Under the pieces are notes generated by a model, which did not search any database, was not told the origin of the DNA, and saw nothing but the letters and a program-made list of their open reading frames with translations. Positions 1-52,864 of a stretch of DNA of 52,864 nucleotides are shown here, piece by piece. Each line of letters starts with the position of its first letter. The stretch's first letter is position 1. The stretch is from assembly GCA_010692635.1 (NCBI GenBank), contig JAAHGL010000007.1:1-52864 (forward strand). The letters are read 5' to 3'. A program made the translations under genes and the position numbers. This DNA comes from Symploca sp. SIO2C1 (GTDB lineage: Bacteria > Cyanobacteriota > Cyanobacteriia > Cyanobacteriales > Coleofasciculaceae).

Positions 1-108
<108 letters not shown>

Positions 109-150
109 ACTTATTCAGCAAACCCTATTTATGCCAAAATCGACATCTCA

Positions 151-215
151 GGGCGAAGCATTCGGACAGAAAAACTAGGGTTTGAGGGATAAAATATCGC
201 CCGAATGCTTCGCCC
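151..215. terminator. 15-bp inverted repeat downstream of the TPS/FHA gene
   Basis: GGGCGAAGCATTCGG (151-165) is the exact reverse complement of 201-215, with a 35-base loop. It lies 20 bases beyond the stop of the minus-strand gene. The GGGCGAAGCATTCGG sequence is a common intergenic repeat in cyanobacteria, so this may be a dispersed repeat that also acts as a 3' end. There is no clear T-run, so intrinsic termination is uncertain. Confidence 0.45.
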
Positions 216-234
216 CTACATCTAATTCTGGTTA

Positions 235-3200
235 CTAAAATCTTCCATCTTGAATGCGGGAAGAAGAAACTAGATAACTGTTAATACACCCGGGATCTTG
301 AGCAACAGGACGAATTACTGTCCCATCCGGTAGCTGAGCTACTAACTCCACATTCCCCTCTGCATCAACTATCCAGCCTGTGGCTTCCACTATCTGAAAG
401 GGAGGATTTTCGACGATAGGTGGGGGAGATGGTGGCAAAGCTTGCTGAGGTTGTTCCTCTGCTACAGAAAAATCTTGCAAATCTCGCCAAACTGTCTGCC
501 CTCGGATAGGTGCAGTCGGATCCTCTGGTATGCCACCTTGTCCAATAAGAGTAAAGGAGTTGCCTTCAGCAGCAGCACATCTGGCAATTACTTGTTCAGT
601 AGGATCAATCACTTCTTCTGGTAACTCTACTAATCCAGAACCAGGCTCTACTTCTGGGTTGGTGATAGTTACAGAACCAGAAACCCCAAACTGAGAACTA
701 GCAGTAATATCACTTAATGAAGTGAGTTGTTCTTGAAACTCAAGTCCAAAAATACCCTTAGCTGTTAGGGTAATTCTCCCCCCATTCCCCTCAAAGGCAT
801 TGGCAGTAATATCATTATTTTCTCTGGGGATTGCCACAATAAATGGGGTATTAATCTCAATGTTTCCCCCATCTCCCCCTGTACCTGCGGTACCTGCGGT
901 AGCAGTAATTTGGCTATTGCGTCGCATCAACAACAGTTCATCAAGAAAGATCACAATATCCCCACCTTGATTAGCAGCAGTTGCCGCAGAGAGAAAGGCT
1001 TGATTATCTAAAGTTAGAGAACCAGCTTCCAGTCTAATGCTTCCCCCTACCCCTATTCCTTGACTACTCACTGCTATCCCTGCACCATCTCGGATGGTTA
1101 CAGTTCTGGGTTTAGCAACAAAAATATTACCACTATCACCCCCAGAAGCAGCTTCAGTATTAGCAAATAATCCTGTTTTTTCCCCAGAGAGCAAGATAGT
1201 TTCTGCCACATTCAGGGTAATACTACCAGCATCAAAACTTGTACTAGTACTAGTACTTAGTTGAGAACCCCCTGTGGCTTCTAAGCGATTCGCTCTTAGA
1301 CTGATACTTCCAGCATCTCCCTCACCGGAGGTACTAGCAAGAATTTGAGAGCCATTAGTAAGAGAAATCGAATTAGTTACAATACCAATTTGTCCCCCAG
1401 AACCGATGGCTGTAGGTTCCGCACTACTGCTAATCAAACCATCATCGAGGAAAATTTCTGCGGCAGTAATATTCACACTACCGGCATTTCCTTGTCCCTC
1501 AGTTTGGCTACTTACTCTAGCTTCATTAGATATAGTCAGGGAATTGGTAGCAATATTGATATCTCCAGCATCACCTCTACCAATAACTCTCACTCTAGTA
1601 AGTAAACCATCCAAACGACCACTACTTGCTTTGCCATCTAACAAAACTGATTCACTGGCATTAATCGTGATCCCTCCTGCATTTCCTTCCCCATAAGTAC
1701 TAGTAGCCAATTGAGCGCCATTAGTAACCGATAGCTGGCGAGTATTGATATCAATTCCTCCAGAATTACCCACAGCCGAAGGTCCTGCTACTAAATTGAA
1801 GGCATTAGAATCCTGTCCTAGACTATCTTCCCCATCAAAGATTACCGATTCTGTAGCATTAATAATAATCCTACCAGCATCTCCTTGGAGATAGGTAGAG
1901 TTATTCAGTCTAGCTCCTTCAAATAAACTCAAATTATCGGTATTAATGCTAATATCACCAGTGTCTCCCTGCCCAAAGTTACTAATATTGATAAAACCGC
2001 GATTAGCAAGCATCACATCCCCAGTATTGAGGATGATACTACCAGCATCACCACTGCCACGAGTGATATTGGATATGGTCGATTGATTAATAATTTCCAC
2101 ATTTTCAGTGGCATTGATAGTAATATCTCTGCTTCTCCCTGCACCCAAAGTCGTCGTCGCAATTTCTGCGCCAGCATCCATCTCTAACTGTCCGGTATTA
2201 ATATTTAATCTCCCTGTATTGCCAGTCGCTTCAGTGATTGAGAATAAGCCACTATTGAGTCCATAATTGGGGTTGAAGTGGTTAGGGTTCCGGTTATCTG
2301 GAAGGTGAGAGATGTTCGTTCCCTGATTTTCCAAGGAAACATGCAGGGTGTAGGTATCACCAGGGTCAACGCGATCGCCTTCTAATCCTTGTAAACTATT
2401 AGGAACAGTATCGAACTCTCCTACACCAAGGACGTAAGTTCCAGGATCATCAAAGGTGAAGGAAATATAAGAGTCTTGCCTGACAATACTACCTGCAGCA
2501 CCATTAGTTAAATTAGTATCGTCATTAGAAGCTAGTACTTCTCCCGTTGCTCGATTAAACAGCGCAATTTCTGTATCTAAACTACCAGGATTATCGGTAT
2601 AGCCATCGCCAAAATCAATGTCGAAAATGCCCTGACTATTTCCTTCAGTAATTGTAAATGAGTAATAGTCATACTGTTCGGCTGCTGTTCCCAATACCGT
2701 TGTACCACTAAGAATTTGCTCTGGAGTCCGTTGTAGAGCAACATAAGGAATTCCTCCTGCTCCAGAAGCTTCGATATTGGGGTTAAAGGAAGTGCTAAAT
2801 GCTAATTGATCCAAACCAAAAACGGTTAAGCTATCAAAGGGAGAATTGATAAAATCTTGGCTACTTCCAGAAATACTTATACTTGCGGTCATATTAATCG
2901 TGACATCACCGGCATTGCCACTGTTGGTTGCCAAGGTAAGAATTTGTCCACCACCTTCTAAAAGCAGGTTATCCCCATTAACTTCGATTCCCCCACCATC
3001 ACTACTACTATTAGTAACAGCAGCAATAAATCCTCTGTCAGCTAAACGAACCGTTCCTTGAGGATTATCCTGATTGATAACAATATTTCCTCCTGTACCA
3101 CTATGAGCAGTTTCTGATAAAGAGAGAATGCCACTAAAGAGTCCATCGACGGTGAAACCAGAAATATCGACATTGCTAGCTTCCAAGAGAATATTGCCAG

Positions 3201-4236
3201 CCTCCCCTAATGCTTGAGTAACTGTCGTAATCCTAGAACCATTAGTTAAAGCCAGAGAATTGGCACTGATCTCAATATTGCCCCCAGTTCCCAAGGCATT
3301 CGGTTGCACCCTATTACTAATTAAACTACCGTTACTTAAGTTAATATCTCCAGTCGCGTCAATTAAAATATTTCCCGCCTCAGCATCTGTGAGGTTACTG
3401 TTAGTAGCAATTCCGGCTAGAAGTTGAGAATGTCCAGTAATGTCCAGATTATTCGTATTAACAGTAATGCTACCGCCACTAGTTCCTGTTACATCAATCA
3501 AGGTACTATTGCTCAGATGAACATCACCTCGTGGGCTAACTTGAGGAAAAGAAGGAATGATACCTTGAATATCAACAATCCCCTCTCCTACTAATCCACC
3601 TAAACTTACTTGTCCCCCTGGTGCGAGTAAAGTTCCACCATCAATACTGACTTTACCTCCTAAAAGAGCCAGGGTTTGATGGGGAGAAACTTCGAGGAAA
3701 GATTGCTGTACTTGCACCTCAGCAGCATGATTTCCATATTGCAAACCCAGGGGAACATTAATTGTCAGCAAGGATGAAACTTGGGGATCAATAGCACTAA
3801 AAGTAACACCATCTGGAAACAACAGACTATTTGCCGTACTTGCCACAAACGAACCACCGATATCGAGTCTGGCATGAGAACCAAAAACAATGCCATTGGG
3901 ATTGAGGAGAAAGAGGTCGGCACTAATATTAGTCTGAATTAAGCCATTAATATTGGAGACGTGATTCCCAGTAACTCGCGTTATAATATTTGTTAAGTTT
4001 ACCCCATTGTTAAAAAAAACTTCACTACCACTAGGAACAGAAAATTCCTGAAAGCTGTGAAAAAGATTTTCTCCTAGAGCTGTCCCCCCATCAATAGTAA
4101 AGGTATTACCCGTAGGGCTAACAATAGAGTCATTTGTAAGAGTGGCATCAGGTACAACTTGCCCGATAACCTGACTATTTGATATGGTTAGAATAGAAAT
4201 TGTTAAGTTGAAAATTGACCATTTTCGCTTGAACAC
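235..4236 (-). CDS. Secreted TPS-domain (filamentous haemagglutinin-like) protein with PPC-like insert
   Basis: A 1333-residue exported beta-helix protein of the cyanobacterial two-partner-secretion type. A hydrophobic N-terminal signal segment leads into the TPS carbohydrate-dependent haemagglutination domain, which carries the diagnostic NPNGIVFG and IGGSF motifs around residues 110-130. The middle consists of irregular repeats of the form GNAGxITINA...LLxG, as in right-handed beta helices. Residues about 495-635 differ: DYYSFTI, DTEIALF and GTYVLGV match bacterial pre-peptidase (PPC)-like C-terminal domains and interrupt the helix. The C-terminal block with one Cys and GQGGIPEDP is usual for cyanobacterial members. 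Probable role is an adhesin or sheath/surface protein secreted through a TpsB pore; no TpsB gene is present here. It is divergent from the GGDEF gene. A second member of the family lies at 49697-52411. Confidence 0.85.
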   Translation of the reverse strand: MFKRKWSIFNLTISILTISNSQVIGQVVPDATLTNDSIVSPTGNTFTIDGGTALGENLFHSFQEFSVPSGSEVFFNNGVNLTNIITRVTGNHVSNINGLIQTNISADLFLLNPNGIVFGSHARLDIGGSFVASTANSLLFPDGVTFSAIDPQVSSLLTINVPLGLQYGNHAAEVQVQQSFLEVSPHQTLALLGGKVSIDGGTLLAPGGQVSLGGLVGEGIVDIQGIIPSFPQVSPRGDVHLSNSTLIDVTGTSGGSITVNTNNLDITGHSQLLAGIATNSNLTDAEAGNILIDATGDINLSNGSLISNRVQPNALGTGGNIEISANSLALTNGSRITTVTQALGEAGNILLEASNVDISGFTVDGLFSGILSLSETAHSGTGGNIVINQDNPQGTVRLADRGFIAAVTNSSSDGGGIEVNGDNLLLEGGGQILTLATNSGNAGDVTINMTASISISGSSQDFINSPFDSLTVFGLDQLAFSTSFNPNIEASGAGGIPYVALQRTPEQILSGTTVLGTAAEQYDYYSFTITEGNSQGIFDIDFGDGYTDNPGSLDTEIALFNRATGEVLASNDDTNLTNGAAGSIVRQDSYISFTFDDPGTYVLGVGEFDTVPNSLQGLEGDRVDPGDTYTLHVSLENQGTNISHLPDNRNPNHFNPNYGLNSGLFSITEATGNTGRLNINTGQLEMDAGAEIATTTLGAGRSRDITINATENVEIINQSTISNITRGSGDAGSIILNTGDVMLANRGFINISNFGQGDTGDISINTDNLSLFEGARLNNSTYLQGDAGRIIINATESVIFDGEDSLGQDSNAFNLVAGPSAVGNSGGIDINTRQLSVTNGAQLATSTYGEGNAGGITINASESVLLDGKASSGRLDGLLTRVRVIGRGDAGDINIATNSLTISNEARVSSQTEGQGNAGSVNITAAEIFLDDGLISSSAEPTAIGSGGQIGIVTNSISLTNGSQILASTSGEGDAGSISLRANRLEATGGSQLSTSTSTSFDAGSITLNVAETILLSGEKTGLFANTEAASGGDSGNIFVAKPRTVTIRDGAGIAVSSQGIGVGGSIRLEAGSLTLDNQAFLSAATAANQGGDIVIFLDELLLMRRNSQITATAGTAGTGGDGGNIEINTPFIVAIPRENNDITANAFEGNGGRITLTAKGIFGLEFQEQLTSLSDITASSQFGVSGSVTITNPEVEPGSGLVELPEEVIDPTEQVIARCAAAEGNSFTLIGQGGIPEDPTAPIRGQTVWRDLQDFSVAEEQPQQALPPSPPPIVENPPFQIVEATGWIVDAEGNVELVAQLPDGTVIRPVAQDPGCINSYLVSSSRIQDGRF

Positions 4237-4363
4237 TTCACCATTGGGATTCTTAGCTACAAACCGTCAAAACTAGTTTAACCCAAGTATCCTTTCTTTC
4301 TTCTTCCCTTTGTGAACTTTGTGTCTTTGTGGTTTATTCAAAAAAAGCCTACTCCACCCCTAA

Positions 4364-6322
4364 ATGAACGTTGATGAAGTTCTCGAAATTGTAGAACAAG
4401 TTCTGTTATCTCGACGACTTAGTCCCGTTGAGCAATTAATCCTGCGCCAATCTTGGCTCAAGCAAAGCTATAGTGAGATAGCAGAGCATTCCACTTACGA
4501 TTACACTCATCTCAAGGAAGTTGCCTCCCAGTTGTGGTACGAACTCTCAAAGGCACTAGGGAAGAAAGTGACAAAAAAAAATTTGCCTTTAGTCTTGAAG
4601 AAGTATCAACAAGATAAAGTAGCTCACTCCACAATGAAAGTACCACAGGAGTTTCTCACACCAGCAAAGGCTCAACCTTATTTTCCTTCTTCAGTTCCCC
4701 AAACTCTGTTGGCATTTCCCGGTGCTCCTGTACCACCAGATTCCCCTCTCTACATCCATCGTCCCCCCATAGAGGAACTCGCCTGTAGCCAAATTAGTCA
4801 ACCGGGATGTGTACTCCGCATCAAAGCACCCAAGAAGATGGGGAAAAGCTCCCTCCTCAACCGCGTTATGGCTCACGCAAAGGCTTTGGATTACAACAGA
4901 GTCTTCTTAGATTTTCAAGAAGCTGAAGAAGCAGTTTTTGCCTCTCTCGATAAATTTCTGCGCTGGTTATGTGCCAACCTCAGTAGATGTTTGCACCTTA
5001 ATCCTAGGCTGGAGGATTATTGGGATGAAGAGCTTGGTAGCAAAGTCAGCTGTAGAATTTATATCGAAGGGTATTTGCTGGAGCGCATTGACTCTCCCTT
5101 AGTTTTGGCATTTAATGAAGTCAATCGGGTATTCGAGCATCCCCAGATTGCCCAAGAATTTCTACCAATGTTGCGCTTTTGGCACGAACAGGCAAGGGTA
5201 GTAGAAAATTGGCAAAAACTCCGCGTAGTAGTGGTTCATACCACAGAAGTCTATATTCCCCTCAAACTCAATCAATCTCCCTTTAATGTCGGTTTATCAA
5301 TCAAGTTGCTGCCGTTTACTAGAGAGCAGGTGGAGGAATTAGCAGCACTTTATGGACTTGATTGGAGCAATAACAACTACAGCCAGCAACTGATGACAAT
5401 GGTGGGAGGACATCCCTATCTAGTTAATATGGCATTGTATTATCTGTGCCGAGGAGGGATGAGCTTGGAGGAGTTATTGCAAGCAGCACCCACCCAAGGG
5501 GGAATTTACACAGATCATTTACGGAGTCATTTAGCAATACTGCGAGATGAACCTCAATTAGCCTTAGCTTTGCAACAACTGGCGAGTGCTAAGGACAGTA
5601 TACCCATAGAAGCACTAACCCAGAGCCAGTTACCTTCTGCGATCGCTGCTTACAAGTTAGAAAGTATGGGATTAGTGAAATTGGAGGGAAATCAAGTAAG
5701 TATCAGCTGTCAGCTATATCGTATCTATTTTCGCCAACAACTAAAAGAGGAACAAGGAATTGAAGTTCAGATGGTGCAGTTGGAGCAACAGAAGCAAGAA
5801 ATCCAACGTTTATATAACATGGATGAACTAACCCAGCTGCCGAATCAACACTACATCAACCAATACCTAGAAACAAAATGGCAGCAGATTAGGGGAGTTC
5901 AACCCCTCTCTCTAATTTTGTGCAACATTGACTATTTCCGGTTTTATAACGACGCTCACGGGAATCCCGCAGGAGATGCTACTCTACAGCAAATTGCCAG
6001 TGCCATCAGTAACTGGGTAAGGGATCCGAAGGCAGTCGTAGCACGTTATGGTGGTGATGAGTTTGCTGTGATTTTACCCCGAACAGATACCAAAGCAGCT
6101 GCTGCCATTGCAGAAAACCTGCGAGAGGGTATCAAAACTTTGGAAATAGCCTATGCTCATCCCCGACTCAGTGGTTTTCCTTCTCAAGTTCTCACCTTCA
6201 GCTTAGGAGTAGCAACTACAGTACCTAATCCTGACACCTCCCCAGCCATGCTGATTGCCGCTGCACAAGAAGCACTCTCTGAATCAAAATTATTAGAACG
6301 CGATCGTGTTACCGTTAAGTAG
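4364..6322 (+). CDS. HTH - AAA-like ATPase - GGDEF diguanylate cyclase
   Basis: A 652-residue signalling protein. Residues 1-85 form the helical HTH-like domain found at the N-terminus of many cyanobacterial vWA-MoxR-associated and STAND-like proteins. Residues about 110-460 match the AAA-like family (PF14516 type), with a P-loop-like APKKMGKSS at about 153-161. A short coiled stretch precedes a GGDEF domain (about 480-652) with an intact GGDEF at 563-567, so cyclic-di-GMP synthesis is likely. The product-inhibition RxxD site is absent: the position reads DPKA. The conserved helix reads NDAHGNPAGD rather than the usual ND-YGH-AGD. The start ATG is 127 bases from the divergent TPS gene. Input signal and partners are unknown; the N-terminal module suggests assembly into an NTPase-controlled complex. 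Confidence 0.85.
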   Translation: MNVDEVLEIVEQVLLSRRLSPVEQLILRQSWLKQSYSEIAEHSTYDYTHLKEVASQLWYELSKALGKKVTKKNLPLVLKKYQQDKVAHSTMKVPQEFLTPAKAQPYFPSSVPQTLLAFPGAPVPPDSPLYIHRPPIEELACSQISQPGCVLRIKAPKKMGKSSLLNRVMAHAKALDYNRVFLDFQEAEEAVFASLDKFLRWLCANLSRCLHLNPRLEDYWDEELGSKVSCRIYIEGYLLERIDSPLVLAFNEVNRVFEHPQIAQEFLPMLRFWHEQARVVENWQKLRVVVVHTTEVYIPLKLNQSPFNVGLSIKLLPFTREQVEELAALYGLDWSNNNYSQQLMTMVGGHPYLVNMALYYLCRGGMSLEELLQAAPTQGGIYTDHLRSHLAILRDEPQLALALQQLASAKDSIPIEALTQSQLPSAIAAYKLESMGLVKLEGNQVSISCQLYRIYFRQQLKEEQGIEVQMVQLEQQKQEIQRLYNMDELTQLPNQHYINQYLETKWQQIRGVQPLSLILCNIDYFRFYNDAHGNPAGDATLQQIASAISNWVRDPKAVVARYGGDEFAVILPRTDTKAAAAIAENLREGIKTLEIAYAHPRLSGFPSQVLTFSLGVATTVPNPDTSPAMLIAAAQEALSESKLLERDRVTVK

Positions 6323-6339
6323 GTGGTAGGTTTTAGGTG

Positions 6340-6831
6340 TTAGGTGTCATCCAGGGAGCCAAAACTTTTAGCGTTCGATACATCGTAAATCTCTACATCT
6401 TGCCCACGTCTAAGCATTCGCTTACCCAAGCGAGGAAAATCTGCAATCTCAACCTCAAGATTCTCTCCACCCATGAGATAAACCAACTCGTCATCATAGG
6501 GGTTACGCAGATGATGCGCTACCGATGGTGTGGGAAAACCCATAAAATCCCCTGCACTAACTTCAAATTCTTCACCATCAATCTCTGCTATCCCTCCACC
6601 CGAAATAATATATATCCATTCTTCTTCTCGATAATGAGAATGATAGATAAACGATTCTTTCCCCGGTGGTATCTTAGCAAGACTTACCCCTACCCTTTTG
6701 AGTCCCGCTATAGGGCTGATTCGGGTTCCAATAATCAGCGAGTTAGGGTTCATTGGATGAGAGAAAGTAGATTCTTGCTGTGCTATTTCACTGGCTCGCA
6801 CAAGAAAGGATTTTTTGGAAGTATCTGCCAT
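6340..6831 (-). CDS. Cupin-domain protein
   Basis: A 163-residue single-domain cupin. Motif 1 is visible as HSHYREEEW (residues 64-72), with H64, H66 and E70 or E71 as likely metal ligands, followed by IYIISGGG. Motif 2 is GDFMGFPTPSVAHHLRN (94-110), with H106 or H107 as the remaining ligand. The fold and ligands suggest a small metal-dependent enzyme or sugar/ligand-binding regulator. Similar cyanobacterial proteins are annotated only as cupin, and no substrate can be read from the sequence. It converges with the GGDEF gene, with 17 bases between the stops, and appears to be monocistronic. Confidence 0.85.
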   Translation of the reverse strand: MADTSKKSFLVRASEIAQQESTFSHPMNPNSLIIGTRISPIAGLKRVGVSLAKIPPGKESFIYHSHYREEEWIYIISGGGIAEIDGEEFEVSAGDFMGFPTPSVAHHLRNPYDDELVYLMGGENLEVEIADFPRLGKRMLRRGQDVEIYDVSNAKSFGSLDDT

Positions 6832-6906
6832 CTTGATATTTGCTACCTAATGACACTACCTTAGATATTAGATCACTACTAAAATTGCAAATTAACAAAA
6901 TACTAA

Positions 6907-7062
6907 CTCAATCTCTGGGAAAATTTAGAGGAACTTTATCAAGAGGCTGTATTTATTGTCAGTCAAAAAACCGGTTTTGAGCTGACGCTGTTTCCAAAAA
7001 ATTGTTCTTATCAGCTAGAACAATTATTAGATATACATTGGCTACCCGTTACTCCTGATTAA
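6907..7062 (+). pseudogene. C-terminal remnant of a DUF29-family protein
   Basis: One frame from 6907 to the TAA at 7060-7062 reads WENLEELYQEAVFIVSQKTG... and ends YQLEQLLDIHWLP plus four residues. This matches the typical DUF29 C-terminus (LEExYQ-A---A--ETG then TFP--C-Y-LEQLLD--FLP). The rest of the roughly 150-residue DUF29 protein is missing: an in-frame stop sits at 6904 and no start codon precedes the homologous stretch. DUF29 genes are highly multiplied in cyanobacterial genomes, so a decayed copy is unsurprising. Confidence 0.6.
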
Positions 7063-7579
7063 TTGTAAACAATCTCTCAATGTCTTGATCACAGTTGCCA
7101 TTTGCTCTAGGGTTCCAATAGTAAAATCAATTCCGCGCTGCCAGTAGGAGATTTTACAGCAATAGCGATCGCATTAACGTTGTAGCAAACTTTAGTGTGA
7201 CCACTGTAGAGCAATGCCAGACTGACTTTATCAGTTTACCTCTTGGCACTGCCTACTCTACCCTTAACTCTCTATACCTTTTATATATGAGCGCAAACTT
7301 TGCCCATTATAAAAAGAAGAATAGCAAAAAATAATGGTGAATGCAACCCAAAAAAGCTTTTATTAAGATAACCACGATAACTGCGAACTTTGACACAGAA
7401 TCAAGAAAATTCTGTAAGTTTTGCTACTTTTTGTCACAGAATTTGGTAAAAATCGCTACATTTTCTCACTGTTTCCGTAGAATAATTTTGTGCAGGGTTC
7501 GGGGGATGGACTAAATCGCCGAAATTGCACAGCAAGACCAACGCAACAATTGTTGGAAAGCAATTTTAAGGATAAAGCC
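7063..7579. other. Intergenic region without a recognised gene
   Basis: An AT-rich spacer between the DUF29 remnant and the small membrane protein. On the minus strand a short open stretch (about 7040-7170, ...QRGIDFTIGTLEQ...) resembles coding sequence but has no start and is not recognised. One HIP1 core (GCGATCGC) lies near 7166. The 3' part presumably carries the promoter of the gene starting at 7580. Nothing else is clear. Confidence 0.4.
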
Positions 7580-7816
7580 ATGAAAACACACGAAATTGGA
7601 AGCCAAGGACAATCTCACGGTTCTGTAAATAATGCGATCGCTTTGGTAACTCACCACGGTGCTTCAATCAAAATGATCCTCCTGGTTGCTGTCGGCTCGT
7701 TAGTTATGGGATTAATTCCTATCCTGTATGGTTCAACGGTGGCACAAACACAAGATCAAGCACCAACTACTCTTGGTGAGGCAGGTGTTTGGAGCGCTTT
7801 GGGAGAAAGGAATTAG
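7580..7816 (+). CDS. Small single-pass membrane protein, unknown function
   Basis: A 78-residue protein starting at the ATG at 7580, preceded by AAGGA about 10 bases upstream. This is preferred to a GTG at 7490, whose extra 30 residues look non-coding. Residues about 31-52 ([20 protein letters not shown]) form one hydrophobic segment, and the hydrophilic tail ends [13 protein letters not shown] heptanucleotide array begins nine bases after the stop. It converges with narB. No family is recognised. The plausible start, ribosome site and membrane segment argue for a real gene, but no homology supports it. Confidence 0.5.
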
Positions 7817-7824
7817 TCTTGTTT

Positions 7825-7894
7825 GGGAATCGGGAATTGGGAATTGGGAATTGGGAATTGGGAATTGGGAATTGGGAATTGGGAATTGGGAATT
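7825..7894 (+). repeat. (GGGAATT)10 heptanucleotide array
   Basis: Ten 7-bp units; the first is GGGAATC and the other nine are exact GGGAATT. A pyrimidine-rich tail of TCTCCCCA/CTATCCCT-type octamers follows (7905-7970). It occupies the gap between the convergent small membrane protein and narB. This is a short tandemly repeated repetitive (STRR) sequence of the type described in filamentous cyanobacteria. Confidence 0.95.
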
Positions 7895-7976
7895 AGAAAT
7901 ATCTTCCTTGTTTCCCCATCTCCCCATCTCCCTATCCCTATCCCTCATATCCCCTTCCCCACTTGGAGCAAGAAGA

Positions 7977-10178
7977 CTAAAAAACAGCAACTGGGGCAGA
8001 CTTGGTGTGCACTTCAGAGATGCTGGATTCCACAGTAAGGGGTTTCAGCTGCACAGCACAGGCTTTTAATTCTGGTTGCAAGGAATCAGGACACCATTGG
8101 GGATGAGTCAGAGCATTGGCTTCTGCATTATCTGCCCAAAGGAAACCCCAGTGCATTGGTACAAAGACAGTACCAGGAGAAATAGCCTTGGTGACTTTGG
8201 CTCGAAGCTGACACATACCACGACGCGATCGCACTTCTACCCAATTATCATCTTTAATGCCCAAGGTTTTAGCATCGCGGGGATGAATTTCCAAGAAAGG
8301 ATTGGGGTGCATCTTCGTTGTTTTCTCAATCCGTCCTGTACGGGTTAGAGTGTGCCAGTGACCGTAGAGTCTCCCTGTCGTCAACACGAAAGGATATTCC
8401 TCATCAGCCGGTTCTGCTAGTCCCCGGGAATGGAAGGCGGCAAACCTGGCTCGTCCATCAGGGGTATTAAATTGGAAGTCGGTATAAAGGCGCTTAGTTT
8501 TTTGCTTTTCGCTTTCTGGTTCTCCCTCGGGACAAGGCCACTGAATTGGTCCTTCTTGCTGCAATCGCTCGTAACTGAGTCCTGTCATATCACAGGGACG
8601 TCCACGGGTGAGTTGGAGAAATTCGGCATGGACGGCTGCAGAGTCAGCAAAGTCGAACTGTTCTGTAAAGCCTAAGCGACGTCCGACTTCAGCAAAAATT
8701 TCCCAGTCAGCTCTTGCTTCACCCGGTGGATAGCGGAATTTGGGACACAGGGTCACAACTCGCTCAGAGTTCGTCATAGTACCAATTTTTTCACTCCACT
8801 GAGCTGCTGGTAACAGAACGTGAGCATAGGCAGCGGTTTCGGTAGGATAGTAGGCGTCCTGATAGACAGTGAAGGGCGACTTCTGCAAAGCTGCCTTAGT
8901 GCGTTCGATATCAGGCATACTGACAGCTGGGTTGGTAGCAGCAACCCATAGGAAACCAACGTCCCCCGTCTCCAAACCAGTGATCATACTCCAAGCATCT
9001 AAGCCGGGAGCGGGTGATATTTGTCCTGGTTGCAATCCCCACAATTGTTCGACTTCAGCTCGATGTTGGGGATTCTTCACTACCCGATAACCCGGTAGGA
9101 TATGGGCGAGTCCTCCTGCTTCCCTACCTCCCATAGCATTGGGTTGACCGGTGAGGGAAAATGGTCCTGCTCCTGGTTTGCCGATATTTCCGGTCATCAG
9201 GTGCAGGTTAATAATAGTACGTACCTTGGCAGTACCTTCTGAAGACTGGTTCACTCCCATTGACCACAAGGATAAGACTCGCTGGGATTCACCCCAGTAG
9301 CGGGCAGCTTTTTCCAGTTCATTAATGGAGATGCCGCATTTACTGGCAACTATTTCTGGTGGGTAGTGCCAAATTATCTCGGCGTAGTTGGGGAAATTTT
9401 TAGTACAGTCGTCAATGAAGAGGCTGTCAAGCTTACCCCAACGCATCAGTAAGTGAGCAATGCCGTTAAGTAAGTCAATATCTGTACCAGGTTTAATCGC
9501 TAGATGTAAGTCTGCTTTTTCCGCCGTAGGAGTCCGGCGCGGATCTACCACAATCATCTTAACGTGACGATTTTTTTTGTGGTGTTTTGCTAAACGGTTA
9601 AAAATAATGGGGTGACACTCTGCTGTATTAGTACCAATTAAAAAAGCACAGTCCGTCAGTTCCAAATCTTCATAGCAGCAGGGAGGACCATCGGAGCCAA
9701 AGCTTTGAATATAACCAGCCACAGCTGAGGACATACAGAGGCGGGAGTTGGCGTCAAAGTTATTAGTGCCAAGGCAACCTTTGAGCAATTTCTGAGCGAG
9801 GTAGTAGTCCTCGGTTTGAAATTGACCAGAACCATACATACAAATTGCTTCTGGACCCTGGGTAAAGCGAACAGTTTGCAGTTGATTGACTACCCGTTCT
9901 AAAGCTTCATCCCAACTCACTTGACGGAATGGGTCATTCAGAGAATCCCGCATCATGGGATACTTGAGACGGTCTTTTTCCAAAGACTCACTAATGGTTG
10001 CACCTTTGACACAAACCATACCCTTGCTAGAGGGATGAGCGCGATCGCCTCTTACTTGCCAGATGGGATTTCCTTGACTATCTCGATTAGTTGCCCGACC
10101 CGGTTGAGCAGGAGGTAGTACCTCAAGACCGCAACCAACGCCACAGTAAGGACACAATGTTTTAGTGGATTCCGTCAT
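7977..10178 (-). CDS. narB: Ferredoxin-nitrate reductase NarB
   Basis: A 733-residue molybdopterin oxidoreductase of normal cyanobacterial NarB length. It reduces nitrate to nitrite with electrons from reduced ferredoxin in the cytoplasm. The N-terminal [4Fe-4S] ligands are visible as C9, C12 and C16 (CPYCGVGCG) plus C56 (GMVCVKGA). The Mo-bis-MGD domains follow, including [30 protein letters not shown] and the C-terminal molydopterin-binding lobe with [12 protein letters not shown]. There is no signal peptide, as expected for an assimilatory enzyme. It lies downstream of nrtP on the same strand, with a 271-bp spacer filled by repeats, and is probably co-transcribed with it from the NtcA-type promoter at about 12150. 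Confidence 0.95.
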
Positions 10179-10265
10179 CCCTTTTCTCCCATGTAGTGAT
10201 GCAAATTTAAGGGAATTTATCTTTTTTCTTATTTGTTGTTTGTTATTTGTTGTTTGGGAATGGGG

Positions 10266-10311
10266 AATTGCTAATTGCTAATTGCTAATTGCTAATTGCT
10301 AATTGCTAATT
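10266..10311 (+). repeat. (AATTGCT)6 heptanucleotide array in the nrtP-narB spacer
   Basis: Six exact 7-bp AATTGCT units, then a partial unit. It is followed by CTCCCTAT/CCCCAACT-type octamer repeats (10324-10392) and a GGGGCACGGTATGCCGTACCCC palindrome-like stretch at about 10400-10422. The spacer holds no gene. A repeat-filled gap inside an operon could influence the nrtP:narB ratio, but no terminator with a T-run is evident. Confidence 0.85.
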
Positions 10312-10449
10312 GGAAATATCTCCTTCATCTCTCCTCCCTATCCCCCTATTTACCCAACTCCCCAACTCCCCAACTCCCCATCTCCCCATCTCCGTATAAA
10401 TCGGGGCACGGTATGCCGTACCCCTACTCTGAATGGCGGTAGTGCCTGA

Positions 10450-11973
10450 TTAAATTCTGGAGTCAATTGATGAGCTTTCTGGTTGCATAGTGGGAGCAAC
10501 GTAATCTTCTTCACCTTCATGATGCTCAGCAAAGGAACCTTTTGGTTCCTTGAGGACGAACCAGCACAGGAACGCTACAACCATAGCAGCGACTCCTAGA
10601 ACTTGGAAGAAAATCCGGTTACCCACATCCCCTTCTGGTAACAAGCTGAAGATCGTCAGGTAAGCTACAGCTCCCACGTTGCCGTAAGCACCAACGTTAC
10701 CAGCAATCTGACCCGTCACCCGACGCTTGATCAGAGGGACAATGGCGAAGGTAGAACCCTCTGCCGCTTGGACAAAGAAGGAGCAAGCCATCGTCAGGAG
10801 AACAGCAGCTGGGAGGAACCAATTACCATTGACACTGCTCATCATGAGATAGCCAATCCCCATACCAGCAGTTAAGATTGCCATCGTGTTCTTGCGGCTA
10901 CCTAGCTTGTCAGAGATTAAGCCACCTCCAGGACGGGATACTAAGTTCATGAAAGCATAACTTGCAGCAATCATCCCGGCAGCCTGTTTACTCAAGCCGA
11001 AGGTGAGTTCAAAGAAGGCAGGTAGCATGGAAACAACTGCTAGTTCAGAGCCGAAGTTGACAATGTAGGTCAACTCTAGGATGGCAACTTGACTAAAGTT
11101 ATAACGCTCTTCGGGAGGATAACGCTTATTTCCTAGTAATAGGTCTTTGTTAACCTGCCAGCAACCGTAAGCTTGGAACAGATACAGACCGACCAAAAAT
11201 GCCCAGACGATGTAGAGTTGAGTTTGGTCGAGGAAACCAACCCCGTTCAAGCGCCAAGCCAAGACGCAAAGAATGCCAATTAGGGGAACATTCATCAGCA
11301 TTAGGAACCAGAAATCTTTCTTAGTCGTGACTTCGATTCCAGAAGTTTTTGCTGGTTTCTGATAAACCTTCCCAGGGGGCGTATCTTGGACGCTAAAGAA
11401 GTAGATCACACCGTAGACAGCTGCAATGATCCCCGTCAGAGCGATCGAAAGGCGCCAGTTAATCAGGGTACCTCCGCTAAAGGTAAGGATGGCGGCAACT
11501 GTAGGTAAGGTAAAGGCGGAAGCCGCTGAACCAAAGTTACCCCAGCCACCGTAGATTCCTTCCGCTAAACCAATATCCTTGGGAGGGAACCATTCAGCTA
11601 CCATGCGGATGCCAATTACAAAACCAGCACCAACAATACTCAATGCTAAACGGCTAATCACCAACTGGCTGAAGTTTTGTGCCAGAGCGAAGGTGATACA
11701 AGGAATTGCCGCATACATTAACAGCAGTGAGTAGGTAATCCTCGGTCCATACTTGTCTAACAGCATACCGATAATAATTCGAGCTGGTACTGTTAGAGCA
11801 ACGTTACAAATAGCGATCGTCCTGAGTTGTCCTATCTCTAGACCAAAGTCTTCTTTCACCGCCGTGGCTAGAGGTGCAAGGTTAAACCAAACCACGAAGG
11901 AGAGAAAGAAGGCAAACCAGGTCATATGTAAGATACGGTATCTACCGTGAAATGACCATAATTCTTTGAGCAT
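10450..11973 (-). CDS. nrtP: NrtP-type nitrate/nitrite permease (MFS, NNP family)
   Basis: A 507-residue polytopic membrane protein with about 12 hydrophobic segments. The NNP signature is clear: FVIGIRMVAEWFPP and GIYGGWGNFGSAASA on one half, ASYAFMNLVSRPGGGLISDK on the other. These glycine-rich and arginine residues line the nitrate path in NarK/NrtP proteins. It imports nitrate and nitrite across the plasma membrane and belongs to the MFS route rather than the NrtABCD ABC route. It is upstream of narB on the same strand. A perfect NtcA box about 177 bases upstream of the start predicts activation under nitrogen limitation. No nirA is adjacent in the window. Confidence 0.95.
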   Translation of the reverse strand: MLKELWSFHGRYRILHMTWFAFFLSFVVWFNLAPLATAVKEDFGLEIGQLRTIAICNVALTVPARIIIGMLLDKYGPRITYSLLLMYAAIPCITFALAQNFSQLVISRLALSIVGAGFVIGIRMVAEWFPPKDIGLAEGIYGGWGNFGSAASAFTLPTVAAILTFSGGTLINWRLSIALTGIIAAVYGVIYFFSVQDTPPGKVYQKPAKTSGIEVTTKKDFWFLMLMNVPLIGILCVLAWRLNGVGFLDQTQLYIVWAFLVGLYLFQAYGCWQVNKDLLLGNKRYPPEERYNFSQVAILELTYIVNFGSELAVVSMLPAFFELTFGLSKQAAGMIAASYAFMNLVSRPGGGLISDKLGSRKNTMAILTAGMGIGYLMMSSVNGNWFLPAAVLLTMACSFFVQAAEGSTFAIVPLIKRRVTGQIAGNVGAYGNVGAVAYLTIFSLLPEGDVGNRIFFQVLGVAAMVVAFLCWFVLKEPKGSFAEHHEGEEDYVAPTMQPESSSIDSRI

Positions 11974-12149
11974 CTGTTCCTTTCCTGAGCGAAAAACTTT
12001 ATCGACGGGAGCTTAACTGGTAGTTAGAGTGGTGAAGATTGGTTGAGGAAAATCATCTGTTGTTAAACAACCAATCTACAAACCAAATCGACCCTTTTTC
12101 GTTAGATTAATTAGCTTAATCAACCAAATTAATAGAGATTATTGACAAA

Positions 12150-12163
12150 GTACAAGTTTTTAC
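12150..12163 (-). promoter_or_regulatory. NtcA-binding site upstream of nrtP-narB
   Basis: GTACAAGTTTTTAC fits the GTA-N8-TAC NtcA consensus exactly, and as a palindrome it reads the same way on both strands. On the minus strand a TAATTT (12126-12131) lies 18 bases downstream as a possible -10 element, slightly closer than the usual spacing of about 22. The resulting transcript would have a leader of roughly 150 bases before nrtP. The box position and target operon agree with known NtcA control of nitrate assimilation. Confidence 0.75.
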
Positions 12164-12609
12164 TTAGTCAATAATTTATTTGTGGATTGCTATTACCTGA
12201 TTGCAGTTACTTTAATTGAATTTAGAGTAATTGCTCAACCAATACAAGCAAACGGTTTAGCTGAATTAAATCTAACTTTATGGCAGACATACTTACACAA
12301 AAATGTTGATTTTCGAGTTAAATTTAGTCGATCTTTTCTTGTCTTCAGTCATAAGAATCGCATCTCTTTCTTGTCTGATTAGTATATTTAGTTACAAAAT
12401 ATTTTTTTATATGAATTTGATGCATATTATCAATGCTTTTTTTGCATGGGATAAGTCATGAGGCATATTCCTGCTTTCTCCCTTCATCAGTAGATAGACG
12501 GACATCAAGGGAGCTATGTTATGAAACGCAAATATTTCTCAAACCCTTACTAATGGCAGATGACGATTATCAACTCATTAAATGTCATCGCAGTCAATAT
12601 TCCTCGGTC
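12164..12609. other. Intergenic region upstream of the nrtP promoter
   Basis: AT-rich sequence lying beyond the NtcA box. Short open frames exist here, but none has a convincing start, composition or recognisable protein. It leads into three consecutive MITE-like elements (12610-12960). Confidence 0.4.
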
Positions 12610-12698
12610 AGGACTTACGCAAAGCCTCTATTTGTAGGGTGTGTTAGCGTAGCGTAACGCACCTTTGACTCTATCTGTGTTGTAGATGCGTAAGTCCT
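12610..12698. mobile_element. MITE-like element with AGGACTTACGCA ends (copy 1)
   Basis: AGGACTTACGCA at 12610-12621 is the exact inverse of TGCGTAAGTCCT at 12687-12698. The interior contains the GTGTGTTAGCGTAGCGTAACGC palindromic motif, which recurs inverted at about 27442. It is 89 bp with no coding capacity. A related 115-bp copy lies at 46065-46179. It is a non-autonomous element by appearance; the source transposase is unknown. Confidence 0.7.
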
Positions 12699-12762
12699 GT
12701 CAGTTAAGAGAAATATATCGGTTAAAAAGCTACGGGAGCTGAAGGAGAGGAATTAGGGCTTA

Positions 12763-12865
12763 TACCAAATCCGCTTTACCAAGGGTCTATTAAAAAAAAT
12801 CAAAGCCTTTGTCTGGAAAAGATTTGGGGATTTTGATAAGTACCCCACAATAACCGGATTTGGTA
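12763..12865. mobile_element. 103-bp MITE with TACCAAATCCG ends and TTA duplication (copy 1)
   Basis: The terminal inverted repeats TACCAAATCCG/CGGATTTGGTA are perfect over 11 bp. TTA flanks both sides (12760-12762 and 12866-12868). The copy at 37955-38057 is 103 bp and differs at one position (CACAA versus CATAA). The right-hand TTA is also the first three bases of the next MITE-like element, so this copy inserted at that element's edge. No protein is encoded. Confidence 0.9.
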
Positions 12866-12960
12866 TTACAGCACTTTGCAGCTTAATGAGGTACATCTTA
12901 CTTCTGCCTCCTGCCTTCAAGCGACAAATTATGTACTTCACTTAGATGAAAACGCTGTAT
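12866..12960. mobile_element. MITE-like element with TTACAGC...GAGGTACA ends (copy 1)
   Basis: The left end reads TTACAGCACTTTGCAGC... then TGAGGTACAT. The right end, reverse complemented, reads (A)TACAGCGTTTTCATC... then TGAAGTACAT, giving imperfect inverted repeats of about 30 bp. A second copy with the same ends lies at 49318-49426. The interior is short and non-coding. Confidence 0.65.
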
Positions 12961-12973
12961 CTGAGCAGTATCA

Positions 12974-14344
12974 TCACCCTAGTGCAAAGATCTGAGGGCG
13001 GTTAGCTCGAATATCAAAGCTGTTGAGGTATTTAACAGGCTGACTAGGATCAAATTGGCGTTTGTCGATAAACACCTCAGCTGGTTCTACCTTCATCCGC
13101 TCACTGGGAAGCTCAATTTTTAATGCCTTGGCAACATCTTCATAGATCTTGACAGGATAAATCTTGTCGATCAGTTTATCCGCATCTTTGGGATACTCCT
13201 GTTGTTCACCCTGACGCCAACGAATTATTTGGGTTAGCAGCCAAACTCCGTGAGAACGCCAGGGATAGTTAGCATGATTGGGTGATTCTAGATAATCAGT
13301 ATCTTGGAAGTGGAATAAGTTGAAGTCAGGAATTGCCACAAGTCTGTCTTTCCCATCAAAGCCACCGTAGTTATAAGTACCCACAAGAGATCCTCCTATG
13401 GACTTGACATCAGTGTTGAGATACTTTCTTTGGGAAATAATCTTTGTAACTAACGGCTGGTTTTCTACTTGCTCGCAGAACTGGCAAGCTTCTAGTACAG
13501 CAGCAACCAAAGCTCTGGCAGTTTTGGGATTTTCCTTAACCCATGACTCCATAGTTGCCAGCACCTTTCCTGGATGACCCTGCCAAATATCCCGACTAAC
13601 AAAAGCGGTAAATCCAGCTTTTTCCAAAACTGCTTCCAGGTTCCAGGGAGCGGTGACACTATAACTATCTACCATCCCTGCCTGGATTTTATAAATCATT
13701 TGCGAAGGACTAATCTCAATCAACTCGATCTCTTTTTCTGGATTAATCCCCATCGTTGAGAGCCAGTAACGGCAGTTATAGTTATCTATCGAAGAACTTT
13801 CGATCGCAAACTGGGGTGGCTCATCAAATCCTCTGATATATTTTCTGTAAGAGTTGGCAAACTCCTGGAATTGGATGTATTCTGTCGAAGGGCGAATACC
13901 AGCTTTCCAAGCTTTTGGGGAAAGGGTGATACTGCTACCATTAAGGTTGAGTACCATCAAAGAAATCATGGGAACCTTTGTGGAAGCGAGTTGAGCAAGC
14001 ATCGGCATCCCGAATAAGGCAGCGGAGGCATCGAAACGGTTTTCGAGTAAACCCTCCTCAATAGCCTCCCAGTCATTTTGCTTACTGAGACTGACTTTAA
14101 GACCATAGCGTTCAAAAAATCCCTGTTCTTTGGCAATGATTAAGGGAGCACAGTCAATTGTAGGGACAAAACCAATAGTCAGGTCAGTTTTCTCTAATTT
14201 ACCAAAGTCAACCGCTGACTCTTCGCTATCTTTGCCAGAGCCGATGCGGTTTTGCAAATTGAAAAGATTATTTTCGCTACAAGCACTAAAGCTAAATCCA
14301 GCAGTTGCCAGACTGAGGTATTTGAGAAAATGGCGCCGTTCCAT
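12974..14344 (-). CDS. Orphan NrtA/CmpA-like substrate-binding lipoprotein
   Basis: A 456-residue periplasmic binding protein of the nitrate/bicarbonate (NrtA/CmpA, NMT1-like) type. The ATG at 14344 gives MERRHFLKYLSLATAGFSFSAC, a twin-arginine-like signal with the lipobox Cys at residue 22. A GTG six codons upstream is less likely. The mature part starts with LTIGFVPTIDCAPLIIAKEQGFFERYGL, typical of the family, and carries PWRSHGVWLLTQIIRW, also seen in NrtA/CmpA. No permease or ATPase gene is nearby. The setting next to nrtP-narB suggests anion (nitrate, nitrite, bicarbonate or cyanate) binding or sensing. Which ligand cannot be decided by eye; it could serve an ABC system encoded elsewhere. 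Confidence 0.8.
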   Translation of the reverse strand: MERRHFLKYLSLATAGFSFSACSENNLFNLQNRIGSGKDSEESAVDFGKLEKTDLTIGFVPTIDCAPLIIAKEQGFFERYGLKVSLSKQNDWEAIEEGLLENRFDASAALFGMPMLAQLASTKVPMISLMVLNLNGSSITLSPKAWKAGIRPSTEYIQFQEFANSYRKYIRGFDEPPQFAIESSSIDNYNCRYWLSTMGINPEKEIELIEISPSQMIYKIQAGMVDSYSVTAPWNLEAVLEKAGFTAFVSRDIWQGHPGKVLATMESWVKENPKTARALVAAVLEACQFCEQVENQPLVTKIISQRKYLNTDVKSIGGSLVGTYNYGGFDGKDRLVAIPDFNLFHFQDTDYLESPNHANYPWRSHGVWLLTQIIRWRQGEQQEYPKDADKLIDKIYPVKIYEDVAKALKIELPSERMKVEPAEVFIDKRQFDPSQPVKYLNSFDIRANRPQIFALG

Positions 14345-14524
14345 ACTTGAAGTTCCCAACACAACAAACTGTAGATATGATATGGACCTACAAGATCGCT
14401 ATGCTACAGGGAAAAAAGAAAGGGAAAGATAATCATACCATTTGGGTGAATGATTGTTGCCTCCTTTATTACCATTTCATGGTTTTCCTCCGGAGCCCCC
14501 TACCTTCAGAAGGGTAAACGAAAT

Positions 14525-15940
14525 TTACAGTGGCTTTCTAGCAACACCTGCTGGCAAATATTTGTCAATCACTTGGCGGTACTCGCTCTTTTGCTTGACA
14601 CCTCGAAATTCGTCTACTAACTCCTTGTCCTGAAAAAACTGTACAGTCGGTGTGCCAATCACTTGCGCATTCTCAGCAATCTCTTTGTCTTGCTCAATAT
14701 CAATCTCTACAAAGTGAATCTGACCCTCATACTCATCTACCACCTTATCCAACATCGGCTTGAGGATGTGGCAAGGACCGCAGCTGGGGGAGATATACTT
14801 AACCATAAGTAAGCGATCGCTTTCATGGAATAGTTTACGTAAAGCATAGCCTCCGAGATGACGGGTAGCAGTAAGTTGAAAGGTTTCTGCCGTATCAGCT
14901 ACAGGTTTTTCCTCGGTTACCTCTGCCACTGGCTGCTCTGATTCTGGTTGTTGATGATACTCCTGAATTAAGTCTTGAGCAGAAAGCCATCGTTCTGCCA
15001 ACAGAGCTGCCATACAGCCAGTACCAGCAGCTGTTACCGCTTGACGATATTCATGATCTTGGACATCTCCAGCAGCATAGACCCCTTCTACACTGGTTGC
15101 CACTGAATCAGGTTTAGTGACAATGTAACCCACTTCATCCAGTTCTAGTTGCCCTTGGAATAAGGAAGTATTGGGAGTGTGACCAATGGCGTAGAATAGT
15201 CCCCTAGCTGGGATATCCTTCTCTTCACCAGTCTGATTATCCCGGACTTTGACCCCCGTCATCCGCCTATTGTCACCAACTACATCTATTGCTTCTGTGT
15301 TCCAGTGAACGGTGATTTTCGGATTATTCAGCACCCTGTCTTGCATGGTTCTACTGGCTCGCATTACGTCTCGGCGCACCAACATATGTACATGAGAGCC
15401 GTATTTAGTAAGATAGACTGATTCTTCTGCTGCTGAGTCTCCAGCTCCGATTACTACCAAGTCTTTACCTTGGAAAATCGGTGTTGCACCATCACAAATG
15501 GCACAAGCGGAGATACCCCGACTCCAATATTCTGCTTCTCTAGGTAAACCCAATCGTTTCGCCGTGGCACCAGTAGCAATTACAATACTATGGGCTTGGA
15601 CTTCCCGTTCCTGAGAGCGAATAATAAAAGGACGCTGGCTCAAGTCAACAAAGGTGACATCTTCTGTATAGCATTCTGTTCCCCAGCGCTCTGCTTGAGC
15701 TTTCATCTGTTCCATCAGTTGGGGGCCAGTAATCCCGGCGGGAAATCCAGGGAAGTTTTCTACTTCCGTTGTCGTCATTAACTGACCCCCAGGAATGCCT
15801 CCAGCTTGGAAACCCTCAAACATCAGGGGTTTTAAATTCGCTCTAGCTGCATAAATGGCAGCTGTGTAGCCAGCAGGACCAGAACCAATGATTACTATAT
15901 TTTCTATGGTTGAGTTGGACATATTTGTAGATGAACTCAT
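14525..15940 (-). CDS. trxB: NADPH-thioredoxin reductase C (NTR-thioredoxin fusion)
   Basis: A 471-residue fusion. The N-terminal part (about 1-325) is an NADPH-dependent thioredoxin reductase with an FAD motif GSGPAG (19-24), the redox pair CAIC (146-149), a [14 protein letters not shown] site and the C-terminal FAD motif [11 protein letters not shown] charged linker follows, then a thioredoxin domain (about 360-471) with CGPC at 387-390 and the cis-proline segment GTPTVQFF. This is the NTRC architecture of plants and many cyanobacteria. It passes electrons from NADPH to 2-Cys peroxiredoxins and redox-regulated enzymes, independently of ferredoxin. It probably starts at the ATG at 15940 or six codons later. 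It is divergent from the methyltransferase gene. Confidence 0.95.
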
Positions 15941-15969
15941 AACGACTACGTTTAACTTATTGTAACCGA

Positions 15970-15986
15970 TTCTGAGAGATGGGCGT
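15970..15986 (+). repeat. 17-bp repeat TTCTGAGAGATGGGCGT (left copy)
   Basis: The 17-mer is repeated exactly at 17375-17391, so the methyltransferase gene (16042-17364) is bracketed by direct copies. It may be a fragment of a dispersed repeat. Confidence 0.8.
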
Positions 15987-16041
15987 GTTTTTGGTGAAAT
16001 TTCTAGCTTAGTATTCCAAAAATCATCATTAAATAGTATTT

Positions 16042-17364
16042 ATGAAAAATCAATCATCTGAGTTAATCGAGAAAATTCGTCAGCAATTTAATTTTGGTCC
16101 CTATCCCAGAATTCCTCTAGAACGCTCCCCAAAAGATGAGCCAACATCTCTTTATCTCCATAATTTAGTAACACCTTATTATTTAAGAAATAAAAAGCTA
16201 ATTCAGACGGAAGACAAACTTATCTTAGATGCTGGGTGTGGTAGTGGCTACAAGTCATTAATACTCGCAGAAGCTAACCCTGGAGCTAAAATTGTTGGTA
16301 TTGATATATCTGAAAAGTCTCTAGATTTGGCACGTCAGCGCCTCAAGCATCATGGGTTTGAAAATGCAGAATTTCATTTACTGTCTATTTATGATTTACC
16401 AAGTCTTGGCTTAGAATTTGACTACATTAATTGTGACGAGCTGCTCTACTTGTTTCCTGAACCAGCTCTTGCCTTAGAGGCAATGAAATCAGTGCTTAAG
16501 CCCCAGGGGATTATTCGCAGCAACCTTCACAGTTCCCATCAAAGAGTCAGCTATTTTCGCGCTCAAAAACTATTCGAGATCATGGGATTGATGGAGGGCA
16601 ATCCCGAGGACATGGAAATTGAAATTGCCTTAGAAACTATGAAGGCTTTGAAGGATGGTGTTGACCTCAAAGCCAAAACTTGGCATACCGGTTATGAAGG
16701 AGAAGATGGTAAACAATCGGTTTTGATGAACTATTTATTCCAAGGGGATAAGGGATACTCAATTTCTGAGTTATTTGCAGCTCTGAGAGCAGCAGATCTG
16801 GAATTTATCAGTATGGTGAATTGGCGGCAATGGGAATTGATCGATTTGTTCAAAGAACCAGATAATTTGCCAGTATTCTGGAGCATGAGCTTGCCAGAAA
16901 TTCCTCTAGAAGAGCGACTGCGTATATTTGAAATTTTACATCCCATTCACCGGCTGTTAGACTTCTGGTGTGGACATCCTGAGCAAACTCAACCCTGGAT
17001 ACCAGTCGCTGACTGGACAACTGCTGACTGGCAAGAAGCCAAGGTACATCTGCATCCACAGCTGAAAACACCAACAGTGAAAGCAGAAATTGTTCGCTGT
17101 GTTACCCAATTAAACTCGTTTGAAATCAGTAAGTATCTGTTGATTCCTGGATGGCAGTCAGTGGTAGATAGTACTATTGCTGCTTGTCTGTTACCTTTAT
17201 TGGAGTCAGCCCAGTCGATGCGATCGCTGGTGGAATTATGGCAGAAATTGTACCCAGTGAACCCAGTAACCTTGGAAGCAATAACGAACGAGGAGGCTAT
17301 AACAATCGTCAGACAAGCACTAACTGGACTTGAAGAGCAGGGATACGTAATGATCGAGCTTTAA
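16042..17364 (+). CDS. SAM-dependent class I methyltransferase with C-terminal regulatory-like domain
   Basis: A 440-residue protein. Residues about 40-170 carry a Rossmann methyltransferase domain: LILDAGCGSGYKSL is motif I, VGIDIS the acidic loop after beta 2, and FDYINCDELLYLF the motif IV region. A mixed alpha C-terminal part (about 290-440) ends in GLEEQGYVMIEL and is similar in style to the methyltransferase regulatory domains of cyanobacterial small-molecule or protein methyltransferases. The substrate is unknown. It is divergently transcribed from NTRC and followed by the DUF6883-DUF4926 pair. Direct 17-bp repeats bracket it, which could reflect past insertion. Confidence 0.8.
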   Translation: MKNQSSELIEKIRQQFNFGPYPRIPLERSPKDEPTSLYLHNLVTPYYLRNKKLIQTEDKLILDAGCGSGYKSLILAEANPGAKIVGIDISEKSLDLARQRLKHHGFENAEFHLLSIYDLPSLGLEFDYINCDELLYLFPEPALALEAMKSVLKPQGIIRSNLHSSHQRVSYFRAQKLFEIMGLMEGNPEDMEIEIALETMKALKDGVDLKAKTWHTGYEGEDGKQSVLMNYLFQGDKGYSISELFAALRAADLEFISMVNWRQWELIDLFKEPDNLPVFWSMSLPEIPLEERLRIFEILHPIHRLLDFWCGHPEQTQPWIPVADWTTADWQEAKVHLHPQLKTPTVKAEIVRCVTQLNSFEISKYLLIPGWQSVVDSTIAACLLPLLESAQSMRSLVELWQKLYPVNPVTLEAITNEEAITIVRQALTGLEEQGYVMIEL

Positions 17365-17374
17365 CTTATACCAT

Positions 17375-17391
17375 TTCTGAGAGATGGGCGT
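17375..17391 (+). repeat. 17-bp repeat TTCTGAGAGATGGGCGT (right copy)
   Basis: Exact match to 15970-15986, starting 11 bases after the methyltransferase stop and just before the DUF6883 gene. Confidence 0.8.
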
Positions 17392-17418
17392 ATATCGGCT
17401 GGGTGTACCATATCAGTA

Positions 17419-17751
17419 ATGAAACTTCCCAATCCAAAAGACACAATTATTGATGAGCAAAAACTGGTGGGATACTGTCTCAATCCAAGTCACCCAGATG
17501 GACAACATAAAGCTCGTGTCTTCAAATCTGCACTGAATTTGGGTATTGAAAATGTGGAAGAACTCAAAGTTGCTCTATTAGAAGCAGTTACAAATAATGA
17601 TGCCGTCGTGGATAGGCGTAATTCCTATGGTCAAAAATATGTAATTGACTTTGCTATGACTTGCAGTAATCAAACTGCAACAATTCGTAGTGTTTGGATG
17701 ATCAGAAATGATGAAAACTTTCCTCGTTTAGTTACATGTTATATACTCTAA
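17419..17751 (+). CDS. DUF6883-like protein
   Basis: A 110-residue protein. The opening LPNPKDTIIDEQKLVGYCLNPSHPDGQHKA matches the recurrent DUF6883 pattern (LPN---I-I---KL--YLL-P-HP-G--KA--F). The C-terminal half (YGQKYVIDF... and IRSVWMIR) is also typical. DUF6883 proteins are usually encoded just upstream of a DUF4926 gene, as here (18-base gap). They also occur as C-terminal domains of larger proteins. Activity is unknown; the pairing resembles a toxin-antitoxin or enzyme-partner arrangement, but that is inference. Confidence 0.75.
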   Translation: MKLPNPKDTIIDEQKLVGYCLNPSHPDGQHKARVFKSALNLGIENVEELKVALLEAVTNNDAVVDRRNSYGQKYVIDFAMTCSNQTATIRSVWMIRNDENFPRLVTCYIL

Positions 17752-17769
17752 CTGCAAGGAGAAAATCTG

Positions 17770-17991
17770 ATGAAATTACTGGATGTAGTTGCGCTTTTAG
17801 AAGACTTACCAGAACTGTACCTTTATCGTGGACAGGTTGGCACAATTCTAGAAGAATACGAACCAGGTATCTTTGAGGTAGAATTTAGCGACACAACAGG
17901 TCGCTCTTATGCCCTGGAAACATTAAAGGAAAATCAATTGATGGTATTGCATCATCAACCATTACAGGACAAAGAACTCTCTTTAGTTTAA
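17770..17991 (+). CDS. DUF4926 protein
   Basis: A 73-residue protein whose KLLDVVALLEDLPE...RGQVGTILE and FEVEFSDTTGRSYALETLK match DUF4926 closely, a small SH3/KOW-like beta-barrel family. AAGGAG lies upstream of the ATG (17756-17763), and the gene starts 18 bases after the DUF6883 stop, so the two are probably one transcript. DUF4926 commonly accompanies DUF6883 or other small proteins and is a candidate antitoxin or binding partner. Direct functional evidence is not visible. Confidence 0.85.
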   Translation: MKLLDVVALLEDLPELYLYRGQVGTILEEYEPGIFEVEFSDTTGRSYALETLKENQLMVLHHQPLQDKELSLV

Positions 17992-18623
17992 CAGAGACGA
18001 TCGACTGTAGGGGCGCAACAACGTGCATTAGTGTCAACTTAAGCTGAAAAGCGCTTGAAGCTGCTATGCGTTAGGCACAAGTCGGTGTAACCCTTATATA
18101 CCAGTCGTTCTGATTTTCGGTTGTAGTTTGGGTTTCTCAAGATAAGAATCCTTTCATAGCAAGCGTTTGAAAGATCGACCCGAACAGCATAATAGGCATT
18201 TCAGCGACTTTTGCGTAATGGATAGAGCTGGGGGAGTTGGGGAAGCAAGAGAATGCTCCTGTTGCTGGCTCTTTCTCCTTTTAATCGAGTAGGGTAACGC
18301 CACCCGCTCAGTTTAAGTAGAACGGCTGGGAAACAATCAATTGGCAAGGGTTGTGGCTTAAGTTGGTACGGGTGAGGGATATGTAATGATTGAGCCCTAT
18401 ACTGCTCACAGGTAAAAATTGAACTTATGTCATGCTGAACGGAACGCAGTGGAGTGAAGCATCTCGCCAGATTTTTCTCTCCCAGCTTAGGTTTCCGATT
18501 TGCCTAACTTCGGATGCTCCTCAAAAAATTCCTCAGGCAGGTGATAGAAAACGAATGCTATACGGGTAAGTTAGGTCTAAGAGTTATAGGATAAGCATCC
18601 CAGATCACAAGGAAAAACCTCTT
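17992..18623. other. Intergenic region upstream of the pilin gene
   Basis: 632 bases without a supported gene. It contains a TCATGCTGAACG...GAAGCATCT repeat fragment (about 18427-18466), a type also seen at about 49438-49475. It also has a short frame GEGYVMIEP near 18374 that resembles the C-terminus of the methyltransferase (EQGYVMIEL) and may be a paralogue relic. The 3' end must hold the pilin promoter; AAGGA precedes the start. Confidence 0.4.
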
Positions 18624-19196
18624 ATGAAGACCGAACTGCAAGCTAAATACCTTCAATACCTGAACCAGACTAAACAAGATCAAGGTTTCACACTGATTGA
18701 ACTGCTGGTTGTAATCATCATCATTGGTATTCTCTCCGCCATCGCCCTACCTGCCTTCTTGAACCAAGCAAATAAAGCCAAGCAATCAGAAGCCAAAACT
18801 TATGTGGGTTCAATGGTACGAGCTCAGCAAACCCACTACCTGGAGAAAAATTACTTTGCTAACGATGACAAATTTGGTGATTTAGGGCTGGGTATCAAGA
18901 CTGAAACAGCTAACTATAGCTATGTAATTGCACGCGGTGCTACTGCTCCTTTACAAGCCGATAGTAGCGCAGTCACCAACCAAGCACGGCAAAAGGCAGA
19001 GGCGCTCAAGGCTTATATCGGAGGAGTGAATGTAGGTGTAATCGCAGATACTAGTGAGGCAACTACCCTAGGTGTAGTGTGCGAAACTGAGGTTGCTCTG
19101 GTTGTTGATAAAACCTTAAAGGGGCAAGATGAAACTGGTTATACTACCGCTGGACCGACATGCCCGAATAAGTATGTAGATCTGGGTGCTCCATAG
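18624..19196 (+). CDS. pilA: Type IV pilin-like protein
   Basis: A 190-residue prepilin. The leader MKTELQ...KQDQG is cut by PilD-type peptidase after G21, giving F22-T-L-I-E26 followed by the hydrophobic helix LLVVIIIIGILSAIALPAF, with Glu at mature position 5. The globular domain contains QSEAKTYVGSMVRAQQTHYLE, typical of cyanobacterial PilA-like major or minor pilins. Two Cys near the C-terminus (VVCETE and GPTCPNK) could form the D-region disulfide. AAGGA precedes the ATG, and a hairpin terminator follows at 19213. Two glycosyltransferase genes downstream make it a possible glycosylation target. Whether it is the major pilin cannot be said. Confidence 0.9.
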   Translation: MKTELQAKYLQYLNQTKQDQGFTLIELLVVIIIIGILSAIALPAFLNQANKAKQSEAKTYVGSMVRAQQTHYLEKNYFANDDKFGDLGLGIKTETANYSYVIARGATAPLQADSSAVTNQARQKAEALKAYIGGVNVGVIADTSEATTLGVVCETEVALVVDKTLKGQDETGYTTAGPTCPNKYVDLGAP

Positions 19197-19212
19197 ATAT
19201 AAACCGTTGTCT

Positions 19213-19243
19213 GAGGTGGGTAAAAAACTCTACCCACTTCTTT
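19213..19243 (+). terminator. Hairpin terminator after the pilin gene
   Basis: GAGGTGGGTA pairs with TACCCACTTC (one G-T pair) around an 8-base loop and ends in CTTCTTT. It starts 16 bases after the pilin stop. The T-run is short, so termination may be partial and allow read-through into the glycosyltransferase gene. Confidence 0.6.
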
Positions 19244-19445
19244 GAATGAGCGTCTGACGACGCAGGCAACAGCTCATCTGGCAATAGGCAACAGGATCAA
19301 TACCGCATGGAAAAAGAAGATGAGAAACAAGTCAGCTTCTTTTGGCTCCTTCTGCCCTCTGCCCTCTGCCTTTTTTCACCAAGAGTACAAGCGATCAATC
19401 ACAAGCTTTTACTCACAATGCAAGGAAGGAAAATCCCCATTCCCG

Positions 19446-21662
19446 ATGATTGTTGAATGCGCTTTGACTAATGTAGCTAACTGGCAACAAGAAGCTAATC
19501 AATATCTACTCCAAGAAGACTATAGCCAAGCGGCAAAATTGTATGAGCAGTTAATAGCTGCTCAACCGGATGTTAAATCCCACTACTGGCACTTAGGCTT
19601 GATGCTGCTGCTGCAAGGGCAAGAAGTTGAAGCGCAGACAACCTGGTTACTGGTAATGGCCGAGGGTGAGCCGGAAGAGGTTGAAATCTGGACGACAGAA
19701 CTTGCAGAAGTTCTACAAACAGAAGCCATCAGGCAGGAAGAATTAGCCAATTATTCCCTAGCTTGGGCGCTCCGGCAACATCTGCGAGAAATTAGCCCGA
19801 CAGAAATTAACAATCTCTTGCAGTTGATGGATTTAGCCCTCAAGCTGGAGATTTTTACTGATGAGGAGATGGCAGCTCTAGGCGTCGTTGAACTCCTTAA
19901 CTCAGGTGAACAGATTAGTCTAGACATTGATTTACTGTTAAAAGTATTACAAAGTGTCCTAGAAAAGGCTTTTTGGCATAGTTCAGCTTTGGAATTCGCC
20001 ACAGCCTGTGTTACCCATGTCCAACCTCCTGTAGAGTTTCTGATTGTTTTATTACCGGCATCAATTAAAATTGCCTACTCGTTAAAGTGTCCGGGATTAG
20101 CAGCAAAATTCCTGGCACTGTATTTACGTTTAGAACCAGAGCATATCGAAGTTCTGCGCCATCTATCCTGTTTTTATCAAAATGCAGGAGAATATACTCA
20201 AGGAATAGAAACAGCCAAGTTATGTAAGTCTTTATCACAAACCCTGCCAGACAAAATTAGTGGTGCTTATATCTTATTGCGAGCTTTAATGAGTGCAGGT
20301 GGATATTGGCAGGAAGCTTGTAAAGTTTTGCAGGAGCAAGAACAGCTAATTGTTGCCCTGTTCCAAGAACAACCAGCATTACCGAACCAAGCTACAGTCC
20401 AACGCCTATTTAATTCCACTTATTTTCTCCCTTATATACAGGACGAACCAAAAAGAAATCGGTATATTCAAAATCAAATCGCGCAGCTTTGCCAAGCTAA
20501 TGTGCGGATATATGGTAAAGAGAAAGCTGAGGTATACACTCAGCTTGTCAGAGGTAGTAAAACTAAACCCCTTAAGATTGGATACTTATCCCATTGTCTG
20601 AGAAGCCATTCAGTAGGCTGGTTGGCACGCTGGGTATTTAAGTATTATGACCGGGAACGCTTTCAAATTTATCCCTATTTGATTAACTACAGTCAGCTTA
20701 ACGACCCTTTACAAGAATGGTATCTCCATCAAGGAGAGCAAGTATACCGAGGAGATAGTGATGGGGTGGAAATTGCTGAAAAAATTTATCAAGATGAAAT
20801 TGATATTTTGATTGATCTTGATAGCATCACTTTGGATACTACCTGCGAGATTATGGCACTCAAGCCAGCACCAGTTCAAGTTACTTGGCTGGGTTGGGAT
20901 GCATCCGGTGTGCCAGCAGTGGATTACTTTCTTGCAGATCCTTATGTTTTACCGGAATCTGCTCAAGATTACTATACGGAAACTATCTGGAGACTGCCTC
21001 AAACTTATGTGGCAGTTGATGGTTTTGAGGTGGCTGTGCCTACCCTACGTCGGGATCAGTTAGATATTCCCGATGATGCTGTCGTGTATCTTTGCCCTCA
21101 GAAGGGATACAAGCTTAATTCAGTCATAGCACGACTACAAATGAAAATTCTCAAGGAAGTTCCTAATAGCTACTTTCTGATTAAAGGTAGAGCAGATAAA
21201 CAGTCGATTGAAAGCTTCTTTAACCAGATTGCTGAAGAAGAAGGTGTCGATACTGAGCGCTTGAAATTCTTGCCGGAGTTTGTCTCAGAACATGTTCATC
21301 GAGCCAATTTAGGCATCGCTGATGTGGTATTAGATACCTATCCCTATAATGGAGCTACTACTACTCTTGAAACACTGTGGATGGGTATCCCGATAGTTAC
21401 CAGAGTTGGGCAACAATTTTCAGCTCGTAATAGTTACACCATGATGCTCAATGCTGGTATAACCGAAGGAATTGCTTGGACTGATGAAGAATATCTCGAG
21501 TGGGGAATTCGTTTAGGCAAAGATGCTGCATTACGACAACAAATCTCCTGGCAACTGCGGCAATCCCGACAAACAGCTCCTTTATGGAATGCTAAACAAT
21601 TTACCCGCGAAATGGAAAAAGCCTACGAGCAAATGTGGCAAAGATATCTTGATACTAAATAG
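19446..21662 (+). CDS. TPR - SPINDLY/OGT-like glycosyltransferase (GT41 type)
   Basis: A 738-residue protein from the ATG at 19446. The frame is open back to a TTG at 19242, but those 68 codons contain low-complexity CTGCCCT repeats and no family similarity. Residues about 1-330 are TPR-like helical repeats (EDYSQAAKLYEQLIAAQPD). The C-terminal half is the Glyco_transf_41 catalytic region: LKIGYLS, APVQVTWLGWDASG and the UDP-site segment DTYPYNGATTTLETLWMGIP with RVGQQFSARNSY. Family members transfer GlcNAc or related sugars to Ser/Thr of proteins. It sits between a pilin and two further surface-glycan genes, so pilin or surface-protein O-glycosylation is a reasonable inference. It is followed after 11 bases by the GT4 gene. 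Confidence 0.85.
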   Translation: MIVECALTNVANWQQEANQYLLQEDYSQAAKLYEQLIAAQPDVKSHYWHLGLMLLLQGQEVEAQTTWLLVMAEGEPEEVEIWTTELAEVLQTEAIRQEELANYSLAWALRQHLREISPTEINNLLQLMDLALKLEIFTDEEMAALGVVELLNSGEQISLDIDLLLKVLQSVLEKAFWHSSALEFATACVTHVQPPVEFLIVLLPASIKIAYSLKCPGLAAKFLALYLRLEPEHIEVLRHLSCFYQNAGEYTQGIETAKLCKSLSQTLPDKISGAYILLRALMSAGGYWQEACKVLQEQEQLIVALFQEQPALPNQATVQRLFNSTYFLPYIQDEPKRNRYIQNQIAQLCQANVRIYGKEKAEVYTQLVRGSKTKPLKIGYLSHCLRSHSVGWLARWVFKYYDRERFQIYPYLINYSQLNDPLQEWYLHQGEQVYRGDSDGVEIAEKIYQDEIDILIDLDSITLDTTCEIMALKPAPVQVTWLGWDASGVPAVDYFLADPYVLPESAQDYYTETIWRLPQTYVAVDGFEVAVPTLRRDQLDIPDDAVVYLCPQKGYKLNSVIARLQMKILKEVPNSYFLIKGRADKQSIESFFNQIAEEEGVDTERLKFLPEFVSEHVHRANLGIADVVLDTYPYNGATTTLETLWMGIPIVTRVGQQFSARNSYTMMLNAGITEGIAWTDEEYLEWGIRLGKDAALRQQISWQLRQSRQTAPLWNAKQFTREMEKAYEQMWQRYLDTK

Positions 21663-21673
21663 GGTGTGGTAGC

Positions 21674-22849
21674 TTGGAGAAGCTTAAAATCGTTATTTTA
21701 ACCAATCTTTATCCTCCCCAAGTGATTGGAGGATATGAACGAGCGATCGCTGATTGCGCTCGATTGTTGCATTGTCGCCATCACGAAGTTCTGGTTTTGA
21801 CAAGTGACACCCAAGCTCATACTACCAATTGTACAGAGACAGATTCAGAACCGATCATTCGGCGCTGCTTATCCTTAGGTGGAGCTTGGACTAACCAAGG
21901 TACATACTGGTTTTCCCCAGAACAAGTAGCATCAGTGACTCAGAAAAATCGACAAATTCTGGCTCAAGAGTTGTTAGCTTTCCAACCAGATGTCTGTCTA
22001 GCCGGTAATATTGATTTCTTGGGGTTGGAACTCCTCGAACAGATTTTGGCAGCAGGCGTACCCGTGGCTCACTATGTGATGAATGCTAACCCTGGCTATT
22101 TTCCTGAGCTAGCACCCCGGAGTAGTCAACATCAGTATCTCACCTGTAGCGATTGGCTGCGCCAGCATTTACAGCAACAGGGTTACCCAACAGAAACTAC
22201 CCAAGTTATTTATCCTGGTGCAGCAGTTGAGGAATTTTATCAAGCAGAACTTCCCTCCCATGCTGAGCTCCGAATTGCCTATGCGAGTTTAGTGATGCCT
22301 TACAAAGGAGCCGATGTTCTTATTGAGGCTCTTTCTTTGCTTCATGCTGCTGGTGTTAAGTTTAGGGCTACTATTGCTGGGGGTACAATTCAACCAGAAT
22401 TTGTTCAGGCTCTCCACGAGTTTATTGAGTCAGAAGGAATGCAAGAGTTGGTGGAGTTTCCTGGTGCTCTCTCCCGACAGGAACTCAAGCAACTGTATCG
22501 AACCCACAATGTGCTAGTATTCCCTTCCCGCTTTCAAGAACCTTTCGGCATTAGCCAAATTGAAGCAATGGGTGCGGGATTAACACTGATTACTAGTGGT
22601 ACAGGAGGAGCAGGGGAGATAATTGAAAATGGCAAGAGCGGATTCCTCTTTGAGTCGGAAAATTGTCTTGCTCTAGCAGAAGTTTTGTCCTCTCTCCCAA
22701 CAGATCCTGCTGAGTGGGAAGCTATTACTCAAAAAGGACAGCAACGGGCTATGCTTCAATTTAGTCAAGCACGAGCCGTTGAGCAACTAGAATCAGTTTT
22801 GTCTAAGCTGGCAGCTAGAGCTTGTTCAAAAATTGACAATGGACAATGA
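21674..22849 (+). CDS. GT4-family glycosyltransferase
   Basis: A 391-residue retaining GT-B glycosyltransferase. The N-terminal Rossmann half has KIVILTNLYPPQVIGGYERA. The C-terminal nucleotide-sugar half has LRIAYASLVMPYKGADVLIEAL and the E-x7-E motif region FPSRFQEPFGISQIEAMGAGLTLI with GGAGEII. The start is a TTG 11 bases after the preceding stop, chosen because MEKLKIVIL matches the usual family beginning and no ATG lies nearby. The close spacing suggests translational coupling with the SPINDLY-like gene. The acceptor is unknown; a glycan on the pilin or another surface molecule is possible. Confidence 0.85.
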   Translation: MEKLKIVILTNLYPPQVIGGYERAIADCARLLHCRHHEVLVLTSDTQAHTTNCTETDSEPIIRRCLSLGGAWTNQGTYWFSPEQVASVTQKNRQILAQELLAFQPDVCLAGNIDFLGLELLEQILAAGVPVAHYVMNANPGYFPELAPRSSQHQYLTCSDWLRQHLQQQGYPTETTQVIYPGAAVEEFYQAELPSHAELRIAYASLVMPYKGADVLIEALSLLHAAGVKFRATIAGGTIQPEFVQALHEFIESEGMQELVEFPGALSRQELKQLYRTHNVLVFPSRFQEPFGISQIEAMGAGLTLITSGTGGAGEIIENGKSGFLFESENCLALAEVLSSLPTDPAEWEAITQKGQQRAMLQFSQARAVEQLESVLSKLAARACSKIDNGQ

Positions 22850-22933
22850 ACAATGAATAATAGACAATTACCTCTTCAATCAAGAAAGAGGATTGATAAT
22901 TAGAAAAAAAATTAATTATTTTCTCCTTTCAAT

Positions 22934-22982
22934 ATCAATTATCAATTATCAATTATCAATTATCAATTATCAATTATCAATT
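22934..22982 (+). repeat. (ATCAATT)7 heptanucleotide array abutting a start codon
   Basis: Seven exact 7-bp units end at 22982, and the ATG of the FkbM gene starts at 22983. No Shine-Dalgarno sequence remains in the normal window. The array is open in the gene's frame, encoding a repetitive IINYQLS, so an upstream start at 22893 would extend the protein. Confidence 0.95.
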
Positions 22983-23963
22983 ATGTCTTTATTCGTACCA
23001 AGCCTCAAAGAAAGTGGTCAGCTTGAGCAAGTACACATGACAGTTTGCATTGTTGGCTCTCGGAAGTTATTACAAGGTGATGACTATGGTTCGGGACCTT
23101 GGGGATTACTTGCTCCTAACCTGACTATTTATGGATTTGATGCCGATGCTGATGCTTGTGAAGTAGCTAATGCAGAAGTGGAAGCGAGACAGATTAATTG
23201 GACGGAAAAACATATTCCCCTAGCCTTGGCTAAGTCCGAAGGAGAATCTACACTTTATGTCACCAAAAGTTTAGATTGTAGTTCATTGTATGCCCCTAAC
23301 GAACCTTACATCAAGCGGCTGAATGGATTTAGAGATTCACTCCAATTAGAGTTTACTGTAGAACTGGAAACCACTACTCTAGATACTTTTTGTCAATCGG
23401 AGGGAATTGAGGAAATTGATTTCCTTCAAGTTGATGTGCAAGGAGCAGAACTTGATGTCTTAGCAGGAGCTTCGGTACTTTTAGAAAGCACGATATTGGG
23501 TGTTCAAGCTGAAGTTGAGTTTTCTCAGTTATACGCCAATCAACCTCTTTTCGCTGATGTAGATCCCTACCTTAGAAAGCGTGGTTTTGTACTATTTGAT
23601 CTACTGACAGATCATTACTGGTGTCGCTCTACTCGTGCTTGCTCACCCGTGCGTTCACCAGCTCGTGCCGGTCAATTAATCTGGGCAGATGCTTGCTACT
23701 TCCGTGATCCCATTAGGGAGGATGCCAAGACAGTAATCAAAGAACCAAAGCGTATCTTGAAACTAGCATGTATAGCTGATATTCTGGGTTTTCCAGACTA
23801 TACTCTAGAATTACTAGAATATTTGACAGTTCAGCATGGTGATGATCCTCAATACAACTTTGCTCGTAATATAATTGAGACTCTATCCAAGTTTCCAGAG
23901 TTGGTTAATCAGGGACTTGATTCTCTGGCTGTAGTTGCTAATATTCGCGATCGCCTAAATTGA
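22983..23963 (+). CDS. FkbM-family methyltransferase
   Basis: A 326-residue protein from the ATG at 22983. An in-frame start at 22893 would add 30 residues made by the heptamer array and is rejected as the main start. FkbM features are LTIYGFDADADACEVANA (SAM-binding loop with acidic residue), TTTLDTFCQSEGIEEIDFLQVDVQGAELDVLAGA (the conserved D-Q-GAE-VL-G signature) and a late VLFDLL. Such enzymes usually O-methylate sugars or lipids. Placed last in the pilin-GT41-GT4 cluster, it may cap a surface glycan. The spacer from the GT4 gene is 133 bases and contains the repeat array. Confidence 0.85.
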   Translation: MSLFVPSLKESGQLEQVHMTVCIVGSRKLLQGDDYGSGPWGLLAPNLTIYGFDADADACEVANAEVEARQINWTEKHIPLALAKSEGESTLYVTKSLDCSSLYAPNEPYIKRLNGFRDSLQLEFTVELETTTLDTFCQSEGIEEIDFLQVDVQGAELDVLAGASVLLESTILGVQAEVEFSQLYANQPLFADVDPYLRKRGFVLFDLLTDHYWCRSTRACSPVRSPARAGQLIWADACYFRDPIREDAKTVIKEPKRILKLACIADILGFPDYTLELLEYLTVQHGDDPQYNFARNIIETLSKFPELVNQGLDSLAVVANIRDRLN

Positions 23964-24022
23964 AATTTAGGTCAAAATCGATACCTCAGGGTGTAGTTTT
24001 TTCTATGAATTATCTCACCTAG

Positions 24023-24148
24023 ATGCTGCTTGTTTTAGTGAAGAACTTCTTCTGGCCGGAATTCCTGCTGGGCGAGAAGCTGACACCAGAAGGGGTAATG
24101 CAAGACTGCGTTGCGATGTTCCTGTCTCACTACAAAACGGACTCATAA
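24023..24148 (+). CDS. Possible 41-residue small protein
   Basis: An ATG-started frame with protein-like composition (VKNFFWPEFLLGEKL, then TPEGVMQDCVAMFL) between the FkbM and thiO-thiG genes. It has no evident ribosome site and no recognised family. It could equally be the C-terminal relic of a lost gene. Low certainty. Confidence 0.25.
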   Translation: MLLVLVKNFFWPEFLLGEKLTPEGVMQDCVAMFLSHYKTDS

Positions 24149-24189
24149 GCTTCCGCGTCGTATTTTCGCCAAACCTAAAACCTAACACC

Positions 24190-26193
24190 TTAAATTATCG
24201 TACCTGTTAGGGGTGAACTGGCACTGGCATAGCTTTTTACTGGCATACGACCGGCAATATAAGCCAGGCGCCCCGCTTCTGTTGCCATACCCATAGCTTT
24301 ACCCATTGCAATCGGATTGTGAGCTAATGCGATCGCACTATTAATTAGTAAAGCATCTGCTCCCAACTCCATCGCATAAGCTGCTTCACTGGGAGTACCA
24401 ATACCAGCATCTACTACTACTGGTACTCCTGCCTCTTCGATAATTATTTGGATATTCGCTGCATTCTTGATTCCTTGTCCCGAACCAATCGGTGACCCCA
24501 AAGGCATTACTGTTACACACCCTGCCTCTTCTAGGTGCTTGGCTAATAAGGGGTCAGCATTAATGTAGGGCAAAACAGCAAAGCCTTCTTTCACTAATTG
24601 TTCTGCTGCCTTTAATGTACCAATCGGGTCAGGGAGCAAATACTTCGGGTCAGGGATCACTTCTAACTTGACAAAATTATTGTCCTCCTGTCCCAACAAC
24701 TTGGCCATTTCTCGACCCAGTCGCGCTACCCGCACTGCTTCCTCCGCGGTTTTACAACCAGCAGTGTTTGGTAGCATCCACAATTTTGTCCAATCAAGTG
24801 CCTCTGAAAGGCCTTCATGACCAGGAGCTTTAGTTTGCACTCGACGGACAGCTACCGTAACAATTTTACTGCCACTAGCAGCAATACTCTGCTGCATTAG
24901 TTCTAGGTTAGGATACTTCCCTGTGCCAGTCATCAGGCGGGAGGAAAAACTTCGACCGGCAATGGTTAGCTGTTGGGAGGTAGATGATTCAGTGAGCACT
25001 GAGTTATCGGATTGCACCACCGGTGTGGGGCGGGAATTACTGGAAACACTTATCATTTGAGTTGCTGGAGCTCGGGAGGATTTATGGAAAAATCTGTCAT
25101 AGTGAAAATGAGCTAGTAGGGGGGTAGACTTCTGCTGCACAATTAAATCAGCTAGCAATAATGCTGTTACTGGTGCTAGAAGAATACCATTGCGATGGTG
25201 GCCTGTCGCTAGGGAGAGATTTTCCAGGGAACTAGAACCAAGAATTGGCAATTTATCCGGTGTTGTTGGTCGAAATCCCCACCAGCACTCCTGAATTGGC
25301 CAGTCCTGTAATTGGGGATACAACCGCATAGCTCGTTCTAAGAGAGTGTGAATCCCGGCTGGAGTATTATGGGGTGTCCAGCCGACATTTTCACTTGTAG
25401 CACCCACCAACAGACGACCATCTCGCCGGGGCACTAGATAAATTCCCGAGCCATAGATTACCCGCTGTAGCGAAGGCTGATGGTTGTCTATGGGGACTTT
25501 GAGAGATAAGATCTGACCTTTGAGGGGATGTACTGGCAGGGGTAATAAGTCTCGAAACCAAGCACCAGTTGCTAGCACATAATGATCTGCCTGAAACTCA
25601 CCTGCGGAAGTTCTGACGCCACAGACAAAACCACCTTGGGGCTCTATTGCCTCAACTTCTACTCCTTCCCGGAAATCTATACCCAATTCCTGAACAGCAA
25701 GCCTTAATGATTGAGCCAGCGCTCGGTTATCTACCTGAGCATCTTCTGGATACCACCAACCACCGACTACATCTTTCCCTAAACCAAGTTGATATAAATG
25801 AATAGCATCTCTATCTAACCAGAGTGCACTAGGAGCATTATTCCCATATTTACCCTCTGGATGACCATTTTCGCTATTGCTTAACTGTGGAGTATTGTAT
25901 ACAGGAGCTAAAAAGCCGCAGGGCCAGTAGCCGGTAGCAACACCAGTGAGCTGTTCAAGTTTGCGAATCCATTCGGGATACAATGAGCGCGACCAAAGGC
26001 ATAAATCCAACATCGGACCAGCGGGAATAGCTTCTGCTTGAGGAGCCAGCATTCCTGCTGCAGCTAGGCTCGAGCCCTGTTGGAAGTCCCGGTTTAAAAC
26101 GGTGACTTTTGCACCACGCAAATTCAGTTCAACAGCGATCGCTAAACCGATCACCCCACCACCGATAATGAGAATGTCACTTGTTGCGTTCAT
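24190..26193 (-). CDS. thiO/thiG: Bifunctional glycine oxidase ThiO - thiazole synthase ThiG
   Basis: A 667-residue fusion found in many cyanobacteria. Residues 1 to about 370 are ThiO, an FAD-dependent glycine oxidase with the dinucleotide motif [13 protein letters not shown] and the C-terminal [14 protein letters not shown]. It makes iminoglycine. A 35-residue Ser/Thr-rich linker leads to ThiG (about 405-667), the TIM-barrel thiazole phosphate synthase with [11 protein letters not shown], the Lys-containing [25 protein letters not shown] and [13 protein letters not shown]. Fusion channels the unstable imine to thiazole formation in thiamine synthesis. No THI-box riboswitch was recognised upstream. 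A six-unit AATTTAG array begins nine bases before the start codon. Confidence 0.95.
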
Positions 26194-26201
26194 TGGACAA
26201 A

Positions 26202-26243
26202 AATTTAGAATTTAGAATTTAGAATTTAGAATTTAGAATTTAG
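26202..26243 (+). repeat. (AATTTAG)6 heptanucleotide array upstream of thiO-thiG
   Basis: Six exact 7-bp units immediately upstream of the minus-strand start codon, so the thiO-thiG leader contains the array (read as CTAAATT). Confidence 0.95.
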
Positions 26244-26284
26244 AATTATTTTTCTTCATTCTGCATTCTCTACTCCTTCTCCGG

Positions 26285-26380
26285 TGGGGCAGCACGGGGA
26301 AGTAAAACTAAAGATCGTGAAATGTCCTATGCAATGGCTCCGAGTCAATGAGAAGCCCGTGCTATAACCCTAGGTTTAGC
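26285..26380. mobile_element. Possible IS200/IS605-type end remnant
   Basis: TCAATGAGAAGCCCGTGCTATA (split here as TCAATGAGAAG at 26345 and CCCGTGCTATA) resembles the conserved right-end/omega-RNA tail seen after tnpB in cyanobacterial IS605-type elements. AGCACGGG (26291-26298) pairs with CCCGTGCT (26356-26363), so a structured RNA is possible. No tnpA or tnpB remains. The assignment rests on motif memory only. Confidence 0.3.
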
Positions 26381-26473
26381 GACGGTAGCTGTCACGACGC
26401 GCTATGACACGTCCACTAAATCCGTATTAATTCTCTAAACAAGAAACAACTACAACTCAAGAGGCACAATTTC

Positions 26474-26839
26474 CTACCATAGGGCTGGTACTGGTGAATT
26501 CTGATTCGCTGAACCCTCTGGATCTGTAGTAACCTCCTCAGAATTTTGAGGTTTTGGTGGAGGAGGCGGATTATCCGCTTGAGCTATTGTCGGCGCAGGT
26601 GCAGGTGGAGGGGGTGGATTGTTAGCCGAACCCTCTGGGTCTATAGTAACCTCAGGATTATTGAGTTCAACTGCTGTTTGGGGGACAGTAGTCCCTGATG
26701 CTTCTTGGGTTTGACTTGCCGTCTGATTTCTACCCCGGAAAGGAAAACGCCAAGCGAATGCAACCCCGACAAGGGAGGCAACCCCAATTGCCATGAGCAT
26801 CAATCCAAGAATTAATTTGTTCGAGCTTCTTCTTGCCAT
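26474..26839 (-). CDS. Membrane-anchored proline-rich protein, unknown function
   Basis: A 121-residue protein. Residues about 9-29 (LILGLMLMAIGVASLVGVAF) form an N-terminal membrane anchor. The rest is a flexible extracytoplasmic or lumenal tail with a duplicated unit: EVTIDPEGSANNPPPPPAPAP near the middle and EVTTDPEGSANQNSPVPALW at the end, joined by NPPPPPKP. No catalytic features and no family recognised. It lies between thiO-thiG and DUF4079 on the same strand, 48 bases downstream of the latter, so co-transcription with DUF4079 is possible. Confidence 0.65.
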   Translation of the reverse strand: MARRSSNKLILGLMLMAIGVASLVGVAFAWRFPFRGRNQTASQTQEASGTTVPQTAVELNNPEVTIDPEGSANNPPPPPAPAPTIAQADNPPPPPKPQNSEEVTTDPEGSANQNSPVPALW

Positions 26840-26887
26840 ACCTAATTTAGGATAAAAAATACTGCATCGGTGGATTTGAGAAAATTA

Positions 26888-27325
26888 TTAGGGTAAGTAT
26901 TTTTGCACAACCTGCCAGCCAGAGATAGAAACCCAAGTAAATCCTAGCAATAGTGCAATGTTTGTTCCTACGTGAACAGAACGTGCCCAAGGTTGCTTCT
27001 GGCTAATTTGGGTGGAACTGCTTGCTGAAAGCAATACTAACGCTACAGCAGATAATCCAGCAACTATATGTTCTGAATGCCCCAAACTACCATAATGACC
27101 TAGAGTACCCACAATACCGATCATCAGCAGGAGCAAGACTAGAATTACCATTACCCAGCCAGTGATATAGTGCACAGGCTGCAACCAAGGACGCTGCCGA
27201 TGCCCATAATTGCGCTTAAAAAACAGCATACTGCCGGTAATGCCCAAGACTAAATAGGCAAACAGCGACAAACCCATTGACCATGCAGCTATCTTCCATA
27301 GCCAGAGAAATGAAGGTAGATCCAC
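26888..27325 (-). CDS. DUF4079 membrane protein
   Basis: A 145-residue protein with four hydrophobic segments and the family-typical opening MDLPSFLWLWKIAAWSMG. It has histidines at YGHRQRPWLQPVHYITGW, GTLGHYGSLGHSEH and WARSVHVGTN. Paired His residues in four helices are reminiscent of membrane cytochrome b-type proteins, so haem binding is possible but not demonstrated here. The family is widespread in cyanobacteria and has no assigned function. It probably forms a transcript with the proline-rich protein downstream. Confidence 0.8.
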   Translation of the reverse strand: MDLPSFLWLWKIAAWSMGLSLFAYLVLGITGSMLFFKRNYGHRQRPWLQPVHYITGWVMVILVLLLLMIGIVGTLGHYGSLGHSEHIVAGLSAVALVLLSASSSTQISQKQPWARSVHVGTNIALLLGFTWVSISGWQVVQKYLP

Positions 27326-27628
27326 AGTGCGATTGCCAAAACTAGTGTGCTATTTTCTAACCTTCATGATACGACTAAGGGGTTGCAAAATTTAGCAACC
27401 CCTAAGATATAGGCGATTTTTGAAAATGATTGCACCCAGGAGGCGGTGCGTTACGCTGCGCTAACACACCCTACGATAGTAATAGGTAGGTTGGGTGAAG
27501 CGGTAGCGTAACCCAATGCCGGAGCATATTCCGTTCGGTTTCACTTCGTTCCACCTAACCTACAGTTTTATTCGTGTCACGGCACTATGATAGGTACATT
27601 CTTTCCGAGCAAATCACCTTAAGCTGAT
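27326..27628. repeat. Intergenic region with dispersed palindromic repeats
   Basis: It contains GGTGCGTTACGCTGCGCTAACACACC (about 27440-27467, broken palindrome related to the 12.6-kb element). It also contains a second element whose ends GTAGGTTGGGTG...(27487) and CACCTAACCTAC (27550-27562) are inverted; the latter family recurs at 49519-49605. No gene is seen. Confidence 0.7.
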
Positions 27629-28015
27629 TTAGCCTACAACAGCGAGATTCAAATTTTCTGTGGTGATTGGAGTTTTTCTACTAACTGATTCTAGGTTTTG
27701 CCTAGGATTACTAGTTTGTGCGACTTGTTCGGGAACCAGCTTCTTGGAGGAAGGACCGTTTTCTTCGACACACAAGCGAACACATGGTATCGTATCTGAA
27801 AGAATGGCACTGGCCATCATACCGGTATGAATCTCAAGCAAAGCTGCTGGCAGAGCTTCAAACACCAAGCGCTGACCAGGAAAAATGACTCGCTCAAAAT
27901 ACCAGTTGGGAATATTTGTAATTCGCGCTATCTGAATCTGACTAGTAGCATTTACGTAGCAGCAGATGATTTTATCCTTCTTATCAGAAGGTAGGGGATC
28001 TAAAATTTGAGCCAT
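27629..28015 (-). CDS. DUF1830 protein
   Basis: A 128-residue cyanobacterial protein. The first 90 residues fit DUF1830 closely: MAQILDPLP, KIICCYVNATSQIQIARITN, PNWYFERVIFPGQRLVFEA and LEIHTGMMASAILSDTIPC. The C-terminal 35 residues are polar and variable. The function is unknown. It is a small soluble protein with a pair of adjacent Cys (residues 18-19). It is transcribed away from the radical SAM gene, with a 379-base region between them serving both promoters. Confidence 0.85.
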   Translation of the reverse strand: MAQILDPLPSDKKDKIICCYVNATSQIQIARITNIPNWYFERVIFPGQRLVFEALPAALLEIHTGMMASAILSDTIPCVRLCVEENGPSSKKLVPEQVAQTSNPRQNLESVSRKTPITTENLNLAVVG

Positions 28016-28394
28016 GACAGCAGATTTGTTAAAGACTAACTTTTTATTACTCCAACTAAGTTAACACTTGCGATCCCCGTTAGCTGTAATCATAACTACA
28101 AATCACTAACACCCAGCTCAACTGGCTGGGAGTCACTTGGGGTTATAACCCTGTTTTGGCAGATTATTCGTTTTTTTAGGCTATATTTGGCAACTTTCCA
28201 AGGGAATGCTTATTCTTGAGGGCTCTGTAGAGCTCTTAACATTTGTGACTCAGTTTTTAATTTCTTTTTACTTCCGTGGCTTTTTTTTCTGAAAAAACCC
28301 TAAAGTTGAGGTAAATGGGCAATTTTGCTAAAGTTAAGTTATGTGAAAATAATTTTCATAAACTTTGTAAAAATTAAGGCAGTGGGAATTTACA
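28016..28394. other. Divergent promoter region between DUF1830 and the radical SAM gene
   Basis: 379 AT-rich bases without a gene. A CCCAGC/GCTGGG hairpin lies at about 28112-28130. Exact promoters cannot be fixed. GGCAGTGGGA precedes the radical SAM start as a weak ribosome site. Confidence 0.4.
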
Positions 28395-29972
28395 ATGCAA
28401 CACAAAATTCTTTACGTTCGCCTCCCTTGCAATCCCATCTTTCCGATTGGGGTTGTTTACTTAGCAGATCACGTTCAGAAACTCTTCCCAGAAGTTAAGC
28501 AGCGTATTTTTGATCTGGGAGCTGTGCCTCCCTTAGATTTTGCTCGTGCTCTTGATACCTGTGTAGATGAGTTTCAACCAACAATGTTGGTGTTTTCCTG
28601 GCGCGACATTCAAATTTATGCACCAGTAGGTGGTAGAGGTGGGAACCCTCTGCAAAATGCCTTCGAGGTGTACTATGCTCGCAATCCCTTAGTCAAGTTA
28701 CGGGGAGCTTTCGGTGGCTTTCGTCTAGCTGTATCATACTACCAGGAGCTTTGGCAAAATTTAGGATTGATTCGACGGGGTTGGAAGCGAGCGAAAAAAT
28801 ATAACCCAGAGGCTCGCCTGATTGTCGGTGGTGGTGCTGTGAGTGTTTTTTATGAGCAGTTGGGCAATCAACTGCCAACAGGTAGCATCATTTCCGTTGG
28901 GGAAGGAGAAGCTCTACTAGAAAAAATTCTCAGGGAGCAAGATTTTCGGGATGAGCGCTGTTATGTGGTGGGAGAGACGAAGCCACGCAATCGCCTGATC
29001 CACGAATGGCCAACTGCGATTGAAAAAACTGCTTGCAATTACAACTATATCGAAAGTATCTGGCCAGAATTTGAGTATTATCTGCAAGAGCAAGACTTCT
29101 ACATTGGAGTCCAAACCAAGCGCGGTTGTCCTCACAACTGCTGTTACTGTATCTATACCGTAGTCGAAGGTAAACAGGTGCGCATTAACCCGGCAGACGA
29201 AGTTGTGGCAGAGATGCGTCAACTATACAACCGGGGGATCCGTAACTTCTGGTTCACCGATGCTCAGTTTATCCCAGCTCGTAAGTTCATTAAAGATGCT
29301 GTTGAACTATTGGAAAAAATCCTCGACTCTGGGATGACGGATATTCATTGGGCTGCATACATTCGAGCAGATAATCTTAACCCAGAACTGTGCGAGTTGA
29401 TGGTCAAGACTGGGATGAATTACTTTGAAATTGGCATCACCAGTGGTTCTCAAGAACTCGTGCGGAAGATGCGGATGGGTTACAATCTACGCACAGTCTT
29501 AGAAAACTGCCGCGATTTAAAAGCAGCAGGCTTCAATGACTTGGTTTCGGTCAACTACTCTTTTAATGTAATAGATGAACGACCAGAAACCATTCGTCAG
29601 ACTATTGCTTATCATCGGGAGTTGGAGCGCATCTTTGGAGCTGATAAAGTTGAACCAGCTATCTTTTTTATTGGTCTGCAACCTCACACTCACCTAGAAC
29701 AGTATGCCTTTGATAACAACATTGTCAAACAAGGCTACAACCCGATGAGCCTCATGCCTTGGACAGCCAAGAAACTCCTCTGGAATCCAGAACCCTTGGG
29801 TTCTTTTTTTGGAGAAGTTTGCCTCCAAGCATGGCGACAAAATCCTAATGATTTTGGTCGTGAGGTGATGAAGATTCTCGAAGAGAGACTAGGTTGTGCT
29901 GATTTAGGGGAAGCACTAACTGCTCCCATGACATCCCAGGAAAAACCTCACAAACAACTAGTTACTGTTTAA
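28395..29972 (+). CDS. B12-binding-type radical SAM protein (PSII high-light acclimation family)
   Basis: A 525-residue protein. The N-terminal part (about 1-190) resembles a cobalamin-binding-like Rossmann domain (GVVYLADHV, LVFSWRD, LIVGGGAVSVFYEQLG, GEGEALLEKIL). The radical SAM domain follows with the cluster motif CPHNCCYC (C245, C249, C252), then FWFTDAQFIPA, GMNYFEIGITSGS and LVSVNYSFNVIDERPETI. The classic B12-ligand DxHxxG is not evident, so cobalamin may not bind. Highly similar cyanobacterial proteins are annotated as photosystem II high-light acclimation radical SAM proteins; I recall that name with moderate confidence. The substrate is unknown. It is single on this strand, with 73 bases to the DICT gene. 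Confidence 0.8.
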   Translation: MQHKILYVRLPCNPIFPIGVVYLADHVQKLFPEVKQRIFDLGAVPPLDFARALDTCVDEFQPTMLVFSWRDIQIYAPVGGRGGNPLQNAFEVYYARNPLVKLRGAFGGFRLAVSYYQELWQNLGLIRRGWKRAKKYNPEARLIVGGGAVSVFYEQLGNQLPTGSIISVGEGEALLEKILREQDFRDERCYVVGETKPRNRLIHEWPTAIEKTACNYNYIESIWPEFEYYLQEQDFYIGVQTKRGCPHNCCYCIYTVVEGKQVRINPADEVVAEMRQLYNRGIRNFWFTDAQFIPARKFIKDAVELLEKILDSGMTDIHWAAYIRADNLNPELCELMVKTGMNYFEIGITSGSQELVRKMRMGYNLRTVLENCRDLKAAGFNDLVSVNYSFNVIDERPETIRQTIAYHRELERIFGADKVEPAIFFIGLQPHTHLEQYAFDNNIVKQGYNPMSLMPWTAKKLLWNPEPLGSFFGEVCLQAWRQNPNDFGREVMKILEERLGCADLGEALTAPMTSQEKPHKQLVTV

Positions 29973-30000
29973 TAAGCATAGAGGTCTTAAACCAAATTAA

Positions 30001-30035
30001 TCAATTGTCAATTATCAATTATCAATTATCAATTG
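30001..30035 (+). repeat. (ATCAATT)n short heptanucleotide array
   Basis: About four to five units (one variant, GTCAATT) in the leader just before the DICT gene start at 30046. It is the same unit as at 22934. Confidence 0.85.
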
Positions 30036-30045
30036 ATAACCAATT

Positions 30046-31458
30046 ATGCTTAAAGGTTCGATTTTACAAAAGCTAGATACAGCTCATCGGAGTAGTAAAA
30101 AACCTCTGAATTTTGGGGTTTATTACAAAAACACACTTATTGCTCTGTGTCATGCCTTGGAAGACTTCATTCTTGAGTCTGACAGTGCTCCATTAATGAT
30201 TACTGCATTCCAACGGGGTAAGTGGTACTTGCAAGAGGCAGAACGCTATGGAGAGATAGCTCAGAAGTCCTCTCAGGTAGTGATTATGGCAGCTGCTGAT
30301 AGTGGCTTTTTTGAACACCCCACTAGTCAGCTCTCAAATGTTGCCTTAATTAACCTAGAACCCTCTGATCCCGTGGCTCAAGAGTGGCACTTAATGATTC
30401 TGTCTCCGAGATACACAGCAATGGTTTTATGTCAAGAGTTATCGGAGTCGGATTATGGTTCTCAGGGACCACCAGAGCAGGACATAGAGCGCAAATTTTA
30501 TGGCTTTTGGACTTTCGAGCCAGATTTGGTAATGGAAGTAGTGAGAGTTGCGATCGCTCATATTGGTAGTTATGATCAGGACTTGCAACAAGCCTTAACT
30601 ACTCGAGTAAAGCAAATTACTGCTTCTGTCACCGAAGAACGAGATGATCTAGGGGTAGTGGTACAACGGGTAGTAGATTATCTCCAAGATAGTCAAAAGA
30701 ACTTATCCCAACTGGGACAGACTAATCCTGATGCTTCAGAGTTTTATCAACAGGCGTTAGATGAAAACCTGGTTTCTAACGAAATGCAAGCCTTTTTACG
30801 GATGGCTCAGTTAATTGATCAGGCAAACGCTTCTAATCCGATGCTAGCAGCAGAAGTCACGGCTCTCTCAGAAGCCATGGGACAGCTATTGGATTTACCA
30901 GCTTGGCAACTAAAACGACTGCGCCTTGCTGGTTTGTTGCATGGACTAGTTCCTTCCTTGGGTACAGGGATTTCTTCTGAGGATCAAGGACCTAGTTGTC
31001 CTTTAGTTTCTGGAGTACAAGCATTACGAGCCATGCCACAGTTAAGAGCAGTTGCTCAAATTATCACTCATCAAACTGAGCGGTGGGATGGTACGGGTAT
31101 ACCTGCTGAGTTAGCTTATGATGCTATTCCCTTAGAATCAAGAATTTTGGGGCTGATTACAGAGTTTCAGCAGCGAGTCAATCAACAGCGGATGTCCCAG
31201 GCAAGGGAGGGTCAGTTAACTCTTAGTCACGAAGAGATTTTGTCTCAAGCTTTAGCTGAGTGTCAAGCACTCTCAGGGAAAACATTTGATCCCAAACTAG
31301 TTGAAGCTTTAGGTTTGATGGTGATGGGAATGCAACAGGGTATGAACCTACAGGCAACTCAACCGAAAATTGCATCAGGGATGTGGTTACTTGACTCCCA
31401 TGCTGAGGAAGAGACGCAATTGGGAATTGAGAATTGGGAATTGGGAATTGGGAATTGA
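30046..31458 (+). CDS. DICT sensory domain with degenerate HD-GYP-like domain
   Basis: A 470-residue protein. Residues 1 to about 180 fit the DICT domain ([71 protein letters not shown]), which in cyanobacteria accompanies two-component and cyclic-dinucleotide proteins. A helical linker leads to a C-terminal part (about 255-440) with HD-GYP echoes: [15 protein letters not shown] where HD would be expected, and [15 protein letters not shown] (about 342-356) in place of HHExxDGxGYP. The metal-binding HD pair is not intact, so phosphodiesterase activity is doubtful. The last residues ([12 protein letters not shown]) are encoded by a GGGAATT array that supplies the stop codon. Confidence 0.75.
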
Positions 31459-31498
31459 GAATTGGGAATTGGGAATTGGGAATTGGGAATTGGGAATT
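31422..31498 (+). repeat. (GGGAATT)11 array overlapping the 3' end of the DICT gene
   Basis: Eleven 7-bp units, two of which are GAGAATT. Units up to 31458 are translated; a TGA created in a GAGAATT unit ends the DICT reading frame. The rest lies in the spacer to the pentapeptide gene. Confidence 0.95.
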
Positions 31499-31523
31499 GT
31501 TTAATTGTTAATGGAAAATAGAA

Positions 31524-32165
31524 ATGGAAATAGAGGCAATTCAGGCAGGGAGACTTAAGCAAGTACCGGGGGCAGATTTAGAAGACGAAGATTTTTCTGG
31601 CTGCCAATTGCAGCGAATTAATCTTGCTGGTGCCAATTTGGTGGGAACGAATTTTGCCAGTTGCAATCTCAATGGTGCTCGTTTGGATGGTGCTAATTTA
31701 ATTGGTGCTCAATTGGTAGCAGCAGACTTACGAGCAAACTTGTTGGGAACTAATTTGATGCAAGCTGACTTAAGTGGTGCTGACTTACGGGGTAGCAATC
31801 TCCGAGGGGCAAACTTGATGGGAGCGAAGCTGACTAAAGCATCTTTGGCTGGTGCTTTTCTCAGTGGAGTAAATTTGATGGGGGTGAATTTACAAGGGGT
31901 AGATTTTCGAGGTGCTGACTTGCGAGGAGCTAATCTCAATGGTGCAAATTTACAAGGAGTAGATTTTTCTCAAGCAGATTTACAAGGAGCTAGCTTGACT
32001 GAAGCTAATTTAGAGGAGGCAGATTTGCGAGGGGCGAATCTGGCTGGAGCTAATTTGGCTGGAGCAAATCTGCTCTGTGCAGAGTTGGATGGTGCGAAGT
32101 TGGATGGGGTAAATTTGGAGCGAACTTGTTTAGTTGGGACTTCTGTAGCGCAAATGGTTTCTTGA
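31524..32165 (+). CDS. Pentapeptide-repeat protein
   Basis: A 213-residue protein made almost entirely of A(D/N)LxG-type pentapeptides from residue about 30 to 205 (LAGANLVGTNF, LSGADLRGSNLRGANLMGA). It should fold as a right-handed quadrilateral beta helix of about eight coils. There is no signal peptide. Family members occur as DNA-mimic topoisomerase protectors and as structural or signalling proteins; nothing specific decides here. It is 65 bases after the DICT gene and 247 bases before the TIR-WD40 gene on the same strand, so the three could share expression, though the gaps are repeat-filled. Confidence 0.9.
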   Translation: MEIEAIQAGRLKQVPGADLEDEDFSGCQLQRINLAGANLVGTNFASCNLNGARLDGANLIGAQLVAADLRANLLGTNLMQADLSGADLRGSNLRGANLMGAKLTKASLAGAFLSGVNLMGVNLQGVDFRGADLRGANLNGANLQGVDFSQADLQGASLTEANLEEADLRGANLAGANLAGANLLCAELDGAKLDGVNLERTCLVGTSVAQMVS

Positions 32166-32412
32166 AGTTTATTCAACAATGGATAATGAATAATGGATAA
32201 TGGATAATGGACAATGGATAATGGATAATTACCTCTCTTTGAAAGAAGAGGATTGAACTTAAGGAAAATATTTTCTTTTTATTTTCTTCATAAATGAAGA
32301 GGTCAAAGACCAAATTTATCAATTATCAATTATCAATTATCCATTATCAATTATCCATTATCAATTATCCATTATCCATTCATCACATTTAACTTGGAAC
32401 AAACATGAGGCA
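32166..32412 (+). repeat. Spacer filled with (AATGGAT)n and (ATCAATT/ATCCATT)n heptamers
   Basis: AATGGAT-type units (about 32180-32227) and inverted-sense ATCAATT/ATCCATT units (about 32318-32382) flank a short unique core. The two arrays are imperfect inverted complements, so a long hairpin can form between the pentapeptide and TIR genes. Confidence 0.8.
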
Positions 32413-35400
32413 ATGACAACCTTCTTTGATGCCTTCATCTCCTATGGAAGAGCCGACAGTAAAGCCTTTGCCCAAAAACTTCAAGCTTGTCTCCAGGAAC
32501 AGGGTTTTAAAGTCTGGTTTGATTTCAATGATATTCCCCTAGCTGTAGACTTCCAGCATCAGATTGATGATGGTATTGAGAAATCCAATCACTTCCTCTT
32601 TGTTATTGCTCCTCATGCTGTCAATTCGCCCTATTGCCTCAAAGAAATTGAGCTAGCGATTAAGCTCAATAAACGGATTATTCCTCTCTTACACGTCATG
32701 TCCATTAGCCAGTCAATCTGGCAGCAGCGCTATCCTAATGGCACTCAGGAAGAGTGGGAAGCGTATCAGGAAAAGGGGTTACACGAAAGCTATCAGAATA
32801 TGCACCCAACTATCCGTAAACTGAACTGGGTGTATTTCCAAGAAGAGACAAACGATTTTGAAAAATCCTTAGCCGACTTAGTTAAGTTACTCCGTTCTCA
32901 TACTGACTATGTGGAACAACATACTCAGTTGTTAGTTAAAGCACTTGAGTGGGAGAGGAATCAAAAGCAAAATAGCTGGCTCTTAGTTGGGGAAGAGAGG
33001 CAACAGGCTGAAGCTTGGCTGAAGATAAGGTTTAAGGATGAACAACCCCCTTGTACTCCCACTGATTTACATTGCGAATACATCACTGAAAGTGTCAAAA
33101 ATGCCAATAACTTAATGACACAGGTGGTTATTGCCTGCAGTGAAGAGGATCAAGCGACGATGGCAAAGATTCGTTGCAGTTTAAGGCGAGAAAGTATTAC
33201 CGTTTGGACTAATACAACCGATATTCGCACCGGAGAAGCCTTTGAGGAGGCGATTAAGCGGGGAATTGAACAAGCGGATAATTTAGTCTATCTACTGTCA
33301 CGGGACTCGGTAAACTCAACCTACTGTCAACAAGAATTAGACTTGGCAGTATCACTGCACAAGCGGATTATTCCCCTATTGGTAAGGGAAACCTCAGAGG
33401 CACAAGTACCCTTAGCGCTACGAGGATTACAGTATATTGACCTTACGGATAATGTCAAAGAAGAGGATTATCGGCTTGATGAAAGTGAATTATTGAGAAT
33501 TCTACATCAGGATGAAGCTTACTATCGAGAGCATAAGATATTACTGACTAAAGCACTCAAGTGGCAAGAGCAATACTCCAATCCCAGTATTCTGCTACGA
33601 GGCTATAACTTACGCAGTGCAGAGGCATGGTTAAAGGTGGCGCAGAAAAGGACACAACACCCACCCACTGCCTTACAGGCAGAATTCATGGCTGAAAGTC
33701 TGCGACAACCGCCGTTTGAATCCCTGGATGTGTTTATTTCTTACTCCCGTGCAGATTCGGATTTGGCGAGAAAGCTGAATGATGGGTTGCAGATGCAGGG
33801 AAAAACCACCTGGTTTGATCAGGAAAGTATTGCCTCGGGGAGTGACTTTCAGCAGGAAATTCAGCTAGGTATTAAAGCTTGTGATAACTTTTTGTTTATT
33901 CTCTCACCCCGTTCCATCAAATCTCCCTACTGTGCTGACGAGGTGGAATATGCGGCAAGTTTAAATAAGCGTTTTGTCACGGTATTGCATCAGCCAGTAG
34001 ATACAGCAGATTTACATCCAGAGTTAGCCAAGATACAGTGGATTGATTTTAATCAGCACCAACGGGAGTTTAATGCCAATTTCAATCAATTGGTTAGAAC
34101 TTTAGATACGGATAGAGAACACGTTCACATGCATAGCAAATGGTTGCAGCGAGCGTTGGAGTGGGAACAGAAGGGAAAAATTGATGATTTATTGTTGCGA
34201 GGCAGTGAATTTTTGCTGGCGAAAAACTGGTTAGAGAAAACAGCGCAACAAGAGAAACAGCCTGGGGCGACTGGATTACAGCAAGAATTTATTGAGGCAA
34301 GTGAACAGGCAATTACGGTAGCAGAGGAAGAGGAAAAACGCCGACAAGAGCAAATGCTACACTTGCAAGCAGAACGGGCAAAGGAAGCAGAAGCTCGATT
34401 AGTCGAACAGAAAAAAAGTGCTAAACGACAAAAAATATTCCTGGTAGCTGTCAGTACAGCCTTAGTCGCTGCGGTTGGTGTTGGTGCGGTAGCAGTCTAT
34501 CAATGGAAACGAGCCAAAAAAATCACTGAAGGTCAAGTCAATGCTTTAGGTCAATTTTCCTCGATGCTAGCTAAGTCAAATCGGGACTTCGATGCACTAA
34601 TTGAAGCGATCCGAGCCGGGAGTTTACTGGAAGGGTTGATGGGAAGGAAGTTGGAACTTGAGGACAAACCACAACTTCAAGAGCCAATTTTGAGAACTTT
34701 GCAGTCGTTTATTTATGAAGATAAATTTAAACAACACAATGTTCTTGTTCATCAAGCTACAGTCTTCAGCGTGGCATTCAGCCGAGACGGCAACACCATT
34801 GCTTCTGCTAGTGATGATAACACAGTAAAACTGTGGAATCTACAAGGAGAGCTGCTCCGTCCCCTCGAAGGTCATAAAGCTCCAGTCTACAGCGTAGCAT
34901 TCAGCCCAGATGGCAACACTATTGCTTCTGCTAGTGATGATAACACAGTAAAGCTGTGGAATCTACAAGGAGAGCTACTCCGTACCCTCGAAGGTCATAA
35001 AGCTCCAGTCTACAGCGTAGCGTTCAGCCCAGATGGCAACACCATTGCTTCTGCTAGTGGGGATAACAAAGTGAGGCTGTGGAACCGACAAGGAGAGCTA
35101 CTCCGTACCCTCGAAGGTCATGAAGCTCCAGTAATCAGCGTAGCGTTCAGCCCAGATGGCAACACCATTGCTTCTGCTAGTGGGGATAACAAAGTGAGGC
35201 TGTGGAATCGACAAGGAGAGCGGCTCCGTACCCTCGAAGGTCATGAAGCTCCAGTAATCAGCGTAGCATTCAGCCGAGACGGCAACACCATTGCTTCTGC
35301 TAGTAGGGATGAAACAGTAAAGCTGTGGAATCTACAAGGAGAGCTACTCCGTACTCTCAAAGGTCATAAAGATTTCGTCAGGAGCGTAGCATTCAGCCGA

Positions 35401-36555
35401 GACGGCAACACCATTGCTTCTGCTAGTGGAGATAAAACAGTAAAGCTGTGGAATCTACAAGGAGAGCTACTCCGTACTCTCGAAGGTCATGATGGTTTTG
35501 TCACCAGCGTAGCATTCAGCCGAGACGGCAACACTATTGCTTCTGCTAGTGATGATAACACAGTAAAGCTGTGGAATCGACAAAGAAAGCTACTCCGTAC
35601 CCTCAAAGGTCATGATGGTTTTGTCACCAGCGTAGCATTCAGCCGAGACGGCAACACTATTGCTTCTGCTAGTGATGATAACACAGTAAAGCTGTGGAAT
35701 CTACAAGGAAAACTACTCCGTAACCTCAAAGGTCACAATGGTTTTGTCAACAGCGTAGCGTTCAGCCCAGACGGCAATACCATTGCTTCTGCTAGTAGGG
35801 ATGAAACAGTAAAGCTGTGGAATCTACAAGGAGAGCTACTCCGTACCCTCAAAGGTCATGATGGTTTTGTCACCAGCGTAGCGTTCAGCCAAGACGGCAA
35901 CACCATTGCTTCTGCTAGTGATGATAAAACAGTAAAGTTGTGGAATCTACAAGGAGAGCTACTCCGTACCCTCAAAGGTCATGATGGTTTTGTCACCAGC
36001 GTAGCATTCAGCCGAGACGGCAACACCATTGCTTCTGCTAGTGAAGATAAAACAGTAAAGCTGTGGAATCTACAAGGAAAGCTACTCGATAAAATCGAAG
36101 GCCATGAATTGACAGTCACCAGCGTAGCGTTCAGCCAAGACGGCAACACCATTGCTTCTGCTAGTGAAGATAAAACAGTAAAGCTGTGGAATCTACAAGG
36201 AAAGCTACTCGATAAAATCGAAGGCCATGAATTGACAGTCACCAGCGTAGCGTTCAGACCAGACAGCAACACCATTGCTTCTGCTGGTCAGATGAGCAAG
36301 GTAAAGCTGTGGAATCTACAAGGAGAGCTACTCCATATTCTCCCAGGTCATGAAGATTTCGTTACCAGCGTAGCATTCAGCCCAGATGGAAAGACCATTG
36401 CTTCTGCCAGTGCCGATAACACAGTGAAGCTGTGGAATTTAGAGGATTTAACTCTAGATTCACTCATGGAGGAAGCTTGTAATTGGGTTAAGGATTACTT
36501 GAAGCACAACGCCCCAGAAAGTGATCAGTCTTTGTGTGATGATTTTGCACATTAA
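32413..36555 (+). CDS. Triple TIR - membrane segment - 14x WD40 protein
   Basis: A 1380-residue protein. Three TIR modules lie at about 1-165, 235-362 and 434-570. Each holds the acidic residue expected at the NADase position in S-x-YC--E: E78, E308 and E510. Each is followed by a linker with the pattern LL-KALEW...LL-G...AEAWL. TIR2 is most divergent at its start (VVIACSEEDQ versus FISYSRAD). A charged coiled region (about 640-672) precedes one hydrophobic helix (about 674-697). Fourteen 41-residue WD40 units (about 775-1345) follow, enough for two seven-bladed propellers; repeats are nearly identical even in DNA. TIR domains cleave NAD+ or act as scaffolds in immunity and cell-death signalling. 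WD40 arrays recognise partners. A sensor-effector role, perhaps defence or programmed death, is inferred. Confidence 0.85.
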   Translation: MTTFFDAFISYGRADSKAFAQKLQACLQEQGFKVWFDFNDIPLAVDFQHQIDDGIEKSNHFLFVIAPHAVNSPYCLKEIELAIKLNKRIIPLLHVMSISQSIWQQRYPNGTQEEWEAYQEKGLHESYQNMHPTIRKLNWVYFQEETNDFEKSLADLVKLLRSHTDYVEQHTQLLVKALEWERNQKQNSWLLVGEERQQAEAWLKIRFKDEQPPCTPTDLHCEYITESVKNANNLMTQVVIACSEEDQATMAKIRCSLRRESITVWTNTTDIRTGEAFEEAIKRGIEQADNLVYLLSRDSVNSTYCQQELDLAVSLHKRIIPLLVRETSEAQVPLALRGLQYIDLTDNVKEEDYRLDESELLRILHQDEAYYREHKILLTKALKWQEQYSNPSILLRGYNLRSAEAWLKVAQKRTQHPPTALQAEFMAESLRQPPFESLDVFISYSRADSDLARKLNDGLQMQGKTTWFDQESIASGSDFQQEIQLGIKACDNFLFILSPRSIKSPYCADEVEYAASLNKRFVTVLHQPVDTADLHPELAKIQWIDFNQHQREFNANFNQLVRTLDTDREHVHMHSKWLQRALEWEQKGKIDDLLLRGSEFLLAKNWLEKTAQQEKQPGATGLQQEFIEASEQAITVAEEEEKRRQEQMLHLQAERAKEAEARLVEQKKSAKRQKIFLVAVSTALVAAVGVGAVAVYQWKRAKKITEGQVNALGQFSSMLAKSNRDFDALIEAIRAGSLLEGLMGRKLELEDKPQLQEPILRTLQSFIYEDKFKQHNVLVHQATVFSVAFSRDGNTIASASDDNTVKLWNLQGELLRPLEGHKAPVYSVAFSPDGNTIASASDDNTVKLWNLQGELLRTLEGHKAPVYSVAFSPDGNTIASASGDNKVRLWNRQGELLRTLEGHEAPVISVAFSPDGNTIASASGDNKVRLWNRQGERLRTLEGHEAPVISVAFSRDGNTIASASRDETVKLWNLQGELLRTLKGHKDFVRSVAFSRDGNTIASASGDKTVKLWNLQGELLRTLEGHDGFVTSVAFSRDGNTIASASDDNTVKLWNRQRKLLRTLKGHDGFVTSVAFSRDGNTIASASDDNTVKLWNLQGKLLRNLKGHNGFVNSVAFSPDGNTIASASRDETVKLWNLQGELLRTLKGHDGFVTSVAFSQDGNTIASASDDKTVKLWNLQGELLRTLKGHDGFVTSVAFSRDGNTIASASEDKTVKLWNLQGKLLDKIEGHELTVTSVAFSQDGNTIASASEDKTVKLWNLQGKLLDKIEGHELTVTSVAFRPDSNTIASAGQMSKVKLWNLQGELLHILPGHEDFVTSVAFSPDGKTIASASADNTVKLWNLEDLTLDSLMEEACNWVKDYLKHNAPESDQSLCDDFAH
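34760..36450 (+). repeat. 123-bp tandem repeats encoding the WD40 units
   Basis: Roughly fourteen 123-bp units within the TIR-WD40 gene. The core stretch coding for GNTIASAS-D---VKLWN is almost invariant at DNA level, while the bases for the GH-x-x-V surface positions vary (GHKAPV, GHEAPV, GHDGFV, GHELTV). Adjacent units such as 7-8, 10-11 and 11-12 are close to identical, suggesting recent duplications. Confidence 0.9.
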
Positions 36556-36758
36556 CTCATCCCCCGGCTACAGCACAGGGGATTTCGTGTTATTTGTTGT
36601 TTGTTATTTGTTGTTTGTTATTTGTTGTTTGTTATTTGTAAGCCCAGACGCATTCACTTTGCATGTTTCGGACGGGCGAGACGCCCATTCCACAAGAAAT
36701 TGACCATTACTCTATAAGCATTCTTAATTCTTAATTCCGCGCAGCGGTACTAGGTAAT

Positions 36759-37886
36759 ATGATTCCCAAGATTACTACTGTTCCCATTCAACACCTAGCC
36801 TCAGGCGATCGCCTTGCCATTCAAGTCTATCAATTTAGTGGTAGTCAACCAGGAAAAAAAGCATACTTACAAGCCAATCTCCACGGTGCGGAAATTGTCG
36901 GTAATGCAGTGATTCATCAACTGATTGAATTTCTCATGAGTCTTGATGATAACCAGCTAGTTGGGGAAATTTGGTTAGTCCCTGTCTGCAACCCCCTCAG
37001 TACGAATCAGCGCCATCACGCTTTTTCTACAGGCAGATTTAATCCTTATGATGGCAAAGACTGGAACCGTATCTTCTGGGATTATGAGAAAAGGTGTGAT
37101 GATTTGGCTGCCTTTGCTCAATCTCAGATCAATCTTGATGTTACTGAAATTTACAGCAACTATCTGGAACGAATTCAAGCAAGTTTTGCTCAAGAACTAG
37201 CTAAAATACAATCTCCTAGTGGATTGCCCTTCCGTGACCGCTATCGCTATCAGCTACAATCTTTATGTCTTGATGCCAACTATGTGATTGATATTCATAG
37301 TTCTACAGACCAAGCTATTGATTATCTGTATTGCTTTCACAGTCGTGAAGAAAGTGCTAAGGCTTTTATTCTTAACTATAGTATTTTGATGAATGAGTAC
37401 GATGGAAATACCTTTGATGAAGCTTTTCTCAAACCCTGGTTAGCACTGGAAAAGCAATTAGCAGAACTCGGTAAAACAATTAAGTTTGAGCTTGAATCCT
37501 GGACATTGGAGTTAGGTTCTGGTAGGGAGATGAATCCAGAATCAGTAGCAAAAGGGATTCAGGGGATCAAAAATTACTTAGCCCAAAAGGGAATGTTGAA
37601 AATTGCTGATTTTCCTCTAGCAGAAACGGCATCTCACCGGATAAATTTTGTTGGCAAAAGTCAGATTAGAAGATACTATGCCCCCCTAGGTGGCATGATT
37701 CAAGCAAAAGTTGAACTAGGTAGCCAGGTTAAGGCAGGAGAACGACTCTATCAGCTACTGAGCTTCAATAAAAATCGAGAATTACCGACTGTAATCGATG
37801 TCTGTGCAGAAACTGAAGGTATAGTTTTTACCGTATCCACTAATCATGCTGTCAATGAAGGGGAGTATGTACTATCAGTGGCATAG
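36759..37886 (+). CDS. Succinylglutamate desuccinylase/aspartoacylase-family deacylase
   Basis: A 375-residue M14-like zinc hydrolase. Zinc ligands are visible as H42 and E45 (NLHGAEIVG) and H180 (VIDIHSSTD). FELESWTLELGSG supplies the conserved glutamate region, and the C-terminal beta domain (GGMIQAKVELGSQVKAGERL) is also typical. Family enzymes cleave N-acyl groups from amino acids or small molecules. It is longer than AstE or aspartoacylase because of a helical insertion at about 105-165. It lies 203 bases after the TIR-WD40 gene and ends before a hairpin terminator near 38116. The substrate cannot be inferred. Confidence 0.8.
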   Translation: MIPKITTVPIQHLASGDRLAIQVYQFSGSQPGKKAYLQANLHGAEIVGNAVIHQLIEFLMSLDDNQLVGEIWLVPVCNPLSTNQRHHAFSTGRFNPYDGKDWNRIFWDYEKRCDDLAAFAQSQINLDVTEIYSNYLERIQASFAQELAKIQSPSGLPFRDRYRYQLQSLCLDANYVIDIHSSTDQAIDYLYCFHSREESAKAFILNYSILMNEYDGNTFDEAFLKPWLALEKQLAELGKTIKFELESWTLELGSGREMNPESVAKGIQGIKNYLAQKGMLKIADFPLAETASHRINFVGKSQIRRYYAPLGGMIQAKVELGSQVKAGERLYQLLSFNKNRELPTVIDVCAETEGIVFTVSTNHAVNEGEYVLSVA

Positions 37887-37954
37887 CTAGTGTTTGCTGA
37901 ATAAGTAACAAGTAACAAGTAAAAAGTAACAAGTAAGAAGGAATGAAGTATTTA

Positions 37955-38057
37955 TACCAAATCCGCTTTACCAAGGGTCTATTAAAAAAAATCAAAGCCT
38001 TTGTCTGGAAAAGATTTGGGGATTTTGATAAGTACCCCATAATAACCGGATTTGGTA
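37955..38057. mobile_element. 103-bp MITE with TACCAAATCCG ends and TTA duplication (copy 2)
   Basis: 102 of 103 bases match the copy at 12763-12865. It is flanked by TTA on both sides (37952-37954, 38058-38060). The related repeat at 52575-52590 has a single TTA at the same point (GCATTTATCCTCG) and is therefore an empty target site. Confidence 0.92.
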
Positions 38058-38115
38058 TTATCCTCGTGGGTGAGCACTTCCATTCTCCAAGGTTACTCAG
38101 GGATTTCCCATGAAA

Positions 38116-38160
38116 GTGCAAGGAAATTGAACCCATCGATACAATTTCCTTGCACTTTTT
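38116..38160 (+). terminator. 14-bp perfect hairpin followed by T5
   Basis: GTGCAAGGAAATTG (38116-38129) pairs perfectly with 38142-38155 across 12 bases, and TTTTT follows at 38156. It lies between the aspartoacylase gene (+) and the Rpn gene (-), so it could end the + transcript. Related hairpins occur at 52640-52684 and 52751-52785, indicating a dispersed repeat. Confidence 0.65.
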
Positions 38161-38219
38161 CAGGGTAAAAATTCTTGAAATTCTTGTCTGGCATGGCTTC
38201 CACACTTATGCAGCAAGCC

Positions 38220-39227
38220 CTAAATAGAGTGTTCCTGTAGCCAGTGGAGCAAATCATCGCTAGTCTGAAAATCCCACATGGCATCTGCTAAATTATCTAA
38301 ATTTTGGGAATTCAAGCCAACGATAGCCGCACTCAGTTGTGAGGTGATTTCTGGGAAACGGCGCTCAAGCTGTCCTAATAGTAAGCTTCTTTTACCTTCT
38401 TCCCTACCTTCTTCCCTACCTTCTTCCCTACCTTCTTCCCTACCTTCTTCCCTACCTCTCATTTGAGCCTCTTCAATCTGTTCGATTTGCCAAGTCGCTT
38501 CAAACTCTTGGGTACTTCTGATACTGGCTTCGTAACTCTTGTTGTCCATATAACGGTTATATGCCGCTCTTTCTTGTTCTGAGAGATTATTGACTCTTAG
38601 AGTTTCCTTGGCTTTTACCATTCCTTTGGCTCCAAATTCCTCTTTGATTTCGCTATTTTTGAGAAAATAGATCCATTCTTCTAGGCTGGTTTTCGCTGTC
38701 CCTTTGAAATTCTTTACTTTGAGCAGGTAGTATTCTGGGAAAATATCTGCTACTTTGCCGATATTATATTTTCTTTCTTGAGCTAAGGTCGGTTCCAGGA
38801 TCTTACCTGTATTCAAACCAAGGAACTCACAGCGATGACGATAAATATAGTCATCTCCTTTACCGAGGTTAAAGTAGACGATATTTACTGAGTAGATTTT
38901 CCGAATTTTGCCGTACTCTTCCCCTTGTTCAAGATATTCGGTGACTAGCTGGGAAACGCCGTAGAGCATCCGATGAAAATAATCTAGTTGGGAGTTGTTT
39001 TGTACTTCGATGAGGATTAACTCGGAGTCTTCGGTTTCCGCAAGAATATCGACACGGTTGCTTTTATCTTCGAGTGTCTGTTGATTGCTTTCACTTTCGA
39101 GGAGGGTTTTGATGGTGATGTCAGTATGTAATAACTCGCTTAAAAACCCTTCCAAGACTACATAATTTGCTTTATTGCGCAGTAGTCTTTTGATGGCCCA
39201 ATCAAAGCGTATATGTCTCGTAGCCAT
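38220..39227 (-). CDS. Rpn/PD-(D/E)XK nuclease-transposase family protein with DUF4351
   Basis: A 335-residue protein. The start is taken at the ATG at 39227 (MATRHIRFDWAIKRLL, the normal family opening); the frame continues upstream without similarity. The PD-(D/E)XK core is visible as D60 and E74-V-Q76 (SNRVDILAETEDSELILIEVQ). The C-terminal RSLLLGQLERRFPEI...LADAMWDF is a DUF4351 domain. A run of five 12-bp repeats encodes REEG units at about residues 256-277. Rpn-type proteins are linked to RecA-independent recombination and are multicopy in cyanobacteria. It is not an IS transposase by gene structure: no inverted repeats are linked to it. Confidence 0.85.
   Translation of the reverse strand: MATRHIRFDWAIKRLLRNKANYVVLEGFLSELLHTDITIKTLLESESNQQTLEDKSNRVDILAETEDSELILIEVQNNSQLDYFHRMLYGVSQLVTEYLEQGEEYGKIRKIYSVNIVYFNLGKGDDYIYRHRCEFLGLNTGKILEPTLAQERKYNIGKVADIFPEYYLLKVKNFKGTAKTSLEEWIYFLKNSEIKEEFGAKGMVKAKETLRVNNLSEQERAAYNRYMDNKSYEASIRSTQEFEATWQIEQIEEAQMRGREEGREEGREEGREEGREEGKRSLLLGQLERRFPEITSQLSAAIVGLNSQNLDNLADAMWDFQTSDDLLHWLQEHSI
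38395..38459. repeat. 12-bp tandem repeat (CTTCTTCCCTAC)5 inside the Rpn gene
   Basis: Five exact 12-bp units encode (G)REE(G) repeats on the minus strand. Being a multiple of three, changes in copy number keep the frame. REEG runs of variable length are usual just before DUF4351. Confidence 0.9.
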
Positions 39228-39478
39228 GGTTGGTGTGCTGGGAGTGACTACTGATATTTTAACTAAAGAGTGAGTGCGAAAGTGCACAAACGCGGTGATG
39301 TGGAGAATGGTTACCCTAGCGAGATTAGGAAAAACCACAAAGGCACAAAGAACACAAAGGTCCTTACGAATTTTGCCTAGTCATCTTGGAGGTTGCGATC
39401 GCATTTTGTATCTGCTCAGACTCTACAGGCACACACTTATTCCATTATGTAAAAGAATACCATAAAATTAAGCCTTGA

Positions 39479-42400
39479 TTAAGAACTTTTCCCTTCAATC
39501 ACGGCTTCTGCTTGGAGCACAATCCCTCTCAACTCTTCCAATGTATCCTGTTCAACAGACTGCCACAAAGAACGCTGATGAGCTTCTAGTAATCTTTCTG
39601 CCATATCTCGCAATGCCCAAGGATTCTTCTGCTGGATAAACTCCTGTACCTTAGGATCAAAAACATACGCTTCTGCTACCCCTTGATACATATGATCTGC
39701 TACACAATTAGCTGTAGCATCGTAGGCAAATAAATAGTCTACCGTTGCTGCCATTTCAAAAGCTCCTTTGTAGCCGTGACGCATTACTCCTTCAATCCAC
39801 TTAGGATTAACTACACGGGAACGATATACCCGTGCAATTTCTTCCCGTAATTGTCGTACTTTAGGATTTTCGGGGATAGAGTTGTCACCGAAATAGGTTT
39901 GAGGATTTTTACCCCTCAAAGCTCTGACAGCAGCAGTTAGTCCCCCCTGGAACTGATAATAGTCGTCAGAATCGAGCAAATCATGTTCTCGATTATCTTG
40001 ATTGTGCAGAACGATTTGCATTTGTTTTAAGCGTTGTTCAAAGGCTTCTGCTGCGGGAACTCCGTTTAATCCGCCTTGAGTTGGTGCAGAAGTTCTTTCT
40101 GGAGCGTGTTTGTCAACTTTTCCCTCGGATTGAGATCCCCCTAAATCCCCCTTATTAAGGGGGACTTTGATTGAATTCTCCTCCTTATTAAGAGAGACTT
40201 GGGCTGAATGCTCCCCCCTTGTTAAGGGGGGCTGGGGGGGATCTCCAGGTTTTACAACAGAATCTAGCTTTTCCTGAGTAATGGAAGGAACATCCGTATA
40301 TGCGTAACTACTCCAGTTAATATAAGCACGAGCTAAGTCTTGCTCATCCGTCCAGTTTTGCGCTTCGATTAAACCTTGTAACCCTGCACCATAAGCACCG
40401 GGTTTAGAGCCAAAGATGCGATAATGCGATCGCATTTCTGCCTCCTCTTTACTTAAACCTGTTGCTTGCCACTGGACTTGTTCTTGTTGAGCTTGCGATG
40501 CTAGGGGGTTTTCCTCTGCCGGTTCATCCAAAGCAGCAACTGCTTTCACTGCTTGGTCAAATAAACTAATTAAGTTAGGAAAGGCATCCCGGAAAAAGCC
40601 AGAAATCCGCAGGGTTACATCCACCCGAGGACGTCCCAAGACTGATACTGGTAGAATTTCAAAGTCTACTACCCGACGAGATGGCCCATCCCACACTGGC
40701 TGTACTCCCAACAATGCCAGTGCTTCTGCTAAGTCATCACCGCCAGTACGCATGGTGGAAGTTCCCCAAACTGACAATCCTAAGGTTTTAGGGTATTCAC
40801 CATTCTCCTGAGTATAGCGTTCAATGAGGACTTCTGCTGCTTTACGACCTACATCCCAAGCGGTTTCCGTGGGGATAGCACGGATGTCTACAGAGTAAAA
40901 GTTGCGTCCCGTAGGTAAAACTTCCGGACGTCCCCTGGTTGGTGCGCCAGCAGGACCACTAGCAATATAGCACCCATCTAGTCCTCGTAACAGCTGGGTG
41001 AGTTCTTGCTTAGTTTGTTGGAGAGCTGGCAAAAGGCGATCGCTTATCCATTGTAATTCGTTGGTGATTGGGGAATTGGGAATTGGGAATTGGGAATTGG
41101 GAATTGGGAATTGGGAATTGGGAATTGGGAATTGGGAATTGGGAATTGGGGATGATGGATTAGTTATTAGGTGTTCTACTAATGCAGCTGCTTGTTGTTC
41201 TAATGCTTCAATGAGATCACCAGTGGTGCGACAATTTTTATCAGTGGCAATTGGCAGACTATCAACTAACTGATTATTGAAATCAGCTGTAAGAGGCTCG
41301 AAATCTAATCCCCAATCCTGAGCTAGAGCGCGAGTTAAACCTATACGACCATTATTACCAGGATGACGAGCGATCGCTACAATTAAATCTCTCAATTGAC
41401 GACCTTGGGGACATTGTCCTACAATATGCAGTCCATCTCGAATTTGGGCTTCTTTTAATTCACACAAGTAGCCATCAATCGAATTCAAAATTAACAATTC
41501 AAAATTAACAATTTCACCTTTACTGGTTTCCTTGCCTAATTTTTCCTGGTTAACTCCTAGATCCTCATGCAAGTTTTCCTGTAGGAGCAGTTGCACAATG
41601 CGATCGCGAATTATTGGTAACCTGGAAGGGTCTAAACTCTGAGCTTCGTAATATTCATCAATCAAACCTTCGAGTTTTTGCAAGGGACCATAGAGTTCAG
41701 CACGGGTCATCGGTGGCGTAAGATGATCAATGATTACTGCTTGCCCACGACGCTTGGCTTGGGAACCTTCACCAGGATCATTAACAATAAAAGGATATAG
41801 ATGAGGCATGGCTCCTAGTGCCACTTCTGGATAACAGTTACTCGACAATGCCACACTCTTACCGGGTAACCATTCCAAATTCCCGTGCTTACCCACATGC
41901 ACCACTGCTTGTGCTTCAAACTTGACACGCAACCAATAGTAAAAGGCTAAATATGCAGGAGTCGGCTCTAAATCTGGAGCATGATAATTCAAACTTGGAT
42001 CAAGATCATAGCCTCGTGACGGTTGGATGCCGATGAAGATATTGCCTAGTTGGATACCAGGAATTGGGAATTGGGAATTGGGAATTGGGAATTGGGAATT
42101 GGGAATATCTCCCTTGTCTTCCTTCTCCTCCTTGTCTCCTTTATCTCCGCGTCTCCGCGTCTCCGTGTCTCCGCGTCTCCGTGTCTCCCATATCTCCTCA
42201 TCTCCCCATCTCCTCAAATCCCAGCGATCGCATATTCCCTCTTGGACCGGTTGGGGTAAGGTGGCAAAATACTGTTGATACTCTGCTACAGATAGCTGCT
42301 GGTTTACTTGGCGTAATTCTCGTCCCTCTGGATCATTAGTTACTCCGGCAGTGAGACGAGCGATTAATTCATCGCCAGTTGTTGGGATGTCCTCAACCTG

Positions 42401-43246
42401 ATAGCCAGCTTGTTGCAGTGCTTTGAGAATTTCTACACAACTTGCAGGGGTATCTAAGCCTACCCCATTGGCAAGACGTCCATCTCGATTGGGGTAGTTG
42501 GCCAAAATTAGGGCAACTCGTCGCTGTGCTGGGGGGGTTTGTTGTAGACTGAGCCAATTAGCAGCTAAATCTGCGACAAATTCAATGCGATCGCAAACTG
42601 GTTGATAAACTACTACATCTGTCTCCAGCATGGGATTCCAGGTTTGCACTGACTTAAAAGAAACTGCACGACTAATAATACGTCCATCCACTTCTGGTAG
42701 TGCTACGTTCATTGCCGTATCTCTGGGCGTCAATCCCTGAAACTGCTCACTCCACTGCTCTACTGTGCCGCCACTGAAGATTACCTGCAACACTGGCACA
42801 TCTAGACACTGCCAAAAATCTAACTGGGGTGTCTCAGTTTCTAACCTGGCGAGGGAGAAACTGGTGGTATTGAGCAACAGTCTAATCCCTACACCCTCTT
42901 TAGGTTGGAAATAGGTGAGCAACTCAGCTTGTACATCCGGTTCTCGCACAGAAGAAACAAATATTGGTACTGGTACTAACTGCCGTTTTACTAAAGCTTG
43001 GCAAAGCGCATCAATCGGTGCAGTATTTCCAGCTAGATAATGAGCACGGTAGAACAAAATACCAATTTTGTTGTTTGGGAATTGGGAATTGGGAATTGGG
43101 AATTGGGAATTGGGAATTGGGAATTGGGAATTGGGAATGTCTCCCTTATCTTCCCTATCTCCCCATCTCCTCATCTCCCTATCTCCCCACACTCCCCCAT
43201 CTCCCCAGCTCCCCATCTCTCCATCTCTCCATAGATAAACTCCCAC
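39479..43246 (-). CDS. cobN: CobN-like cobaltochelatase subunit, N-terminally truncated and repeat-invaded
   Basis: A 1255-residue open frame from a GTG. Core CobN signatures are present: [53 protein letters not shown] and [21 protein letters not shown]. CobN is the large ATP-dependent subunit inserting cobalt in cobalamin synthesis. The homologous sequence continues upstream of the GTG to about 43321 ([14 protein letters not shown], then [10 protein letters not shown]) but then meets a stop at 43328. The usual first roughly 150 residues are missing, replaced by a truncated foreign gene. Four low-complexity insertions are read in frame: 43077-43240, 42060-42200, 41071-41147 and 40132-40245. 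Whether the product works is uncertain; it may be an expressed relic. Confidence 0.8.
40132..40245. repeat. 114-bp palindromic GATCCCCC repeat inside cobN
   Basis: Ends GAGATCCCCC and GGGGGGATCTC are inverted, with inner TTATTAAGGGGGA-type units repeated three times. At 114 bp (38 codons) it keeps the cobN frame and adds a segment reading PPLTRGE...VSLNKEE...[10 protein letters not shown]. This repeat family is common in cyanobacterial intergenic DNA. Confidence 0.85.
41071..41147 (+). repeat. (GGGAATT)11 array inside cobN
   Basis: Eleven exact 7-bp units (77 bp). On the minus strand they encode repeating NSQFPIP within the cobN frame. One unit gained or lost would shift the frame. Confidence 0.97.
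42060..42205 (+). repeat. Composite cassette in cobN: (GGGAATT)n plus TCTCCGCG octamers
   Basis: About five to six GGGAATT units (42060-42107) are followed by ATATCTCCCTTGTCTTCC and then TCTCCGCG/TCTCCGTG/TCTCCCCA octamers. The minus strand reads [17 protein letters not shown]..., then [15 protein letters not shown].... The same order of parts recurs at 43077. Confidence 0.9.
43077..43235 (+). repeat. Composite cassette at the cobN 5' end: (GGGAATT)8 plus TCTCCCCA octamers
   Basis: Eight GGGAATT units (43077-43132) and a partial ninth, then GTCTCCCTTATCTTCCC and (T/C)ATCTCCCC-type octamers. The cobN frame passes through it immediately after the GTG. Confidence 0.9.
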
Positions 43247-43319
43247 CCGAGGAACTACTTGCGGCGATGGAGGGTTATAGTTTTGTCCTAAACAGACATC
43301 AGCAATGAATTTGAGGGCG

Positions 43320-43664
43320 TTACTCTTCTAAGGTTTTAGGTAGCTCTTTGCTGTCTCGTATAATTTCTATCAAAGCAGTAGAAAACAACTCAGCAGGGAG
43401 ATAAGAGGGACCAGTTGATTTTATTTTGTTGGTTGATTTGTGGTTCAAAGACTGAATCAAAGGGCTATTGTAGATTTTATTGATCAGGGGAGTATCTGGA
43501 CTCTCTTCCCCCAACAATTGAGCGATCGCATTTTTTAAGTTTTTCGCTCTCCATTCAAATAGGGTGGCAATAAGTTCCTGAATTTCTGAGGAAATTAAGC
43601 TACAAGTTAGATAGATTAAAATTAAGCCAATGGCAATATTGAGGACAGTTGGCAAGTTCATCAT
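43320..43664 (-). pseudogene. N-terminal fragment of a larger membrane protein, fused to the cobN remnant
   Basis: 114 residues. The N-terminal hydrophobic segment is LPTVLNIAIGLILIYLTCSLISSEIQELIATLFEWRA, followed by NKIYNSPLIQSL and GPSYLPAELFSTALIEII. This matches the beginning of a family of much larger cyanobacterial membrane proteins as I recall them. The frame ends abruptly at KTLEE-stop exactly where cobN-homologous sequence starts. It overlaps the upstream RHH-like gene by ATGA (43661-43664), so it was originally translationally coupled. It probably represents a deletion junction rather than a natural C-terminus. Confidence 0.6.
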
Positions 43665-43876
43665 TGATCCTTTGATAGTTCTTCTATAAATTTATTTTCA
43701 GTATAGTTGATGGGGGCTTTCAGCATTTGGGGTTCTATTGGTTCACCTCTATCTATTTTCCTGGCTATTTTGAGTAATTGGTCAGCGATCGCGATCGGTA
43801 CTCTGATGGTTTTCGTTCTCCCCAGATTCCAATTTGGAGCCGGTCCTCTACTTCCACGTTCTGTCTTCTTTTTCAT
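43661..43876 (-). CDS. Small ribbon-helix-helix-like protein
   Basis: 71 residues from the ATG at 43876 (MKKKTERGSRGPAPNWNLG), preferred over an ATG 13 codons upstream because of the GGGG ribosome-site-like stretch and the conserved start. The segment RTKTIRVPIAIADQLLKIARKID looks like an RHH strand plus first helix. Such short basic proteins occur before large membrane proteins in cyanobacteria and may be DNA-binding autoregulators. The ATGA overlap with the truncated downstream gene indicates an operon. Confidence 0.65.
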   Translation of the reverse strand: MKKKTERGSRGPAPNWNLGRTKTIRVPIAIADQLLKIARKIDRGEPIEPQMLKAPINYTENKFIEELSKDQ

Positions 43877-43972
43877 TACCCCAAAAAACTTGTTACAAGT
43901 ATTGAAAATTGACACAAGTTTATTCTAGAATAGATTTATAGATAACTTATTATCACACAGCAGTATAGTTTT

Positions 43973-44971
43973 ATGATAAAAACAATTAGTAATCAAACCA
44001 CTCACACCGATGCTTATCAGCAAGCCTTAGAGGATTTCGGCATTACCGAACTGCTGTCCTATTTGCAAAACTACTCAGATGATGATTTCAGCGCAGCATC
44101 GATGAATGTAGAGGAACAAGAGTTAGAGAGTTTAGCCGCAATACTAATCCAGCACTTACTCGGTAACCTCAAAGGCAAGCTAATTAACAGTTATTTGCAT
44201 GTTATCCGTCATGGTGACTCCCATGTGCGATCGCATCCCACCAATCTCGAAATTTCTCTACCATCCTTAGAGCTACCAGCCAACTTCCCTCAACAGATAA
44301 CACCCCGCTATACTGAAGGCGATCGCGTTAGATGGCAACCTGTAAGTAATATTACTGACTGGGGTACAATAATTGGGCACTTTTATGCCTATGCTCCTCA
44401 CTTGAGTCAGTGGTCAATTTACTACCTGATCCGTCTGGCTCCCAACTCCCCTAGTTTTCCCTGGACAGTTACCGACATCGCCTGGGAAGATGATCTTGAG
44501 TCTAACTCTGAGAGGACAGTAGAAGCAGCAGGGGAGCAGATAAGCACAGTGAGAGATCATAGAGTTGCTCCGAGTAGTATTGCAACTGTGCATAATAACC
44601 CCTCTTCCCAAACCAGCACCTTACCCTATTCTTTGATCCAGCAATATCTACATACCCCTCCAGCAAACTACCGTTATGGAAGAAGAACTGAGCGAACTTT
44701 GACTCAGCGAGAGCAAGAAATAATCAAACTCTACAGCTATTGCCAATTGGGAATGACACCTCAAAGATTCTATGCCAAATGGCAGGTGAATCAAGACCGA
44801 ATTGCTATGATTTGCTCGAGATCAATTTCGACTGTCCGACGCTGGTTTAGTCGGGGTCGCAACTATCGTCGTCCCATGTCCAATGATTTGCGTCATCTGG
44901 CGCTCATGGATTTCTTGCTAGAGCATTTTGAGGAAATTCCCCAGGAATTGAGAAAGTTGTTGAATTGTTGA
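43973..44971 (+). CDS. HTH-domain protein of unknown function
   Basis: 332 residues. The N-terminal half is not recognised: helical residues 10-75, then a beta-rich segment with [28 protein letters not shown] and [11 protein letters not shown] low-complexity linker (about 170-220) leads to a C-terminal domain (235-332) with a predicted helix-turn-helix around [20 protein letters not shown] and the lead-in [28 protein letters not shown]. This is likely a DNA-binding or replication/plasmid-related regulator confined to filamentous cyanobacteria. It is divergent from the RHH-like gene. The stop codon is followed 11 bases later by the longest GGGAATT array. Confidence 0.6.
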
Positions 44972-44982
44972 ATTGTTGAATT

Positions 44983-45093
44983 GGGAATTGGGAATTGGGA
45001 ATTGGGAATTGGGAATTGGGAATTGGGAATTGGGAATTGGGAATTGGGAATTGGGAATCGGGAATTGGGAATTGGGAATTGGGAATTGGGAAT
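44983..45093 (+). repeat. (GGGAATT)15 array
   Basis: Ten GGGAATT units, one GGGAATC, four GGGAATT and a partial unit. It is preceded by three AATTGTT units at the end of the HTH gene. It fills the convergent gap between the HTH and sigma factor genes. Confidence 0.97.
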
Positions 45094-45104
45094 GGGAAAG
45101 TCAA

Positions 45105-45989
45105 TTAACGATTTAACGATTGAACAAGTTGCGATCGCCGCAATTTAGCGATCGCAACTTGTTCAATTTGCCTAACTCGCTCACGACTTAAACCCATTTG
45201 CTGGCCTACATAATTAAGGGATCTGTAAACTCCATCATTGAGTCCATAGCGAAGAATGAGTACCCTTTGCTGGTTTGGGGTTAATTCTGCCAGTATTTTC
45301 CGAAATTCGTCTCGCAACAGTTCTTCGCCTAAGATGTCCTCTGGTGCTGCATTCTGCTTATCTTCTAGCAGTTCTCCTAATTCTGTACTGTGATCACCTC
45401 CGACGTGCACATTGAGCGAGCCAATGTTCGCAGTGCGAGCGGCAGCCCAAATCTTCTGCACTAATTCTGGCTCTAGTCCCAATTTTGCTGCTATCTCTTT
45501 TTGAGTAGGAGCTCTACCCAACTCTTGGGACAATTCTCGCCCTGCTCTCTTGATTTGGTTTAGCTTGTCGATGATATGGATCGGCAAGCGAATCGTGCGA
45601 GACTGATTAGAAAGTCCTCGGGTAATACCCTGCCTAATCCACCAGTAAGCATAGGTACTAAACTTATAACCCTTGGTTGGGTCAAACTTTTCTGCTGCTC
45701 GTTCTAAACCCAAACTACCTTCTTGGATCATATCCAGTAGTTCCATTCCACGCCTTTGATACTTCTTGGCTAAAGCTACTACTAGGCGAAGGTTAGAGCG
45801 TATCATCTTCTGTTTCGCTAGCTGACCCTGTTTCTGTATCTGCTCTAACTGGGCTGGGTTAAGATCTGGTGGAGGATGGAGCATAGCTTGGATTTGGTGT
45901 GCCAGCTCAACTTCTTCCGCTGAGGTCAACAGCGGGTATTTACCAATACTTTTGAGATAAGTGCGAACGTTGTCTTCTGTTTTATTCAT
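45105..45989 (-). CDS. Group 2 RNA polymerase sigma factor (RpoD-like)
   Basis: 294 residues from the ATG at 45989; a GTG seven codons upstream is possible. Region 1.2 ([27 protein letters not shown]), region 2 ([51 protein letters not shown]), region 3 ([15 protein letters not shown]) and region 4 ([29 protein letters not shown]) are complete. Region 1.1 is absent, as in the non-essential group 2 sigma factors (SigB-E type) of cyanobacteria that respond to stress, carbon or nitrogen. The subtype cannot be fixed by eye. The last codons form half of a 19-bp perfect palindrome. Confidence 0.93.
45120..45166. terminator. 19-bp perfect inverted repeat within the 3' end of the sigma gene
   Basis: TTGAACAAGTTGCGATCGC (45120-45138) is the exact inverse of 45148-45166, with a 9-base loop. 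Both arms contain a HIP1 core. It lies inside the coding sequence (residues about 274-290), so the mRNA should end in a very stable hairpin. No T-run follows on the minus strand. Confidence 0.85.
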
Positions 45990-46458
45990 TGCACTTGAAG
46001 TAAATACCACTTACTATTCTAGCTTGTAGTACAGACGTTCGTGAGCTGGGAACAAATAAAGATCTAGGACTTACGTCCCGTAACGCAATTCTGTCATCCT
46101 GAGCGATCGCGAAGGATCTCCCAGCCGCAAGAGAATGCTTTTCTTACGTTGAGTATGATAGCTGAGTGCGTAAGTCCTAAAATCCTGTTTTAACGGTGCG
46201 TTTTACTTATCGTGGTGAAGTGATTCGTAAGTTAGCCTTGAGATTTGCATAAAAATGCAAAGACATTTCTTTGCTTAGCCTTTTATCATATAAGTAATTG
46301 GACAGTCAATTAATCTTATCAGGACGCATCTCAACTCATATTACTGAGAAATGCTAGTTTTCTCTTCTGAGACTTAAATATATTAGTAATGCTAGCCAAT
46401 TTATCCTAACAGAGATATTTCAATTTATTAAATTTACTGCGACTGAAGGATTACTAAA
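45990..46458. other. Divergent intergenic region with a MITE-like element
   Basis: 46065-46179 carries inverted ends TAGGACTTACG/CGTAAGTCCTA and an interior GTCATCCTGAGCGATCGCGAAGGATCT-type repeat. The remainder is AT-rich and holds the promoters of the sigma gene and the DUF6812-like gene. No other gene is seen. Confidence 0.6.
46065..46179. mobile_element. MITE-like element with (T)AGGACTTACG ends (copy 2)
   Basis: 115 bp with 11-bp perfect inverted ends. Related by its ends to 12610-12698, but with a different interior, so it is a family sharing termini only. Confidence 0.65.
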
Positions 46459-46779
46459 ATGAGACGGACTAGAGTTGAGATCTTAACAGTCAATGACCTG
46501 CAAATTTGGGGAAATATCACAATTAACTTGCCCTCAGACAGCTATCCCTCGGAAATATCAGATTTACTAAATAATTCTCGTAGTTTCATTGAATTGACCG
46601 ATGTTGAAATTCGTGGCAGTGACCATGAATTAGTAGCAAATATGCCTTTTCTCTGTGTTAATAAGCCAGTTATTGCTTTTTTATTCGACGCGGAATCGAA
46701 TCAAACTTGGCTAGGGTCTTCAGAGAATACTGTTGAGTCCAACTCAGGTGTCTCTTCTAGGGTGTGCTTTCAAAGTTAA
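46459..46779 (+). CDS. DUF6812-like small protein
   Basis: 106 residues. RRTRVEILTVNDLQIWGNITI, ISDLLNNSRSFIELTDVEIRG and FLCVNKPVIAFLF fit the small bacterial family (called DUF6812 as I recall) with a conserved LSD-LN---F--LTD-E pattern, probably a beta-sandwich or PilZ-like fold. There is no signal peptide. A strong hairpin follows at 46812. It is monocistronic by context. Function unknown. Confidence 0.65.
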   Translation: MRRTRVEILTVNDLQIWGNITINLPSDSYPSEISDLLNNSRSFIELTDVEIRGSDHELVANMPFLCVNKPVIAFLFDAESNQTWLGSSENTVESNSGVSSRVCFQS

Positions 46780-46811
46780 CAATGCAAAAATACCTAAGAG
46801 CTTGCATAAAT

Positions 46812-46855
46812 CCCGATAACTCGCCGGAGATTCAATTTTCCGGCGAATTATCGGG
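46812..46855 (+). terminator. 17-bp hairpin after the DUF6812-like gene
   Basis: CCCGATAACTCGCCGGA pairs with TCCGGCGAATTATCGGG with a single mismatch across a 10-base loop. It starts 33 bases after the stop. It lacks a clear T-run but is strong enough to stabilise or end the transcript. Confidence 0.6.
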
Positions 46856-46879
46856 TTAGTTGAGAATGCTGCAAGCTCT

Positions 46880-47345
46880 AAATTATCACCATTTGTGTGT
46901 AATAGCAAACTCCGAAATTAGGGCTGTTTTGTTCTGGTATTAGGGCAGGTTTTGCTTGAGAGTAGCTGATATCAATCTCTAGATTATCTCTCAACTCTGG
47001 CGATTGGATAATCCTGCTAGTAATCTTCAAAATTGAATTTAAACTATCTACACTTTTGTGCAATATTGTCTGCACTTTTGTGCAATTAATTTGGCACAAA
47101 AGGTGAAAGCATTATTTTTCTTGGAGGTTTATCGTAAAAATTAAGAAAGTTACAAACTCAAGAATAAATGTGTGATTGATTCTCTAATATGTTGTTTGTG
47201 TAAAGTTGTGGGTAAGTTTTAATAAAGTTTCAGTGAAGTTTTCGGAAAGGTCTTGTTTTTTCTATCGCTAATGTTTTAATTTACTGACAATCAGTACACA
47301 GTTAATCTCTAAGGGGTTTCTCAATAAGCAGACTTAAATTGCAAA
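46880..47345. other. AT-rich upstream region of the PEP-CTERM pair
   Basis: No supported gene; the minus frame at 46878-47099 is not convincing. It contains the three 22-bp-spaced GCAC-(T/A)4-GTGC motifs at 47049-47105 and AT-rich promoter sequence. Confidence 0.4.
47049..47105. promoter_or_regulatory. Three GCAC-N4-GTGC-like motifs spaced exactly 22 bp
   Basis: TACACTTTTGTGCA (47049-47062), TGCACTTTTGTGCA (47071-47084, perfect palindrome) and GGCACAAAAGGTG (47093-47105). The centres of the four-base cores are 22 bp apart, about two helical turns, so a protein could bind all three on one DNA face. No regulator is assigned. Confidence 0.6.
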
Positions 47346-47362
47346 TTTTACAGTTTGTAAAA
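47346..47362 (+). promoter_or_regulatory. Palindrome TTTTACA-GTT-TGTAAAA upstream of PEP-CTERM gene 1
   Basis: The 17-bp site ends 48 bases before the ATG. Its exact reverse complement occurs at the same distance from the second paralogue's ATG (48307-48323). Confidence 0.7.
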
Positions 47363-47410
47363 ATAATTGAGTAACTGAAAATATAAAGTTATTTGAAGTA
47401 TAGGAGAAGA

Positions 47411-48241
47411 ATGAAGATGAAGATGATGAAATTGATGATAGCTACAGCGTTGGTTACAGGAACATTGCTTGGTGGTTTTATGGAATCGGCAGAAGCGATC
47501 GGTAGAAGAGGAGGTCATGGATATTCTGGAGGCAGTAGTGATTTTCCAGAAGTCGAATTTAAGTTTGATTTATTTGACATAAATCAGGATGGTAAATCTA
47601 TAAATGATAAGAATAATAGATCTAAAGTTGGCTTATTTGAAGGAGCAATTGAAAATTTTGAATTTGCAATAGAGTTTGGTGCGGGCAGTGAAGTATTTTC
47701 TTTTTCATCCTTATACTATCTTTGTGGAAGAGAGACAGTTGAGCTGACAGAACCAGTAGAAATAAAACAAATTTGTGACTCAGAAGATGACAGTAAGCAA
47801 TTCAAAATACCTGAGATACTAAATTTGAAAGCGGAGATAGGTAATGATCCTGATGATGGCAAAAAAGCTATCATATATAGTTTTGTCGATGCTGACATGA
47901 ACGAAGTGTTTCCTCGTTTGGGAGAAGATGTGTTTGGGTTATTTGATCGGAGTGATGCTCAGTTTACAGGTTTTGGAGATCATTTTAGCTTAGTACTTGA
48001 AGACAATCCAGGGATTGATAAATATCAAGCTATTAATAGCTTAGAATATATATTAAGCAAGGATCTTTTTGGGAAAGCATATCAGCCTTTTGGACAAACT
48101 GATAAAGGGCTTATTTTTGAGCCAATACAAGAGACTATAAACTCCCAATCTGTTCCTGAATCTAACTCGCCAAACAGTCTTTTGGCTTTAGGTAGCTTAG
48201 GATTAGGAGTTTTAGTAAAACGCAAGATTAGGCAAAATTGA
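47411..48241 (+). CDS. PEP-CTERM exported protein (paralogue 1)
   Basis: 276 residues from the ATG at 47411, preceded by AGGAGAAGA; the frame opens 18 bases earlier at a TTG. The N-terminus MKMKMMKLMIATALVTGTLL is a signal peptide ending near SAEA. The mature part is acidic with DLFDINQDGK, reminiscent of a calcium-binding loop, plus IGNDPDDGKKAIIYSFVDADM and NSLEYILSKDLFGKAYQ. The C-terminus VPESNSPNSLLALGSLGLGV then LVKRKIRQN is a PEP-CTERM sorting signal: VPE-S motif, transmembrane helix and basic tail. It is probably processed by exosortase and delivered to the surface or matrix. It carries a Cys-containing insertion (about 100-135) absent from paralogue 2. Confidence 0.85.
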   Translation: MKMKMMKLMIATALVTGTLLGGFMESAEAIGRRGGHGYSGGSSDFPEVEFKFDLFDINQDGKSINDKNNRSKVGLFEGAIENFEFAIEFGAGSEVFSFSSLYYLCGRETVELTEPVEIKQICDSEDDSKQFKIPEILNLKAEIGNDPDDGKKAIIYSFVDADMNEVFPRLGEDVFGLFDRSDAQFTGFGDHFSLVLEDNPGIDKYQAINSLEYILSKDLFGKAYQPFGQTDKGLIFEPIQETINSQSVPESNSPNSLLALGSLGLGVLVKRKIRQN

Positions 48242-48306
48242 ATTTCTCACAAGGATTACACGGGTGAATTCTAATGACTTCTTAATAAGTAGAACAAAAA
48301 ACCAAT

Positions 48307-48323
48307 TTTTACAAACTGTAAAA
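48307..48323 (+). promoter_or_regulatory. Palindrome TTTTACA-AAC-TGTAAAA upstream of PEP-CTERM gene 2
   Basis: Exact reverse complement of the site at 47346-47362, again 48 bases before the ATG. An additional ACTGTAAAAATC half-site follows at about 48336. A conserved operator for both paralogues is likely. Confidence 0.7.
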
Positions 48324-48371
48324 ATCATTTAGTAACTGTAAAAATCAAGTTATTTGAAGTATAGGAAAACC

Positions 48372-49085
48372 ATGAAAATGAAGATGAACAAAATAATGAT
48401 AGCTACAGCGTTGGCTACGGGAACATTGCTTGGTGCTTTTATGGAATCGGCAGAAGCGATAGATAGAAGAAGAGGTCATGCATATTCTGGAGGTAGCTCT
48501 GCTACTCTAGAAATAGATTTAAAGTTTGATTTGTTTGATATCAATCAGAATGGCAAACCTATAAAAGATCAAGATAAACGCTCAGAATTAGGTTTATTTC
48601 AAGGAGCAATTGAAAATTTTAAATTTATGGCGATTGAGGCTCTAAATCCTGTTGCAGGCTTTTCATTTTCTTCATCTTTCAAGAGACTAAACTTGAAAAC
48701 GGAGATAGGAAATGATCCTAAAAATGGCAAAGAGGCTATTTTATACAGTTTTGTTGATGCTGAGATGAAAGAAGTTTTTCCTACTCCTCCGGAAGATATA
48801 TTTCTGGAAGATACTCCTGACCTGTTTTTTAGCTTAGTGATTGAAGATAATTCAGGCATTGATCAATACCAAGCTATTAACAACTTAGAGTATATATTAA
48901 GTAATGATATTTTTGGAAAAGCATATCAAACTCGTGCAGACCCCCCAGGAGAGTTTAGTTTTGAGCCAATACAAGAGACTATTAACTCCCAAGCTGTTCC
49001 TGAATCTAACTCAATAAATAATCTTCTAGCTTTAGGTAGCTTGGGATTAGGAGTTTTGCTAAAACGCAAGATTAAGCAAAATTGA
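48372..49085 (+). CDS. PEP-CTERM exported protein (paralogue 2)
   Basis: 237 residues from the ATG at 48372. A tandem duplicate of the previous gene: nearly the same signal peptide (KIMIATALATGTLLGAFMES), DLFDINQNGK, IGNDPKNGKEAILYSFVDAEM, LEYILSNDIFGKAYQ and the C-terminal VPESNSINNLLALGSLGLGV anchor with KRKIKQN. It lacks the roughly 30-residue Cys-containing segment of paralogue 1. The upstream 70 bases are also duplicated, so both should respond to the same regulator. Function is unknown; an extracellular matrix or sheath component is possible. Confidence 0.85.
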   Translation: MKMKMNKIMIATALATGTLLGAFMESAEAIDRRRGHAYSGGSSATLEIDLKFDLFDINQNGKPIKDQDKRSELGLFQGAIENFKFMAIEALNPVAGFSFSSSFKRLNLKTEIGNDPKNGKEAILYSFVDAEMKEVFPTPPEDIFLEDTPDLFFSLVIEDNSGIDQYQAINNLEYILSNDIFGKAYQTRADPPGEFSFEPIQETINSQAVPESNSINNLLALGSLGLGVLLKRKIKQN

Positions 49086-49696
49086 ATCGCTTCAACAGCA
49101 TTATAATTTTACCAGTCAGGAAAGAGTGATCGTTACTATGGCTGGTTATTCCTATTTATACCGCCAGAGTAGTTTTACGACTAGTGGCATAACACAGCTA
49201 AAGTAGTAGAATGGATTTTGTGGGGAAAGTCTTAATTGGCAAGGGATTAAGGGATTTTCATAAGAGAACTCCACAAAAAGAAATTCCCAATCTCATTCTG
49301 AATGAAACGAAGTGTAGTTACAGCAGATTTCAGGTTTATGAGGTACACCCAGATTATGAGAAAAGATTGATTCATCAGGGATAAGGGATAAAACAGTGTA
49401 CCTCACGAACTTGCAAAACGCTGTAATAATCGTTTGAGATGCTTCGTTTCGCTTTGCTACACTCAGCATGACAAGACAGGATCATTTATTTTGTGGCTTA
49501 CTCTAAATCACCATTTTAAGTAGGTTGGGTGGAGCGATAGCGTAACCCAACACTCTTCGCATATTCTGTTGGGTTTCACTTCGTTCCTCCCAACCTACTG
49601 TTTTCAGCTTGCCACGCCATTACAATAGTTCTTAACCAAACTGTATTGAGTTAGCTCCCCCTCGAAAGCTCATCTGCTCTTCTGCCGTATTTATTT
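49086..49696. other. Intergenic region holding two dispersed elements
   Basis: The TTACAGC-ended MITE-like element (49318-49426) and a palindromic element at 49519-49605 with ends GTAGGTTGGGTGG and CCCAACCTAC plus inner GCGTAACCCAAC/GTTGGGTTTCAC. A TCATGCTGAG-type repeat lies at about 49438-49475. No gene is seen. The promoter of the TPS gene must lie in the last 90 bases. Confidence 0.65.
49318..49426. mobile_element. MITE-like element with TTACAGC...GAGGTACAC ends (copy 2)
   Basis: The left end TTACAGCAGATTTCAGG... then TGAGGTACAC and the inverted right end TTACAGCGTTTTGCAAG... then TGAGGTACAC match over about 32 bp with a few mismatches. Same family as 12866-12960. 109 bp, non-coding. Confidence 0.7.
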
Positions 49697-52411
49697 ATGA
49701 AAGCATTCCCCCTTCAATTCCCGCTTCTTAGCAGCAGTACTCTGTTAGCTGTCTTAGTTGCCCTTCCTGCTACAGCTCAAATTATCCCAGATAATACTAC
49801 AAATACGCTTGCTACACCTCAAGGTAACATCATTGAGATTAATGGCGGAATTAGAGCAACGGGTAATCTTTTTCACAGCTTTAATCAGTTTTCTGTCCCT
49901 GCTGGTGACACTGCTTTCTTCAATAATGCTCTGGATATTGGGAACATCTTTTCCCGCATTACGGGGGGTTCGATTTCCCAAATAGATGGGATTATCCAAG
50001 CCAATGGTACTGCCAACCTGTTTCTCATCAACCCCAATGGGATTGTTTTTGGTCCCGATGCTTTCCTGGATATTGGTGGCTCTTTTCTTGCCACTACCGC
50101 AGATAGCATTAACTTTGCCGATGACACCCAATTCAGTGCCACAAATAGCCAAACTCAGCCTATTATGACAGTTAGTGCACCTATTGGTTTAGGATTTGGG
50201 GCAAGACCAGGAAGCATTGTCGGTGAATTTGTCGCACTCGAAGTTTTACCAGGAGAAACCTTAGCACTTGTAGGTGGTGATCTCTCACTAGAAGGGGTAT
50301 TTCTGATTGCTGAAGAGGGAAGAATTGAACTAGGGAGTGTTGCTGGCAACAATTTCGTCAAGTTGACTCCAACAAATCCAGGCTTGTCTTTAGACTATGA
50401 GGAGAGCCAAAACTTCCAGGATATTAGTCTATCTCAAGAATCATTTGTTGCTGTCGGAGGTGACCGAGGCGGCGATATTCAGATTCAGGGACGGCGCGTA
50501 ATCCTCACAGAAGATAGTCAAGTTGTTTCTATTGCCTTAGTTGAAGGTCAAGCCGGAGAATTGAAGGTAACTGCCTCGGAATCAGTAGAACTCGTAGGCG
50601 CAGGTAGTGTGTTTCCTACAGGATTTTTCAATGAGGTTGAAGGAGAAGCAACAGGGGAAAGAGGAACACTAACTATAGACACTCAACAACTGATTATCAA
50701 AGACGGAGCACAGGTATCAACCACTACTTTTGGCAAGGGTCAAGGAGTTGATTTGAGAGTCAATGCTTCGCAATCTGTAGAAATTTTGGGAAATACAGCA
50801 GATGGCAGTCTGCCTAGTGGGTTACTTGCTCGAGTTACGGAAGGCGCAACAGGTAATGGAGGAACACTAACCATTGCAACCGGAAACTTAACGGTTAAGG
50901 ATGGGGCTCAGGTATCTGTCTCTACTTTTGGTGAGGGTCGTGCAGGAGATTTGATTGTCAGCACTGAAAAGTCAATAGAATTGATAGGCAGAGGAGCAGG
51001 GAATAATGAACCTAGCGGTCTATTTGCTCAAGTTGAGCGAGGCGCTACAGGCAATGGTGGAAATTTGACAGTTGAAACGGAACGACTAACAGTTCTGGGC
51101 GGAGCACAGATATCAACTGCGGCTCGGAATGGAGGTCAAGCTGGAAATTTAGAAATAAACGCCTCAGATTTTATCCGACTGAGTGGAACTTCGCCAACAG
51201 CAACTTTCAAAGCCGGTAGCAGTGGCATTTTCATTTCAGCAGAACCAGCATTTACAGATGATGCAGGAAACCTCATCATCACCACTGCTGATGCAGGGGA
51301 ACTGAACGTTACCACTGGACAGTTAATTGTCGAAGATGGAGCCAGAATCTCCGCTGATACCTTGGGCATCGGTAACGGAGGAGATGCAACCCTGAACGTC
51401 AGACAATTGATTATTCGCAATGGGGGACAGATAAGAGCAGGGTCTTTAGTAGAAGATGATGCGGTTAATAATATACGAGGTTCCGGGGGAATCTTAAGGG
51501 TAAACGCCGAATCTATAGAAGTAACTGGTACTGGCACAATTGGCTCCACCCCAGTCAAAAGCGCCTTACTTACCGCTGCCGAAGGCACAGGAAATGGTGG
51601 ACAACTAATACTAAATACTGAGAATTTGCATATCCGAGATGGTGCTGAAGTAACTGCCAACAGTTCTGGCCCTGGAACTGCCGGGGGAATCATCATCAAT
51701 GCCTCAGGAACCTTAAGAGCCACCGACGGCGACATCACCACCTCTGCCGATCAATCCGCCGGGGGAGCTATCAAAATCACCACCGAAGATATCCGCCTGT
51801 TCGGCGATAGTGATATTACCACCAGTGTCTCCAGTGGTGCAGGTGGCGGCGGCGACATCACCATCACTTCCGGTTCTGTCCTCGCTTTCGATGATAGTGA
51901 CATCCTCGCCTTTGCTCGGGATGGCAGAGGAGGCGATATCACGTTTAATACCCCCGCCTTCTTCGGCTTCCGGTTCACTCCCGCTCCCAAAGGCACTGAC
52001 CCCGCTACCCTCGATGGCAACCAGCGAGTGGATATCAACGCCAGTGGTGCAGTTGATGGAGTAATCATCTTACCCGACGTAACCTTTATTCAAAACAGCC
52101 TCAATGAGTTACCAGAAAATCTCATTGATCCTGACACTCTCCTTGCTAACAGCTGTATTGTGCGTAGTGCTGATTCAGGAGGTAACTTCATCATCACTGG
52201 CCCTGGCGGCTTACCCTTGCGTCCGGGAGATGCTACAGATTCACCCTATTCTACTGGTACTGTGCTTCCTGTACCCAGTGATAATGGACAGAATAACTCC
52301 TCAAATTCCGTTACTAATCCTCCTTGGCAGATAGGTGACCCTATTGTGGAACCCACAGGAGTGTATCGACTTCCCAATGGAGAGTTAGTTATGAGTCGAG
52401 AGTGTCCTTAA
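49697..52411 (+). CDS. Secreted TPS-domain (filamentous haemagglutinin-like) protein
   Basis: 904 residues. A signal peptide (LLAVLVALPATAQ) is followed by the TPS domain with NLFHSFNQFSVP, GIIQANGTANLFLINPNGIVFG and LDIGGSFLATTA. Beta-helix repeats of the type TGNGGTLTI...LTVKDGAQVS...AGDL follow to about residue 760. The C-terminal region has the single-Cys block NSCIVRSADSGGNFIITGPGGLP and ends with LPNGELVMSRECP. Compared with the member at 235-4236 it is shorter and lacks the PPC-like insert. It should be exported by a TpsB transporter encoded elsewhere and act at the cell surface. Confidence 0.88.
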   Translation: MKAFPLQFPLLSSSTLLAVLVALPATAQIIPDNTTNTLATPQGNIIEINGGIRATGNLFHSFNQFSVPAGDTAFFNNALDIGNIFSRITGGSISQIDGIIQANGTANLFLINPNGIVFGPDAFLDIGGSFLATTADSINFADDTQFSATNSQTQPIMTVSAPIGLGFGARPGSIVGEFVALEVLPGETLALVGGDLSLEGVFLIAEEGRIELGSVAGNNFVKLTPTNPGLSLDYEESQNFQDISLSQESFVAVGGDRGGDIQIQGRRVILTEDSQVVSIALVEGQAGELKVTASESVELVGAGSVFPTGFFNEVEGEATGERGTLTIDTQQLIIKDGAQVSTTTFGKGQGVDLRVNASQSVEILGNTADGSLPSGLLARVTEGATGNGGTLTIATGNLTVKDGAQVSVSTFGEGRAGDLIVSTEKSIELIGRGAGNNEPSGLFAQVERGATGNGGNLTVETERLTVLGGAQISTAARNGGQAGNLEINASDFIRLSGTSPTATFKAGSSGIFISAEPAFTDDAGNLIITTADAGELNVTTGQLIVEDGARISADTLGIGNGGDATLNVRQLIIRNGGQIRAGSLVEDDAVNNIRGSGGILRVNAESIEVTGTGTIGSTPVKSALLTAAEGTGNGGQLILNTENLHIRDGAEVTANSSGPGTAGGIIINASGTLRATDGDITTSADQSAGGAIKITTEDIRLFGDSDITTSVSSGAGGGGDITITSGSVLAFDDSDILAFARDGRGGDITFNTPAFFGFRFTPAPKGTDPATLDGNQRVDINASGAVDGVIILPDVTFIQNSLNELPENLIDPDTLLANSCIVRSADSGGNFIITGPGGLPLRPGDATDSPYSTGTVLPVPSDNGQNNSSNSVTNPPWQIGDPIVEPTGVYRLPNGELVMSRECP

Positions 52412-52864
52412 GAAGGCAGGAGGGAAGAAAGCTTATACGGGGGTGAGCGAAAAAAAGGGTGGGGAGCTGGGGGAGCTGAGGGAGCTGAGGGAGAAGAGAG
52501 AACTTATAATTTTTGGATACTTAGGGCTTGCTGAATAAGTAACAAGTAACAAGTAAAAAGTAACAAGTAAGAAGGAATTAAGCATTTATCCTCGTTTTGA
52601 GCACTTGTATTCCCCAAGGTCACCCAGGGATTTCCCATGAAAGTGCAAGGTTTTTGAACTAAAAGATACCATTTCCTTGCACTTGGGCTCGAAAAAAATG
52701 ATTGAAAGCAAAGTCTGGTATAGCTTTCAAGCTTTTATTTTCCTTGAAAAGTGCAAGAAAATTGAGCTCATCAATGCAATTTCCTTGCATCTTCTTAACC
52801 CATAATCCCCTTTAAAGACTATTCTAAACTCCTAAACTCCTATTCTCCTGACTCCTGACTCCTG
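52412..52864. repeat. Terminal repeat region
   Basis: GGGAGCTG/GGGAGCTGA octamer-like runs (52460-52496) are followed by a second copy of the TTGCTGAATAAG-ended repeat (from about 52522). That copy includes the AAGTAAC heptamers, an empty MITE target (GCATTTATCCTCG), a GTGCAAGG/CCTTGCAC hairpin and a further GTGCAAGAAAATTG hairpin. The last 98 bases repeat the window start. Confidence 0.85.

Follow-up and report, generated by a model that had tools for sequence, protein, structure and literature searches.

IS630 and ISY100 are described as duplicating the dinucleotide TA when they insert (PMC2170065), a second source gives the same duplication (PMC7325037), and 34 of 39 ISY100 insertions obtained in vitro carried the normal TA duplication (PMC2170065). 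The elements considered here fall into the same transposase family, with its cut-and-paste movement, DDE catalysis and HTH DNA binding (PMC2170065), but differ in that TNA, rather than TA, is duplicated in the present lineage. Among described systems, RUP of Streptococcus pneumoniae comes closest: it is a 107-bp MITE, present in about 108 copies and linked to IS630-Spn1 (PMC2229807). Our element is like RUP in its size, its intergenic placement, its IS630-like ends and its entry into other mobile elements; RUP, as that paper describes it, inserts at TA (PMC2229807), whereas our family duplicates TNA, and the IS elements related to it encode D-x31-E transposases. As a MITE, the element that we describe is ordinary, and the burst that spread it is strikingly fresh. 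Nezha, reported by Zhou in 2008, is said to be another recently active cyanobacterial MITE of similar size.

A 103-bp MITE inside another repeat

The window, by which we mean the whole stretch of 52,864 nucleotides that was analysed (contig JAAHGL010000007.1 of Symploca sp. SIO2C1, the host), carries a 103-bp MITE on the plus strand at 37955..38057. An earlier sequence-only reading had proposed exact ends for it, and direct reading bears these out: the termini are perfect 11-bp inverted repeats, TACCAAATCCG at 37955..37965 on the plus strand and its counterpart at 38047..38057 on the minus strand, and the arms beyond them agree in part (22 of 35 positions). With one mismatch allowed, the 11-bp end occurs five times in the window, compared with a shuffle mean of 0.78 and with none of 100 shuffles reaching five; at the same tolerance TTATACCAAATCCG occurs 180 times in the genome (91 + 89), compared with 3 times for the reversed control. 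Flank reading and empty-site comparison both place a TTA target duplication at 37952..37954 and 38058..38060, and the junctions read ...AAGTATTTA/TACCAAATCCG...CGGATTTGGTA/TTATCCTCG... A 117-aa ORF that overlaps the MITE on the minus strand (37852-38205) is unsupported as a gene.

The sequence hit by the MITE is a MITE-like repeat in its own right (37889..38221, plus strand), recognised by self-alignment of the window and by its copies in the genome; the surrounding interval 37889-38222 aligns with 52517-52589 (92%) and 52598-52734 (77%). A MITE-free copy had been claimed near 52580, and it is there: the related empty site at 52580..52595 (plus strand) reads AAGCATTTATCCTCG from 52580, with a single TTA at 52586-52588 and no element, and this repeat at the window end is GCATTTATCC, again with the MITE absent. 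Elsewhere in the host genome, at least 12 more copies of the outer repeat have their two halves joined directly, with the MITE absent, while at least 3 of the host's 44 MITE copies lie inside such repeats. The outer repeat (37889-38221, with the other copy starting at 52523) has AGGGCTTGCTGAATAAGT-type ends and empty copies of 215-226 bp. Its 4-bp flanks are equal in 6 of 9 elements read, the window copy being unequal (AGCT/AAAT).

A second MITE copy, at 12763..12865 on the plus strand, has the consensus allele and is flanked by TTA at 12760-12762 and 12866-12868. As had been noted from the letters alone, it differs from the 37955 copy at one position, the latter being C86T relative to the genome consensus. 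The 12763 copy is placed between ORFs 10450-11973 and 12974-14362, and both window copies are intergenic with long ORFs on either side. In a genome of the same genus (G005), the flanks of the 12763 copy lie 121 bp apart with no MITE end between them at up to two mismatches; the same interval in the host is 408 bp, and the difference therefore exceeds the MITE alone.

Elsewhere in the window, positions 1-98 are identical to 52767-52864 and a scaffold N follows directly after the window end, which may reflect an overlap in the assembly or a contig that is circular or ends in repeats. The 1380-aa ORF 32413-36555, which by reading alone resembles a TIR-domain and WD40-repeat protein, contains fourteen in-register 123-bp repeats at 34626-36524. 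GGGAATT-type heptamer repeats run in frame at 41033-41213, 42046-42141 and 43046-43177 of the 1255-aa ORF 39479-43246, and also occur elsewhere in the window.

Forty-four copies and a TNA target

Searching the host assembly (8.17 Mb, 470 contigs, about 96% complete) with the core pattern and a tolerance of three mismatches, we found 44 MITE copies, of which 43 match the core exactly. Over the 103 bp, 22 copies have the consensus, 16 have G66T and five have C86T, and one outlier has four changes. Beyond the three alleles, the 43 copies show no further difference at all, which bounds private change at less than about 7e-4 per site (95% bound, 43 copies). Because only three alleles and no private mutations are seen, the burst is very recent, as the comparison of the two window copies had suggested. 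An intact 103-bp copy is absent from two genomes of the same genus, which hold one and two partial matches, so the burst is either younger than that split or its products were lost there. Related 103-bp elements do occur in sister genera (roughly 70-82% match; equal TNA flanks in 6 of 7 read), which makes the MITE family older than this burst. The exact core pattern gave no matches in the named genomes, a set that may omit the host or very near genomes, and the MITE was not found in plasmid and phage collections.

The flanking 3-mers of the 44 copies are TAA/TAA in 17, TCA/TCA in 12, TTA/TTA in seven, TGA/TGA in six and TAA/TCA in two. Thus, a perfect 3-bp duplication is present in 42 of 44 copies, the flanks are TNA in all 44, and the remaining two differ at N. 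Since TAA, TCA, TTA and TGA are all used, the target is TNA. The sequence-only reading had called a TTA duplication and had taken copies with other flanks as a reason to doubt it. The 3-bp TTA stands at both window copies and proves too narrow for the genome as a whole: non-TTA flanks are common, yet all are TNA, and the claim is refined rather than lost. With the copies read in consensus orientation, A or C occupies the middle target position in 29 of the 42 equal-flank copies (binomial p 0.02), a possible orientation preference at the TNA target.

We compared the joined flanks of the 44 copies with the stretches of DNA that had been retrieved, less than the whole genome. Related empty sites were recovered for 14 of the 44 sites, 10 of which aligned gaplessly (L001, L004, L007, L015, L017, L019, L021, L024, L045 and L056). 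These ten cover TTA, TAA, TCA and TGA targets, and each target occurs once per empty site, indicating insertion into pre-existing sequence. Three further alignments are gapped (L185, L187 and L195), and one site, L029, is ambiguous and sits in a tandem repeat, as does L024. The element is thus short, non-coding, multicopy and bounded by inverted repeats, with target duplications and matching empty sites, as a MITE should be. A non-mobile structural repeat, such as a REP-like hairpin spread by recombination, could also be short, non-coding and foldable, and the MITE can fold (single-strand DNA energy z -2.79, with 2 of 200 shuffles as low). Nevertheless, its insertions are precise, duplicate the target, sit in unrelated flanks and have related empty sites, and we regard such a repeat as exceedingly improbable and treat the element as a mobile one. 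Other short elements in the host genome, of 100, 118, 119 and 227 bp (L041, L047, L053, L055, L058 and L002), share the MITE's ends and lie between TNA flanks; among them L041, L053 and L055 have an internal GTAGAGACG-type palindrome.

IS630-family elements with the same ends

A full-length IS with TACCAAATCCG ends had been suggested as the thing to look for, and the lack of any such cyanobacterial transposon as grounds for rejecting the MITE. Such elements exist in other cyanobacteria; they are about 1165 bp long, encode an IS630-family transposase and are flanked by TNA duplications. One of them, L071 in genome G003, was traced from a weak 33-bp match to the MITE right end and is a 1165-bp IS running from TACCAAATCCG to CGGATTTAGTA between TCA and TCA. 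It has two overlapping ORFs, pieces of which match HTH, DDE_3 and IS630 models, the first piece falling below the IS630 cut-off. Its relative L098 in genome G038 has an intact 363-aa ORF, identical 11-bp ends and TAA/TAA flanks, and L229 in Moorena has TACCAAATCCG as its left end, a right end that is one base off, and TGA. Partner elements reach 204.5 bits on NF033545 (cut-off 100) and match DDE_3, HTH_33 and HTH_23 above cut-off, that is, they have an IS630/DDE_3 transposase with HTH domains. The partner transposase is matched in 35 of 120 sampled genomes of the order (E <= 1e-20), many of the matches being more distant members, and the named genomes contain 14 partner loci, including loci in Moorena, Symploca, Microcoleus, Crocosphaera, Okeania and Microcystis.

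Over 29 terminal positions, the MITE right end agrees with the L071 left end at 25 and with both L098 ends at 24. In comparisons with 12 IS ends, agreement is 17-25 positions for the right end (17-19 for Okeania ends, 18-21 for Moorena ends) and 15-19 for the left end, the poorer match of the two. Partners of this kind were found in other genomes and none in the host: we detected no D-x31-E-lineage transposase in the host assembly (470 contigs, about 96% complete), and we therefore infer the driver from other genomes. The sole DDE_3 match in the host (C157:9680-9847, L164) is what remains of a D-x34-E IS630 element, split by an outer-repeat element. A search for solved structures with sequence similar to the transposase found none, and the predicted structure, with a pLDDT that averages 61.6 and stays mostly below 50 in the catalytic part, is too poor for use.

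TNA is also duplicated by the IS1031/ISL2-like groups of the IS5 superfamily. Given this, and given that the IS630 candidate is missing from the host assembly, the driver could have been an IS5-superfamily (IS1031/ISL2-like) or PIF/Harbinger-like transposase, with the likeness to IS630 ends arising by convergence. However, a TNA duplication is insufficient on its own, and it is with the IS630 elements that the MITE shares its entire 11-bp end, sequence further inside the ends and the target rule. A search of the host genome for an IS5-type partner with MITE ends found none, with no DDE_Tnp_4 match and two weak DDE_Tnp_1 matches whose ends were unpaired. We consider an IS5-type or PIF/Harbinger-like driver unlikely; the MITE is very probably a non-autonomous element mobilised in trans by a D-x31-E transposase of the IS630 family.

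A 3-bp duplication in the IS630 relatives

Ends of the IS copies were called from inverted repeats plus a terminal TA, blind to the flanks. We read 66 IS loci (among them 8 of 9 known places in G117, 3 of 5 in G056 and 2 of 3 in G112) and removed three rows as duplicate flanks, leaving 63 distinct places. The TNA/TA counts leave out extra loci in G035, G039, G042, G044, G067, G073, G086 and G105, those in G039 and G044 showing no clear duplication, as well as Thermus L281, which has no convincing ends. Identical 3-mers flank 50 of the 63 places, namely 48 TNA, one TAC (Hyella) and one TTC (Thermus), and the 13 unequal places are end-calling errors or have unequal N. Corrected by hand, 51 places are equal, eight are unequal at N only, and four have no credible ends (L141, L142, L143 and L110). 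L137 had been mis-called by the program and reads TAA/TAA by its own ends; L150, L156, L157 and L234 had been called out of register and, once corrected, have TNA on both sides with unequal N, as do L152, L101, L230 and L237. The right flank that three G117 copies (L152, L156 and L158) have in common suggests that unequal N arose by recombination between copies.

All ten IS copies in G028, read with their own ends, are TNA/TNA. We searched five of these insertions as joined flanks in seven genomes of the same genus; four gave junction-spanning matches, 17 in total, 14 of which were read. The empty sites of L132, L128 and L136 (3, 5 and 4 places; 12 in total) contain exactly one TCA each, and the two for L131 align but read TCG or TTG, not TCA. 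Outside cyanobacteria, the eight copies with resolved ends (Methylocystis, one; Deinococcus, one; Azospirillum ISAzs14, two; Paracoccus, two; Thermus, two) all carry equal 3-mers on the two sides, TNA in seven and TTC in one. ISAva6 and ISAzs14, both named IS630-like, have D-x31-E IS630-family transposases and ends starting TAC; the copies read here show TGA for ISAva6 and TCA and TTA for ISAzs14. They differ from our partner elements in end sequence, and the ISAva6 protein is 41% identical to that of L098.

The element ends do start and finish with TA, and it takes a comparison with empty sites to tell such elements from canonical ones. If the IS630 partner duplicated TA only, as IS630 and ISY100 are described as doing, then the matching TNA outside would be a target preference and the TA would be the element-terminal one. 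The empty sites speak against this, since for both MITE and IS copies they contain a single TNA and lack TATA at the junction; in 42 of 44 MITE copies, moreover, the two flanks agree at N. The TAC/TAC and TTC/TTC cases put the third base in the target DNA, outside the element. We judge a TA-only duplication very improbable. As the partner elements carry a 3-bp, mostly TNA, duplication rather than the 2-bp TA of canonical IS630, we treat them as a variant lineage of this transposase family and not as canonical members.

Catalytic spacing and phylogeny

The second D and the E of the transposase are separated by 31 residues in 38 loci, by 34 in 11 loci and by 33 in L110, and L246 has a second motif with spacing 37. 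Spacing 31 also holds in ISAva6, Methylocystis, Paracoccus, G075, G056, G112, G117, L109, L112 and L116, and G081 has 32; part of these added spacings, including L113/L114, were counted by hand. Partner elements thus have 31 residues, or 32 in G081, and not the D-x34-E spacing of the TA-type elements that we read. The D-x34-E group has TA/TAGC-type ends, and its outer 3-mers differ in all five elements with ends read, a control that consists of ends and flanks without empty sites and draws three of its five elements from one strain. In a tree of 37 rows, one branch (support 99/95) splits 27 x31 rows from eight x34 rows, in a tree that was flagged for long branches and in which many rows carry no measured duplication. 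We lean, with modest confidence, towards a model in which IS630 comprises two lineages of different target chemistry: D-x34-E transposases would cut TA with a 2-nt stagger, and D-x31-E transposases (once x32; in Cyanobacteria, Deinococcota and Alphaproteobacteria) would cut TNA with a 3-nt stagger, a shorter catalytic stretch accompanying a longer stagger.

A model for the burst and its implications

We infer that an IS630-type transposase moved the host MITE, and the strand chemistry may have been as follows. A D-x31-E transposase, supplied in trans, would bind the TACCAAATCCG-type ends and excise the element by cut and paste. Joining of the excised element at a TNA site would follow, with the strands staggered by 3 nt, and repair would leave TNA duplicated. 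In the host, three source alleles very recently gave rise to 43 copies, of which at least three landed, like the one at 37955, in an older MITE-like repeat. The helper transposase may later have been lost from the host, or lost in assembly.

Among the matches listed by searches of the open literature, with ISfinder outside their scope, none describes a TNA-duplicating IS630 branch, the most promising one using TnAs as element names; occurrences of the 11-bp end were unrelated by title, as were those of DD31E among the matches listed. The MITE exposes a TNA-duplicating IS630 lineage that is apparently little recognised or under-described. This branch departs from the usual TA rule of its family and does so with a different catalytic spacing, which is a warning for the automatic annotation of IS630 ends. 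TNA is a compact and easily testable target rule, and setting the two putative lineages side by side would be a natural way to ask how DDE transposases fix the length of their stagger.
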